Positions 1 to 49,376 of a stretch of 49,376 nucleotides of DNA are shown here, one piece after another. The notes beneath the pieces are model-generated. The model had not been told where the DNA came from. It did no database searches and saw nothing but the letters and a program-made list of their open reading frames with translations. The first letter of the stretch is position 1. Each line of letters begins with the position of its first letter. Source of the stretch: Thermincola carboxydiphila (lineage in GTDB: Bacteria; Bacillota; Thermincolia; Thermincolales; UBA2595); NCBI GenBank assembly GCA_016841325.1, contig JAENZJ010000023.1, positions 1 to 49,376 of the forward strand, given 5' to 3'. A program made the translations under genes and the position numbers.

Positions 1-9
1 TCCGTAAGG

Positions 10-39
10 CTCTGTAGCAGCCGAAAGGTTGTTGCTGGG
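10..39 (+). other. Long hairpin with GAAA tetraloop at the window edge
   Basis: CTCTGTAGCAGCC and GGTTGTTGCTGGG pair along almost their whole length, with G-U wobbles and one mismatch, around a GAAA loop at 23-26. The following TATGGCAGCCGG (52-63) recalls the 3' part of a c-di-GMP-I (GEMM) riboswitch, but the conserved 5' half would lie outside the window and the 3' match is imperfect. It could equally be a 3'-UTR structure of the glycosyltransferase operon read on the other strand. Confidence 0.35.
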
Positions 40-73
40 TCTATAGGGATGTATGGCAGCCGGCGGTAGGTTG

Positions 74-1423
74 TTATGGGCTCTTTTCATGCTTTCGGCG
101 TCCTGGAAGCCACTGTTTCCTGACTGCCTTCAGTGTCTGGTTAACAGGGTCATCCACCGTCCAGATGGCCTTTTCAGTTACCGCGTGAATGGCTCCGGCG
201 GCTCTGAACCAAAATACCAAGAACCTGTAAAGAGGCATGAAAATCACCCTCCACCCGTTATTTTTTAAATAGTCCTTATACTCTTCACCGACATGTCTGT
301 ATGCAATCAGTAAATAATTAATGTCAATAAACAGGTAGACCAGGTATACGAAAAAGTTGGCCAATATAATGAGTTCCAGGGGATAACCGAAAAAGACCAA
401 TAACGGGGTCAGAATCGTCCAAACCATGCGAGGGAACATCAGGGTATGGTCCACAAATAACGTGCGGGCTGCATATGACCTGGCCAGTTTAAATAAACCG
501 CCCTTATAATGTTCAACATAAGATGCAATAACCTCAAGTTCCCCCCGCTGCCATCTGACCCTCTGGGAATAAAGCTTCTTTATTGAAGGGATTGGCTCCA
601 CATATACTTTTGCATTTTCCAGGAAGCCAATTTTCTTGGACTCATTTTTTCTGCGTAATTCAAAGGTTAGTTTGGTATCCTCTGAAATTGAATTTTGGTC
701 ATAGAGAAACGTCTGCAGAAGACTTTTCCTGTTAAAACATGAAAAAGCCCCTGCCAGGGTAAATAAATTATTATGGTGGGCCTGGTATTTTCTCCCGATA
801 AAAAATGCTTCCAGATATTCAATTAGTTCACATGACTGGACTGATCTCAGCCACAGTGATTTTTTTGATATCCGGCTAAAATCAATCATAATGGCTGCCG
901 TGGCCCCGGCAACCTCCTCCCGGGCAAAAAGGGCTGTCACTGTCTCCATAAGTACATTGGGCCCCAGCTTGGTATCTGAATCAATATTTATTAAGATCTC
1001 GCTGCTGCCGAGAAAAATTCCTGAATTCAGGGCCTTTGCCTTACCCGGTTCCTCCAGTTTAATCCACCGTAGGATCATATCGGGGTTCGCTTCGGAAAAC
1101 TTCTGGAAAACAGCAAAACTGCCATCTGTGCTCCCATTATCTATTAAAAACAGCTCAACCCTTCCCAGGGGGTAGGTCTGTCGCGCTATTGACTCCAGGC
1201 ACTCAGGCAGAGTATCTTCTGAGTTAAAGACCGGGATGACCACAGATATCTGGGGATAAAATCCGGGTAATTGAGCATCCCGGGGGCCATCCTTTCTTTT
1301 TTTCCACAGTTCCCGCCACGAAAATGTGATATGTACCAATGCGATTACACCATCCACCAAAACGGGAATAAGAATCCAGATCCCCCAAAACACTATAAAA
1401 CTGTAGAGCAACTCCCTGTTCAT
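74..1423 (-). CDS. Family 2 glycosyltransferase, exosortase G-associated
   Basis: This is a processive-type GT-A membrane glycosyltransferase of 449 aa. An N-terminal membrane segment (about 8-32) precedes the catalytic domain (about 57-300). Visible motifs are the nucleotide-binding start SVVIPVFNSEDTLP (60-73), the metal-binding DSD (148-150), an SED acid (247-249) and QRVRW (287-291), the pattern of cellulose/hyaluronan synthase-like enzymes. Further membrane spans follow residue 320. It starts 4 bp after xrtG ends, with SD GGAGGG before ATG. The family next to XrtG in Firmicutes is TIGR03111. The sugar and acceptor are unknown; a glycan linked to the XrtG-processed surface protein is an inference. 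Confidence 0.88.
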   Translation of the reverse strand: MNRELLYSFIVFWGIWILIPVLVDGVIALVHITFSWRELWKKRKDGPRDAQLPGFYPQISVVIPVFNSEDTLPECLESIARQTYPLGRVELFLIDNGSTDGSFAVFQKFSEANPDMILRWIKLEEPGKAKALNSGIFLGSSEILINIDSDTKLGPNVLMETVTALFAREEVAGATAAIMIDFSRISKKSLWLRSVQSCELIEYLEAFFIGRKYQAHHNNLFTLAGAFSCFNRKSLLQTFLYDQNSISEDTKLTFELRRKNESKKIGFLENAKVYVEPIPSIKKLYSQRVRWQRGELEVIASYVEHYKGGLFKLARSYAARTLFVDHTLMFPRMVWTILTPLLVFFGYPLELIILANFFVYLVYLFIDINYLLIAYRHVGEEYKDYLKNNGWRVIFMPLYRFLVFWFRAAGAIHAVTEKAIWTVDDPVNQTLKAVRKQWLPGRRKHEKSP

Positions 1424-1426
1424 TTT

Positions 1427-2026
1427 TTATCCCTCCGGAGCTGATTGCCTGTCTATATAGAACAGGGTCTTTCTGGTGAAGAAATACCAGTACAGGATAA
1501 TCATCATTAAAAAGAAAACACCCCTGCCCAGGATGGTATGGGCCACAAAAATGGTATCTCTTCCTCCCAGAAAAATCGCTGTTACAATCAATTGCACGCG
1601 AAGCAGGTTAACAAAATAGATCATAATACTCCCCACAACCAATGTCTTCACCTTTCTTTTAAGGTCAAACACCGGATAAAACAAGGTTAATCCCCAAAAA
1701 ACAGCAATTTCCAGCAGACCGGAACACTCTGTTCCAATCTCCAGAGATGTATACCCACTCATCAGTGTCCCGGTCATCAGCATTGTTCCCACATCAGCAA
1801 AAGGCATTACCGGTATATTCATAGCAGAATTAAAGCAGGTAATTATTTTTATGGCTGTACGGCTTAAAGCAATTTCAACAAACGTCCCCTGGAGCATAAA
1901 GGCAGCCAGAACAGTAAAACCAATCGCCCCCCACAGGAAATAAAAGACCCATATCCTGTGTATCCTGAAAAAGACGGTAACACCAGCCCAGAGGACAAAT
2001 ACCGGAAATAAGTTAATCAGATCCAT
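1427..2026 (-). CDS. xrtG: Exosortase family protein XrtG
   Basis: A 199-aa polytopic membrane protein with the exosortase/archaeosortase catalytic set: Cys101 in the ECSGLLE motif, Arg143 in NLLR and His163 in AHTILGR, each next to a membrane segment. Exosortases are thought to cut and re-attach secreted proteins carrying a C-terminal sorting signal (short motif, transmembrane helix, basic tail). The start ATG has SD AGGGGAAA and overlaps the upstream 1300-codon gene by 14 bp, so the two are translationally coupled. The neighbours match the known XrtG cassette (TIGR03110 with TIGR03111 and TIGR03112). The substrate is not established; the upstream protein is a candidate because of its C-terminal tail. 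Confidence 0.88.
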   Translation of the reverse strand: MDLINLFPVFVLWAGVTVFFRIHRIWVFYFLWGAIGFTVLAAFMLQGTFVEIALSRTAIKIITCFNSAMNIPVMPFADVGTMLMTGTLMSGYTSLEIGTECSGLLEIAVFWGLTLFYPVFDLKRKVKTLVVGSIMIYFVNLLRVQLIVTAIFLGGRDTIFVAHTILGRGVFFLMMIILYWYFFTRKTLFYIDRQSAPEG

Positions 2027-5000
2027 AAGCTTTCCCCTGTTTTCTTTTTAGCAGGAATACCCCGGCAGCCAGTCCTGCAATCAGGACCACCCCCAGCAGC
2101 GGGTATCCCAGCACAGGTACCGGACTGTACAGGATATCCCCTTCATCAGGGATGAGGTCAAAGTCATGCTTGTATAATTCAGCATCATCAAAACCGGGGT
2201 CCAGAACCCATTCATCATCCTGTTTGGGATTATCATTGGCAATAAATGAGGTTGTGGCATAGAACCGAATTGACTGGTTAGGAATTATGCCCAGTTCTTC
2301 AAAGGGAAAGAAGAACTCAAACTGAAGACCCTCCTCCTGACCGGCTGCCTTTTCGCCCCACTTTCCAATGTTATGCCACGCCGGGCTGTTATTTTGGTCA
2401 TCTACCCGGAATACCTTGACTGCAACCATTCCGGATCCGGGGTCATAGCGAAAGAATCCGATCTTGTCCATAGCTTCTCCATAGTCTCCGTTATCGTTGG
2501 TGTCGAAAAAGATTTTTCCGGTGATCTTATGCTTCTGGTCCTGTTTTGTCAGCGAAGGATACCTGATAATACTGAAGTACAGATTTTCATCATCTTTATT
2601 GGTTCCCCAATAGAGACGCCTGGTATCTCCTGCGGTTTCTGTCTGTAAGGACACATTCATTATGTCCCCCTGGGGGTCATCAATGTACGCCTGTGCTTCC
2701 CAGTCGCCAAATTCACCGTCAACAGCGATGTCCTCTGCCGCCAGAACAACAGGCGGCAAAAACAACAGCATTATAGGGACAATCACAACGGTCATTTTGA
2801 CAGCCTGCAGCAGTTTCCTTTTCAGCTGCCCCCCCAGCGCTATCCAAAGGGAGCTGATAATTCCCACAAGGGATACAACCGCACCTGCCTTTGTGGCCTC
2901 AGGCCAATGATTAGCAATTTTCATCGTGTAATCCCCTCCGTTTCCCCGGAATTCAATCAGGTTATGGTTGATACCCGTTACCGCCCCTGCTGGTCCTTCA
3001 AATTCAATATTCATACTGTCCAGAAAGGCTGCAGGAATGACCATTCTCCGCCCGGCAAACCTTTCCGGCAGTGAAAAAGCGATTACCTGAGTGTTCCCCT
3101 CAAGATCATATCTGCTGAATTCAACCATCTCTCTTGGCGGCGTCTTCCCCGGCTCCGTTTGCAGCAAATCACCAATCATGTCCAGAACGAATTCATCTCC
3201 GGTAAGAAACCCGTAATAAGGAAGATTAAGGCCCACAAAATAAATATTTTGGTCTCGATATATTTTATAGCCCTGTATGGGACGCTTCCGGTCATAAAAT
3301 GTTACCAGTGAGGAAACCCTGTCCACTCCCTCCAGGACGAAGGTCTTCCAGGGCCTACTGTCTTCCGGAATCGGTGCCAGCTTTACACTCTTTGAATTGG
3401 CGCTAATCACAGGAGCAGTTTCCAGGATGACGGGTTCTGCTGTCACACCCAAAAAGGAAGCCCTTTTGGAAAACACGTCCTCAGGCGCTCCGGTTAGGTC
3501 TATCACTACCCGCCCCCCATTTTGGACGTATTCCAGTACCAGGTCTTCAGCCTCTTTTTTGGAAACCCAGTCAAATCCGGAAAGTATCAGGCTTTCATAC
3601 TGCAGCAGGTCTTCAATACTGTATTTGTCTACCTCACGGTGCGGACCAAGTTTAATCTCCGGATAAACCATGGCCAGGTTTGGCGCAAATTTTCCTATCC
3701 CGAGAATCCTGTAGTCAGCGCTGACCATATAAGGTCCTGCTTCTTTGACGTAAAGGGACAGGCCGTTTTCGCTCCCCTTAAAAACAAAACCCAGTTCTTG
3801 TGCTTTACCACTGAACTTTTCAGGTTGTTTCACCGTCTCATCGAGCACAATTACATGAGTTGTTCCCATTTCTATGAGGCGGTCAAACAGAAAACTGTAC
3901 CAGTCTTTTTCCAGGGCTGTATTCAGCATCATCAGGTTATGACTGGTCTGGGCGCCCTGCCAGGCGGCGCCAAAAACCTGCTCCCGGCCATAATCCCGTG
4001 AAATTGTATATGACGGGATGGAACCGGTTTTACTAAGGTCAAGGACAGCAACCTTAAAGGCAAGGTCAGTTTTGGTTTTTTCGAGCAGACTGCTCATTTC
4101 ATCAGGATAATGGCGGGTCCTCACCAGATTTGTTGAAATAAGGCAGTCAAACAGCACAAATCCGAAAATCAGTGCCGTGGCGGCTGTTTTTATAATGTTC
4201 CTCTGCTTTAAGGATTTTCTTAAATTGTTCAGGTCAATACTGCCCAGGATTAAAAAACCGATTCCTACGGGGACAAATCGTTCCGGCCATAATAAGTGGC
4301 TTAAAGGCAGTTTTCCGTAAAATGGTTTTGCCATTGGAGTTGTTATCAGGAATATTGTCAGTCCTACAAAAATTCCGGCCTTTTGAAAAGGGGTTTTATC
4401 CCTCAGGTTATAACAGGCTAAAGCTGCTAATAACAGGTACCCTAACCCGATATAAAAAGTCTCCGGGTCAGACAGACGGTGCAAAGGATTAAAAGAATTT
4501 AACGGGCTGTAGTAATTCAATGATTGTATCACAGCCTCTTTGTCTATAGCCGCTACCCCGCCGATCTGGCTGGGGACAAGCCACCATCCGGATATAGCCA
4601 CACCTAAAACCAGGAACAACACGGTCCGGATAAATCCCTTAAAATCAGTCCCGCGGAACACAAATAACAGCATTACAAAAAGAGCAACCCCAACAAGCAG
4701 TAATGCTGCCACCATTGCATGTGATAAGACTATAATGTTGACAACCAGTACCAGGGCCAGTACCTTGTTTCTTTTCTGTGGTAAATCCTCCTGTAGTTCC
4801 ATCACCAGATATACCAGGGCCGGGAAAAAGGCAAAACCCAATACCCACAACGCATTACCTGATGCAAAAGCCATATACAGGTTATATGGTACTATCGGCC
4901 AGAGAACCCCCATCATAACAGCACTGGATAAAGAAACGTATTTCTTAAAAAGCAGCCAGCTCCAACTCCCGATTACACTGGCTGTAAACAAAAATAAAAT

Positions 5001-5915
5001 TAACGCCTCGGCAGAATTTCCCGTCAGGGCGCGAAAAACAACCAGACCGTAATAAGCCAGGGGCGCCCAGTACCGAAACGGGTCTATGCCATTATCCCAG
5101 GCCGGCATATATCGGGGAAACCAGTTGCCCTGTTGTACTGAGTCATATAAGAACTCGGTTTTATAAAGGTGTGCCCAGGCATCAGACCCCCAGGGCCAGG
5201 GAAGACTGCTGAACAACACAGGGGAGTATAATAAGAGGTTAAATGCAAACAGAGCAGCCACTGCCGCTATAGTGTAATATTTATCTTTTTTTGCTGCCGT
5301 GCCTGCATCCTCATGGTCTGAAACCAAATCTGCCGCCGGTTGCTGCAAAACCGCAGCCTCCTGTGAAGCTGCAAACTCCTGCGAAATTTCAGTATCCTGC
5401 GGTCCTGCAGTCTCCAGGGAAATGGCAGCCTCTTTATAGGTCTGGTCAATTTCTGCATGAATCCCTTGTGTGTCATTGCCTTCAAAGCCGGGATACAACT
5501 CTCCCCGAAGAAATTCTTCAATCTGACTGAGGCTTTCATTCTGCAGGTCACTGACAGTAAATCCCCTGGTAGGAGATTCTTTAATAGTGAGTTCCTGCAG
5601 TATGAATCCGTGTCCTGACAAGAGCTCCTTAAACCTCTGGGAGAAAAACACACCCAGGTTCTCAGTGGAAGGGTTATATCTTCGAAAGGTTTCCAACATG
5701 TTCAGGGTCTTTCCCTCAAAATAAGAAAGGTATTCCTGGATAATTGACTCAATCTCAGCGAACCCAATTTCCAGATCCGGACCCTTCAAAGATTCACTTG
5801 TAATCTTAAGAGAAATTTCCCATATGTGTGTATGTGGTTTTCCCTTAATTCCGTTAATGGTAACCCAGTGCCTTGCAGACAGGAAAAAAGACATGTTTAA
5901 ATAAAGCTGCACCAC
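2013..5915 (-). CDS. Giant PTPS-related membrane protein of the XrtG locus
   Basis: A 1300-aa fusion. Residues 1-130 resemble 6-pyruvoyl-tetrahydropterin synthase (the TIGR03112-type domain known from XrtG loci), with potential zinc-ligand histidines at 16, 28 and 30. A low-complexity Glu/Ala/Gln linker (about 150-205) leads to a polytopic membrane region (about 210-620) resembling lipid-linked-sugar glycosyltransferases. A large extracytoplasmic part follows, then a second hydrophobic stretch (about 1035-1085), a CBM9/DOMON-like beta domain (about 1090-1265) and a final helix ending in a KRKQGK tail. The start is GTG with SD GGGAGTG; the adjacent ATG is out of frame. The function is unknown; export or assembly of a surface glycoconjugate is inferred from the neighbours only. 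Confidence 0.75.
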   Translation of the reverse strand: MVQLYLNMSFFLSARHWVTINGIKGKPHTHIWEISLKITSESLKGPDLEIGFAEIESIIQEYLSYFEGKTLNMLETFRRYNPSTENLGVFFSQRFKELLSGHGFILQELTIKESPTRGFTVSDLQNESLSQIEEFLRGELYPGFEGNDTQGIHAEIDQTYKEAAISLETAGPQDTEISQEFAASQEAAVLQQPAADLVSDHEDAGTAAKKDKYYTIAAVAALFAFNLLLYSPVLFSSLPWPWGSDAWAHLYKTEFLYDSVQQGNWFPRYMPAWDNGIDPFRYWAPLAYYGLVVFRALTGNSAEALILFLFTASVIGSWSWLLFKKYVSLSSAVMMGVLWPIVPYNLYMAFASGNALWVLGFAFFPALVYLVMELQEDLPQKRNKVLALVLVVNIIVLSHAMVAALLLVGVALFVMLLFVFRGTDFKGFIRTVLFLVLGVAISGWWLVPSQIGGVAAIDKEAVIQSLNYYSPLNSFNPLHRLSDPETFYIGLGYLLLAALACYNLRDKTPFQKAGIFVGLTIFLITTPMAKPFYGKLPLSHLLWPERFVPVGIGFLILGSIDLNNLRKSLKQRNIIKTAATALIFGFVLFDCLISTNLVRTRHYPDEMSSLLEKTKTDLAFKVAVLDLSKTGSIPSYTISRDYGREQVFGAAWQGAQTSHNLMMLNTALEKDWYSFLFDRLIEMGTTHVIVLDETVKQPEKFSGKAQELGFVFKGSENGLSLYVKEAGPYMVSADYRILGIGKFAPNLAMVYPEIKLGPHREVDKYSIEDLLQYESLILSGFDWVSKKEAEDLVLEYVQNGGRVVIDLTGAPEDVFSKRASFLGVTAEPVILETAPVISANSKSVKLAPIPEDSRPWKTFVLEGVDRVSSLVTFYDRKRPIQGYKIYRDQNIYFVGLNLPYYGFLTGDEFVLDMIGDLLQTEPGKTPPREMVEFSRYDLEGNTQVIAFSLPERFAGRRMVIPAAFLDSMNIEFEGPAGAVTGINHNLIEFRGNGGDYTMKIANHWPEATKAGAVVSLVGIISSLWIALGGQLKRKLLQAVKMTVVIVPIMLLFLPPVVLAAEDIAVDGEFGDWEAQAYIDDPQGDIMNVSLQTETAGDTRRLYWGTNKDDENLYFSIIRYPSLTKQDQKHKITGKIFFDTNDNGDYGEAMDKIGFFRYDPGSGMVAVKVFRVDDQNNSPAWHNIGKWGEKAAGQEEGLQFEFFFPFEELGIIPNQSIRFYATTSFIANDNPKQDDEWVLDPGFDDAELYKHDFDLIPDEGDILYSPVPVLGYPLLGVVLIAGLAAGVFLLKRKQGKAYGSD

Positions 5916-6125
5916 ATTTTCACTCCCAGCAATCCCAGTCTTGCTAAAGTACCCCTAATAATTATTAGTATCGATATTTTTCAGCATATACTTAACCCTA
6001 TTTAGGATTTTTTGTCGTTTTTTGCTGATCAACAGAGTTCTTCAACTCGTCCGAACCGGAGGTAGAAAACTGGCATCTGACAAGGCGTACGGTCTGCCGC
6101 AACCGCAGGCGTACTGTTGGTACGT

Positions 6126-6237
6126 CCCTCACTGCCGACCCCTTCTCAGGTACTTACAAGCAGGGGGTCGGAAAATACAAAAGTCACTGTTATTACACAG
6201 TGACCTTAATTTACTATGGTGGGCGATGACAGGATCG
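6126..6237. repeat. 112-bp direct repeat, copy 1 (tRNA-Val-derived)
   Basis: This is identical to 6334-6445 except at one base I can see. It holds a hairpin with CCGACCCC/GGGGTCGG arms, an inverted copy of a 19-nt tRNA-Val segment (6153-6171), a copy of the tRNA terminator hairpin (GTCACTGT/ACAGTGAC) and the last 21 bases of tRNA-Val with its encoded CCA. Confidence 0.9.
6173..6204 (-). terminator. Duplicated copy of the tRNA operon terminator
   Basis: The stem GTCACTGT/ACAGTGAC is followed on the minus strand by TTTTGTATTTT. It is the copy of the terminator at 6381-6412 carried by the first 112-bp repeat and may act as a back-up terminator. Confidence 0.65.
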
Positions 6238-6333
6238 CCATGTCTGCGGGACTCCGTCCCTTGACATGTCCCCATTTTGTTACCGGCACCCCGGGCTCTT
6301 CCAGAGCCCGCCGTCCCGACAAAATGGGGAATC
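6238..6333. repeat. Palindrome-rich spacer between the two 112-bp repeats
   Basis: There are two nested hairpins. CATGTC...GACATG encloses GGGAC/GTCCC, and CCCCATTTTGT...ACAAAATGGGG encloses GGGCTCT/AGAGCCC. No coding capacity is seen. The rest of the gene-free stretch 5916-6125 shows only a CGTAC/GTACG inverted repeat (6086-6124) and AT-rich sequence before the PTPS-related gene, with no convincing promoter. Confidence 0.7.
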
Positions 6334-6445
6334 CCCTCACTGCCGACCCCTTCTCAGGTACTTACAAGCAGGGGGTCGGAAAATACAAAAGTCACTGTTA
6401 TTACACAGTGACCCTAATTTACTATGGTGGGCGATGACAGGATCG
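6334..6445. repeat. 112-bp direct repeat, copy 2 (runs into tRNA-Val)
   Basis: This copy starts 208 bp after copy 1. Its right end is the real 3' end of tRNA-Val and its middle is the functional terminator. The 19-bp segment 6361-6379 is the exact reverse complement of 6451-6469 inside tRNA-Val. Confidence 0.9.
6381..6412 (-). terminator. Rho-independent terminator of the tRNA operon
   Basis: The minus strand reads GTCACTGT, a short loop, ACAGTGAC and then TTTTGTATTTT. It begins 13 bp beyond the tRNA-Val CCA end. Confidence 0.85.
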
Positions 6446-6500
6446 AACTGCCGACCCCCTGCTTGTAAGGCAGGTGCTCTCCCAGCTGAGCTAATCGCCC
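6425..6500 (-). tRNA. tRNA-Val (anticodon UAC)
   Basis: The 76-nt cloverleaf includes an encoded CCA. The acceptor GGGCGAT pairs with ATCGCCC, and the anticodon loop CTTACAA gives UAC, reading GUA. It is the last gene of the four-tRNA operon. Confidence 0.95.
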
Positions 6501-6568
6501 AATTAAATTAGTTGGCGGGTGAGAATCCCGTGGTATCTATACTAAAACATATATAATGTTAGCTTACT

Positions 6569-6644
6569 TGGTGACCCCTACGGGATTCGAACCCGTGTTA
6601 CCGCCGTGAAAGGGCGGTGTCTTAAACCACTTGACCAAGGGGCC
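6569..6644 (-). tRNA. tRNA-Glu (anticodon UUC)
   Basis: The 76-nt cloverleaf has an encoded CCA. The acceptor GGCCCCT pairs with AGGGGTC, and the anticodon loop CTTTCAC gives UUC. Confidence 0.95.
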
Positions 6645-6657
6645 GTTTTGTGTTATA

Positions 6658-6732
6658 TGGTGGGCCCACCAGGGATCGAACCTGGGACCAACCGGTTATG
6701 AGCCGGTTGCTCTACCGCTGAGCTATAGGCCC
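6658..6732 (-). tRNA. tRNA with CAU anticodon (elongator Met or Ile2)
   Basis: The 75-nt cloverleaf has an encoded CCA, a short D loop and anticodon loop CTCATAA, giving CAU. Initiator features are absent: the first acceptor pair is normal and the anticodon stem lacks three G-C pairs of the initiator type. Elongator Met and lysidine-modified Ile2 cannot be separated safely by eye. Confidence 0.9.
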
Positions 6733-6775
6733 ATCTTAACTTACAGCGATTAACGCTGATTAGTCTTGATTTAAA

Positions 6776-6850
6776 TGGCTCCCCGGGTAGGACTCGAACC
6801 TACAACCTACCGGTTAACAGCCGGTTGCTCCACCATTGAGCTACCGAGGA
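6776..6850 (-). tRNA. tRNA-Asn (anticodon GUU)
   Basis: The 75-nt cloverleaf has an encoded CCA and discriminator G. The anticodon loop CTGTTAA gives GUU. It is the first gene of the tRNA operon, just after a strong promoter. Confidence 0.95.
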
Positions 6851-6874
6851 ACAGTGTCTCAAGTGACAAAATTT

Positions 6875-6903
6875 ATTATACGACAGATTTAATTTTCGGT
6901 CAA
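6875..6903 (-). promoter_or_regulatory. Sigma-A promoter of the tRNA operon
   Basis: On the minus strand -35 TTGACC (6898-6903) and -10 TATAAT (6875-6880) are separated by 17 bp. The start should fall about 20 bp before tRNA-Asn. Confidence 0.85.
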
Positions 6904-6978
6904 GAGTTTTGTACAAGGTTTAAATGAGTTAGGCGCAAATTATCTTATTCAAATTCCTGCTATCTGGAGTATGCTCTC

Positions 6979-8079
6979 TTAATCTAAAAAGTCTTTAAGT
7001 TTTTTACTGCGGCTTGGATGACGGAGTTTCCGCAGCGCTTTGGCTTCTATCTGCCTGATGCGCTCCCTGGTAACTCCAAACTCCTGACCCACTTCTTCAA
7101 GGGTCCGTGACCTGCCGTCATCAAGCCCGAACCTCAGCCTCAGAACCTTTTCTTCACGCGGGGTAAGGGTTTCCAGGACATCTTCCAGCTGCTCCCGCAG
7201 CAGGATAAATGATGCAGCCTCTGCCGGAGCCGGCGCCTCATGGTCCTCTATGAAATCTCCCAAATGGGAGTCCTCTTCTTCACCAATGGGGGTCTCTAGA
7301 GAGACAGGTTCCTGGGCAATTTTCATGATCTCCCTGACACGTTCGACAGGTATATCCATTTCTTCGGCAATCTCTTCAGGAATCGGCTCCCGCCCAAACT
7401 CCTGAAGAAGCTGGCGTGATACTCTGATCAATTTGTTAATGGTTTCAACCATGTGCACAGGAATCCGGATAGTCCTTGCCTGATCGGCAATTGCTCTGGT
7501 AATTGCCTGCCTGATCCACCATGTCGCATAAGTGCTGAATTTATATCCCTTGCGGTAATCAAACTTTTCAACAGCCTTTATCAGGCCAAGGTTCCCTTCC
7601 TGAATCAGGTCCAGGAACAGTAGTCCTCTGCCAACATATCGCTTGGCAATGCTTACTACCAGCCTCAGGTTAGCCTCCGCCAGGCGCCGTTTGGCCTCTT
7701 CCTCACCTTTTTCCATTCTTTTAGCGAGTTCTACCTCTTCCTCAGCCGTCAGGAGGGGGACTCTGCCGATTTCTTTCAGGTACATGCGTACAGGATCATC
7801 TATTCCTATGCCTTCGGGAACGGTGAGGTCAACTTCTATTTCATCTTCCTCACCTTCGGCTTCAATATCCTCACTGTCAAGGGGTTCCAGATCCGGTACC
7901 TCAGGAACAACATCAATACCTGCACCTGCCAGCTTGTCATAAATATCTTCAATCTGTTCAGGAGTCAGTTCAACTCCCTGCAAAGTGTTCATTATCTCAG
8001 TATATGATAAAATTCCACGTTTTTTACCTTTATCAAGTAATTCCCGAACCCCTTCTATCTGAATGATATCCTTTGACAT
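6979..8079 (-). CDS. sigA: RNA polymerase primary sigma factor SigA (RpoD)
   Basis: This is the housekeeping sigma factor, 366 aa. Region 1.1 is N-terminal. An acidic stretch comes before [11 protein letters not shown] (region 1.2), then the 2.1-2.4 block with [10 protein letters not shown] and [15 protein letters not shown] (core and -10 binding). Region 3 follows, and region 4 carries [22 protein letters not shown], the -35 recognition helix. I start at ATG 8079, behind SD GGGGGGAAG, rather than 12 codons upstream where no SD is seen. It follows dnaG by 63 bp, the order usual in Bacillus and clostridia (dnaG-sigA). Confidence 0.97.
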
Positions 8080-8142
8080 GTACTTCCCCCCTTTCTTATA
8101 GGATTTAGTTACCAAATAGGATTTAGTTACCCCAGCTCTCAG

Positions 8143-9963
8143 TTATATTAATCTGGTATATTCCAGCAGGAGCTGTTTCCTTAGTTCCTGATCACGGGCC
8201 TTATCGGCCTCTTCCATCCTTCTTAGCAATTCCTCACGTTTTTTGCGAATTTCATCTTCTTTAACGGTCCGGATACAGTCATCAATCACCTGATCCCTGT
8301 TTTCCTCCGGTATTTCCACCAACAAAAGTCTTTTTAAAATTTCTGTCGTTGACTCATCCTGTAAACGATCAAAAAGTACTGCCGGTTGATAATCTAACTC
8401 ATTTTCCAGAATTTCATTCAATAAGTTTGTAATATTAAGATATTCCTGCCTTGAACTAAAATGAACCCCTATTTCTTCCTTTACTTTCAAAAATATGTTA
8501 CTGTCACTTAGCATTAAAACCAGTAGTGATTCTTCAGCCCGTGACCTGGCATCTTCTTCTTTGGAAGCAACCCCGCCCGGAACACGGTTATCGTTATTAT
8601 TCCTACTGGCAGTAATTTTATCCCGGTTTGACCAGGAATTTCTTGAACCCCGGGGGGTTTTTTCAACTTCGGCCCTGACCGCTTCCGGACTCAGGTGAAG
8701 CCTTTGGGCCAGTTTCATAATGGCCTCGTTTTTCTCTATTTCATTAGAAATGTTTTTGATACTGGGTATTACTTCGCTGGCAATCTTAAATTTTCCTTCT
8801 AAAGTTGCCATATCATATTTTTCCATTGCCCTGTCTGTATTAAATTCACTGAGAGACTGGGCATTTTGCCTGATAACCCGGGTAAACTCCTCAGCCCCGT
8901 GAACTCTGATAAATTCATCGGGGTCTTTTCCGTCAGGGATACTGACTATCCGCACCCTGCAGCCCAGGTCATCAAGAAGCTGCCAGCCGCGCATTGTGGC
9001 ATGGATACCGGCAGCGTCTGCATCATAAGCCATGACTACTTCCTGAGAATACCGCAGCAGCAGTTTTCCCTGTTCCCTGGTAAATGCTGTGCCCAGGGAA
9101 GCTACAACATTGGATATCCCCGACTGGTGGCACGTTATCACATCAAGATACCCCTCAACTATAATAACCTGGTCATTGCGCCTGATACTTTCAGCCGCTT
9201 TGTTTATTCCGTATAACAGGTGACTCTTGTTAAAGAGAACCGTTTCCGGCGAATTCAGGTATTTGGGAACACTGTCATCCAAAACCCGGCCCCCAAAACC
9301 TACCACCTTGCCCCGGATATCCCATATGGGGAACATCACCCGGTTACGAAACCTGTCATAAAACCCCGGCTTCCCTTTGCTGCGGGCCAGTACAAGGCCC
9401 AGCTTTTCGAGTTTTTCCGGAGCAAACCCCTTTTTATTCAAAAATTTGAGCAGGCTGTCCCATGACGGTGGTGCAAAACCTATCTGAAATTTATCTATTG
9501 TTTCTCCTGTCAATCCCCTTTTTTTGAGGTAGCTCCTTGCCTCCCCGGCAACCTGGTGATTTATCAGTATATACTGATAAAAGTCTTTTACAAGTTCATT
9601 TATTTCAAATGCTTCATTAACTTCCTTCATTCTGGCGTTTTTCGCCGGGTCATCTTCTTCCGGAATGGTGATTCCGGCCCTGTTGGCAAGTAACCTGACA
9701 GCTTCAGGAAAACTGAGCTTATCAAATTTCATAATGAAGGAAAAAACATTTCCTCCCTCACCACAGCCGAAACACCGGAAAATCTGTTTGTCGCCGCTGA
9801 CCATAAAGGAAGGGGTTTTTTCATTATGAAAAGGGCAGAGTCCCACATAGTTGGTGCCCTGTTTCCGGAGTCTTACATAATCTGAAACAACATTAACTAT
9901 ATCACTGGAAGCACGTACTTCGTCGATTACCTCTTCCGGAATTAATCCCTTCAATTTAACCAC
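8143..9963 (-). CDS. dnaG: DNA primase
   Basis: The primase makes RNA primers at the replication fork with DnaB helicase. The protein has 606 aa, normal for the family. The N-terminal CHC2 zinc ribbon has ligands Cys43, His46, Cys64 and Cys67. The catalytic core contains the TOPRIM fold with EGYLD (270-274) and DAD (314-316). The C-terminal part, after a polar linker near 430-470, is the helicase-binding domain. The start is uncertain: GTG at 9963, or TTG at 9954, which has the better placed SD AAAGGGTGG. It lies upstream of sigA and downstream of yqxD, as in Bacillus. Confidence 0.96.
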   Translation of the reverse strand: MVKLKGLIPEEVIDEVRASSDIVNVVSDYVRLRKQGTNYVGLCPFHNEKTPSFMVSGDKQIFRCFGCGEGGNVFSFIMKFDKLSFPEAVRLLANRAGITIPEEDDPAKNARMKEVNEAFEINELVKDFYQYILINHQVAGEARSYLKKRGLTGETIDKFQIGFAPPSWDSLLKFLNKKGFAPEKLEKLGLVLARSKGKPGFYDRFRNRVMFPIWDIRGKVVGFGGRVLDDSVPKYLNSPETVLFNKSHLLYGINKAAESIRRNDQVIIVEGYLDVITCHQSGISNVVASLGTAFTREQGKLLLRYSQEVVMAYDADAAGIHATMRGWQLLDDLGCRVRIVSIPDGKDPDEFIRVHGAEEFTRVIRQNAQSLSEFNTDRAMEKYDMATLEGKFKIASEVIPSIKNISNEIEKNEAIMKLAQRLHLSPEAVRAEVEKTPRGSRNSWSNRDKITASRNNNDNRVPGGVASKEEDARSRAEESLLVLMLSDSNIFLKVKEEIGVHFSSRQEYLNITNLLNEILENELDYQPAVLFDRLQDESTTEILKRLLLVEIPEENRDQVIDDCIRTVKEDEIRKKREELLRRMEEADKARDQELRKQLLLEYTRLI

Positions 9964-10037
9964 CCTTTTTCCGGAATCTTATTGTTAAATCATTCGCCAA
10001 AATAATCAGTTATCCTTCCGGAGGGGTTTTTACCTTA

Positions 10038-10526
10038 TTAAATATCCGGGTTATTCCAAAACTGTTGTTTGATTAATCTTCTCAACACTATTTCAAAATG
10101 CTGCCGGTCTGCCTCCGTCAATGCCCGGGGGCCTTTTGTCCTGCCGCCGCCCCTGCGGACTTTGGTATCAATATGCCTTTGTAACAGCATCCTGTCTATG
10201 TTATCAGAAGTGAAAACAAATCCCCTTACTGAAACCGGCCTGGCTCCTTTGGCCAGCGCCAGTGATGCCAGCCCGTAATCACCTGTCACCACAATGTCTC
10301 CGGCATCAGTATGGTTTATCAGTGCCATATCAGCGGCCTGGGGGACATTGTCCACAGTTATTACCTGTACATGTTCACTATCACAGGAGATCCGGTGGGA
10401 AATACTGGCCACAAAAACTACAGGTATCCCCGTATCACCAGCTGTCTTGGTAATTATGTCTTTTACCGGACACGAATCCGCATCAACCAGAATTTTTGGA
10501 GTTGCTCTACTACTATTCGAGGTCAC
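10038..10526 (-). CDS. yqxD: UPF0178 (YaiI/YqxD, DUF188) family protein
   Basis: A 162-aa soluble protein of the DUF188 family, which belongs to the PIN-like nuclease fold; no firm function is known. Family landmarks are the N-terminal ILVDADSCPVK, the central DIVVTGDYGLA and the C-terminal RGGGRTKGPRAL. The GTG start is behind SD AAAGGAAGG; an ATG two bases upstream runs straight into TGA. Its place before dnaG matches Bacillus yqxD-dnaG-sigA. Confidence 0.88.
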   Translation of the reverse strand: MTSNSSRATPKILVDADSCPVKDIITKTAGDTGIPVVFVASISHRISCDSEHVQVITVDNVPQAADMALINHTDAGDIVVTGDYGLASLALAKGARPVSVRGFVFTSDNIDRMLLQRHIDTKVRRGGGRTKGPRALTEADRQHFEIVLRRLIKQQFWNNPDI

Positions 10527-10666
10527 ATGGAATTTTCCTTCCTTTAGCCGACAAATTTTTTAATATTTAGGCAATTATACTTTGAAACTTTTGTTCAATA
10601 TTCAGGAAACTTATGTCAATTAACCAAAACAATATTATTATATCCATTTATTAGTTATTTAAACTC

Positions 10667-11665
10667 TTAATCAAGCCAGGGATTAGGCAAAAAAAGCCTT
10701 TTATATGTATGCAGGGCATAGCCGTCTGTCATCCCCGCCACATAGTCACAGGCAATACGGGCTGCCTCATTCTCTGGATGCATATCCTGAAGATATTGCG
10801 GAAGTGATTCCGGGTTGTCCACATAATAAGCAAAAAGCTGCTGGAGTACCTTTTTAGCCTTTTCCTCCTCTGTTTTAGCTTCAGAACCAATATATACCCT
10901 GCTGAACAAATAGTCCCTCAGGCGGTTCATCGCCTCCCACACCCCGGGGCTCATCCTGATTTCAGGCTTCTCCCAACTGGAGGCTATCATATCAGTAACC
11001 ATGTTGTTAATCCTTTCATTATGCCTGGCGCCCAGCACCGCGATACAATCCCCCGGCAGGTCTTCCTCCCTGATAATTCCGCCCCTTAGGGCATCATCAA
11101 TATCATGATTAATGTATGCTATCCGGTCAGCTATCTTGACAATACGTCCCTCCAGGGTAAACGGGTCGGTTTTTCCGGTATGGTTCAGGATTCCATCCCT
11201 TACTTCCCGGGTAAGGTTCATTGGTTCCAGGACATCAACTACCCTCAGGCTCTGCTCATTGTGTTTGAATGCCATCCCATAGCTCCTGAGGACCTCATCA
11301 AGGGCTTCCTCACCCGCATGGCCAAAGGGGGTATGTCCCAGGTCATGTCCCAGGGCAATAGCCTCAGTCAAGTCTTCATTGAGCCTGAGCGCCTTGGCTA
11401 TAGTGCGGGCTATCTGGGCAACCTCCAGGGTATGGGTCAGCCTTGTTCGGTAATGGTCCCCGGTAGGGGAAATAAAGACCTGGGTCTTTTGTTTCAGCCT
11501 GCGAAATCCTTTGGAATGAATAATCCTGTCCCGGTCGCGCTGGAAAACCGTCCTTACCGGGCATGGCTCTTCCCAGGTTTCCCGGCCTCTGCTTGCAGAA
11601 CTCAGGGCAGCATATTGGGAAAGCTGCTGTTTTTCAAATTCTTCGGTACGCAACCTGATTTGCAT
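10667..11665 (-). CDS. dgt: dGTPase-like HD-domain triphosphohydrolase
   Basis: A 332-aa deoxynucleoside-triphosphate triphosphohydrolase of the type that releases tripolyphosphate from dGTP. The N-terminal RDRDRIIHSKGFRRLKQKTQV stretch and the HD metal site (His78 in LTHTLE, His107-Asp108 in GHDLGH) followed by DRIAYINHD are all present. The length fits the short Firmicutes class. The ATG start has SD GAGGTGG. The gene is between yqxD and a flavoprotein gene and may share a transcript with dnaG. Confidence 0.9.
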   Translation of the reverse strand: MQIRLRTEEFEKQQLSQYAALSSASRGRETWEEPCPVRTVFQRDRDRIIHSKGFRRLKQKTQVFISPTGDHYRTRLTHTLEVAQIARTIAKALRLNEDLTEAIALGHDLGHTPFGHAGEEALDEVLRSYGMAFKHNEQSLRVVDVLEPMNLTREVRDGILNHTGKTDPFTLEGRIVKIADRIAYINHDIDDALRGGIIREEDLPGDCIAVLGARHNERINNMVTDMIASSWEKPEIRMSPGVWEAMNRLRDYLFSRVYIGSEAKTEEEKAKKVLQQLFAYYVDNPESLPQYLQDMHPENEAARIACDYVAGMTDGYALHTYKRLFLPNPWLD

Positions 11666-11706
11666 AATGAAACCACCTCACCGGCTGTTGACCCATTGCG
11701 GCCGGT

Positions 11707-12306
11707 TTACCTTTTCCGCAGGCCCATCGTGGCTCCTGCCAGTTCAGCTACCCTGCGTCCCATGATTGCCGCCCTCTCCAGGCCGGGACTGTCACCTGAG
11801 GAAGGCTTTTGGGCACAAGCCCCCTGGTGTCCGGCATCGTTTTCAATATAACCGTCCCCGATAACCGTCATTCCCTGTACCAGCATCATATCCTGAATGG
11901 CCCTTACAGTTGTTTCCTGACCGCCAAACCGTGCCGCGCCGACACTCACAGCCCCACCCACAACGTTTACCAGGGCCTTTTCCTTGCGCAGCACTCTCGA
12001 CTTATCCCAAAATCCCTTGAGTTGTGCGGAAACAGTGCCAAAATACACCGGACTGCCGATAATTATACCATCAGCTTTTCGCAGGAGGTCAAAGGCTTCG
12101 CCAAGGTTGTTTCCCCTGGCACATACACCCTCACATACAGGTGAACAGTTGTTGCAGAAGGGGTGGGCAACTCCCTTCATGGCATCGGTAACATGAAGCA
12201 CCCTGGTATCACATCCCATACGCGACGCGGCTTCCAGAGCAGCATTAATCATATTTACAGTGTTCCCTTCTTTCTGGGGGCTCCCGTTCAAACCTACTAT
12301 TAACAT
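11707..12306 (-). CDS. Flavodoxin-like NAD(P)H:FMN reductase with Cys cluster
   Basis: A 199-aa flavodoxin-fold protein. The N-terminal phosphate loop NGSPQKEGNT binds FMN, and GSPVYFGTVSAQLK and GGAVSVGAARFGGQE are the other flavin-contacting loops of the NADPH-dependent FMN reductase / iron-sulfur flavoprotein family. A Cys-rich insertion, CNNCSPVCEGVC (near residues 50-65), sits where iron-sulfur flavoproteins hold their [4Fe-4S] cluster, so an Fe-S cofactor is possible but not proven. I start at ATG 12306, behind AGGTG, rather than at an upstream GTG. Confidence 0.8.
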   Translation of the reverse strand: MLIVGLNGSPQKEGNTVNMINAALEAASRMGCDTRVLHVTDAMKGVAHPFCNNCSPVCEGVCARGNNLGEAFDLLRKADGIIIGSPVYFGTVSAQLKGFWDKSRVLRKEKALVNVVGGAVSVGAARFGGQETTVRAIQDMMLVQGMTVIGDGYIENDAGHQGACAQKPSSGDSPGLERAAIMGRRVAELAGATMGLRKR

Positions 12307-12359
12307 CTTTTGACACCTCACAATTTAAACAGCGATAATTTATATAATATTCGAGAAAA

Positions 12360-12932
12360 TTAAAAATGTTCCTGCAAAAGAAAAGATTTGATATAAAAAT
12401 AATCCGGACCTGACCGGGAAAGTATGCTTCTCATTAATTTTATTTCAGAGACAGGTACTATCCGGTCATCCAGGCTGAGGCTGTGTACCACCTTATCAAG
12501 TCCCGGAGCAGGTGGCGCTTCTTTTACCCTCCCCAGGGTAAGGTGTGGTGAAAAACCTCTCTCCTCTGCCGGAAGGCCAATACTCACCATTTCACTTTCA
12601 ATGTCTCTCCATATCCGGTACAGGTATTTGTCTGTATCACAGACCCCTGCCCAGATGACCTTTGGCCGCCTTAGTGAAGGAAAGGCCCCCAGGCCGCTTA
12701 TCATCAGGGCAAATTTGCTGTGTTGCTGACTGACTTTTGCCAGACCAGCCCCAATCCGGTCCAGAAGCGGCGGGTCCACATCACCCAGAAATTTCAGTGT
12801 CAGGTGAAAATTTTTTTCCTCTACCCACTTAACCCTGCCAGGCCACGCCCGCATCCCGTCCTGTACCCGTACCAGGTCCCTTTTCAGCTCACCGGGCAGA
12901 TCTATGGCTATAAAGCAGCGGTACTTATCCAC
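12360..12932 (-). CDS. thpR: RNA 2',3'-cyclic phosphodiesterase (2H family)
   Basis: A 190-aa LigT/ThpR-type protein that opens 2',3'-cyclic phosphates on RNA to 2'-phosphates. The two catalytic HxTx motifs are HLTL at 43-46 and HLTL at 130-133, and CFIAIDLP is the usual first strand. I start at GTG 12932, behind a strong GGGGGGA SD; a longer ATG version has no SD. It lies 58 bp downstream of the CbiO stop on the same strand. Confidence 0.88.
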   Translation of the reverse strand: MDKYRCFIAIDLPGELKRDLVRVQDGMRAWPGRVKWVEEKNFHLTLKFLGDVDPPLLDRIGAGLAKVSQQHSKFALMISGLGAFPSLRRPKVIWAGVCDTDKYLYRIWRDIESEMVSIGLPAEERGFSPHLTLGRVKEAPPAPGLDKVVHSLSLDDRIVPVSEIKLMRSILSRSGPDYFYIKSFLLQEHF

Positions 12933-12990
12933 TCTAATCCCCCCGCAGCGTAAATTCCGCAGCAATAGTATTATCACTTAATAAGTATTT

Positions 12991-13806
12991 TCATTTAATA
13001 TACTCTTCCAGAATACTTACCGCCTCAGCGACTGTCTTGGGTAAAGACCGGTCCTTAAACCTGCTGAAATGGCTGAAAACCTGTGAAACAGTGGGCAGCT
13101 TCAAATTTGCTTCCCGGATCAGCGAAATATCCCCCAGGAGTTCAGTCCCGCCCTGGGCAAGGGTGGTCCCGTCCTTTATTATGACTACGGAATCGGCCCA
13201 CTCAGCAGCCATATCCATGTCATGAGTAGCCACAACCAGGGTTTTCCCCCGGTTATGAAAGTCTTCCAGTATTTCCATCAGCACTTGCTGTCCTCCCGGG
13301 TCCAGATACGCTGTAGGCTCGTCCAATACTATTATCTCCGGGTCCATTGCCAGTACTCCGGCAATAGCAACACGCTTCTTTTGCCCGAAACTCAGGTGGT
13401 GTGGCGCTTTTTCCCTTAAGTCCCACATCCCCACTGTATTCAGGGCATCAGCCACCCTGTGCTCAATCTCATGCCGGGATAAACCCATATTCAGGGGACC
13501 GAAGGCAACATCGTCCCAAACCGAGGTGGAAAACACCTGGTCATCGGGATCCTGAAACACCAGTCCCACTTCGCGGCGAACCTCATTCTCGGTCTCTTTG
13601 TCTACCTTCCGGCCAAAAATCCTGACTGAGCCCTGCTGGGGAAGATTAATCCCGTTCAGGTGCAAAAGCAGGGTCGACTTCCCGGCGCCGTTAGGACCTA
13701 ATAAGACCACTCTGGCGCCCTTTGTTACATCCAGGGAGATTCCTTTCAGAGCCATCGTCCCGTCAGCATAAGTATATTTTAAGTCACTGATCTCAATAGC
13801 ATTCAA
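12991..13806 (-). CDS. cbiO: Cobalt/nickel ECF transporter ATPase CbiO
   Basis: A 271-aa ABC ATPase that powers an energy-coupling-factor (ECF) transporter. Walker A GPNGAGKS (37-44), the Q-loop in VFQDPDDQVF, signature LSFGQKKR (near 141), Walker B with IIVLDEPTAYLD and the switch His in VATHDMDMA are all intact. The start overlaps the CbiQ stop by 4 bp (ATGA), so the two are coupled. There is no substrate subunit beside it; the CbiM gene at 37374-38012 is the likely partner, and that gene in turn lacks its own CbiQO. Substrate assignment to cobalt or nickel rests on the CbiQ type. Confidence 0.88.
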   Translation of the reverse strand: MNAIEISDLKYTYADGTMALKGISLDVTKGARVVLLGPNGAGKSTLLLHLNGINLPQQGSVRIFGRKVDKETENEVRREVGLVFQDPDDQVFSTSVWDDVAFGPLNMGLSRHEIEHRVADALNTVGMWDLREKAPHHLSFGQKKRVAIAGVLAMDPEIIVLDEPTAYLDPGGQQVLMEILEDFHNRGKTLVVATHDMDMAAEWADSVVIIKDGTTLAQGGTELLGDISLIREANLKLPTVSQVFSHFSRFKDRSLPKTVAEAVSILEEYIK

Positions 13807-14621
13807 TATAATAAACCTCCCTTATCCAGCACCAGAAGCCCCCTGTCCAGGGCCAGCAGTCCTGCACCCACCAGTCCGATAAACCCGGCCAGCAAATAGT
13901 CCTTCAGACAAACCCTAAAATCACTCAGGCTATGCGCTTGTCCCGTAAACCCCCGGGAAATCATGGCCACATAGACCCGGTCACCGCGTTCATAGGCCCT
14001 GATAAACATAACCCCTACCATTTGTGCCAGGGTTCTCATGGTATGAGAGTGCCAAAGGTTCCGGCCGAGGACGAAACCCCTTGCCTTCCTGGCCCGGGAC
14101 ATCCTCTTTAATTCATCAATGGTCACAAATATGTACCTGATGGTAAACTCCAGCATTTGCACAATAACTGCAGGAACCTTCAGGTCACTCAGGGCCTTCA
14201 TGAGATTCTTGAATCTGGTTGTGGACATCAGGGTTATGATGGCCAATACTGATGCCAATACCCGTAACAACAGCATCAGTGCCCGTTCAATACCCTGAGC
14301 TGTGGCAGCTACCCTGATTATTCCCAAATCTGCAGCCCAGACCGTGTCACCGGGAGTAATGAACGGAAATAACAGGATCAATACTCCGGCAAAAGGGATG
14401 ACCCAGGTAAGCCTGCGCAGCACATAACCAACCGGAATCCGTGACACCAGCAGCGCTATTACCCAGAAAATAATGGCTGCAGTCAAAAGAGACGGCCTGG
14501 TCAGAGTTACGGATATGAAAACAAACAGGATTATTGCCAGTACCTTGACCCGGGGGTCCATGGCATGAAGTGGTGACTCCAGCTTGGCAAACTCGTCCAT
14601 ATGGATATGTTTCATCTGCAT
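13803..14621 (-). CDS. cbiQ: Cobalt/nickel ECF transporter membrane subunit CbiQ
   Basis: A 272-aa EcfT-fold protein. The N-terminus MKHIHMDEFAKLESPLHAMD is the CbiQ signature, followed by four to five membrane segments. The cytoplasmic coupling-helix motif with Ala-Arg-Gly (RARKARGF, near 190) docks on the ATPase. ATG has SD AAAGGT. It heads the short cbiQ-cbiO unit behind the terminator of the NifX/Mrp operon. No riboswitch or clear promoter was seen in the 110 bp upstream. Confidence 0.88.
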   Translation of the reverse strand: MQMKHIHMDEFAKLESPLHAMDPRVKVLAIILFVFISVTLTRPSLLTAAIIFWVIALLVSRIPVGYVLRRLTWVIPFAGVLILLFPFITPGDTVWAADLGIIRVAATAQGIERALMLLLRVLASVLAIITLMSTTRFKNLMKALSDLKVPAVIVQMLEFTIRYIFVTIDELKRMSRARKARGFVLGRNLWHSHTMRTLAQMVGVMFIRAYERGDRVYVAMISRGFTGQAHSLSDFRVCLKDYLLAGFIGLVGAGLLALDRGLLVLDKGGLLY

Positions 14622-14730
14622 TTACCTTTCTGAATATAACCTTATATTAATTTGATTCGGCCTGCATAGCTGTTACTTATTATATCACCGTATCCGGCAA
14701 CACAAAACATATTTCTGGAAAATTATATAT

Positions 14731-14775
14731 TTAAAAACAAAGTGGGAGGACTACCCTGTTAAGATAGACCTCCCT
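14731..14775 (-). terminator. Terminator of the ORP-like operon
   Basis: On the minus strand GGGAGG...CCTCCC, with inner CTA/TAG, is followed by ACTTTGTTTTT. It separates the NifX-fold gene from cbiQ. Confidence 0.75.
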
Positions 14776-14808
14776 ATAGAATGGAGCGAATCTTTCTTTG
14801 GTTGCGTT

Positions 14809-15168
14809 TCACCGGTGGTGATGTGCCCCGTGATGATTGCAAACAGTTCTTTTGGAAATAAATCTGCCTTCAGCAAAGGCTTCGGCCGTGTCTTTAACTG
14901 AGCCCGAAGCGCCAAACAGAACTTTCAGACCACGGGACTCAAGACCGTCAATAGCCCCCTGTCCGATCCCCCCGACAATTACCACCTCTACACCCTGGTT
15001 CCTGAGGAAATCAGCTATTCCTTCATGTTGGTGCTGTAAGCCTGCTGCAGAAACAGTTTTAATGTCAATAACCTGACTGTTGTTATCAATTTCAATTATG
15101 GAAAAACTTCTGCTCTGCCCAAAGTGCTGGTTTACTTCCCCATTATTGTCAGGTATGGCAATCTTCAT
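14809..15168 (-). CDS. NifX/NifB-type dinitrogenase Fe-Mo cofactor-binding fold protein (1)
   Basis: A 119-aa single-domain protein of the NifX / orange-protein fold, which binds metal-sulfur clusters. MKIAIPDNNGEVNQHFGQS is the family start, with the conserved HFG. VVIVGGIGQGAIDGL is the second conserved stretch, and a C-terminal HHGAHHHR tail adds metal-binding potential. I start at ATG 15168, behind SD GGAGGG; 26 codons of in-frame upstream sequence belong to the leader. It has its own strong promoter with an operator-like palindrome, downstream of the DUF134 regulator gene. The cargo cluster is unknown. Confidence 0.82.
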   Translation of the reverse strand: MKIAIPDNNGEVNQHFGQSRSFSIIEIDNNSQVIDIKTVSAAGLQHQHEGIADFLRNQGVEVVIVGGIGQGAIDGLESRGLKVLFGASGSVKDTAEAFAEGRFISKRTVCNHHGAHHHR

Positions 15169-15289
15169 GGATTTTCCCTCCTTGTTCTTATCCTGATTTA
15201 AAAAAGCAAATTTGTTTAGTATACTAATTACTATATTTTTATTCACTTTGCCATTTTGTTTAGCTAATCAGTAAATCAACATATTAATA

Positions 15290-15345
15290 TTGGGCATACG
15301 CCAATTACTTGTTTTTATTATATACTAACTAATCCGATTTGTAAA
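15290..15345 (-). promoter_or_regulatory. Promoter and palindromic operator before NifX-like gene 1
   Basis: On the minus strand -35 TTTACA (15340-15345), 17 bp, then -10 TATAAT (15317-15322). Twelve bp downstream lies TTGGCGTATGCCCAA (15290-15304), nearly the palindrome TTGGGCATATGCCCAA found at the Mrp promoter. The site would overlap or follow the transcription start, suggesting repression. Confidence 0.7.
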
Positions 15346-15350
15346 TACAC

Positions 15351-15815
15351 TTAACTCTTTCTTTTATGACAGCAGTTGGCACAGAACTCACCCATGCGGT
15401 TCCGGCAGTGGATAACTTCTGAACCGCAGCGGGGACACTTATAATTATCTCCGTCAGCTTCCTTATAATTTTCATATCTCTCTTCCCAGCCCTCCTTACA
15501 CTTGGGGCAAAAAACCTTACAGACATTTCGCGTAAAGTCCCCGCCCTGAACCTTCAGTGCCTTGCCCTCAATAAGAGCACGGGCTATTTTGGTCCGGGCA
15601 TCAGATAAGATACGCTGAAAAGTCTGCCGCGAAACCTGCATCTTTTCAGCACATTCATCCTGGTTAAGGCTCTCAATATCTTTTAACCGGACAGCCTCAA
15701 TTTCCTCTACCTTGAGAATTTCCTCCTCCAGGTCACATTTGGGCCTGCCGGCAGGGACAAAATGAAGGTCCTGGGGTACAAATTCAACAATCCGCCATTT
15801 TCTTGGTCTTGGCAT
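15351..15815 (-). CDS. DUF134 family helix-turn-helix regulator with C-terminal zinc ribbon
   Basis: A 154-aa protein. The N-terminal MPRPRKWRIV and the sigma-70 region-4-like HTH (about 45-90: DQDECAEKMQVSRQTFQRIL) define DUF134. It carries an extra C-terminal part with two Cys pairs (CPKCKEGW and CPRCGSEV) and CANCC, probably zinc ribbons. DUF134 proteins commonly accompany NifX-fold genes, so it is the best candidate to bind the palindromes at 15290 and 19768. A -10-like TATAAT (15856-15861) suggests it has its own promoter. Confidence 0.85.
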   Translation of the reverse strand: MPRPRKWRIVEFVPQDLHFVPAGRPKCDLEEEILKVEEIEAVRLKDIESLNQDECAEKMQVSRQTFQRILSDARTKIARALIEGKALKVQGGDFTRNVCKVFCPKCKEGWEERYENYKEADGDNYKCPRCGSEVIHCRNRMGEFCANCCHKRKS

Positions 15816-15928
15816 CCAATAACCGCCTCCCGATACATATCAAAACTTCATAAATATTATACTATAATTATCGGCTGACAGCTAATTTTTCTAAACCTTT
15901 ATTTTAAACACTGTATTATAAAGAATCA

Positions 15929-15948
15929 GGGACACATGCCTGTGTCCC
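15929..15948 (-). terminator. Hairpin between NifX-like gene 2 and the DUF134 gene
   Basis: GGGACACA, loop GGCA, TGTGTCCC on the minus strand, followed by only a weak T tract (TGATTCTTTAT). It may be a partial terminator or an mRNA stabiliser. Confidence 0.5.
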
Positions 15949-15957
15949 TGGAAAATT

Positions 15958-16320
15958 CTATTTATGACCGCCGCACTCGCCGGCATGCATATGTTCAGTA
16001 CATATACTTCCTGTAGAGACCAACTGTCCCTTGAGATACATATCCAGGACTTCGGCATCCGTACCCCGGGCTCCTGAAATAACTGCAATATTTTTCTGGT
16101 TAAAAAGCTGGATGGCTTTTGCCCCGATACCCCCGGTAATGATACAGTCCACGTCTTTACCGGCGAGGAATTCGGGGAGAAAGCCGGGGACATGCCCCGG
16201 GTTATCAATTATCTGTTTATTTGTTATCTGGCCATTTTCTATATCTGCCAGGCAAAACCGTTCACAGTGACCAAAGTGTTCTGAAACCGTGTTCCCTTCC
16301 AAAGCTACAGCAACTTTCAC
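15958..16320 (-). CDS. NifX/NifB-type Fe-Mo cofactor-binding fold protein (2)
   Basis: A 120-aa NifX-fold protein with family hallmarks MKVAVALEGNTVSEHFGHCE and VDCIITGGIGAKAI, and a Cys/His-rich C-terminus (CTEHMHAGECGGHK) likely to bind metal. It lies 27 bp downstream of the second ferredoxin-ATPase gene, as orange-protein subunits lie beside their MinD-type ATPases in Desulfovibrio. Confidence 0.84.
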   Translation of the reverse strand: MKVAVALEGNTVSEHFGHCERFCLADIENGQITNKQIIDNPGHVPGFLPEFLAGKDVDCIITGGIGAKAIQLFNQKNIAVISGARGTDAEVLDMYLKGQLVSTGSICTEHMHAGECGGHK

Positions 16321-16347
16321 TGAGCAAAACCCTCCTTATTCTTATAT

Positions 16348-17211
16348 TTAATTTGTTTTAATTTGTAATTCATTTTTCAAATTTATCCAGATATTCCTGA
16401 TAGCTGTGCCGGCAGCACTGTCAGCAATTCGCACCACCGGAATTCCCCGGCTGATTGCCTGGCTGGCCTGCCTGTCAAAAGGAATGCATCCCAGTACCTT
16501 AATATTGCGCTCTCTGCAGTGCTCAGTTATTTCTCCGGTTATGTCCGGATTCAGGTCATATTTGTTAATACATGCATAGGCCTTTGTCCCGAAATGTTCT
16601 GCCAGGTCCAGTACCCTGATCAGGTCATGTTTTCCCGATAATGTCGGTTCAGAAACCACCAGCACGGCATCACACCCGGTTATTGATGCTATGACAACAC
16701 AACCTATTCCCGGAGACCCGTCGATGATTACGATGTCATCATCACCGGCATAACCCGAAGCATTTTTCCTGACCTCGGTAACCAGTTTCCCGGACCCGTC
16801 GGCGCCGATATTCAGCCTGGCATGAGAAAATTTGCCCCATGAACTTGAAGATAAAACAGTTTTGCCGGTAACCACATTTCTAATACTGACTGCCTGGTGA
16901 GGACACACAAAAACACAGGCTGCACAACCCTCACACTTAAGTTCATCCACGGTAAAATCCCTAATGGCATCAAATCTGCAGACAGCCACGCATTTTTCAC
17001 ACTTCTGGCACTTTTCCGGGTTAATCAGGGCCAGTTTTGAACCATAAAAGTCCCTCTCCCGGAGAACTTCGGAGTCAATAAGCAAATGCAGGTTGGGGGC
17101 TTCCACATCACAGTCAGCAATCACCCTGTTTTCTGCCAGGTTTGCCAGGGAAGCACAGACAGTTGTCTTTCCTGTTCCTCCTTTACCGCTGACTATAGCA
17201 ACCTGTTTCAT
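16348..17211 (-). CDS. Ferredoxin-MinD fusion ATPase (2)
   Basis: A 287-aa P-loop ATPase of the MinD/Mrp class with a two-cluster ferredoxin domain inserted. The deviant Walker A SGKGGTGKTT is at the N-terminus. CQKCEKCVAVC and CEGCAACVFVC (about 65-105) are [4Fe-4S] motifs. DDIVIIDGSPGIGC is Walker B/switch II. It overlaps the preceding paralogue by 4 bp, so the pair is probably a heterodimer. Homologous pairs (DVU2103/DVU2104 type) belong to the orange-protein complex, whose role is poorly defined. The NifX protein that follows is the likely client. Confidence 0.86.
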   Translation of the reverse strand: MKQVAIVSGKGGTGKTTVCASLANLAENRVIADCDVEAPNLHLLIDSEVLRERDFYGSKLALINPEKCQKCEKCVAVCRFDAIRDFTVDELKCEGCAACVFVCPHQAVSIRNVVTGKTVLSSSSWGKFSHARLNIGADGSGKLVTEVRKNASGYAGDDDIVIIDGSPGIGCVVIASITGCDAVLVVSEPTLSGKHDLIRVLDLAEHFGTKAYACINKYDLNPDITGEITEHCRERNIKVLGCIPFDRQASQAISRGIPVVRIADSAAGTAIRNIWINLKNELQIKTN

Positions 17212-18050
17212 GAGACAACCCCCTCCAGTCTGGCCATTAAATCCTGAAACTCCTGTCTCAGTAGCAAATCCTCCTGGACCAGCAGCTTCCCGGTAGAATA
17301 TGTCCGGGCTACTCCTTTACTAAAAGGCAGTTCCATCAGTACGGGAATACCTTCGGCTTCACAGTACGACCTGATCATTTCGCTGCCACTGTCAGCCTTA
17401 TTAATTACTACTCCTGCAGAAATGTTTAATGTGCGTACCAGATTAACTGCAATCTGCAGGTCATGCAGCCCAAAAGGAGTCGGTTCGGTGACCAGAAGAC
17501 AAAAATTACTCTTTTCAACTGCCGCAATAACAGCACAGGAGCTTCCGGGGGGACAGTCGACAATAATAAAATCAGCAGTCAGCTCAGGTATCTTTTCAAT
17601 TATTCTGTTGATAACAGGCACTGCAATGGGCTCTCCTGTTTTCAGGATTCCATGTATGAATTCATTATTGTTGTTGAACTGTCCTTTTTCAATTATGCCG
17701 ATTTCCCGCGGGACCTCGGTAATAGCCCCCTCAGGGCAAACCAGGGCGCACAGGCCGCACCCATGGCACAACTGCAGGAAACTCAGCAATGTGTTTTTTG
17801 TCTGGGCCAGGGCATTAAACTGACACCATTTTGCGCATTGGCCGCATGCCAGGCAGGAGTCTTTATCTATGCTTGGGACCATTACATTAACTTTTTCCGT
17901 TTGCTCTATGGCAGGCTTCAGGAATAAAAATCCGTTGGGTTCCTCTACATCACAGTCAATGTAAGCGGTTTTTGACCCGGACCAGGCAAGATTAGTGGCT
18001 ACCGTAGTTTTACCGGTACCACCCTTGCCACTTAGTACCGAAATTATCAT
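17208..18050 (-). CDS. Ferredoxin-MinD fusion ATPase (1)
   Basis: A 280-aa paralogue of the next gene: Walker A SGKGGTGKTTVATNLAW, [4Fe-4S] motifs CLACGQCAKWC and CHGCGLCALVC, and Walker B in DFIIVDCPPGSSC. The start overlaps the end of the NifX-fold gene 3 by 4 bp (ATGA) and its own end overlaps ATPase 2 by 4 bp, a tightly coupled trio. Electron transfer or ATP-driven loading of a metal-sulfur cluster onto NifX-fold proteins is inferred from the family. Confidence 0.86.
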   Translation of the reverse strand: MIISVLSGKGGTGKTTVATNLAWSGSKTAYIDCDVEEPNGFLFLKPAIEQTEKVNVMVPSIDKDSCLACGQCAKWCQFNALAQTKNTLLSFLQLCHGCGLCALVCPEGAITEVPREIGIIEKGQFNNNNEFIHGILKTGEPIAVPVINRIIEKIPELTADFIIVDCPPGSSCAVIAAVEKSNFCLLVTEPTPFGLHDLQIAVNLVRTLNISAGVVINKADSGSEMIRSYCEAEGIPVLMELPFSKGVARTYSTGKLLVQEDLLLRQEFQDLMARLEGVVS

Positions 18051-18415
18051 TTTCGCTTCATTCCTGCATGGGCCGGTCCTGCCTGGACTATCTCAGTCAG
18101 TCTGCCATTTTTCAAGTGCTCTATTGCCTGTTTTACCGTTAAACCTGTCCCATCATAAATCTTAATTCCCGAAGCATCAATCACCTGAAAAGCATTAGGG
18201 CCGACATGCCCGGTGACCAGCGCTTCTGCCTGGCTGTCCACCACAAACTGGGCTGCCTGAATTCCTGCTCCCTGAGACGAATTAACAGCAGAATTTGCGG
18301 AACAGTCAAATTCCATAGAGTCAGAATTGACGGAAATAAACCATTCACACCTGCCAAACCTTGGGTCTACCGGAGCATCCAAATCTCTGCCCTCTGCCGT
18401 TACTACCATTTTCAT
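18047..18415 (-). CDS. NifX/NifB-type Fe-Mo cofactor-binding fold protein (3)
   Basis: A 122-aa NifX-fold protein. The DPRFGRCEWF stretch replaces the usual HFG, and AEALVTGHVGPNAF is the second conserved motif. It ends in HAGMKRK rather than a His-rich tail, so it has diverged from the other two copies. It starts 34 bp after the PPOX gene and overlaps ATPase 1 by 4 bp. Confidence 0.84.
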   Translation of the reverse strand: MKMVVTAEGRDLDAPVDPRFGRCEWFISVNSDSMEFDCSANSAVNSSQGAGIQAAQFVVDSQAEALVTGHVGPNAFQVIDASGIKIYDGTGLTVKQAIEHLKNGRLTEIVQAGPAHAGMKRK

Positions 18416-18448
18416 CGCAATTCATCCCCTCAAATTTACCGTATCTGA

Positions 18449-18853
18449 TTAATCCAGCTCTTTCCCTATATCCGGCCCGGGGCTGGTGACATATATCTTA
18501 TCAATATCAATTATGACCACACCTTTTGCCTTAAGCTGGGGCATCATACTCTTAACCATTTTTGCTGCCTCATCAAAGAGCGCCCCACTTGTCTCAACTT
18601 TTGCAGTTCCCTTTAACTGGTAACCCTGCAGGGATTCCATATCCCAGACAGACAGGGCAACCGTAGGGTTTTCAGTGAGGTTTTCAAGAGTCTTATCCAT
18701 AAAGACATCAATTAACATCACCTGGCTTTCTGACAATACCTTTCCGAAGGCTATGGAAACCACATTGGGATTACCATTCTGATCCGCAGTGGCAAATGCC
18801 CATCCCTTTGATTTTTCTATTACTCCTTTAACCTCATTAGTGAGTTTGGCCAT
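18449..18853 (-). CDS. Pyridoxamine 5'-phosphate oxidase-family flavin-binding protein
   Basis: A 134-aa split beta-barrel protein. GWAFATADQNGNPNVVSIAFGKV is the family's first two strands (flavin phosphate contact), and LENLTENPTVALSVWD is the middle motif. Such small proteins bind FMN, F420 or haem, and the exact substrate cannot be read. It lies 37 bp after mrp in the same operon, suggesting a redox role alongside the cluster carriers. Confidence 0.82.
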   Translation of the reverse strand: MAKLTNEVKGVIEKSKGWAFATADQNGNPNVVSIAFGKVLSESQVMLIDVFMDKTLENLTENPTVALSVWDMESLQGYQLKGTAKVETSGALFDEAAKMVKSMMPQLKAKGVVIIDIDKIYVTSPGPDIGKELD

Positions 18854-18890
18854 TTTTATTGTCCCCCTTTAATTAATAATAATTTTTTAT

Positions 18891-19733
18891 TTAGTTTGTC
18901 TGTTCAACCTTGCCAAAGGTATTTACTATGTCCTGCATAACCCTGTTTATCTCTGAACTTCCCCTGGTAAACTCCTCAAGTTTCCCCTGGTCACAGAGCT
19001 CCACAAACCTTGGTTCCAGAGGAAGCTGTCCCAGTAACGGCACTCCCATCTTACCCGCCATCTCTTCAGTACTCTCTGAGCCAAATAACCTGATTTGTTT
19101 CTTGCAGTCCGGACATTCCAGGTAGGCCATATTTTCAATTAACCCAATAACAGGAATGTTCATCTTATTGGCCATATTAATGGCTTTCCGGACTATCATG
19201 GAAACCAGGCTTTGTGGTGAAGTGACTACAATAACACCATTTAAGGGCAGTGTCTGCATTACTGTCAGGGGTGCATCACCTGTTCCCGGCGGGAGGTCTA
19301 CCAGCAGGTAATCCAGTTCACTCCAGTCTACTTCAGTCCAAAACTGTTTGATTACACCGGAAATGATTGGTCCCCTCCAGATTACCGGTTCTTCTTCGCT
19401 GGGCAGTAAAAGATTAATAGAAATAACCTCAATACCTGAACCGGTCCTGGCCGGGATAATTCCCCTGCCGCCGTTTTCCAGCTGTCCGGCTTTCAGGCCA
19501 AACAGCCTGGGTATACTTGGCCCGGTGACATCAGCATCCATTATCCCCACAGTGAATCCTTTTTGCCTTAGAGCCGCCGCCAGAAGTCCTGTAACCGAGC
19601 TCTTGCCGACACCTCCCTTCCCGCTCATTACAGCAATAACATTTTTAATTTGCTGCATTTCTTTTAAGGCTGCAGGGCAGTCATCACCGGTACACTCGCT
19701 GCTCTCACTGCATGTTTTACATGCATCTGCCAT
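18891..19733 (-). CDS. mrp: Mrp/NBP35-type Fe-S cluster carrier ATPase
   Basis: A 280-aa scaffold/carrier ATPase. The Cys-rich N-terminus (CKTCSESSECTGDDC) resembles NBP35. Walker A is MSGKGGVGKSS, switch II is LVDLPPGTGD, and the bridging CxxC is in YLECPDCKK. The start is ATG 19733, behind SD AGGAGG; the in-frame extension upstream runs into the operator. It is the first gene of the ORP-like operon, as DVU2109-type Mrp sits with the orange protein in Desulfovibrio. Confidence 0.9.
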   Translation of the reverse strand: MADACKTCSESSECTGDDCPAALKEMQQIKNVIAVMSGKGGVGKSSVTGLLAAALRQKGFTVGIMDADVTGPSIPRLFGLKAGQLENGGRGIIPARTGSGIEVISINLLLPSEEEPVIWRGPIISGVIKQFWTEVDWSELDYLLVDLPPGTGDAPLTVMQTLPLNGVIVVTSPQSLVSMIVRKAINMANKMNIPVIGLIENMAYLECPDCKKQIRLFGSESTEEMAGKMGVPLLGQLPLEPRFVELCDQGKLEEFTRGSSEINRVMQDIVNTFGKVEQTN

Positions 19734-19767
19734 ATGGCGGTTCCTCCTTTTCAGATTCGGTAATATT

Positions 19768-19826
19768 TTGGGCATATGCCCAACTAAATATTACTCCATT
19801 TTTTGGGCTTTGTCAAATGCCCAAAA
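19768..19826 (-). promoter_or_regulatory. Mrp operon promoter with two palindromic operators
   Basis: -35 TTGACA (19811-19816), 17 bp, -10 TAATAT (19788-19793) on the minus strand. The perfect palindrome TTGGGCATATGCCCAA (19768-19783) lies 4 bp beyond the -10. A second inverted repeat, 19801-19826, with half-sites TTTTGGGC and GCCCAAAA, frames the -35. Both use the GGGC(A)/GCCC half-site, so one dimeric regulator could close the promoter from both sides; DUF134 is the candidate. Confidence 0.75.
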
Positions 19827-19840
19827 CCAAAACATGCCTG

Positions 19841-19884
19841 TCATAAAAATAAAGAACCCATCCCCGGTTATCCGAAGAAGGGTT
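19841..19884 (-). terminator. Terminator of the peptide/nickel ABC operon
   Basis: AACCCTTCTTCGG, loop ATAA, CCGGGGATGGGTT (12 of 13 positions pair, with wobbles), followed on the minus strand by CTTTATTTTTATG. It lies 7 bp past the micro-ORF stop. Confidence 0.8.
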
Positions 19885-19890
19885 TAGTGA

Positions 19891-19974
19891 TTAAAACAGG
19901 TTGCCCATGGCATAGACGATATTGAACGGATAAATTATGTCCATGGGCGATTCCTCCCAGGCGTCTGAAGCCAT
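19891..19974 (-). CDS. Micro-ORF, 27 aa, unknown
   Basis: ATG at 19974 with a good SD (AAGGTGGTGAT), 27 sense codons, TAA, then a terminator. The peptide begins MASDAWEESP and ends YAMGNLF, with no signal peptide. It lies 60 bp downstream of the ABC ATPase stop and is probably co-transcribed. An 8-bp inverted repeat GCCCATGG/CCATGGGC (19903-19910, 19941-19948) within it means a structured RNA is the alternative. I do not recognise the peptide. Confidence 0.5.
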   Translation of the reverse strand: MASDAWEESPMDIIYPFNIVYAMGNLF

Positions 19975-20034
19975 ACGTTTATCACCACCTTCATCCCTGT
20001 TGCCGGGCCGGCCGGCCATTCAGGTTTAACTGTG

Positions 20035-21747
20035 CTACATTGAAAGGCACTTATCGGTATATGACGGCACCCCTTTACCTAACCCGTACGGCAGTGCCGG
20101 AGCGGCAGCCAAAAGTCTTCGGGTATAGGGATGCCCGGGAGAAGAAATAACCGCACCGGTGGGCCCGTCCTCTATGATGTAACCGTCTTTGAGCACAACA
20201 ATCCTGTCACTGACCTTCCTGGCCAGGGCAATATCATGGGTTATGAAAATTATGCCTAAACCCCTTTTTTCCTGAAGATTGAGGAACAGTTTAAGGATTT
20301 TTGCCTGGACACTGGGGTCCAGGGCCGATGTTGGTTCATCGGCTATGAGCAGTTTGGGTTCCAGGACCAGGGCCCTGGCAATTGCCACCCTCTGGGCCTC
20401 TCCGCCGCTAAGGTGGTGTGGGTATATCTTCAGGAATTCATCATCTGAAGGGAGTTCAACCTCATCCAGCACTCTTTTGACTATTTCCTTTTTCTCTGCG
20501 GGACTGCCTATCCGGTGAATTTCCAGTGGTTCACTGACGGCTTCCAGCACATTCTGGCGGTGGCTGATGGATTCTGCAGGGTTCTGATATATCATCTGGA
20601 CTTTCCTGTAGAAATCCCTGCCTCTTTTCCCGACCAGGACCCCTTCCAGATAAACCTCCCCTTCACACTGCCTTTGGAGTCCCATCACCGTCCGGGCCAG
20701 TGTCGTTTTTCCCGAACCACTCTCACCAACCAGGGCCACAGTTTCTCCCTCAAAAACAGTGATCCCGGCCCGGTTCAGGGCCCTGACACGCCCGAAGGCG
20801 GCGCTTAATTCGCACGTTTTCAGCAGTGGTACAATCCCCCCGCGGTGACAGGCAACCATCCTTCGGGTTTCTTTACCTGTCTCCCTGAGTTCAGGAACCG
20901 CCTCTTTGCATACATCAATCCCCTGTGTACAGCGGGGCTCAAATGGACATCCCCGTTTAGGCCTGGACAGTCTCCCGGGAATCCCCTGGAGGTCTTTGGT
21001 GCCGTTTATATCAGGATAGGAACGGATCAGTCCCCGTGTATACGGGTGTCCCGGGTCTGACAAGAGGGTCCCGGTGGGCCCTGTCTCTACAATTCTCCCT
21101 CCGTAAAGGACTGCGGTCCGGTCTGCCAGCCTGGAGGCAGCAGCCAGGTCATGGGTTAGTGCCAAAAGGGTACACTTTTTCCTTATTTCCCTGAGCAGTT
21201 GAATTATTTCTTCCTTTGTTACCGGGTCAAGGGCTGAAGTGGGTTCGTCCAGTATCAATACCTCAGGGTCATTTGCCAGGGCCATGGCTATCAGGGCCCG
21301 CTGCTTCTGCCCGCCGCTTAGCTGGTGCGGATATAAAAGAAAATGTGCAGTGGAAAGCCCCACTTTCTTCAGCAGGTCACCGGCTTTTGACCGCGCTTCC
21401 CGCGGGCTGTGTAAACCGTGTTCAATCATTGGCTCAGCTACCTGTTCCAGGATATTAAAAAGCGGGTTTAAAGCGCTTTCCACATTTTGAAAAACCATCG
21501 CTATCCTATTCCACCTGATGCGTGCCATTTCTTCCGGGTCCATTGCAAGCAGGTTTTGCCCCCGGTACCTGACGTCTCCGGAATAAGACCCGTCTCCCAG
21601 GCCGATAATACTTTTGGCCAGGGTTGTCTTTCCGGTGCCTGACTCCCCTATCAGGACAAGGGATTCCCCCCTGTGAAGGGTGAAACTGACATTATTCAGG
21701 ATAAGGTTTTTACCGTACCTTACCGACAGGTTTTTCAGACTAAGCAT
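20035..21747 (-). CDS. Fused oligopeptide/nickel ABC transporter ATPase (DppD-DppF type)
   Basis: A 570-aa protein with two complete ABC ATPase domains that are separate genes in most systems. NBD1 has GESGTGKTT, LSGGQKQR and LILDEPTSALDP. Its end carries the OppD/DppD C-terminal Cys-rich stretch (CPFEPRC...C...C), which can hold an Fe-S cluster. NBD2 has GESGSGKTT, LSGGEAQR and LIADEPTSALDP. SD GGAGGG precedes ATG. It overlaps the permease gene by 8 bp. Substrate class: peptides, nickel or a related small molecule. Confidence 0.9.
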   Translation of the reverse strand: MLSLKNLSVRYGKNLILNNVSFTLHRGESLVLIGESGTGKTTLAKSIIGLGDGSYSGDVRYRGQNLLAMDPEEMARIRWNRIAMVFQNVESALNPLFNILEQVAEPMIEHGLHSPREARSKAGDLLKKVGLSTAHFLLYPHQLSGGQKQRALIAMALANDPEVLILDEPTSALDPVTKEEIIQLLREIRKKCTLLALTHDLAAASRLADRTAVLYGGRIVETGPTGTLLSDPGHPYTRGLIRSYPDINGTKDLQGIPGRLSRPKRGCPFEPRCTQGIDVCKEAVPELRETGKETRRMVACHRGGIVPLLKTCELSAAFGRVRALNRAGITVFEGETVALVGESGSGKTTLARTVMGLQRQCEGEVYLEGVLVGKRGRDFYRKVQMIYQNPAESISHRQNVLEAVSEPLEIHRIGSPAEKKEIVKRVLDEVELPSDDEFLKIYPHHLSGGEAQRVAIARALVLEPKLLIADEPTSALDPSVQAKILKLFLNLQEKRGLGIIFITHDIALARKVSDRIVVLKDGYIIEDGPTGAVISSPGHPYTRRLLAAAPALPYGLGKGVPSYTDKCLSM

Positions 21748-22585
21748 GCTTTTCCCTCCTCAGTCTGGGGTCCATAGCCTCTTCCAGTGAATAACCTATC
21801 AGGGTAAATGACATCACTGTCAGTGACAGGGCTATACCCACAGGAAGCAGCCACCACTGCCATACATCAAGGTATACGTACTTCAGGGCGTGATAAAGCA
21901 TTTTTCCCCAGCTCACGGTCATCGGGTCAGTAATCCCGAGAAAGGAGAGCCCTGCTTCCATAAAAACGGCACGCCGTGCCCCCCTGATTAAATTTGCTGT
22001 CAGTACCGGACCAAGGTCAGGAATGATGTGCCGTTTCAATATATAGAGCGGTCCGGCCCCAAAGGTGCGGGAGGCCCTGACATGCAGCTTTTCTTTCAGG
22101 GCCAGGGTCTGAGCCCTTATTATCCTCGCCCCTGCCGGCCACCCAAGCAGTGACAGCAATAAGACCAGGTGGATCATCCCCGGCTGGATGTAAGCGGCCG
22201 CGATAATTACCACCAACATTGGCGGGATCACCAAAAAGGCATCAACCAGGCGCATCATCATTTTTTCATAAAGTCCGCCAATTAACCCGGCAGACGCTCC
22301 GGCAGCCAGGCTCAACATGGTGGCCAGAATAGCCACCACCAGTGCCGTTGCCAGTGATGTCCGGGCCCCATACAACAGACGTGACAGGATATCCTGGCCG
22401 ACATCATTGGTCCCCAGCGGGTGCTGCGCTGACGGGGATTCCAGGGAATCCGGCGTCTGTGTAAAAGGGTCATCAGGGGCCAGTACAGGCGCCAAAAGAG
22501 CTGTCCCCGCCACCAGGACCAGAATTATCATTCCGATTCTTCCTAAACTGTTGTTTCTAATTTCCTGCCAGTAGTTGATATGCAT
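21740..22585 (-). CDS. Family-5 ABC transporter permease (DppC type)
   Basis: A 281-aa inner-membrane permease. HPLGTNDVGQDILSRLLYGARTSL is the DppC/OppC N-terminal signature, about six membrane segments follow, and the EAA-loop region around RASRTFGAGPLYILKRHIIPD contacts the ATPase. It is encoded directly after the DppB-type partner, overlapping it, and before the fused ATPase. Confidence 0.9.
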   Translation of the reverse strand: MHINYWQEIRNNSLGRIGMIILVLVAGTALLAPVLAPDDPFTQTPDSLESPSAQHPLGTNDVGQDILSRLLYGARTSLATALVVAILATMLSLAAGASAGLIGGLYEKMMMRLVDAFLVIPPMLVVIIAAAYIQPGMIHLVLLLSLLGWPAGARIIRAQTLALKEKLHVRASRTFGAGPLYILKRHIIPDLGPVLTANLIRGARRAVFMEAGLSFLGITDPMTVSWGKMLYHALKYVYLDVWQWWLLPVGIALSLTVMSFTLIGYSLEEAMDPRLRREKHA

Positions 22586-23547
22586 GGTCTCAACCTCGGA
22601 TCAATTTTTTTGTAGAGAACTTCTACGAATAAATTAGTAACCAGTACCGTGACGGTAACCACCAGAAAGACGCCCTGCAGCAGGGGATAGTCCCTGGCCT
22701 GCAAACCTTTCTGAATCAGGAGTCCCAGCCCGGGATAGGAGAAAACCGTCTCAATAAACAAGGCCCCTGTCACCATTCTGCCAAACTGTATCCCGATATG
22801 AGTGATGACAGGGAACAGGGAATTCCGTCCGGCATGACGGTAACTGACCACCCTCTCCCGGAGTCCTTTGGCCCTGGCGGTAAAAATATATGACTCCCCC
22901 AAAATACTCACCATGGTGTTCCGCGCCAGCAGAAATGTCCCTCCCAGATTGACCAGGGCTAAGGAAGATGCCGGCAGGATAAGGTGTCTGAGAATATCCT
23001 GCACCAGAGCCAGGCCTGTATAACCGGCATATGGAGTCATCGCCCCTGCCAGTGGAAGTACCTTCAGGACCACCCCAAATACAATTAACATAATCATCCC
23101 GATAAAAAAGTCAGGGAACCCTTCCAAAAACATAATTCCTGCCAGCAGCGCCCTGTCAGTCCGTTTCCCGCGTCTCCAGCCTGACTCCATTCCTGCAATG
23201 CTCCCTGCCAGGGCAGAAATCAGTATTGCCGTTCCCACCAGCAGCAGGGTCCATGGGACAGCCCTGAAGACCACTGCTGAAACAGTATCATTAAAATAGT
23301 AGGAATAACCCAAATCCCCCCTGAGCAGGGCGGAGCAGTATTCCAAAAACTGCTCCCCCAGGGACCGGTCCAGGGCAAACCTCTGAATCAGTTCTTCCTG
23401 GGCGTCAGGAGTCATGTGGACCAGGGCCTCTTCCCCATAAATAGCTGTCAGCGGGTCTCCCGGCATCAGGCGGGGGAGAAAGAAATTGACTGCCAGGATA
23501 ATCAGAAATGCCGCTAAATAATTGGCAGAATCCCTTAATCTAAACAC
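22543..23547 (-). CDS. Family-5 ABC transporter permease (DppB type)
   Basis: A 334-aa permease with the classic DppB start (LAVNFFLPRLMPGDPLTAI), the family's large N-terminal periplasmic segment and the conserved GRMVTGALFIETVFSYPGLG. I choose GTG 23547 behind SD AGGGGG; the 11-codon longer ATG form has no SD. It begins 39 bp after the binding-protein stop and overlaps the DppC-type gene by 43 bp. Confidence 0.88.
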   Translation of the reverse strand: MFRLRDSANYLAAFLIILAVNFFLPRLMPGDPLTAIYGEEALVHMTPDAQEELIQRFALDRSLGEQFLEYCSALLRGDLGYSYYFNDTVSAVVFRAVPWTLLLVGTAILISALAGSIAGMESGWRRGKRTDRALLAGIMFLEGFPDFFIGMIMLIVFGVVLKVLPLAGAMTPYAGYTGLALVQDILRHLILPASSLALVNLGGTFLLARNTMVSILGESYIFTARAKGLRERVVSYRHAGRNSLFPVITHIGIQFGRMVTGALFIETVFSYPGLGLLIQKGLQARDYPLLQGVFLVVTVTVLVTNLFVEVLYKKIDPRLRPCISTTGRKLETTV

Positions 23548-23586
23548 TGCCCTGCCCCCTTTACCAATACAACTTAACATGTTAAA

Positions 23587-25212
23587 CTACATTATGAATG
23601 CGGCCTTGTTCAGGAGCAGCGGTATCCCATAACTGATGCCATTGGGGGTATTGTAGAATTTAACTTTTCCGTCATGGGCATAGTACCAGTCAGGATAATA
23701 CAGGGGGAGGAAAGGCAATTCCCCGGCCAAAAGCTCCTGGATTCTCCTGACAATTACCTCACGTTCCCCCGGATCAAGAACAGTAAGCTGTTTCCCTAGC
23801 AAACCGGTTAGTTCCTTATTGGCATCATACCTGGCGCTGATAAATGTTTGGCCGAGAACAATCTTATTCAGAATTTCGGCATCCCCTCCAATACTCCCGT
23901 TTCCGGACAGGGCAAGGTCAAACTTCCAGTCACTCACCAGTGCATCCAGGGTTTTTGACTCCAGGCTTTTCAGGTTAACTCTGATACCCGTCTTCTCCAA
24001 CTGTTGTCTGATGAACTGTCCCTCCCTCTCAAATTCCGGGGTAATCAGCATCTCCAGGGCCAGCTCCTGACCGTTTTTGGTATAATAGCCATTCTCCAGG
24101 CGGTAGCCCTGAGCGGTTAACAGTTCTGCGGCCTTTTCAGGGTTGCAGCTGTACTTTTCCACTCCCTGATTATACCACCGGGAATCAGGAGACAGCAGAC
24201 CAGGACTGCCTGCCAGGGCATATCCCCTCTTGGCATTATTAACCAACCCTTCACGGTCTATAGCTAAGGCCAGGGCATGCCTTATTTCCTTTGTGGATAA
24301 GGGTTCTTTCCTGTGATTGAACATCAGTTTCAGGACCCAGTCATACCTTGTCTTGATGACCTCAAGTTCGCCTGACAGGCGGTCGTTCATCTCGGGAGGA
24401 ATCTGGGCAAAATTGACCTCACCCCGTTCCAGAGCAGCCGGAGACATCTCGTTGCCGATTTTGACAAACCTGAGTTTTAATACCCGCGGCTGTCCCAGGT
24501 AATATTCCCGGTTGGCCTCATATAGATAGGTACCGTGTTCCCTGCTGTAATCCAGCAGCCTGTAAGGTCCGGTCCCGACAACCGCTTCCGGCCCGGTAAA
24601 CTCCTGTGGATTGGCAACTGCCTTCCAGATATGTTCCGGAAGGATGGGCAGGGCTCCGGCAATATTGTTTAGAAAAGGGGCGTACTTTTCTTTGAGGTAA
24701 ATCTTCACCCTGTAATCATCAATCACTTCAACACCGGAAACCCGGGAACAATCCACCAGGTCATAAGGGTGCTCCTTTATATATGTAAACGTGAAGGCAA
24801 TATCTTTGGCTGAAAATTTTTGCCCGTCATGCCATTTCACATTTTTATTAAGTTCAAAGGTGTAAGAGTTCTCCTCCGGGTTATAACCCCATTTTGCTGC
24901 CAGACCCGGTATCAGTCCTTTTTCATCCTTCCACACCAGGGTGTCAAATATCAGGCTCATCCTGATGTAACCCGGACCACGCCGGTAATGGGTATATGGA
25001 GACGGGTACCCCCAGTCACCGGAAGGGTCAGCTATCGTGTATACAGGTATTATCCCTGGTTTTCCGTTAATCGTGTCTGCCGGCTTTTTAGAAACACCTG
25101 CCTGTTTCTCACCACACCCGGTTGTAATTAATCCGGCTGCACCCATGGTTGCTAAAAAAAGAAGCATAAGAAACATAAATTTCCCTTTTTTTAAAAATAA
25201 CCGCCTATCCAT
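23587..25212 (-). CDS. Extracellular solute-binding protein, family 5 (lipoprotein)
   Basis: A 541-aa SBP5 protein. The signal peptide ends in a lipobox (LITTGC), so the mature protein is lipid-anchored outside. SLIFDTLVWKDEKGLIPGLAAKW and NVKWHDGQKFSAKDIAFTF are the SBP5 signature blocks, followed by GTGPYRLLDY and the HALALAIDREGL region. I start at ATG 25212, behind GAGGTG, rather than at an upstream TTG. It is the first gene of its operon, behind a structured leader. Proximity to the B12 operon does not prove a corrinoid or metal substrate. Confidence 0.88.
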   Translation of the reverse strand: MDRRLFLKKGKFMFLMLLFLATMGAAGLITTGCGEKQAGVSKKPADTINGKPGIIPVYTIADPSGDWGYPSPYTHYRRGPGYIRMSLIFDTLVWKDEKGLIPGLAAKWGYNPEENSYTFELNKNVKWHDGQKFSAKDIAFTFTYIKEHPYDLVDCSRVSGVEVIDDYRVKIYLKEKYAPFLNNIAGALPILPEHIWKAVANPQEFTGPEAVVGTGPYRLLDYSREHGTYLYEANREYYLGQPRVLKLRFVKIGNEMSPAALERGEVNFAQIPPEMNDRLSGELEVIKTRYDWVLKLMFNHRKEPLSTKEIRHALALAIDREGLVNNAKRGYALAGSPGLLSPDSRWYNQGVEKYSCNPEKAAELLTAQGYRLENGYYTKNGQELALEMLITPEFEREGQFIRQQLEKTGIRVNLKSLESKTLDALVSDWKFDLALSGNGSIGGDAEILNKIVLGQTFISARYDANKELTGLLGKQLTVLDPGEREVIVRRIQELLAGELPFLPLYYPDWYYAHDGKVKFYNTPNGISYGIPLLLNKAAFIM

Positions 25213-25250
25213 GTGATAACACCTCTTCAAATATTAATTGAATAATCAAC

Positions 25251-25303
25251 AAATAAAAAAACCATGAGAAATCATGCCGGTTCATCCGGCCTGACCTTCA
25301 TGG
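25251..25303 (-). terminator. Attenuator hairpin in the leader of the family-5 ABC operon
   Basis: On the minus strand CCATGA...TCATGG encloses GCCGG/CCGGC and is followed by seven T. It lies about 40 bp before the binding-protein start, so it must be bypassed for expression. Upstream, hairpins AGACA/TGTCT and CCTG/CAGG and a TCGT/ACGA pair form a leader of about 100 nt (25304-25375). No known riboswitch class is recognised. Confidence 0.7.
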
Positions 25304-25401
25304 TCGTTATCCTGAAGTATACAGGTTAATGGTTATCTGACGAGACACCTTCCTGATGTCTGCATTTTCTTACCCTATTAACCTCATATATATTTGGTTG
25401 T

Positions 25402-25429
25402 TTCTTATTTTCAATATATTCTATGTCAA
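25402..25429 (-). promoter_or_regulatory. Possible promoter of the family-5 ABC operon
   Basis: -35 TTGACA (25424-25429) is perfect, but the best -10 at 16 bp spacing is a weak TAAGAA (25402-25407). It lies just after the terminator of the upstream operon, where a promoter is needed. Confidence 0.35.
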
Positions 25430-25479
25430 ATATTAAATTCCTCCCCCTTTCATGAGGATATCGGAAATTTTTTCTTTTG

Positions 25480-25508
25480 AAAAAAATCCCCCCAATTAAC
25501 AGGGGGAT
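25480..25508 (-). terminator. Terminator of the B12-uptake operon
   Basis: ATCCCCC, loop, GGGGGGAT and then a run of seven T on the minus strand, 45 bp after the stop of the SLH-barrel gene. Confidence 0.9.
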
Positions 25509-25552
25509 AGAGGAGGTCTGTATTAACAATTAATTGCTGTTTTTTAAATGGG

Positions 25553-27130
25553 TTATTTAATCCTTAGTACATTAACGCTGTATGCACACTGAGCCCTGGT
25601 GGCCTGTTTGTCAGGGTCAAAACCGGGGTAAAGCAGGCCATGGGTCTCAGCTGCCTGAACATACCCTGCATACCATGTGTCTCCTGCCACTGCCTGGGCT
25701 TCCTGCTGGTAACCCGCGGCCCTGACCAGCATTGCTGCCACCTGGGCCCCGGTAATGTTTGCCGCGGGGGCAAAGGTGTCTGCACTCATCCCATTGATAA
25801 GGCCCCTCTCGACAGCTGCAGCTACCACCGGATTAGCCCAGTGGTCTGAGGGCAGGTCCCTGAACCGGGCTGTTGTTTTGGCCAACTGCCCGTCAAGGCC
25901 AAGTCCTTTAACCAGGATTTTGGCAAATTCTGCCCTGGTAACAGGATTGTCAGGACGGAATGTATTATCAGGATAACCGTTAACTACATTATTTTCCACA
26001 AGGTCTTTAACCGCAGGATAGGCCCAGTGACTTTCCTGCATATCACCAAAAATACTCTTATCCCGGAGTTTTCCCTGTGCCATCAGCTGAAATGCGGTAG
26101 AACCGTTGAGATAATCTGCCAGGGCCATTACGGCCTGTGCTGTAGCCTTAAGGTTGGAACCGCCTCCCTGGTAATGGGCAAAGCCCCCGTCGGGCTGCCG
26201 GTACTCAAGTAAGCCCTTTAGGGGATTACCGTTTTCTGTTGTCCACTGATCATCCTGAGGGTCAATCCCCAGGGCTGTCAGACCCTGGACCACTGCTGCC
26301 GATGATTCCGATGTTTCCATGCTCCAGGCGGCAAACCCCCCACTGGGCTGTTGATTGTTTTTCAGGTATGCCAGCACCTTGACCACCGGCTCACTGCTGT
26401 CATCCTCACCCAGGACTGCAAAAGCAATCAGGGCCATTGCTGACATGTCAATATCGCTCTGTTCAGCAGTTGTATCGATACTGTACCCGTTATCCGGATT
26501 AATGTGCCCCCCCAGCCATTCCAGGGCTTTGGCATCATTCATCCCATCAATCCCTGCAGCCTTCATGGCAATAATCCCCCATACCTGGGCATTAACCAGT
26601 TGCTCCCCGGCCACCTGCTCACCGACTGAATCAGCAAACTTGCCCGAAGGGAGCTGGCTCTGGGCCAGGATGCCGGTATAATTCACACCACCGATATTTG
26701 CAGGGTCAAGACCCATGGCGGCCAGATTCATTATCACCCTCTGGTAATCTGTGTTTCTGCCGTATTTTAAGAGATTCCCTCCTGACAGGTCGTCCAGCAT
26801 TACATCCTGTGCACTTCTGCCTCCAACCGTCCATCCCGGGCCGTCAAGGTCTTCCCCGGCAGCACTCAGCCCGATGGGAGCCCAGTCTTCCAGCATACCC
26901 CGAAACTCCCTGGCTTCATAGTAGTCATGCAGGAATTGCACCCCGGCATCAAGGGCCTGTTGTACCTCATCACGGGACACCCGGGAAGCGGCAAACGCAT
27001 ACTCCGGTCCCATGACATTTGCTATGGAAGGCCTGCTCTCCGGAGCAACAGGTCCGGCCGGCAGCAACATTGTACAAACCATAAGTAGCATCAGAAAGGT
27101 ACCAATAATCTTACTCCTGGATTTCCTCAT
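25553..27130 (-). CDS. SLH-anchored alpha/alpha-barrel surface protein (transcobalamin N-domain-like)
   Basis: A 525-aa secreted protein. The signal peptide ends near residue 48. An alpha/alpha toroid of the prenyltransferase/squalene-cyclase type (about 50-345) has repeats such as QPSGGFAAW and QPDGGFAHY. Three SLH domains (about 358-415, 420-475, 480-525) anchor it to cell-wall polymer. The same barrel is the N-terminal domain of intrinsic factor and transcobalamin. There is no DUF4430 beta domain, unlike the operon's first gene. ATG has SD AAGGAGCGG; the gene is last in the operon, 21 bp after the ECF S subunit. A role in corrinoid capture is inferred from the riboswitch and architecture. 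Confidence 0.85.
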   Translation of the reverse strand: MRKSRSKIIGTFLMLLMVCTMLLPAGPVAPESRPSIANVMGPEYAFAASRVSRDEVQQALDAGVQFLHDYYEAREFRGMLEDWAPIGLSAAGEDLDGPGWTVGGRSAQDVMLDDLSGGNLLKYGRNTDYQRVIMNLAAMGLDPANIGGVNYTGILAQSQLPSGKFADSVGEQVAGEQLVNAQVWGIIAMKAAGIDGMNDAKALEWLGGHINPDNGYSIDTTAEQSDIDMSAMALIAFAVLGEDDSSEPVVKVLAYLKNNQQPSGGFAAWSMETSESSAAVVQGLTALGIDPQDDQWTTENGNPLKGLLEYRQPDGGFAHYQGGGSNLKATAQAVMALADYLNGSTAFQLMAQGKLRDKSIFGDMQESHWAYPAVKDLVENNVVNGYPDNTFRPDNPVTRAEFAKILVKGLGLDGQLAKTTARFRDLPSDHWANPVVAAAVERGLINGMSADTFAPAANITGAQVAAMLVRAAGYQQEAQAVAGDTWYAGYVQAAETHGLLYPGFDPDKQATRAQCAYSVNVLRIK

Positions 27131-27151
27131 CTTTTTCCGCTCCTTTAAATC

Positions 27152-27940
27152 TTATTCTATGGTAAGTCTCCACTTTATCCTGTCAGGCAGCTTCTCCACA
27201 ATCATTCTTTTGCGGAATCTCATCAGGACCCGGACAAACTGCGGTCCCAACATAAAGGTAAAGAGAAAGTTTCCGGCAGCATGAATTACATCCATTGGCA
27301 GGCTGGTAACCTGTGTCGCCCAGAAGGAATCCCAGTCCAGCGGGTAGACAAAGGTAGTCCAGGTGTATATGTTCATCAGCCACCCAAAGAGAAAGCCCCA
27401 GACCATGGCAAACAGGCTTAATTTCAGCCGCCATACTGTTGTTCTTCTCTTCTCTCCGGGACCTTCATCCTCTGCTGTGCCGGCACGGTTGGCAGGCATT
27501 ACCCTGCCCAGTATCCCGGCAGATACCCCGGCAAGGCCCCAGGCCAGCATCTGCCATGGGGTCCACGGACCCTGTCCCAGCATGAAATTGGAAACCAGCG
27601 CTGCTGTAGCCCCTACCATAAATCCCGGCTGAACCCCAAAGACATACCCGGTTATAATGACTAAAAAGGTAGTTGGCTGCAGGCTTGGAATAGCTGCAAA
27701 AGGGATACGCCCTGCGGCTGCCAGGGCAGCCATTGTTGCAATTACCGCCAGGTCTTTGGAATTGACCCTGTGCCTCTCAAACCGGAAATAAAAAGCGGTC
27801 ATCACAAGTATCATAATCAAAGTGGAAATAATGCTCCAGTTCACCGAATCGGCAAGGGAAATTCCCATTACCAGGGCTGCCGGTATCATGATAACAGCCA
27901 GGGTCAGCGTTATATAAGACAGGGCCTTAACTGACTTCAA
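27152..27940 (-). CDS. ECF transporter substrate-binding (S) subunit, probable corrinoid type
   Basis: A 262-aa membrane protein with about six segments. The ECF S-component pattern is seen in LAVIATMAALAAAGRIPFAAIPSLQPTTFLVIITGYVFG and ALVSNFMLGQGPWTPWQMLAWGLAG. The start is TTG, with SD GGGAGGGA, embedded in the last codons of the ATPase gene (14-bp overlap), implying translational coupling. Vitamin specificity is not visible in sequence. Cobalamin is predicted from the riboswitches and the transcobalamin-like partners; the family would be CbrT-like. Confidence 0.82.
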   Translation of the reverse strand: MKSVKALSYITLTLAVIMIPAALVMGISLADSVNWSIISTLIMILVMTAFYFRFERHRVNSKDLAVIATMAALAAAGRIPFAAIPSLQPTTFLVIITGYVFGVQPGFMVGATAALVSNFMLGQGPWTPWQMLAWGLAGVSAGILGRVMPANRAGTAEDEGPGEKRRTTVWRLKLSLFAMVWGFLFGWLMNIYTWTTFVYPLDWDSFWATQVTSLPMDVIHAAGNFLFTFMLGPQFVRVLMRFRKRMIVEKLPDRIKWRLTIE

Positions 27941-29636
27941 CCGACAATCCCTCCCACCGGCTCAAGGCATCATCTACCGTAAGTACCCCTGTCTCAAAGC
28001 CCCGGAACAGTTTTTGCACCTGGGGACTGTAGAACACGCTGCCACTCAGCACCTCATATTTATCCCCGTCGGCAACAACCCTGCCGTCAAAGAGGAGAAC
28101 CACTCTTTGGGCATAGCGGGCTGCAAATTCGATATCATGAGTTATCATGACCACTGAAGTTCCTTCAGCGGCAAGGTCCTGTAAAAGGCTGCCCAGGCGT
28201 CGTTTCAGGTCAGCATCAAGGCCCCTGGTGGGTTCATCCAGGAGCAGGACCCGTGGTCCCGCCACCAGCACCGAAGCCAGGGCAACCCTCTGCCGCTGTC
28301 CCCCGCTAAGGTCACGGGGGTTGTCATACCGGTACTCCAAAATGCCCAGCCTGTCAAGGACCTGTTCTATTTGTCCCTCATCAGGGATCCCCAGGTTATC
28401 CAGGGTAAATTTTAACTCTTCATTTACTGTATCATGAAACAGGTAGTCATTGGGATTCTGTCCCAGGTATCCAATCGTTGCCGCGATCTGGTCGGTCCTC
28501 AGGCTTGCTGTATTGCGCCCTTCAACGAGGACCGCCCCCCTGTCCGGCTGGAGGAGTCCGTTTATAGTCTTTATCAGGGTACTCTTGCCGGCGCCGTTTT
28601 CACCCATGATCACGGTAAATTCTCCGGCGCCTATATTAAGGGAAACACCCTTTAAAACTTCATCCCCCTGATCATACTTAAACCAGAGATCGTGCAGCTT
28701 AACCAGCCAATTTGCGGCAGAATCCCGATGACCTGTTTTTTTGCCCAGCCGCTCCCATAGTTTCTTTAAAACCGGTTTGGGGGTTTTGGAGGATTCATTG
28801 TCTTCCAAAGGCCTGAACCCCATTCCGGAAAGCTTTTGACGTCCTTCCCTCACTGTCAGTGGAGGTCTGTCACTTCCGGTACAGCAAAAGAATTCTGCTA
28901 CCGGAGGGATAATATGCCTTTTATTCCTGATGGCCCATGCTGCAATCTCCTGGGAGGTACCCTCATTCTTGATTTGACCCCGGTCCATTACAATAACCCG
29001 GTCTGCCATATGGAAACAGCGGTCCAGACGCTGCTCCACCAGGACAATGGTGAGTCCCAGTTCTTCATTCAGCCGCTTCAGAGTATTAAATACCTCTTCA
29101 GCAGCTACCGGGTCCAGCTGTGAGGTCGGTTCATCCAGGAGCAGCACCTTTGGCTGCATGGCCATTACGGAAGCAAGGACAACTTTTTGTTTTTGTCCAC
29201 CTGAAAGGTCACTCACAGGAGTATCCTTCAACTCCGAAAGGTCAAAAAAGTTTATTACCTCGGCAACCAGTTTTCTCATATCTGCCGGAGGCAGCCCCAG
29301 GTTTTCCAATCCAAAGGCAATCTCCTGTTCCACCCGGGTTTTCACAAGTTGCTTCTCAGGGTCCTGAAATACTATACCGACATTCCGGAGGAGCTGCCTG
29401 CGGTCCATTTTTTCCATATCCCGTCCCCGGTAAAGGACACGGCCGCCAATTTTACCGCCATAGAAATCAGGCGCCAGTCCGGCAAGAGCCCTCAGCAGAG
29501 TCGACTTACCACATCCGGAATCACCCAGCAGGAGCAGGAACTCCCCGTCATATATGTTCACACTTACATCATCCAGGGCCGGGCGCGCCATATCCGGATA
29601 TATATATGTCAGATTCTCCGTTCTATAAAGTTCCAT
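27927..29636 (-). CDS. Fused ECF transporter ATPase (EcfA1-EcfA2 type)
   Basis: A 569-aa protein with two ABC domains. NBD1 has GDSGCGKST, LSGGQKQKV and LLLDEPTSQLDP. NBD2 has GENGAGKST, LSGGQRQRV and LLLDEPTRGLD. A linker of about 60 residues separates them. Such fusions energise dedicated (group I) ECF transporters. The start has SD AAGGGGG and overlaps the EcfT end by 28 bp; the end overlaps the S subunit. Cytoplasmic, attached to EcfT. Confidence 0.9.
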   Translation of the reverse strand: MELYRTENLTYIYPDMARPALDDVSVNIYDGEFLLLLGDSGCGKSTLLRALAGLAPDFYGGKIGGRVLYRGRDMEKMDRRQLLRNVGIVFQDPEKQLVKTRVEQEIAFGLENLGLPPADMRKLVAEVINFFDLSELKDTPVSDLSGGQKQKVVLASVMAMQPKVLLLDEPTSQLDPVAAEEVFNTLKRLNEELGLTIVLVEQRLDRCFHMADRVIVMDRGQIKNEGTSQEIAAWAIRNKRHIIPPVAEFFCCTGSDRPPLTVREGRQKLSGMGFRPLEDNESSKTPKPVLKKLWERLGKKTGHRDSAANWLVKLHDLWFKYDQGDEVLKGVSLNIGAGEFTVIMGENGAGKSTLIKTINGLLQPDRGAVLVEGRNTASLRTDQIAATIGYLGQNPNDYLFHDTVNEELKFTLDNLGIPDEGQIEQVLDRLGILEYRYDNPRDLSGGQRQRVALASVLVAGPRVLLLDEPTRGLDADLKRRLGSLLQDLAAEGTSVVMITHDIEFAARYAQRVVLLFDGRVVADGDKYEVLSGSVFYSPQVQKLFRGFETGVLTVDDALSRWEGLSVEVS

Positions 29637-30529
29637 CCTTTATACCCCCTTGCCAGCGCCGGCGGAATGGCCAGCATTATTGTGAGAATAATTAATATCA
29701 GGATTTCTTCCCCGCTTCCTGTCAGGTCACCCAGCCGGGGATAGAACTCAAAGCTTCCTGCCCCGGCCAACAGTCCGGTTATCGCTGTCAGCAGTGATAC
29801 CAAAACCGCTGCCGTAATCCAGGTATCCCGGGGACGCCAGACCTCTGTCACATAGCGTGTCGGAGGTCCGCTCCCAAATGCCCGTGCTTCCATAGCTTCT
29901 GCCGTATGCCATGAATTTTCCAAAGATGTCAGGAGCATCACCTTAAGAAAGGGGATCCGTTTTTTCCACCGCTGATATATCCCCCCTGAATCCAGGTTAA
30001 CCCCCCGGGCCCGCTGGATATCGGCCACATTCCGTGCCTGGGATACCATGCTTGGTATCAGCCGCACTGTAAGGGCCAAGACCACCGCAGATTTCCTTGC
30101 TATTCGGGAAACTGAAGACATCGCCCGGTCAGGATCCATCATCAGGTTATACATGGCAAATACAGCAATCAGCAGAAAAAGGCGTAGAGCCATATTCAGC
30201 CCGTAAAGCGCCGCTTCCAGGGAAATATCCAGGACCCCGATAACCGGCACTCTGGGTCCGTGCCAGAGAATTGTCTGTCCCTCACGGCTCAGCAGGGGGT
30301 TAATTATCATTACAAACACTGCCATCATCCCGGCAATCCTGCTATACCATTTCAGCGTTTCCCGCCCGTCAAGTTCAATGATGGTCCAGATAACCACAGC
30401 AAGCATTGCTGTAAGGTACAAAGGATTACTATAGATTACAGCCAGGATCATCATTAACCCTGTATAAAGAAATGTGGTTGCCGGGTGCAGTCTCTGCAAA
30501 AACAACCCCTTGTCCCGGTAAAAATACAT
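29609..30529 (-). CDS. ECF transporter transmembrane subunit EcfT
   Basis: A 306-aa EcfT-fold membrane protein. RLHPATTFLYTGLMMILAVIYSNP is the usual first helix, and two coupling motifs with Ala-Arg-Gly/Ala-Arg-Ala (QRARGVNLD, MEARAFGSG) bind the two ATPase halves. I start at ATG 30529, behind AGGTGAGG; a GTG three codons upstream is possible. It lies 55 bp after the lipoprotein gene and is coupled to the ATPase gene by overlap. Confidence 0.88.
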   Translation of the reverse strand: MYFYRDKGLFLQRLHPATTFLYTGLMMILAVIYSNPLYLTAMLAVVIWTIIELDGRETLKWYSRIAGMMAVFVMIINPLLSREGQTILWHGPRVPVIGVLDISLEAALYGLNMALRLFLLIAVFAMYNLMMDPDRAMSSVSRIARKSAVVLALTVRLIPSMVSQARNVADIQRARGVNLDSGGIYQRWKKRIPFLKVMLLTSLENSWHTAEAMEARAFGSGPPTRYVTEVWRPRDTWITAAVLVSLLTAITGLLAGAGSFEFYPRLGDLTGSGEEILILIILTIMLAIPPALARGYKGWNFIERRI

Positions 30530-30584
30530 GGTCCTCACCTTCCCTTCTTACACAGCCGACTGGCGCTTAATACTGACAGTTTGA

Positions 30585-31787
30585 TCAGTTTATGACAGGT
30601 ACCGCCTTCACCCTGCCTCCGGTTACCAGTACACCAACTTTCCGGCTCAACTGGGCCGGGCTGTCACAGATAACGCTGACTGCACCGTTAAGTCCGGATG
30701 TATCAACACCTGTTACCACCCAGAGGGGGTGCCGGTCCCCCAGTCCGCTGCCGGTGGCCACAACAGCCCCTGTTCCGGCTTTATATGTTCCGGCTGCGTT
30801 ACGCTCATAATCAAGAACCGTAAAGCCGTCTTTAGCAAAGTCGACATATATACCTGTTTTCCTGCTGTTTTCGTTAAGTCCGGCGAAAAAACCATTGTTC
30901 TCCAGGTCAGCCCATAAGCCAACCACTACAGTCATCTTACTCCGTTTGGCAGGATCGATATCTGACAGGGCTGACACTGTTACCCGCGGCGCCCCCTGAC
31001 GGCGCAGCGCCCCGGCTACCTTTTCAGCCTGGTCCTGGGCCGCGGGTGCATAGGCCACCACTGTCCCGTCATTTCTCCCGTCAAAACCGTTTACAAAGGG
31101 CTGGGGATAAGCCCCCACCACAGCAGTCACAAATGAACCCGAACCCCAGTCATGGTAATCCCACCAAATCCGGTCCCCGGATACAGGGATATAATCACCA
31201 GCCCCTTCGGCCACCATGATGCCGTTAACCCAGTAAAACCAATCCATTTTCTTGCCGCCGAAGAGTTTTCCGGTATAGCCTGACTGCAGGCCGTTAATGG
31301 CATTGATGAAACCGCCGCCATAGGCTGTGTCAACCTCAAGGTTTGCCTTAACAATATCCAGCACAGAAATGTTCTTGTTAACTGCAATCGGTTTATCAAG
31401 TAACACTGAGGAGGAAAAATCCTGGGTTACCCAAAGGGCTGCCTGACTACCTGCCCCTTGGGATACAGGCTTAGGCTGAACGTTATTAACCAAAGCCGGT
31501 TCATCATTTTCGTTTGGAGTTTTATTTGTATTGTTTTCTATTTTAGTGCCGGATTCTTTCTTAATCTCCCCATCGTTCTCATCTGGGTGGGAAGAATCAT
31601 CTGTGGATTCCTGTTCTGAAGCACTGCCTGTTGTTGTCTCCCCTGAACTAGAATCAGTCATACCTTTTTGTTCTATAGCTGTTTCAGAAGTTCCGGCAGA
31701 GACTTTTTCCTTATCATCACCGGATCCGCAACCCATGACAGCCGTCAAAATGATGACTAATAATATTGGATAAATCAGCTTCTTCAT
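30585..31787 (-). CDS. DUF4430-domain lipoprotein
   Basis: A 400-aa lipoprotein. A signal peptide with VMGCGSG lipobox is followed by a Ser/Thr/Glu-rich spacer (about 25-105) and one DUF4430 domain (about 115-215). That domain shows GGFINAINGLQSGY and MDWFYWVNGIMVAEGAGDY, the domain equivalent to the C-terminal beta domain of transcobalamin. A C-terminal alpha/beta domain follows (about 225-400, with TVVVGLWADLENN), which I do not recognise. I start at ATG 31787, behind GGGGGAT. Anchored in the membrane between surface protein and ECF importer, it could hand over corrinoid to the S subunit; this is inference. Confidence 0.82.
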   Translation of the reverse strand: MKKLIYPILLVIILTAVMGCGSGDDKEKVSAGTSETAIEQKGMTDSSSGETTTGSASEQESTDDSSHPDENDGEIKKESGTKIENNTNKTPNENDEPALVNNVQPKPVSQGAGSQAALWVTQDFSSSVLLDKPIAVNKNISVLDIVKANLEVDTAYGGGFINAINGLQSGYTGKLFGGKKMDWFYWVNGIMVAEGAGDYIPVSGDRIWWDYHDWGSGSFVTAVVGAYPQPFVNGFDGRNDGTVVAYAPAAQDQAEKVAGALRRQGAPRVTVSALSDIDPAKRSKMTVVVGLWADLENNGFFAGLNENSRKTGIYVDFAKDGFTVLDYERNAAGTYKAGTGAVVATGSGLGDRHPLWVVTGVDTSGLNGAVSVICDSPAQLSRKVGVLVTGGRVKAVPVIN

Positions 31788-31806
31788 AAGCCATCCCCCA
31801 CTCCGG

Positions 31807-34800
31807 TTACCTGAGTCTAAGAACATTATTTATTACTACCGCTGCTTGAGCCCTTGTCGTTGGCTGAGCGGGATAAAAACGGTTATCTCCCATACCGTTG
31901 ACAATTTTATTCGCAACAGCCCAGTCAACAGCTGTCTTACTCCAAGATGCAATCTCCTTGTTGTCTTTAAATCCTGTTTCAGCACTCTCTGCATGTTTAA
32001 CCTTTAATGCATCCAGATAATTCCTGGCATTCATCAAAATTGTTACCATTTCCTGCCTAGAAATCTTTTGCATAGGCCTAAATGTTCCGTCAGGATAACC
32101 GGAAACCAATCCTCTGTCTATTGCCTGCTTGACATATGGTGTATACCATTCATCGTCAGGCAGGTCGGTAAGTGTTTGCTTCTCCCCTGCACTGTTGGTG
32201 ATTTCCAAAGCATTGACCAGCATCTTCACGAACTCTGCCCTGGTAACATTGCGTTCCGGATCAAACCTTTCCTGACCTACTCCTACAACTATCCCTCTCT
32301 GAACCAGACTTTTCATCGCTTCTTCTGCCCACTTATGGCTTTCCATATCAGAGAATTTGGTTTCCCGACAGAAAACAGCATATTTACTGAAATGCTGCAA
32401 TGCTCCTGTTATTTCTCCGTTAGCTAAATCCATAACTGCCGGAACCTTAACCCACTCCTGATTGTCTTCATCATACCATGCCATGTAGACGTCAAACGGC
32501 GATTGTCCCGGAGGAACGATTGCCTTTAAGGTCACAAATACATTATCATCAAATACCAATCCGCTAGGGCCAAATTCATAAACTGGTGTTAATAATTTAT
32601 CCCGATCAGCGGAGTCACTGCCGTTATCTGTTGCAGTATCTGTTGCGGACAACTTCTTTAAATTTATCCTTACAGATTTCTTCATTGCTGTTTCAGGTAT
32701 TTCCAGCCGAATCTCTTTCCTTTTATCCTGCAGAGTAACTTTATCTCCCGGATTCACAGGAAATTCTTCATCCAATTCGTTTTCTTTAATAACAGTCAAC
32801 CAATATGCTACTTCTTCATTTGTAAGTGTTCTGCCAACCCCAAAAACCGGTATATCATTTGTGGACAGTCCACTAAATTTATTGTCTTGCAGATATTTTT
32901 GGGCCTCTTCGGATATCTTCTCCCTAATTTCTGCTTCCTCACGGCTAATCTCAGGGGGAGTATCCATATCTACAAGTTTTTCTGCATTAAATCCACCCTC
33001 ATTAGCATCGTTAACCCAAAGCCAAACCACTTCATCTCCATCTTCAAGGGTGAAGTCGTTACATGCAAGGCCCGGCCTGTCGCCATTTACTTCCCAAACC
33101 CATCCTGCTGTTCCCCGCAAATCTTCGGCCACCCCGTCAATTGAACTCACATAGGCTTCATCAAATTTTGTCGTAAAGGAAAGACCTGTTTTGGCGAGAG
33201 CACCCAAAGGAGTCATTCCGAATTCGTCGTCATCGTTGACTGTTATTCTACGTTTGCTAAGAACCGTCACACCATTTTTGCCTGTGACTGTTATGTAAAC
33301 CGAAACAGAATCGTAATCTACCTGCCCCCCTGAGTCCTGTGAACCTCCTAATTCGCCAGTGCCTTCTGCATTAAACTGTTTACTGAACATACTAAAAACT
33401 GTAAGTGCATTAGCAGTTGCCGTCAATTCACTTATTTTGCCGTCTTCGCCTTGTTGATTTACCAGATAACTGAGCATTTCCCCACTCGGTTTAAGCCAGT
33501 CATCTTGTAGCGGATTAATTTCCAATTCCAATAATGCCCTGGCAACCTCTATTGTTGAATAGGGATTACTTTCTTTACTATTAGGAAGATACTTAAATCC
33601 CCCATCAATTCGCTGCATAGTTTTCAGCCAATCCAAAGCTTTCTGGATATATTGAGAGTCTTTTGGTTCCCCTAGATCATGCAGGGCAATAACAGCCTCC
33701 GCGGTAATATCACTGCTGCTATCCGCCCCCTCTTGATAACCCCAACTCCCGTCTTCCTTTTGTTGGTCGAGAATCCACTGTTTGGCCTGTTCAGCTTGTG
33801 TTATGGGTTCTCCTGCCTCGTTCAATGCCCTTATAGTCCACAGGTGAGTAGAAAAGATATCAAACAACCCATTCCCGTCATTGTTCAATTCATCTATTAA
33901 GTTACGTCCTTCAAAATCGGTAGGATCCTGACCACAAACCGCCAAAGTTAAAATCATTTTCACCAGGTCACTGGTTGAACTAGGTTCATAACCTGCCAGA
34001 TAATCAAAATAGGTTAAACCGTTTTTAGTATATTCTTCACTTAATAAATCTTCGCCTGCCTCTACGAGGGCCATAGCTCCCCACAATGAGAGGTCTCCAT
34101 TGTCTTCTTGTTGATTGCGAATATAGGTTATAGCCTCTTCCTTAGCTTGATTAATGATTTCATCAGTAACCCGTTCCTCAGGAAATAACGATACCTCTGA
34201 AGTAGTGGTTAATCCTTCTAAACCGCTATCAGATATACCGGTAAGAGTCAAAATGTAGTTTTGCTCGTTGACATTTTCAAATATTAGAGTAAACTTATTA
34301 TTAATTACATCGTCTGTTACATTACAAATTTCAATACTGTCAGTAGTTTCAAGAATTCCATTTATCGTGGCAGCATTGCTCACACTGCCCGTTACTGTCA
34401 GCAACTTTAAATCCTTATCATAATCTTCAAGGCTAAAACTTGGGGCGGTCGGAAGATCAATTGAAGGCTCTCCAGGATTTGATAATTCGTTTACTATGTC
34501 TACCGTTATTGGCATAGGTCTTACCATTAACGGTTTTCCTGTCGGTACACTCGTTTCATCCCTTTTCTCCGCAGTTAACTGCACTGGACCAGCTTCAGAA
34601 GATGCCGTAAATCTGGCTTCACCGGAAGCATCAGTTACATCATAATCTTCACCACAGTATACTGTCGCTCCAACCACAGCAGCATTATCACCTGCTATGT
34701 CTACCAGTTTCACCGCAAACTCTTCTCCAGCCACAACTTCTTCAGGTGCTTCCAGTTTTGTCAGTGGAGTCGGTGGATCCCAAGTCCCATAGTAGTAGAC

Positions 34801-35757
34801 CACCTCATCATTATCACTAAGAGGACCGTATTCCTCCACAATTCCATTATTTACGGTATAGCTTAACCAGCCATTCCAGTCACCCTCATAAAGACCAGTT
34901 TCCTCTCCACCAATTGATGTAACAAATCCCCCGTCCGCAACAACATCCACATTTCCCTCCGCCGCTGTCACTAAAGCATCTGCCGGATAACTGCCAGCCG
35001 GTACCTCCACATTTGTATCCAATAATGTAGAGTCTATCCCTTCGACACGTACATGTACAGTCGGATTTATAACATTCATACTTGCCGGGAGTGGTCTTAC
35101 TATTAACGGTTTTCCTGTCGGTACACTCGTTTCATCCCTTTTCTCTGCAGTTAACTGCACTGGACCAGCTTCAGAAGGCGCTGTAAATCTGGCTTCACCG
35201 GAAGCATCAGTTACATCATAATCTTCACCACAGTATACTGTCGCTCCAACCACAGCAGCATTATCACCTGCTATGTCTACCAGTTTCACCGCAAACTCTT
35301 CTCCAGCCACAACTTCTTCAGGTGCTTCCAGTTTTGTCAGTGGAGTCGGTGGATCCCAAGTCCCATAGTAGTAGACCACCTCATCATTATCACTAAGAGG
35401 ACCGTATTCCTCCACAATTCCATTATTTACGGTATAGCTTAACCAGCCATTCCAGTCACCCTCATAAAGACCAGTTTCCTCTCCACCAATTGATGTAACA
35501 AATCCCCCGTCCGCAACAACATCCACATTTCCCTCCGCCGCTGTCACTAAAGCATCTGCCGGATAACTGCCAGCCGGTACCTCCACATTTGTATCCAATA
35601 ATGTAGAGTCTATTCCTTCAACACGTACATGTACGTTAATGCTTTCAGCAGCATAAGTAGTTGGTATAACTGGTATAAAGCCTATCAAAATGGCCACTAA
35701 TGTCAGCAAATTCATAATTTTTAACTTTCGAATATGTCTCCGTTTAAGGGTATGCAT
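31807..35757 (-). CDS. SLH-anchored multidomain transcobalamin-like surface protein
   Basis: A 1316-aa secreted protein. Domains in order: signal peptide (1-37); DUF4430 plus Ig-like repeat 1 (42-222); near-identical repeat 2 (234-413); an Ig-like linker; an alpha/alpha toroid (about 527-796, with WILDQQKEDGSWGYQ and DGGFKYLP); a third, divergent DUF4430 (about 812-919, GWVWEVNGDRPGLACND); a ZU5-like beta domain (about 1010-1130); three SLH domains (about 1136-1316). A barrel followed by DUF4430 is the domain order of transcobalamin and intrinsic factor. I start at ATG 35757, behind AAGGAGAG and after the riboswitch terminator; the longer reading frame runs into the riboswitch. First gene of the operon. 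Confidence 0.87.
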   Translation of the reverse strand: MHTLKRRHIRKLKIMNLLTLVAILIGFIPVIPTTYAAESINVHVRVEGIDSTLLDTNVEVPAGSYPADALVTAAEGNVDVVADGGFVTSIGGEETGLYEGDWNGWLSYTVNNGIVEEYGPLSDNDEVVYYYGTWDPPTPLTKLEAPEEVVAGEEFAVKLVDIAGDNAAVVGATVYCGEDYDVTDASGEARFTAPSEAGPVQLTAEKRDETSVPTGKPLIVRPLPASMNVINPTVHVRVEGIDSTLLDTNVEVPAGSYPADALVTAAEGNVDVVADGGFVTSIGGEETGLYEGDWNGWLSYTVNNGIVEEYGPLSDNDEVVYYYGTWDPPTPLTKLEAPEEVVAGEEFAVKLVDIAGDNAAVVGATVYCGEDYDVTDASGEARFTASSEAGPVQLTAEKRDETSVPTGKPLMVRPMPITVDIVNELSNPGEPSIDLPTAPSFSLEDYDKDLKLLTVTGSVSNAATINGILETTDSIEICNVTDDVINNKFTLIFENVNEQNYILTLTGISDSGLEGLTTTSEVSLFPEERVTDEIINQAKEEAITYIRNQQEDNGDLSLWGAMALVEAGEDLLSEEYTKNGLTYFDYLAGYEPSSTSDLVKMILTLAVCGQDPTDFEGRNLIDELNNDGNGLFDIFSTHLWTIRALNEAGEPITQAEQAKQWILDQQKEDGSWGYQEGADSSSDITAEAVIALHDLGEPKDSQYIQKALDWLKTMQRIDGGFKYLPNSKESNPYSTIEVARALLELEINPLQDDWLKPSGEMLSYLVNQQGEDGKISELTATANALTVFSMFSKQFNAEGTGELGGSQDSGGQVDYDSVSVYITVTGKNGVTVLSKRRITVNDDDEFGMTPLGALAKTGLSFTTKFDEAYVSSIDGVAEDLRGTAGWVWEVNGDRPGLACNDFTLEDGDEVVWLWVNDANEGGFNAEKLVDMDTPPEISREEAEIREKISEEAQKYLQDNKFSGLSTNDIPVFGVGRTLTNEEVAYWLTVIKENELDEEFPVNPGDKVTLQDKRKEIRLEIPETAMKKSVRINLKKLSATDTATDNGSDSADRDKLLTPVYEFGPSGLVFDDNVFVTLKAIVPPGQSPFDVYMAWYDEDNQEWVKVPAVMDLANGEITGALQHFSKYAVFCRETKFSDMESHKWAEEAMKSLVQRGIVVGVGQERFDPERNVTRAEFVKMLVNALEITNSAGEKQTLTDLPDDEWYTPYVKQAIDRGLVSGYPDGTFRPMQKISRQEMVTILMNARNYLDALKVKHAESAETGFKDNKEIASWSKTAVDWAVANKIVNGMGDNRFYPAQPTTRAQAAVVINNVLRLR
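34517..35058. repeat. 542-bp coding repeat, copy 2
   Basis: Second copy of an in-frame duplication with a 576-bp period (192 codons), coding for the DUF4430-Ig pair. About seven differences from copy 1 are countable by eye. Confidence 0.95.
35093..35634. repeat. 542-bp coding repeat, copy 1
   Basis: First copy, at the N-terminus of the mature protein. The 34-bp linker between the copies (35059-35092) is not repeated. The very high identity at synonymous sites indicates a recent duplication or gene conversion. Confidence 0.95.
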
Positions 35758-35782
35758 AGTTAAATCTCTCCTTAGTGTCATA

Positions 35783-35816
35783 ATACAAAAATCTCCCCAC
35801 ACAACTATGGAGAGAT
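35783..35816 (-). terminator. Expression-platform terminator of cobalamin riboswitch A
   Basis: ATCTCTCC/GGGGAGAT form an 8-bp stem (35791-35816) followed by TTTTTGTAT on the minus strand, just before the SD of the surface-protein gene. Confidence 0.85.
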
Positions 35817-35873
35817 TATAACAGGTATCCTTATACCCCACCTCCCCCATCCGTCGTGGGTCCAGTGAATCTG

Positions 35874-36043
35874 GAACAAGCAGGTCTCCTGACTCAGGTT
35901 CACCACCCCTCTGCGCCTTCCCGGAAAACTTCCAGTGGCATAATGCAGAGAGGCTCCCCAATACAGTGGCGGGACCGTGCCGGACTCACACCGGCTTCCC
36001 TTTTAAGCCCCCCTCCTGGCGGAGGTTAAGGCACTTATTCCGC
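35874..36043 (-). promoter_or_regulatory. Cobalamin riboswitch A (proximal)
   Basis: The minus strand shows the conserved blocks of the class in order: AAGTGCC, GGGAAGCCGGTG, GAGTCCGGCACGGTCCCGCC, CACTGT and AGTCAGGAGACCTGC. It lies downstream of riboswitch B and carries its own terminator. High cobalamin is expected to end transcription of the uptake operon. Confidence 0.95.
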
Positions 36044-36086
36044 TGAATATTAAATTTTCATGTCCTGATCTTATCCCGGAGCAGGG

Positions 36087-36118
36087 AAAAACAAAACTCC
36101 CTACCCACAGGCAGAGAG
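36087..36118 (-). terminator. Expression-platform terminator of cobalamin riboswitch B
   Basis: CTCTCTGCC, loop TGTG, GGTAGGGAG (9 bp with wobbles, 36097-36118), then TTTTGTTTTT on the minus strand. Confidence 0.85.
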
Positions 36119-36178
36119 CTAAAAATCAGGTATACTCATACTCCACCCCTCCCATCCTTCGTGGGTCAGTGAAATCAG

Positions 36179-36344
36179 AACAAGCAGGTCTCCTGACTCA
36201 GGTTCACCGCCTCTTTGCGTCTTCCCGTTATCTCCAGTGACATCTGCAAAGAGACTCCCCAATACAGTGGCGGGACCGTGCCGGACTCACACCGGCTTCC
36301 CTTTTAAGCCCCCCTCCTAGCAGAGGTTAAGGCACTTATTCCGC
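36179..36344 (-). promoter_or_regulatory. Cobalamin riboswitch B (distal)
   Basis: A second full aptamer with the same conserved blocks (GGGAAGCCGGTG, ACGGTCCCGCC, CACTGT, AGTCAGGAGACCTGC), very similar to riboswitch A. It is transcribed first from the promoter at 36384. Confidence 0.95.
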
Positions 36345-36383
36345 TTATTTGGTATTATGTTGTCATTCCGCTTTGGTATAAAT

Positions 36384-36413
36384 ATTGTATCATGACAAAG
36401 GCTGCCATGTCCA
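36384..36413 (-). promoter_or_regulatory. Promoter of the B12-uptake operon
   Basis: -35 TGGACA (36408-36413), 18 bp, -10 TACAAT (36384-36389) on the minus strand. The start should fall some 35 bp before riboswitch B. Confidence 0.7.
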
Positions 36414-36452
36414 GAAAATTTTGTATCTTTGATTTGCTGATTTTACGTAGAT

Positions 36453-36644
36453 TTACTCATTTTTTTCCAGAATGATCCTGTGGTTAACCAGGGCCATCTC
36501 TTTAATCCTTGCCCTGACCAGCTTCTGCTGTCCGAAAATATTTTCCAGCAGAATGCCGTCTTCACGCGGTACGACTTTATCCACACCCTCCAGGAGCAAC
36601 TCTTCAATACCGTCTTTTAAGATGTACGCATTTGCCTCACACAT
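36453..36644 (-). CDS. CooT-family nickel-binding-like small protein
   Basis: 63 aa, beginning MCEANAYIL. The Cys2 of the MCEA start is the nickel ligand known in CooT of Rhodospirillum. The rest (EDGILLENIFGQQKLVRARIKEM) matches the family's beta-barrel. SD GGAGGTGGG. It overlaps the DUF3842 gene by 8 bp and is last in the cbiM operon. In a cobalamin-controlled cobalt operon it may handle nickel or cobalt; the metal is not readable. Confidence 0.8.
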   Translation of the reverse strand: MCEANAYILKDGIEELLLEGVDKVVPREDGILLENIFGQQKLVRARIKEMALVNHRIILEKNE

Positions 36645-37062
36645 CTGTACCCACCTCCAAAATCTCCTTCACTTCATTTATCGCCGCCTCTACCAGGTGA
36701 GGCAGCGGTTCTTCCCTTGTCATAACAATTTTCACATTGCTTCTGGTCAATGGAAGTAATATTTTCTGTGCACTGCTTTGAGCTACGGCTTCGGCCATGG
36801 GGGCAGTAAATTCACCCATCATGGAATTTGCAATTATAATATTAATTGTACCGACAATCAGATCTGCTTTTGGCGTATTAAAAATAACTGCTGCTTCGCC
36901 GCTGGCCCCTTCATTGGCTCCGGCCTTTATCATCTGGGCCGCAGCCAGGGCATTTGTCCCCAGGGCAATTATCTCTGTATCCTCAGGAAGGTCTTTCCTG
37001 AGCCTTTCGACAATAACCCTTCCGATTCCTCCCCCCTGCCCGTCAATTACCGCAATTTTCAC
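36637..37062 (-). CDS. DUF3842 family protein
   Basis: 141 aa. The N-terminus MKIAVIDGQGGGIGR is a Rossmann-type nucleotide loop, and ADLIVGTINIIIANSMMGEFT is the other conserved block. The function is unknown. It starts at GTG overlapping the PDGLE gene by 4 bp and sits between metal-transport genes, so a role in metal or cofactor metabolism is a guess from context. Confidence 0.82.
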   Translation of the reverse strand: MKIAVIDGQGGGIGRVIVERLRKDLPEDTEIIALGTNALAAAQMIKAGANEGASGEAAVIFNTPKADLIVGTINIIIANSMMGEFTAPMAEAVAQSSAQKILLPLTRSNVKIVMTREEPLPHLVEAAINEVKEILEVGTDV

Positions 37063-37364
37063 TGACGGCCACCAACTCGGCGGGATTTGATGATATATAA
37101 TTTCCCAAACCCATACATTACAGCAAAAGTAATCAGGGTACCGGCCACACCGGCAAGGCTGCCGGCAACAGCCTCATTTTCCAATCCGGGCATAACATAA
37201 TCCGGCATAGGGGATTTAACCACTTCTTTTCCTTCACTGAGGTGTATAAACCCTTTGTCTTCAGCTACCCGTTCCAAACCGTCAGGGCTTGTGGAAGCAA
37301 AGGGAGAAAGAAAAGCCGCAATGGCCAGGGAAAACAGGAGAGCAAAAAAGATACCCTTTTTCAT
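37059..37364 (-). CDS. PDGLE-domain protein (CbiN-like accessory of the cobalt transporter)
   Basis: 101 aa with two membrane segments (about 5-25 and 70-90) and the extracytoplasmic motif SPDGLERVAEDKGF that defines the PDGLE family. This domain is often fused to CbiM or takes the place of CbiN in cobalt/nickel ECF systems. SD GAGGTG. It follows cbiM by 9 bp. Confidence 0.87.
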   Translation of the reverse strand: MKKGIFFALLFSLAIAAFLSPFASTSPDGLERVAEDKGFIHLSEGKEVVKSPMPDYVMPGLENEAVAGSLAGVAGTLITFAVMYGFGKLYIIKSRRVGGRQ

Positions 37365-37373
37365 ATTATCACC

Positions 37374-38012
37374 TCATGCCTTCTGATTTTGGAAAACCAG
37401 TTCAGATTTAACCTGGGTAAGATAGGCCACCACAACTGATGTTATCAGGCCTTCACCGATCCCAATCAACACATGCCATCCCAACATGGCCGGAAGGGCG
37501 ATATTCAGGGCTACATGGCCTGAAAATACAATCAGCAGGGTGCCTACAACCGAGGCCGCAATTGTGGAAAGCCAGCTGGCCAGAAATGTTGACCCCAGTA
37601 CCCTGGTCCGGTTAGTAGAATTCCCGGCTGCCAGCCTGTAAACCCACCAGCCTACCCAGGGAGCCACAATTCCCATCAGCAGAATATTTCCCCCCAGTGC
37701 TGTCAGGCCACCATCCAGGAAAACCAGACATTGAATTATCAGCACTGTTGTCATTATCAGGACAGCGCTCCACGGTCCCAGCAAAATGGCCGCCAGGGCC
37801 GCCCCCAAAAGATGTCCCGAGGTACCACCGGCGATGGGGAAATTCACCATCTGGGCCGCAAAGATAAATGCGGCCATGACACTCATTTTAGGTATCTGCC
37901 GGTCATCAAAAACCTTTTTTGTCTTAGCCACCGCCACACCTACCAGCGGGACACTTGCTGCCACTGATGCGGCAATCATCTTCGTATCAAGGAAACCATC
38001 CGGAATATGCAT
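37374..38012 (-). CDS. cbiM: Cobalt/nickel ECF transporter substrate-specific subunit CbiM
   Basis: A 212-aa, seven-segment membrane protein starting MHIPDGFLD; the N-terminal Met-His2 loop inserts into the protein to coordinate the metal in CbiM/NikM. MVNFPIAGGTSGHLLGAALAAILLGPW carries the other conserved His. SD GGAGGTG. It is first in the operon cbiM-PDGLE-DUF3842-cooT, behind a cobalamin riboswitch, which argues for cobalt. No cbiQ or cbiO follows; those at 12991-14621 probably supply the energy module. Confidence 0.92.
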   Translation of the reverse strand: MHIPDGFLDTKMIAASVAASVPLVGVAVAKTKKVFDDRQIPKMSVMAAFIFAAQMVNFPIAGGTSGHLLGAALAAILLGPWSAVLIMTTVLIIQCLVFLDGGLTALGGNILLMGIVAPWVGWWVYRLAAGNSTNRTRVLGSTFLASWLSTIAASVVGTLLIVFSGHVALNIALPAMLGWHVLIGIGEGLITSVVVAYLTQVKSELVFQNQKA

Positions 38013-38084
38013 ACTTACACCTCCGCAAATTTAAATATCTGTTTGGAATGATAATTACCGGCTGCTTCTAACCCCGATTTTCAG

Positions 38085-38140
38085 CAAAATAAAAAACCAC
38101 AAACACGGGATTGCTTCAGCAAACCTCCCGACCTTCGTGG
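38085..38140 (-). terminator. Attenuator/terminator hairpin before cbiM
   Basis: The minus strand has CCAC...GTGG enclosing CGGGA/TCCCG and TTTGCTGAAGCAA, followed by TTTTTTATTTT, about 75 bp before cbiM. It would stop transcripts from the promoter at 38274 and from riboswitch C unless bypassed. Confidence 0.75.
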
Positions 38141-38221
38141 CCTTAGTTTATAATCTATTGTTTGAGCCTTTCCTTAAAACTACCTTGAGTTCAAAAGTTG
38201 CTTCCAGCCTTCACACCAAAA

Positions 38222-38268
38222 CACCGTAACATGCATTCTGCATGTATCGGCAGCTTCTGCTACCGGTG
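38222..38268 (-). ncRNA. Three-way-junction leader RNA element upstream of cbiM
   Basis: P1 is CACCG/CGGTG, P2 is GGTAGC-AGAA-GCTGCC and P3 is ACATGCA-GAA-TGCATGT. All pairs are perfect but for one wobble. P1 begins at about +6 of the promoter at 38274-38302, so it forms the 5' end of the transcript. About 80 nt of further leader (38141-38221) link it to the terminator at 38085. It matches no riboswitch class I know. Confidence 0.5.
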
Positions 38269-38273
38269 ACTAT

Positions 38274-38302
38274 ATTATACTAAATATATGTTTCTATATC
38301 AA
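38274..38302 (-). promoter_or_regulatory. Second promoter of the cbiM operon
   Basis: -35 TTGATA (38297-38302), 17 bp, -10 TATAAT (38274-38279). It lies downstream of riboswitch C and its terminator, so it bypasses that control. Confidence 0.75.
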
Positions 38303-38355
38303 CAGAAAAATTCCTGCAACATTCTGATAATTTCCGGGCAAAGGCAAAAAAAGTG

Positions 38356-38375
38356 GTAGAATATAGCTATTCTAC
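38356..38375. promoter_or_regulatory. Inverted repeat upstream of the second cbiM promoter
   Basis: GTAGAATA and TATTCTAC flank TAGC. It is centred about 65 bp upstream of the -35 hexamer at 38297. Protein binding site or chance; no family is assigned. A further palindrome CCTTCC/GGAAGG lies at 38403-38418. Confidence 0.35.
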
Positions 38376-38444
38376 CGGATTAGAGAATGGGTTTAACAAT
38401 AACCTTCCTTAAGGAAGGAGATTGGCTTGGCAGCTTTTCTTTAC

Positions 38445-38474
38445 CAAAATAAAAATCCCCGCACAGCGAGGATT
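38445..38474 (-). terminator. Expression-platform terminator of cobalamin riboswitch C
   Basis: AATCCTCGC, loop TGT, GCGGGGATT (9 bp), then TTTTATTTT on the minus strand. Confidence 0.85.
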
Positions 38475-38532
38475 GTAACATTTGGTATACATTAACATAC
38501 CATGCCTTTCCTCGAAGGCCTCAGGCTCACAA

Positions 38533-38690
38533 TACAGGCAGGTCTCCTGACTCGTGACTCATCGCGTCTTGTACCTTCCCCGTTTCCAAAAAACGAGTGG
38601 TATTTTACAAGACACTGATCACTTACAGTGGCGGGACCGTTCAGGACTTGCACCTGATTCCCTATTATCCCTGGCGGGCACCTGTACCAG
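38533..38690 (-). promoter_or_regulatory. Cobalamin riboswitch C (cbiM operon)
   Basis: Conserved blocks on the minus strand: GGTGCCCGCCAGGGATAAT, GGGAATCAGGTGCAAGTCCT, ACGGTCCCGCC, CACTGT and AGTCAGGAGACCTGCC. It differs clearly from riboswitches A and B. With the terminator at 38445 it should shut off cobalt uptake when cobalamin is plentiful. Confidence 0.93.
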
Positions 38691-38710
38691 TTATGAATTT
38701 TTACTTGTTC

Positions 38711-38740
38711 ATTTTATCACAATTCGCTACACCCTGTCTA
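38711..38740 (-). promoter_or_regulatory. Promoter of cobalamin riboswitch C
   Basis: -35 TAGACA (38735-38740), 18 bp, -10 TAAAAT (38711-38716) on the minus strand, about 20 bp before the aptamer. Confidence 0.6.
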
Positions 38741-38772
38741 TAAAATTTTGGCCTAATCAGAACAAAAATTTT

Positions 38773-38994
38773 CTAGCTAATCCCGCCCATCTGGGCCACC
38801 AGGTCTGCCGCTTTCTCCTCACTCATCAGAGATGAAGCGGCAAGTTTAATGAATACATCCCGCACAAAATCGTGGTGGGCTTCTGTGGCCATTGTTGTAT
38901 AACAGGTTGCCGCATATGTTGAGTCCTTTTTATAGTCGTAGAGCATGTCCAGGTCAGTAAGTTCTCCCTGCCCAACCTCATACCTGTCTGTCAT
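38773..38994 (-). CDS. Small hypothetical protein, coat-F-like helical
   Basis: 73 aa, mainly helical: LTDLDMLYDYKKDSTYAATCYTTMA and HHDFVRDVFIKLA loosely recall the CotF/ferritin-like spore coat family (one helical hairpin). It has an SD (AGGTGAG) and a normal codon pattern. It follows the next small gene by 45 bp, probably as a two-gene unit. A spore role is a guess. Confidence 0.6.
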   Translation of the reverse strand: MTDRYEVGQGELTDLDMLYDYKKDSTYAATCYTTMATEAHHDFVRDVFIKLAASSLMSEEKAADLVAQMGGIS

Positions 38995-39039
38995 TTCATC
39001 TCACCTTTCTATATGTCCAATGGATAACCCGGTATTTTT

Positions 39040-39255
39040 TCAGACCAGTTTTGCTAGGCACTGCTTGAGGTCTCTTATTCCCATTTCCAAAGCCCTTTCC
39101 TGTCCCTGGAAATACTTTTTTACCTTTGTGTTATGCGCCTTCGCCTGGTACAGCCTCACTTTCCTTAGTTCAAGTTCAGCAGTGACCACTGCTTTGGTGA
39201 CAAAACCCTCATCAATGATATTTTTCTTCAGATCTCTGTCGAGCAACAGACTCAT
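39040..39255 (-). CDS. Small hypothetical protein
   Basis: 71 aa, charged and helical, without signal peptide (MSLLLDRDLKKNIIDEGF... ending KQCLAKLV). It has SD GGAGGG with ATG. I recognise no family. It is pairable with the following 73-aa gene and lies after the ppdK terminator. Confidence 0.6.
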   Translation of the reverse strand: MSLLLDRDLKKNIIDEGFVTKAVVTAELELRKVRLYQAKAHNTKVKKYFQGQERALEMGIRDLKQCLAKLV

Positions 39256-39387
39256 TAAGTTCCCTCCCTTCCATATCTGGTTCCCACATCCCGGCTACAC
39301 TTAGTATACTTAGAAATTAATTGTAATATCCAGAAAACATACTCTCCCGCCAGCCAAAAGAATACTGTTTTCCTCCCCAGACTTTGC

Positions 39388-39427
39388 AGAAAAAAATCAG
39401 CAGGAGGGTTATTTTACCCTCCTGCCG
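39388..39427 (-). terminator. Terminator of the ppdK operon
   Basis: GGCAGGAGGGT, loop, ACCCTCCTGCT, then TTTTTTTCTGC on the minus strand, 21 bp after the ppdK stop. Confidence 0.92.
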
Positions 39428-39447
39428 GATACATTTCTGTTGGTTTT

Positions 39448-42108
39448 TTATTTGGTGCTCACAGAGCTTTCCCCACCGGCGGCAGCCTGTGCAGCTGCAA
39501 GCCTGGCAATGGGCACACGGTATGGTGAGCAGCTCACATAATCCATGCCAATCCGGTGGCAGAAGCCGATGGAACTGGGTTCACCGCCGTGTTCGCCGCA
39601 GATTCCCACTTTGAGTGCAGGGTTGGCCTGAAGGCCCAGGTCAGTTCCCATTTTGACCAGTTTCCCCACACCTTCCTGATCCAGGACCACGAACGGGTTG
39701 TCTGCCAGGATCTTCTTATTAACATAATCATGGAGGAACTTGCCTTCAGCATCGTCACGGCTGAATCCAAGAGTAGTCTGGGTAAGGTCATTAGTGCCAA
39801 AGGAGAAGAAATCAGCCTGAGTGGCAATTTCATCTGCCGTAACAGCAGCCCTGGGCAGCTCAATCATTGTTCCGACATGGATATCAAAGGTTACCCCATA
39901 TTCTTCCTGGACTGCTTTGGCAATTTCCACAGCCTGTTCCCGGAGCATTTTGAGCTCATTGACATGAATCACGAGGGGAATCATAACCTCCGGTTTGGCA
40001 TCCACACCCTCTTTGATAAGCTGTGCCGTAGCCTGGTAAATGGCTTTCACCTGCATTGCATAAATCTCAGGGAAGGTTACTCCGAGGCGGCAGCCGCGAT
40101 GGCCCAGCATCGGGTTAAATTCGTGGAGCTGCCTGACCTTACGGAGGAGTTCCTCTTTTTCAGCAATGAGGTTTTTATCACCACCGGTACATTTGAGTTC
40201 AGTAATTTCCACAACCAGTTCTTCTATGTTGGGCAGGAATTCATGCAGCGGTGGGTCCAGCAGCCTGATATACACCGGGAATCCTTCCATAGCCTTAAGT
40301 ATACCGTAAAAATCTCCCTGCTGTACCGGCAGAAGTTTCTCCAAAGCAGCTTCCCGTTCTTCAAGGGTTTCAGCAAGAATCATTTCCTGGACAATTGGCA
40401 GCCTGTCCTGAGCCATAAACATATGCTCAGTGCGGCACAGGCCTATTCCCTCTGCCCCAAACTCCCGGGCTTTGGCAGCATCTTCCGGGGTATCGGCATT
40501 GGCTCTGACAGCCATTGTCCTGATATCATCAGCCCAACCCAGCAGTTCCTGGAACTCGGAAGAAAGTTCGGGGTCTATCATGGGTACCTCACCAAGAATC
40601 ACCTGCCCGGTAGCCCCGTCAATAGAAACAGTATCCCCTTTCCGGATTTCATTACCATTAACCTTAAATAATTTTTCCTCATAGTTTATCTTAATGGCTT
40701 CACAACCGCAGACACACGGTTTGCCCATTCCTCTGGCAACAACGGCTGCGTGGCTGGTCATCCCACCCCTGCTGGTGAGGACACCCTGGGCGGCCACTAT
40801 ACCATGGATATCATCAGGTGTGGTCTCAGTCCGGACCAGGATTACCTTTTGTCCGGCCTGACCCAGCTTTTCAGCCTCATCGGCATCAAAGACCACGGTA
40901 CCGCATGCTGCTCCCGGTGAAGCCGGCAGGCCTGTGGCAATTACCTCAAATTTGGCCTCAGGGTCAATCCTCCGGTGCAGCAGTTGGTCGAGAGCGCCCG
41001 GTTCAACCCGGAGGACCGCTTCTTTCCTGTCAATCAGGCCTTCAGCTACCATGTCAACAGCAATTTTAATGGCAGCAGTGGCTGTCCTTTTACCATGACG
41101 GGTCTGGAGTATGTAAAGTATACCTCTCTCAATGGTAAATTCGATATCCTGCATATTCTTATAGTGCTGTTCAAGGGTATTGCAGATGTCTACAAACTGC
41201 TGATAAATCTCAGGCATTTCTTCCTGGAGTTTACTAATCGGCTGGGGTGTCCTGATACCTGCAACCACGTCCTCACCCTGGGCATTGATAAGGTATTCAC
41301 CGTATAATGCCTTTTCACCGGTTGACGGGTTACGGGTAAAAGCAACCCCGGTGCCACAGTCCTCACCCATATTACCGAATACCATTGACTGGATATTAAC
41401 AGCAGTCCCCAGATCGTCGGGAATCTGGTTAAGCCTGCGGTATACTATAGCTCTCTGGTTGTTCCAGGAACCAAATACTGCCTGAACTGCCAGCAGGAGC
41501 TGTTCCATGGGGTCTTCCGGGAAATCGTTTCCTGTTTCCCGCTGTACCACTTTCTTGTATGCGGCAACAACCTCCCTGAGGTCACTGGCATCAAGTTCGG
41601 TGTCAAAGTGAACCCCACGCTTTTCCTTCTGGGCTTCCAGGACACTTTCAAACTTGTGGTGTTCCAGTCCCAGGACAACACCGCTGAACATCTGGATAAA
41701 ACGGCGGTAACAGTCCAAAACAAACCTTTCATTATTTGTAGCTTTGATCATAGCCGCACATGTACGGTCATTAAGCCCCAGGTTAAGAATGGTATCCATC
41801 ATCCCGGGCATGGAGAATTTTGCCCCTGACCGTATTGAAAGAAGGAGCGGATTGGTATCATCCCCAAATTTTTTACCGATTTTAGCCTCCAGAAGGGTCA
41901 TTTTCTCTTTTATTTCGGCTTCCAGTCCTTCGGGCATATTCCGGCCCTGGGCATAGTAGTCATTACAGGCTTCAGTGGTAACAGTAATTCCCGGAGGCAC
42001 CGGAAGACCTATATTGGTCATCTCCGCCAGGTTGGCTCCCTTTCCGCCCAACAGTCCCTTCATATCTGCTCTGCCTTCTTCAAAAGAATAAACATACTTC
42101 TTTACCAT
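39448..42108 (-). CDS. ppdK: Pyruvate, phosphate dikinase
   Basis: An 886-aa enzyme interconverting pyruvate + ATP + phosphate with PEP + AMP + pyrophosphate. The N-terminal ATP-grasp domain begins KKYVYSFEEGRADMKGLLGGKGANLAEM. The swivelling phospho-His domain has GGMTSHAAVVARGMGKPC (His near 455, with the regulatory Thr two residues before it). The C-terminal PEP/pyruvate barrel ends with CGEHGGEPSSIGF and the catalytic Cys near VSCSPYR. Length and motifs are complete. It is the last gene of the operon ccpN-like, PDRP, ppdK, so its own regulator is co-transcribed. Confidence 0.97.
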   Translation of the reverse strand: MVKKYVYSFEEGRADMKGLLGGKGANLAEMTNIGLPVPPGITVTTEACNDYYAQGRNMPEGLEAEIKEKMTLLEAKIGKKFGDDTNPLLLSIRSGAKFSMPGMMDTILNLGLNDRTCAAMIKATNNERFVLDCYRRFIQMFSGVVLGLEHHKFESVLEAQKEKRGVHFDTELDASDLREVVAAYKKVVQRETGNDFPEDPMEQLLLAVQAVFGSWNNQRAIVYRRLNQIPDDLGTAVNIQSMVFGNMGEDCGTGVAFTRNPSTGEKALYGEYLINAQGEDVVAGIRTPQPISKLQEEMPEIYQQFVDICNTLEQHYKNMQDIEFTIERGILYILQTRHGKRTATAAIKIAVDMVAEGLIDRKEAVLRVEPGALDQLLHRRIDPEAKFEVIATGLPASPGAACGTVVFDADEAEKLGQAGQKVILVRTETTPDDIHGIVAAQGVLTSRGGMTSHAAVVARGMGKPCVCGCEAIKINYEEKLFKVNGNEIRKGDTVSIDGATGQVILGEVPMIDPELSSEFQELLGWADDIRTMAVRANADTPEDAAKAREFGAEGIGLCRTEHMFMAQDRLPIVQEMILAETLEEREAALEKLLPVQQGDFYGILKAMEGFPVYIRLLDPPLHEFLPNIEELVVEITELKCTGGDKNLIAEKEELLRKVRQLHEFNPMLGHRGCRLGVTFPEIYAMQVKAIYQATAQLIKEGVDAKPEVMIPLVIHVNELKMLREQAVEIAKAVQEEYGVTFDIHVGTMIELPRAAVTADEIATQADFFSFGTNDLTQTTLGFSRDDAEGKFLHDYVNKKILADNPFVVLDQEGVGKLVKMGTDLGLQANPALKVGICGEHGGEPSSIGFCHRIGMDYVSCSPYRVPIARLAAAQAAAGGESSVSTK

Positions 42109-42152
42109 CGTCCTATCCCCCTCATTACATATAAAAAATATTTAACTGTAAA

Positions 42153-42998
42153 TCATATCTGGTGTCTGATTATTTCCAGGACCTTACTGGCCGTTTCCTC
42201 AACAGCTTTATTGGAGACATCTATTACAGGGCAGCCTACTTTACGCATTATTTCATCAGCGTATTCCAACTCAATAAGAATTCTTTCCAGGCTGGCATAA
42301 TCAGCTCCCGATTTAAGGCCAAGGGTCTTTAGGCGTTCCTGCCTGATCTCATTTAACAGTTCAGGCTTTATAGTCAGTCCGATAACTTTCTTCTTTGGCA
42401 AACCGAAAATTTCCTCAGGAGCCGATACTTCCGGTACCAACGGAATATTGGCGGCTTTAATGCTCTTATGGGCCAGGTACATACAGAGGGGTGTCTTGGA
42501 AGTCCGTGAAACCCCTATTATGACCACATCGGCACGCATAATGCCGCGCGGGTCCTTGCCATCGTCATATTTTACCGCAAATTCTATTGCTTCAACCTTC
42601 CGGAAATAGTTTTTATCCAGTTTGTGCAGGAGTCCTGCTTTCATTTTCGGGGCCCGTCCTGATACTCTTGTCAGGGCATCCATCATGGGTCCCAGTATAT
42701 CAACAATGGGAACCCCGTTTTGCTCCGCCTCTTTAACCAAGGTTTCCCTCAGCTCCGGAAGCACTATGGTAAATGCAATAATCCCCCGGACTTGTTTTGC
42801 TTCATTGACAATTTCAATAATGTGTTCCGGGGTGTTGACATAGGCAATAAGCCTCATGTCCACAAAACCGGCGTTAAATTGGCTGACAGCGGCTCTGGCA
42901 ACAAATTCTGCAGTCTCACCTACTGAATCTGATACAACAAATAGTACCGGTTGTTGTTCCTGTTTTGTTGTGATCAGTATCTCCTCCTTTTCCCGCAC
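42153..42998 (-). CDS. PPDK regulatory protein (bifunctional kinase/pyrophosphorylase, DUF299)
   Basis: About 281 aa. This family phosphorylates PPDK on the Thr near its catalytic His, using ADP, and reverses this with phosphate. [17 protein letters not shown] is the family start and GVSRTSKTP (162-170) the P-loop. The start is doubtful: the first ATG lacks an SD, while a perfect AAAAGGAGG lies inside codons 4-6 and points to CTG or ATC a few codons later (proteins of 273-274 aa). The gene is 44 bp before ppdK. Confidence 0.93.
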
Positions 42999-43044
42999 AT
43001 TTTCGGCTTACTCTCTGCCGTATCCTGTTGTCTTTCTGTATGCT

Positions 43045-43683
43045 TCATTTTCTATGTCCCAGCTCAACAAAAAGTCGTGTAATCGTTGTCTTGGTAACCC
43101 GGCCAATAACTTCAAGCTCTTCATTCCCATTTCCGTTCTGCATAACCCTGACCACCGGAAGGGAGTCCACCTCCCTGCCCGTTAGCTTCTGAGCTGCAAC
43201 CAGAATAGGTTCATCGGGAGTCGTTGTTATTAGATTGGGCATTCTTGTCATCACAACGCCGATGGGCATTTTATGTATGTCTGCACCACCCATTGTCGCT
43301 TTCAGGAGGTCTTTCCGGGAAATAATCCCTTCAAGCACCCCACCTTCCCTGACAACAAACAGAGTTCCCACATCTTCCAGAAACATTGTAACAACCGCAT
43401 CATATACTGTGGCATCTGCCTTGATAACAACAGGTACTGATTTAATATCACCGACTGTTATTTTCTGAATGGCTTCAGCAATGAAATTGTCAGGAGTTTT
43501 TCCGGCATAATAATACCCTACCCGGGGCCGGGCTTCCAGGATTCCGGCCATGGTCAGTATCGTGAGGTCAGGACGCAGTGTAGACCTTATCAGGGACAGT
43601 TTTGCAGCTATCTTGCTGCCGGTAATCGGGCCTTCGTTCTTCACGATCTGGACAATCTGTTCCTGTCGTTTGGTAAGTTCCAC
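43045..43683 (-). CDS. ccpN: CcpN/YtoI-like HTH regulator with CBS pair
   Basis: 212 aa. A winged-HTH domain (about 1-62: ELTKRQEQIVQIVKNEGPITGSKIA) is followed by two CBS domains (about 80-205) that bind adenine nucleotides. In Bacillus, CcpN represses gluconeogenic genes and lies before yqfL, a PDRP homologue. Here it lies 46 bp before PDRP and upstream of ppdK, so it probably controls PEP synthesis. The start is GTG; the overlapping ATG is out of frame. Confidence 0.88.
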   Translation of the reverse strand: MELTKRQEQIVQIVKNEGPITGSKIAAKLSLIRSTLRPDLTILTMAGILEARPRVGYYYAGKTPDNFIAEAIQKITVGDIKSVPVVIKADATVYDAVVTMFLEDVGTLFVVREGGVLEGIISRKDLLKATMGGADIHKMPIGVVMTRMPNLITTTPDEPILVAAQKLTGREVDSLPVVRVMQNGNGNEELEVIGRVTKTTITRLFVELGHRK

Positions 43684-43862
43684 ATGCTCACCGTCTTTCC
43701 CTTGGTCAATTGTGTTATACTAATTATGAAAACACTCTTATTAATATACTATATTTATCCTTAATGTCCTCCTTTATGTCGAAAAAATCCTCCAAATTAA
43801 TCTCATATTTTATTAACAACAGTAAATCTATTAACTAAACGATGAAAATATTACCTTTTTTA

Positions 43863-45944
43863 TTACGCAACAATTTTGGTCAAATCCGCCACCAACCTGG
43901 TTAACCCCGCAATATTTTTCAGCAGGGCAAGGCGGTTATGCTTGATTTTTTCGTCATCAACCATAACCATAACGCCTTCGAAGAAATTGTCAATATACTG
44001 TTGCAGCAGGGCAAACCGTTGCAGGAACTGCCGGTATTGCTTTTCCTCAAGATAAATTTTCATTTCTTCCTTTGCTTTGACAAACTCAGCGTAAAGCTCC
44101 TTCTCCACTTCCTCTGTAAATAAATCCGGGGCAATGTCGTCACTTTCAGCATTTTTAGCCAAATTGGATACCCTGGTATATGCTGTCAGCAGCTTCCCGA
44201 AAATTTCCTGGCTGCGGAGGTTCGTCAGGGCCTCTGCCCTGAGGAGGGTATCTGTCAGCCGGTCATGGCCTACGCTCAGCACAGCATCAATAACATCATA
44301 AGTGAACCCTCTGTCAGCAAATATGTTTTTCAGGCGCTGTTTAAAAAACTCTGTGACCTCCAGCACTGTCTCCCCGGCCGAAAGCTGGGCTTTAATACTG
44401 TCTCCGTAACACTGGTACGCCTTTTCAATCAGATTGTTAACTGAAAAATTAAGTTTTCCCTCAATGGCGATATGACATATCCCCAGGGCCTGTCTTCTTA
44501 AGGCATAAGGGTCCTGGGAACCGGTCGGCTGGATACCCACGGCAAAACACCCGACAATAGTGTCGATCTTGTCGGCAATACTGATAATTGAACCTGCTGT
44601 GGTTTCGGGAAGAATATCACCGGAAAACCGCGGCAGATAGTGTTCAAATACTGCCTGGGCCACTGATTCCTTTTCACCGTTGCGAAGCGCATATTCCCGG
44701 CCCATGATTCCCTGCAGTTCAGGAAACTCATAAACCATGTTTGTCACCAGGTCAGCCTTACAGAGGTAAGCACCCTGTTCAATGTCTTCGAGAAGGTTTT
44801 CGTCATTTATCCCCATTTCGGCTGCAAGGTACCTGCCAAGCGCTCCAATGCGTTCAACCTTTTCCAGAACTGTTCCCAGGCTTTCCTGGAAAACAATTTT
44901 ACCAAGTTTGGCAACATTACTGCGCAGCGGTGTTTTCAGGTCCTCCTCGAAAAAGAACTCGGCATCAGCCAGCCGTGCCCTGAGGACCTTTTCATTACCC
45001 TCTTTTACAGTATCAAGGAAGGAATCAGTCCCATTCCTTAATGTGATAAACTTATTCATTAAGTTGCCTTCGGAGTCCACTACCGGGAAATAGCGCTGGT
45101 GCTCCCGCATGGGGGTTATCAGCACTTCCCGGGGCAGGCGCAGGTACTCCCTGTCAAATGTCCCGCATAGTGCGGTAGGGTATTCCAGGAGATGGGTGAC
45201 CTCTTCAAGCAGCTCTTCATCAGGCAGTACTTCTGCTCCCTCCCGCTCAGCAACTTTGACCACCTGATTCCTGATTCTTTCCCTCCGTTCCACATGGTCA
45301 ACAATAACATAAGCATCCCTCAACCTGTCCAGGTAGTCAGGAGCCTGATAAAGCTCAATTGGTCCCTGGGAAAGAAACCGGTGCCCATAGGTAACCCGGC
45401 CTGACTGCAGACCTTCAATCTCAAAAGGTATGACGGTATTTCCGAAAAGGGCCAGGAGCCACCTTATGGGACGGGCAAAGCGCATTTCTTTATAACCCCA
45501 GCGCATAGGCTTGGGAAAAGACAGCCCGTTTATCAGTTCCAGACAAAACTGTGGAAGAATACCCGCTGTTTTCTGCCCGGTCTGCCTTTTTTCGGCAAAT
45601 ACATATTCTCCGTTGGGGGTTTCCTGTACTATCAGGTCACCCACACTTACCCCCTGGCTCCTGGCAAAACCCTCGGCAGCCCTGGTGGGGTTTCCGTTTT
45701 CATCAAGGGAAGCTTTTTTGGATGGCCCTTTTATCAGGTCCACAAAATCTTCCTGCTCCTCAGCCAGCCCGGTAATATATACCGTAAGGCGCCTTGGAGT
45801 ACCATAGGCGGCAATCTCTCCACAGGCCAGCCGGTTTTCCGTGATCCACCTGCCGGCTATTTCCTTCAACTGGCTAATGGCTGAAGGCATAAAACGGGCA
45901 GGGATTTCCTCGGTCCCTATCTCCAGAACAAAGTCCTTAGCCAT
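43863..45944 (-). CDS. glyS: Glycyl-tRNA synthetase beta subunit
   Basis: 693 aa, the tRNA-binding chain of the alpha2-beta2 enzyme that charges tRNA-Gly. [14 protein letters not shown] is the usual N-terminus; [13 protein letters not shown] and [14 protein letters not shown] belong to the HD-like and later conserved blocks, with the anticodon-binding helical domain at the C-terminus. I start at ATG 45944, behind GGAGGTG, overlapping glyQ by 8 bp. The 180 bp downstream of it hold no clear terminator. Confidence 0.96.
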
Positions 45945-46824
45945 TGACCACACCTCCCTTTTTCAGCAGGGGATATCCCATCCGCTCACGCTGTTCAACA
46001 TATGCCTGGGCACAATGCCTGGCCATATTCCGCACCCGCGCAATATACCCCTGTCTTTCCGTAACACTTATTGCTCCCCTGGCATCCAGCAGGTTAAAGG
46101 TATGGGAGCATTTTAAAACATAGTCATAAGCCGGAAGCACATATCCCTTTTCAATTATTCTCATGGCTTCTCTTTCAAACATGTTAAACATTTCAAATAA
46201 CATGCCGGTATCAGCTATCTCAAAGTTATAGTGGGAGTGTTCCACTTCTCCCCGGTGATGTACATCACCATAGGTGATATCTCCAACCCATATGATGTTG
46301 AAAACACTGTCAACCTTTTGGATAAACATCGCCAGCCTTTCCAGTCCATAGGTGATTTCGGCACAGACCGGTTTGCAGTCAATCCCGCCGCATTGTTGGA
46401 AATAGGTAAACTGAGTTATCTCCATACCGTCCAGCCAAACCTCCCAGCCAAGGCCCCAGGCCCCCAGGGTGGGGGATTCCCAGTTATCCTCAACAAACCT
46501 GATATCATGCCGGTCCGGGTCAATTCCGATTGCCCTAAGACTGTCGAGATATACCTCAAGGACATCATCAGGATTTGGTTTCAGAATGACCTGGTATTGA
46601 TAATAATGCTGCAGTCTGTTGGGGTTTTCGCCATATCTCCCGTCTGTTGGCCTGCGGGACGGCTCAACATAGGCGACATTCCATGGTTCGGGCCCCAAAG
46701 CCCTGAGAAATGTTGCCGGGTTCATTGTGCCGGCTCCCTTTTCGATGTCATAAGGCTGCTGAATTATACAGCCTCGGTCTGCCCAGAATTTGTTTAGAGT
46801 TAATATAATCTCCTGAAAATTCAC
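45937..46824 (-). CDS. glyQ: Glycyl-tRNA synthetase alpha subunit
   Basis: 295 aa, the catalytic class II chain. [20 protein letters not shown] and [21 protein letters not shown] are its unmistakable blocks, with the motif-3 region GLERLAMF. The start is GTG with SD AAGGAGG. It is controlled by a glycine T-box and is followed by glyS. Confidence 0.97.
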
Positions 46825-46882
46825 TCTTATGTGCCTCCTTTTTTAAACGGTTAAGGTTGAGTTGTTGTATAAAATTTCCCTT

Positions 46883-46940
46883 GCAGTGCCGCCGTTATAA
46901 GTCTTGCTGCACCTCACCGGCAACTCATAGGCGGCACTGC
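46883..46940 (-). other. Long hairpin between the T-box terminator and glyQ
   Basis: A perfect 11-bp stem GCAGTGCCGCC/GGCGGCACTGC continues with TATGAGT/ACTTATA pairing around a GC-rich apex. It is not followed by a T run, so it is not a terminator; an RNA processing or stabilising element is possible. Confidence 0.6.
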
Positions 46941-46997
46941 GGAAAATCGGTACAATAACTCGCTACATTACATTTCCAGTCATTTCCGGGAGCCTGT

Positions 46998-47277
46998 AAA
47001 AAAAACCTCTCATCCCCGGCCTCCAGCCAGGGACGAGAGGTTATCTCCCGCGGTTCCACCCTGATTGGCCGGATTTTGATCCGGCCCGCTTTGAAACGGC
47101 AGGCTTTACTAACGGCTGCACCCCGGTGAAAAAAACAACCACGGTGATAATATCCGCTTTCCTCCTGCAGCTCGGGAGTGCCTGACACCGCCCTGGCTAC
47201 CGGTTTGCACCTGCCACCGGCTCTCTGTAAAACCGGGAATCGGAATCTGTGTCTCCTTCATAGCCTGTCTTATAAAA
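46998..47277 (-). promoter_or_regulatory. T-box leader controlling glyQS
   Basis: Hallmarks on the minus strand are the GAAGGAGACA stem I base, AGGGCGGTGT with a likely GGC glycine specifier (47190-47192), the T-box AGGGTGGAACCGCGGG and a terminator, CCTCTCGTCCC...GGGGATGAGAGG followed by eight T (46998-47043). Uncharged tRNA-Gly should favour read-through. Confidence 0.95.
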
Positions 47278-47290
47278 TATTAATACAAAT

Positions 47291-47319
47291 ACTTTACCAA
47301 AATTGTTTTCAAAAGTCAA
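47291..47319 (-). promoter_or_regulatory. Promoter of the glyQS T-box
   Basis: -35 TTGACT (47314-47319), 17 bp, -10 TAAAGT (47291-47296) on the minus strand, just before the T-box stem I. Confidence 0.65.
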
Positions 47320-47323
47320 TCAT

Positions 47324-47755
47324 TCACTGCCTGGGCCTGTCAATCGGGATTACTTTAGTATCCCCACCGGGTTTCTCCACCTCGAGGGTAACCTTATTGG
47401 CAACTGCCGCCACTGTCCCGATACCTGCAACCAAAGCCAGCTGTGTGCTGGCCAGGACTGCCAGAATACCGATGGCTCCTGCAGTGGCCGGAAATTCTGC
47501 AATGGTTTTATCGCCCCGCTTTAGCCTGATTTTGGTCCGGTTACCCTTTTTTATGTAAGATTTCAATTCACTAAATATATCTTCACCCTTTTCCAGCAGC
47601 TTGCGACCGCTGCTTTCTCCTGCAGCCCGTTCCTCAGCCAGGACAAGAGCCCGGACCACATCGCCCCCGGCATCTTCCAGGTATTCCTTAGCCTCACGGT
47701 AAGAGACACCTATACGCTCCCTGATTATATCAAGCTTCTCAAGTTCGTCACTCAT
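47324..47755 (-). CDS. DUF4342 protein with UBA-like N-terminus
   Basis: 143 aa. LDIIRERIGVSYREAKEYLEDAGGDVVRALV (about 8-38) is a UBA/TS-N-like three-helix domain, and RLKRGDKTIAEFPATAGAIGILAVLAST is the DUF4342 part with a hydrophobic segment (about 90-125). Its biochemical role is unknown. I start at ATG 47755, behind GGAGG; a longer reading frame overlapping recO has no SD. It lies between recO and the glyQS leader. Confidence 0.82.
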   Translation of the reverse strand: MSDELEKLDIIRERIGVSYREAKEYLEDAGGDVVRALVLAEERAAGESSGRKLLEKGEDIFSELKSYIKKGNRTKIRLKRGDKTIAEFPATAGAIGILAVLASTQLALVAGIGTVAAVANKVTLEVEKPGGDTKVIPIDRPRQ

Positions 47756-47817
47756 GGTAATCCTCCTTTTATCGGGCCCGTGTCTGTTCATCCAGCCCTT
47801 AACTATTATTCCCGGAA

Positions 47818-48579
47818 TCACCCGTTATTTTGCACAGATGCCAGCGATTGTATGAAATCAGCCGACCTGATTCTCTTTTCAAGTCTCTGACTGATATATG
47901 GCTGCATTATTTCACCGATTTCCTGCTTCATCTTTGCAGTCAGTCTGAGTACTCTCAGCCTTTTCAAGTCCCACCGGGATAACTGTTTCAGCATGTTCAG
48001 CGCACCCATGGTGCAAATTACAGCTTCCGGGTCAGATGCTGAACATTTGGCACACAACCCGCCTCCCATGCGTGAACTGAACGCAGCCTGTGAACCTGCC
48101 AGCGGGCTCCCGCAGCAAACACAGTCTTCCAGGTGAGGCATATATCCCATTAATCTCATTATCCTGACCTCAAAAACCCGGGTAACCAGTTCCGGGTCTT
48201 CAACAGTAAGTAAATACAGGCACACCAGGGCAAGGTAAAAAAGTTCTTCCTGGCCTTCCCCGGATACGGCAAAACCATCCAGCAGCTCTGCCATATAAGC
48301 GGCGTAGGCCATCCTGTCCAGATCTTCCCTGATGCCTGCAAAGGCTTCCTTACCTTCACACTGGATAATGGTATCCAGGCTGCGCCCCCTGTACAGAGCA
48401 AACTCAGCATGAGTAAACAGTTGTATCAGGCCCCTTTTACGGCTTTTAGGCTTACGGCATCCCCTGGCAATAGCCTGGACCTTCCCGTATTCACTTGTAA
48501 GAATGGTAACAATCCGGTCTGCCTCATTATAATCACGGACCCTGATTATAATTCCTTCTGTTTTGTAATCTTTCATCAT
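47818..48579 (-). CDS. recO: DNA repair protein RecO
   Basis: 253 aa. RecO anneals SSB-coated DNA and loads RecA with RecR. The N-terminal OB fold is YKTEGIIIRVRDYNEADRIVTILT. A helical domain follows, with a zinc site of Cys153/Cys156 (CVCC) and Cys176/Cys179 (CAKC). Start: two adjacent ATG codons follow AAGGATAAG. Preceded by yqzL, as in Bacillus. Confidence 0.95.
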   Translation of the reverse strand: MMKDYKTEGIIIRVRDYNEADRIVTILTSEYGKVQAIARGCRKPKSRKRGLIQLFTHAEFALYRGRSLDTIIQCEGKEAFAGIREDLDRMAYAAYMAELLDGFAVSGEGQEELFYLALVCLYLLTVEDPELVTRVFEVRIMRLMGYMPHLEDCVCCGSPLAGSQAAFSSRMGGGLCAKCSASDPEAVICTMGALNMLKQLSRWDLKRLRVLRLTAKMKQEIGEIMQPYISQRLEKRIRSADFIQSLASVQNNG

Positions 48580-48618
48580 CTTATCCTTGCAGCCCTCTTC
48601 CTGAAGGTCTTTCCTTCT

Positions 48619-48774
48619 CTATTCCACACTTATATTGTCAAGGTATTCAAATCCTTTATCCGGCATAGTCTCTTCTGCAGTTATTTCTGCTGCACCAAAA
48701 TCCTTATACAGTAAATAGGCTCCAATATGTCCGGTGGCCCTGAAAATTTCCCAAAGCGCTTCACTGGTCCTCAT
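48619..48774 (-). CDS. yqzL: YqzL-like small protein
   Basis: A 51-aa reading frame. ALWEIFRATGHIGAYLLYKD matches the YqzL family core (Trp...Phe..TG.I..YLL.K), an uncharacterised small protein always found just upstream of recO in Firmicutes. SD AAGGGATGA precedes ATG. The recO start is 39 bp downstream. Confidence 0.85.
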   Translation of the reverse strand: MRTSEALWEIFRATGHIGAYLLYKDFGAAEITAEETMPDKGFEYLDNISVE

Positions 48775-48922
48775 TTTAGCTCATCCCTTCCTGTTGAAAT
48801 TGCAAATGCTACCTGATCAACAGACTTATTGTGGCATGAATCAACATACAGTTAAATAAAAAAGTTAATAAAACGGCACATTACTTATAATCTCCCCGGG
48901 GGAGAAGGCGTATACTGGGGGT

Positions 48923-49376
48923 TTATTGCCATTCAATTTCATTCATGATCAGCACCCCTGAACTGGTACCGATCCTGGCGGCTCCCGCCTTAATCATTTC
49001 AATGGCCCGGGCCGCTGACCGGATCCCACCGGCTGCCTTTACCCCAACTGACGGACTGACACTTTTGCTCATCAGGGCAACATCTTCCGGCAAAGCCCCG
49101 CCTGCAGCAAAACCTGTCGATGTCTTGACAAAGTCGGCCCCCGCTGCTTCCGCAATTTTACATGCCTTAACCTTTTCATCATTATTAAGGAGGCAGGCCT
49201 CAATAATCACTTTTACAACAGCTCGGGAATTCACTCTTTTCACGGAACTGACAACTTCAGCTATATCACTGCCGACAGCCTCATACTGCCTTTCCTTAAG
49301 CATCCCGATTCCCATTACCATATCTATCTCCACAGCCCCCTCACCTGCCGCCACAGCAGCTTCCCGGGCCTTTATC
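48923..49376 (-). CDS. deoC: Deoxyribose-phosphate aldolase (5' end beyond the window)
   Basis: The C-terminal 150 or so residues of DeoC, which splits 2-deoxyribose 5-phosphate into glyceraldehyde 3-phosphate and acetaldehyde. The Schiff-base Lys is in DFVKTSTGF, the proton-relay Lys in VGVKAAGGIR, and the phosphate loop in RIGTSSG. The frame stays open to the window edge, so the N-terminus is missing. A GC-rich palindrome TCTCCCC/GGGGAGA (48890-48905) follows the stop without a T run. The gap to yqzL (48775-48922) shows nothing else clear. Confidence 0.93.
   Translation of the reverse strand, partial: IKAREAAVAAGEGAVEIDMVMGIGMLKERQYEAVGSDIAEVVSSVKRVNSRAVVKVIIEACLLNNDEKVKACKIAEAAGADFVKTSTGFAAGGALPEDVALMSKSVSPSVGVKAAGGIRSAARAIEMIKAGAARIGTSSGVLIMNEIEWQ

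Follow-up and report, generated by a model that had tools for sequence, protein, structure and literature searches.

A predicted, widespread leader element with mutually exclusive helices and repeated (A)NGAA hairpins before nickel and cobalt genes of Bacillota: a probable antitermination switch

The window analysed here is the whole 49,376-nucleotide stretch of Thermincola carboxydiphila DNA (GenBank assembly GCA_016841325.1, contig JAENZJ010000023.1). Its minus strand carries an operon that starts with cbiM, followed by genes for a PDGLE-domain protein (CbiN-like), a DUF3842 protein and CooT (Table 1). Upstream of cbiM lies a genuine cobalamin riboswitch, "riboswitch C", with its own terminator. 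Between them and cbiM no obvious gene is found; cobalamin and the element described below may therefore both control cbiM. Downstream of riboswitch C and ahead of the cbiM promoter lies a further conserved RNA-like block (38440-38355, minus strand), which reads AUCUCCUUCC-loop-GGAAGG...GUUAAACCCAUUCUCUAAUCYGGUAGAA...UUCUACCACUUUUUUU and is nearly identical at six loci (L007, L008, L010, L012, L028, and L107). This block possesses an anti-Shine-Dalgarno-like CUCCUUCC and a terminator of its own, has no Rfam match at gathering score, and may be a small RNA. In genome G003 (locus L012), a cobalamin riboswitch, the block and the element follow each other in the same order before cooT. Two tandem cobalamin riboswitches (36354-35862, minus strand) precede a large ORF (31807-35961).

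Table 1. Coordinates of the cbiM leader, its operon and the second copy of the element in the window.
Feature	Position	Strand	Basis
Cobalamin riboswitch C	38700-38520; terminator 38474-38454	-	Rfam match
Promoter of the cbiM leader, TTGATA-17-TATAAT	38274..38302	-	11/12 consensus positions
HP1, CGGUAGC-AGAA-GCUGCCG, NGAA tetraloop, at the transcript start	38248..38265	-	AGAA loop invariant in 7 aligned leaders
HP2, ACAUGC-AGAAU-GCAUGU, hairpin of HP1-like type	38229..38245	-	
Tentative weak third hairpin, AAGGA loop, 24 nt 5' of P2	38165..38181	-	
P2, GGCC-ACGAA-GGUC, putative antiterminator hairpin inside the terminator 5' arm	38130..38142	-	pairing and covariation
T, terminator stem that excludes P2	38097..38144	-	-24.5 kcal/mol vs -4.5 for P2
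U-run of terminator T	38086..38096	-	sequence
cbiM (PF01891), first gene of the operon	37374..38012 (start 38012)	-	Pfam E 6.9e-63
PDGLE-domain protein (CbiN-like)	37059..37364	-	PF13190 E 2.9e-19
DUF3842 protein	36637..37062	-	PF12953 E 1.7e-54
cooT, nickel-binding protein family, candidate trans factor	36453..36644	-	PF10133 E 5.4e-26
Second-copy HP1, AGACAUC-AGGAA-GGUGUCU	25343..25361	-	
Second-copy P2, GACC-AUGAA-GGUC	25293..25305	-	R2 E 4.6e-8
Second-copy terminator, followed by a U-run	25262..25305	-	-25.3 kcal/mol
Oligopeptide/nickel-type ABC transporter operon after the second copy	20035..25230	-	first gene SBP_bac_5 E 5e-67; ORF map

A sequence-only reading had described a near-perfect promoter after riboswitch C, a transcript starting with perfect stems, and an intrinsic terminator guarding cbiM. 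These features are confirmed on the minus strand, and the named stems are those of HP1 and HP2. The spacing had been given as 130 nt; the terminator begins ~78 nt past the end of the 5' structure and ~120 nt past the likely start site. The TATAAT directly 5' of HP1 is also retained in the aligned leaders of relatives, one of which displays UAUGC-AGAA-GCAUA at the position of HP2. The AAGGA loop of the tentative third hairpin is present in just 2 non-redundant leaders. The 183-nt leader folds better than its shuffles (z -2.5; -3.7 for the hairpin segment alone), and no near-identical second copy of it was found in the organism's own genome. Between 37990 and 38520, the Rfam 15 covariance models yield no match at gathering score besides riboswitch C. 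The cobalamin model RF00174 has three matches in the window, none over 38085-38302, and none at E<=10 in 37990-38520. The suggestion of a separate attenuator leader linked to Ni/Co uptake, outside the NiCo and every other Rfam family, thus held.

The same reading had placed the functional core in a three-way junction formed by the 5' stems, with an ordinary terminator downstream. In the source organism, this junction is the most stable fold of the 49-nt 5' end of the leader taken alone (-19.9 kcal/mol versus -16.8 for the two hairpins alone), and with added 3' sequence the minimum is HP1 and HP2 without the closing stem. The latter, CACCG/CGGTG, overlaps HP1, is weakened to UACCG/CUGUG in two same-genus leaders, and was not seen in the folds of leaders from other genera. 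Homologous leaders do not conserve the junction; they are kept as (A)NGAA loops and the terminator 5' arm. Because the conserved information lies in the loops and this arm, the supposedly ordinary terminator was part of the element, and a junction-centred regulatory RNA is very improbable. The first interpretation is therefore partly supported: it saw a real regulatory leader and named the wrong part as its core.

Among relatives of the same family, the terminator is the best conserved part and the junction less so; in the 7 aligned leaders, CCACGAAGGU in the terminator 5' arm is invariant. Terminators of different genera within the family are 84-91% identical, as would be expected if they were ordinary constitutive intrinsic terminators alike through recent descent. 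A covariance model of the terminator (R1), run together with a motif scan of fetched neighbourhoods, retrieved divergent members, located upstream of a methyltransferase gene, of DUF3842 and, in another family, of cbiM. In these members, CCAYGAAGGU is constant and the middle and 3' arm of the terminator vary. The 18 sequences assembled have a nearly invariant 5' arm and diverging middle and 3' arm, which argues against recent descent, as does recurrence of the element before non-orthologous operons, phylum-wide and with up to 13 copies per genome.

The constant arm folds alone as a small hairpin, P2 (NNCC-AYGAA-GGNN), whose loop type matches that of the upstream hairpins (ANGAA, or NGAA). P2 and T use the same bases, so only one of the two helices can form. 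Across the 18 sequences, 100% of the P2 cells are paired, with GC, GU, and AU exchange, and T displays a C-G to U-A exchange in 8 of them. Further instances were collected with a second covariance model, R2; as it comprises the T pairs alone, it does not impose P2 covariation on this new set. Among 98 non-redundant instances, the P2 pairs -1, -2, and -3 exceed 5000 shuffles, with 0, 0, and 1 of these reaching the observed count (the shuffles ignore relatedness), and the pairs from -4 outward do not rise above shuffling. As the signal ends before -4, the P2 stem usually has about 5 pairs. A terminator has no need of such covariation, and that an ordinary one should account for the element is hardly credible. 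The P2 loops of 120 elements are ACGAA (66), AUGAA (51), AAGAA (2), and AGGAA (1), and the (A)NGAA hairpins are mostly closed by C-G. The mean energies are -5.5 kcal/mol for P2 and -26.3 for T, and T is complete a median of 33 nt after P2. P2 being far weaker, it wins only if it is held while the polymerase moves on. What comparison shows is a widespread predicted element, located before Ni/Co genes, in which exclusive P2 and T helices are combined with repeated (A)NGAA hairpins.

The upstream (A)NGAA hairpins are real. At least one, with at least 4 pairs and up to 200 nt upstream, is present in 69 of the 120 leaders, versus 20 in a reversed-sequence control. When hairpins with at least 5 Watson-Crick pairs were counted upstream of P2 regardless of their loops, the commonest pentaloops were AUGAA, AAGAA, ACGAA, and AGGAA (29/94), and the commonest tetraloops UGAA, AGAA, and CGAA (18/63). 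Some of the hairpins counted may be tandem copies of P2. Tandem elements occur at L026 (about 3900 and 3987) and L107 (4095 and 4207); the second L026 copy pairs CCAUGAAGGUUCGC...GCGACUUUCAGG without a U-run, perhaps in a different control mode. About half of the non-redundant instances have no (A)NGAA hairpin within 150 nt upstream, which counts against a common recognition system. The distance between upstream hairpin and P2 ranges from 5 to >100 nt, with clusters near 5-10, 52-58, and 100 nt, and reaches 88 and 107 nt in the cbiM leader. This spacing is loose for one bound complex and speaks against the explanation favoured below.

R2 matches are found in 10 of 10 genomes of the source organism's class, one of which has up to 16 at E<=1; these include weak matches and matches lying opposite a stronger one on the other strand. 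In an even sample of the phylum, 112 of 398 genomes have matches at E<=0.01, with up to 13 per genome, and 55 genomes, from more than 20 families by our count, pass E 1e-5; these E-values are rough, the model having been calibrated briefly. A strict family pattern run over 84,980 genomes matched only Thermincola ferriacetica-labelled MAGs, 3 Bacillota/Firmicutes MAGs, and one chance sequence. Viral contigs gave no match to the element pattern and no relative of a CooT-like query. Several candidates were dismissed as chance: pattern-scan match L041 (Gemmatimonadetes), with a G+C-rich flank and no U-run; weak R1 matches in coding DNA, such as L052 and L053, the latter judged by eye to be a glutamine-synthetase-like frame; and the resemblance that CCACGAAGG...GGGAGG bears to the tail of the cobalamin riboswitch and to the stretch after the riboswitch at 36165, which neither R1 nor R2 retrieved. 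In every place tested, Rfam 15 returned no match over the element at gathering score, the PyrR and T-box families included along with NiCo, guanidine-II, and HMP-PP. Matches above this score near elements were cobalamin riboswitches, tRNAs, and one Moco riboswitch outside the element. At L273, a Moco/tungsten riboswitch (RF01055, 1788-1902, minus strand) lies ~240 nt upstream of the element (about 1548), and the next long ORF resembles an iron-only hydrogenase-type protein. No report of the element was found in a literature search confined largely to freely available papers.

The window itself holds a second copy, before an oligopeptide/nickel-type ABC transporter operon. In a survey of Pfam matches of the first ORFs downstream of 92 elements, the most frequent were SBP_bac_5 (19), CbiM (15), methyltransferase domains (7), and FmdE (6), followed by PDGLE, oligo_HPY, and the ECF transporter S component (5 each), by DUF3842, TrmO, and DUF4198 (3 each), and by CooT and the [FeFe]-hydrogenase large subunit (2 each); CobN and the heavy-metal-chelation family DUF364 also occur. 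As judged from these family assignments, the downstream gene set is mainly one of Ni/Co acquisition. DUF3842, DUF4198, PDGLE, some ECF S components, and a class I methyltransferase would thereby be grouped as one metal-linked set. ECF S components of ~185-190 residues follow the element at L207, L222, L254 (PF12822), and L265, which suggests a metal or metal-cofactor as their substrate.

The cbiM leader is probably, though by no means surely, an antitermination switch in which the (A)NGAA hairpins and P2 act as one recognition system, held by a factor and turned on at Ni/Co scarcity. HP1 and HP2, near the transcript start, would form this system with the like hairpin P2. By default, the stronger T would form, and cbiM, the PDGLE/CbiN-like gene, the DUF3842 gene, and cooT would be off. 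When Ni or Co is scarce, the factor would become active, recognise the (A)NGAA loops, and keep P2 folded until the polymerase has passed, allowing the operon to be read. We infer the binding of a trans factor, its protein nature, and the metal-scarcity trigger; the direction of the switch, on when metal is scarce, is deduced from gene function.

If the leader were a true riboswitch, its NGAA hairpins or its terminator hairpin would themselves bind Ni2+, Co2+, or a metabolite that contains a metal, and this binding would shift the P2/T choice. The NiCo (czcD) riboswitch is associated with Ni/Co-related genes in Bacillota, and is a four-way junction before efflux genes; the element has no NiCo match at Rfam gathering score, and displays tandem hairpins before uptake genes instead. 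Guanidine-II (mini-ykkC) riboswitches possess two small hairpins with matching ACGR loops, whereas the element, again without an Rfam match to this family, has ANGAA loops and one of its hairpins is part of the terminator. The nearly constant P2 loop, the metal-specific downstream gene set, and the fact that neither CooT nor ANTAR proteins are universal among carrier genomes would all suit a riboswitch. An aptamer embedded in the terminator also has a precedent in the HMP-PP (thiS) riboswitch (PMC6478431), although the element has no Rfam match to it and differs in sequence, genes, and repeated hairpins. However, short hairpins with the same loop, in 2 to 4 copies at very variable spacing, resemble protein sites rather than one aptamer pocket, and comparison across families revealed neither an internal loop nor a junction that is conserved. 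Direct ligand sensing by the RNA is accordingly judged unlikely.

The factor-held switch has its closest parallel in ANTAR antitermination, in which an upstream hairpin is accompanied by a P2 hairpin within the terminator, and this second hairpin is stabilised (PMC3369931, PMC8934654). The element resembles the ANTAR targets of EutV/eut, NasR/nasF, and AmiR/amiE in its small upstream hairpin, its second hairpin embedded in, and overlapping, an intrinsic terminator, and a loop signature common to both; a conserved G, third from the 3' side of the loop, is also found in both. By analogy, it may work as an ANTAR target does, although it does not fit that class in its loops, its linker, or the ANTAR content of its carriers. 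ANTAR targets have hexaloops with A1 and G4 (PMC3369931), whereas none of the P2 loops in 120 elements is of this kind and the upstream loops are mostly ANGAA or NGAA. Their linker in eut is 5-12 nt, and altering it harms EutV; the element has no short fixed linker, its spacing being free (5 to >100 nt). ANTAR targets precede nitrogen genes, and the element precedes Ni/Co genes. An ANTAR-domain antiterminator acting on tandem hairpins with shortened loops could still be invoked, given that all 10 genomes of the class encode ANTAR proteins (5 in the source organism's own), as do 47 of the 55 strong element genomes versus 148 of 343 others. At E<=1e-6, however, none is found in four carriers of one family (G340, G297, G380, and G180), two of which are single-contig genomes, 99% complete. 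These ANTAR-free carriers already weaken the ANTAR reading, which is decidedly improbable. One canonical hexaloop pair was seen near ANTAR genes, and it is doubtful.

For the antitermination switch favoured here, CooT is the leading, if unproven, candidate for the loop-binding factor. It is found in 51 of the 55 strong element genomes versus 67 of 343 others, with an odds ratio of 52 as compared with 7.7 for ANTAR proteins, both from counts that ignore phylogeny. The 7-kDa, nickel-binding CooT dimer is classed as an accessory protein of CO dehydrogenase. Its family, PF10133, was named RNA_bind_2 in earlier Pfam versions; CooT itself is not known as an RNA-binding protein. A tentative possibility is that CooT is a nickel-sensing RNA-binding antiterminator that would hold the NGAA hairpins when nickel-free and would thus control Ni/Co uptake in many anaerobic Bacillota. 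Were the sensor to be a protein, of whatever identity, the small group of established RNA-binding antiterminators would gain a metal-responsive one. CooT is itself a controlled gene, is absent from two near-complete element carriers (G015 and G011), and is present in 34 genomes without any element match by model. The association may therefore reflect shared physiology, with CooT and the element perhaps having no more in common than their service to nickel enzymes. The CooT of the window retains Cys2 and has 6fan as its nearest solved chain (E 4.2e-20). The fold predicted from 4 sequences (pLDDT 89.7) agrees with the CooT structures 6fan and 5n76, and all further matches are weak (ATP synthase epsilon, Z 5.1; RimM C-terminal domain, Z <=4.6); this model does not decide on RNA binding.

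NikR is present in fewer than half of the organisms having NikABCDE (PMC2667541), and regulation without NikR has therefore been an open question. In many families of anaerobic Bacillota, the element may explain how Ni/Co uptake genes are regulated where the customary nickel repressor is lacking, and it would define a regulon, and a mechanism open to test, for anaerobes relying on nickel enzymes. In nine genomes (G308, G192, G371, G139, G068, G329, G351, G390, and G106), the open frame holding the CooT match spans 266-328 codons. These long frames may be fusions to another domain, and the partner could hint at CooT function.
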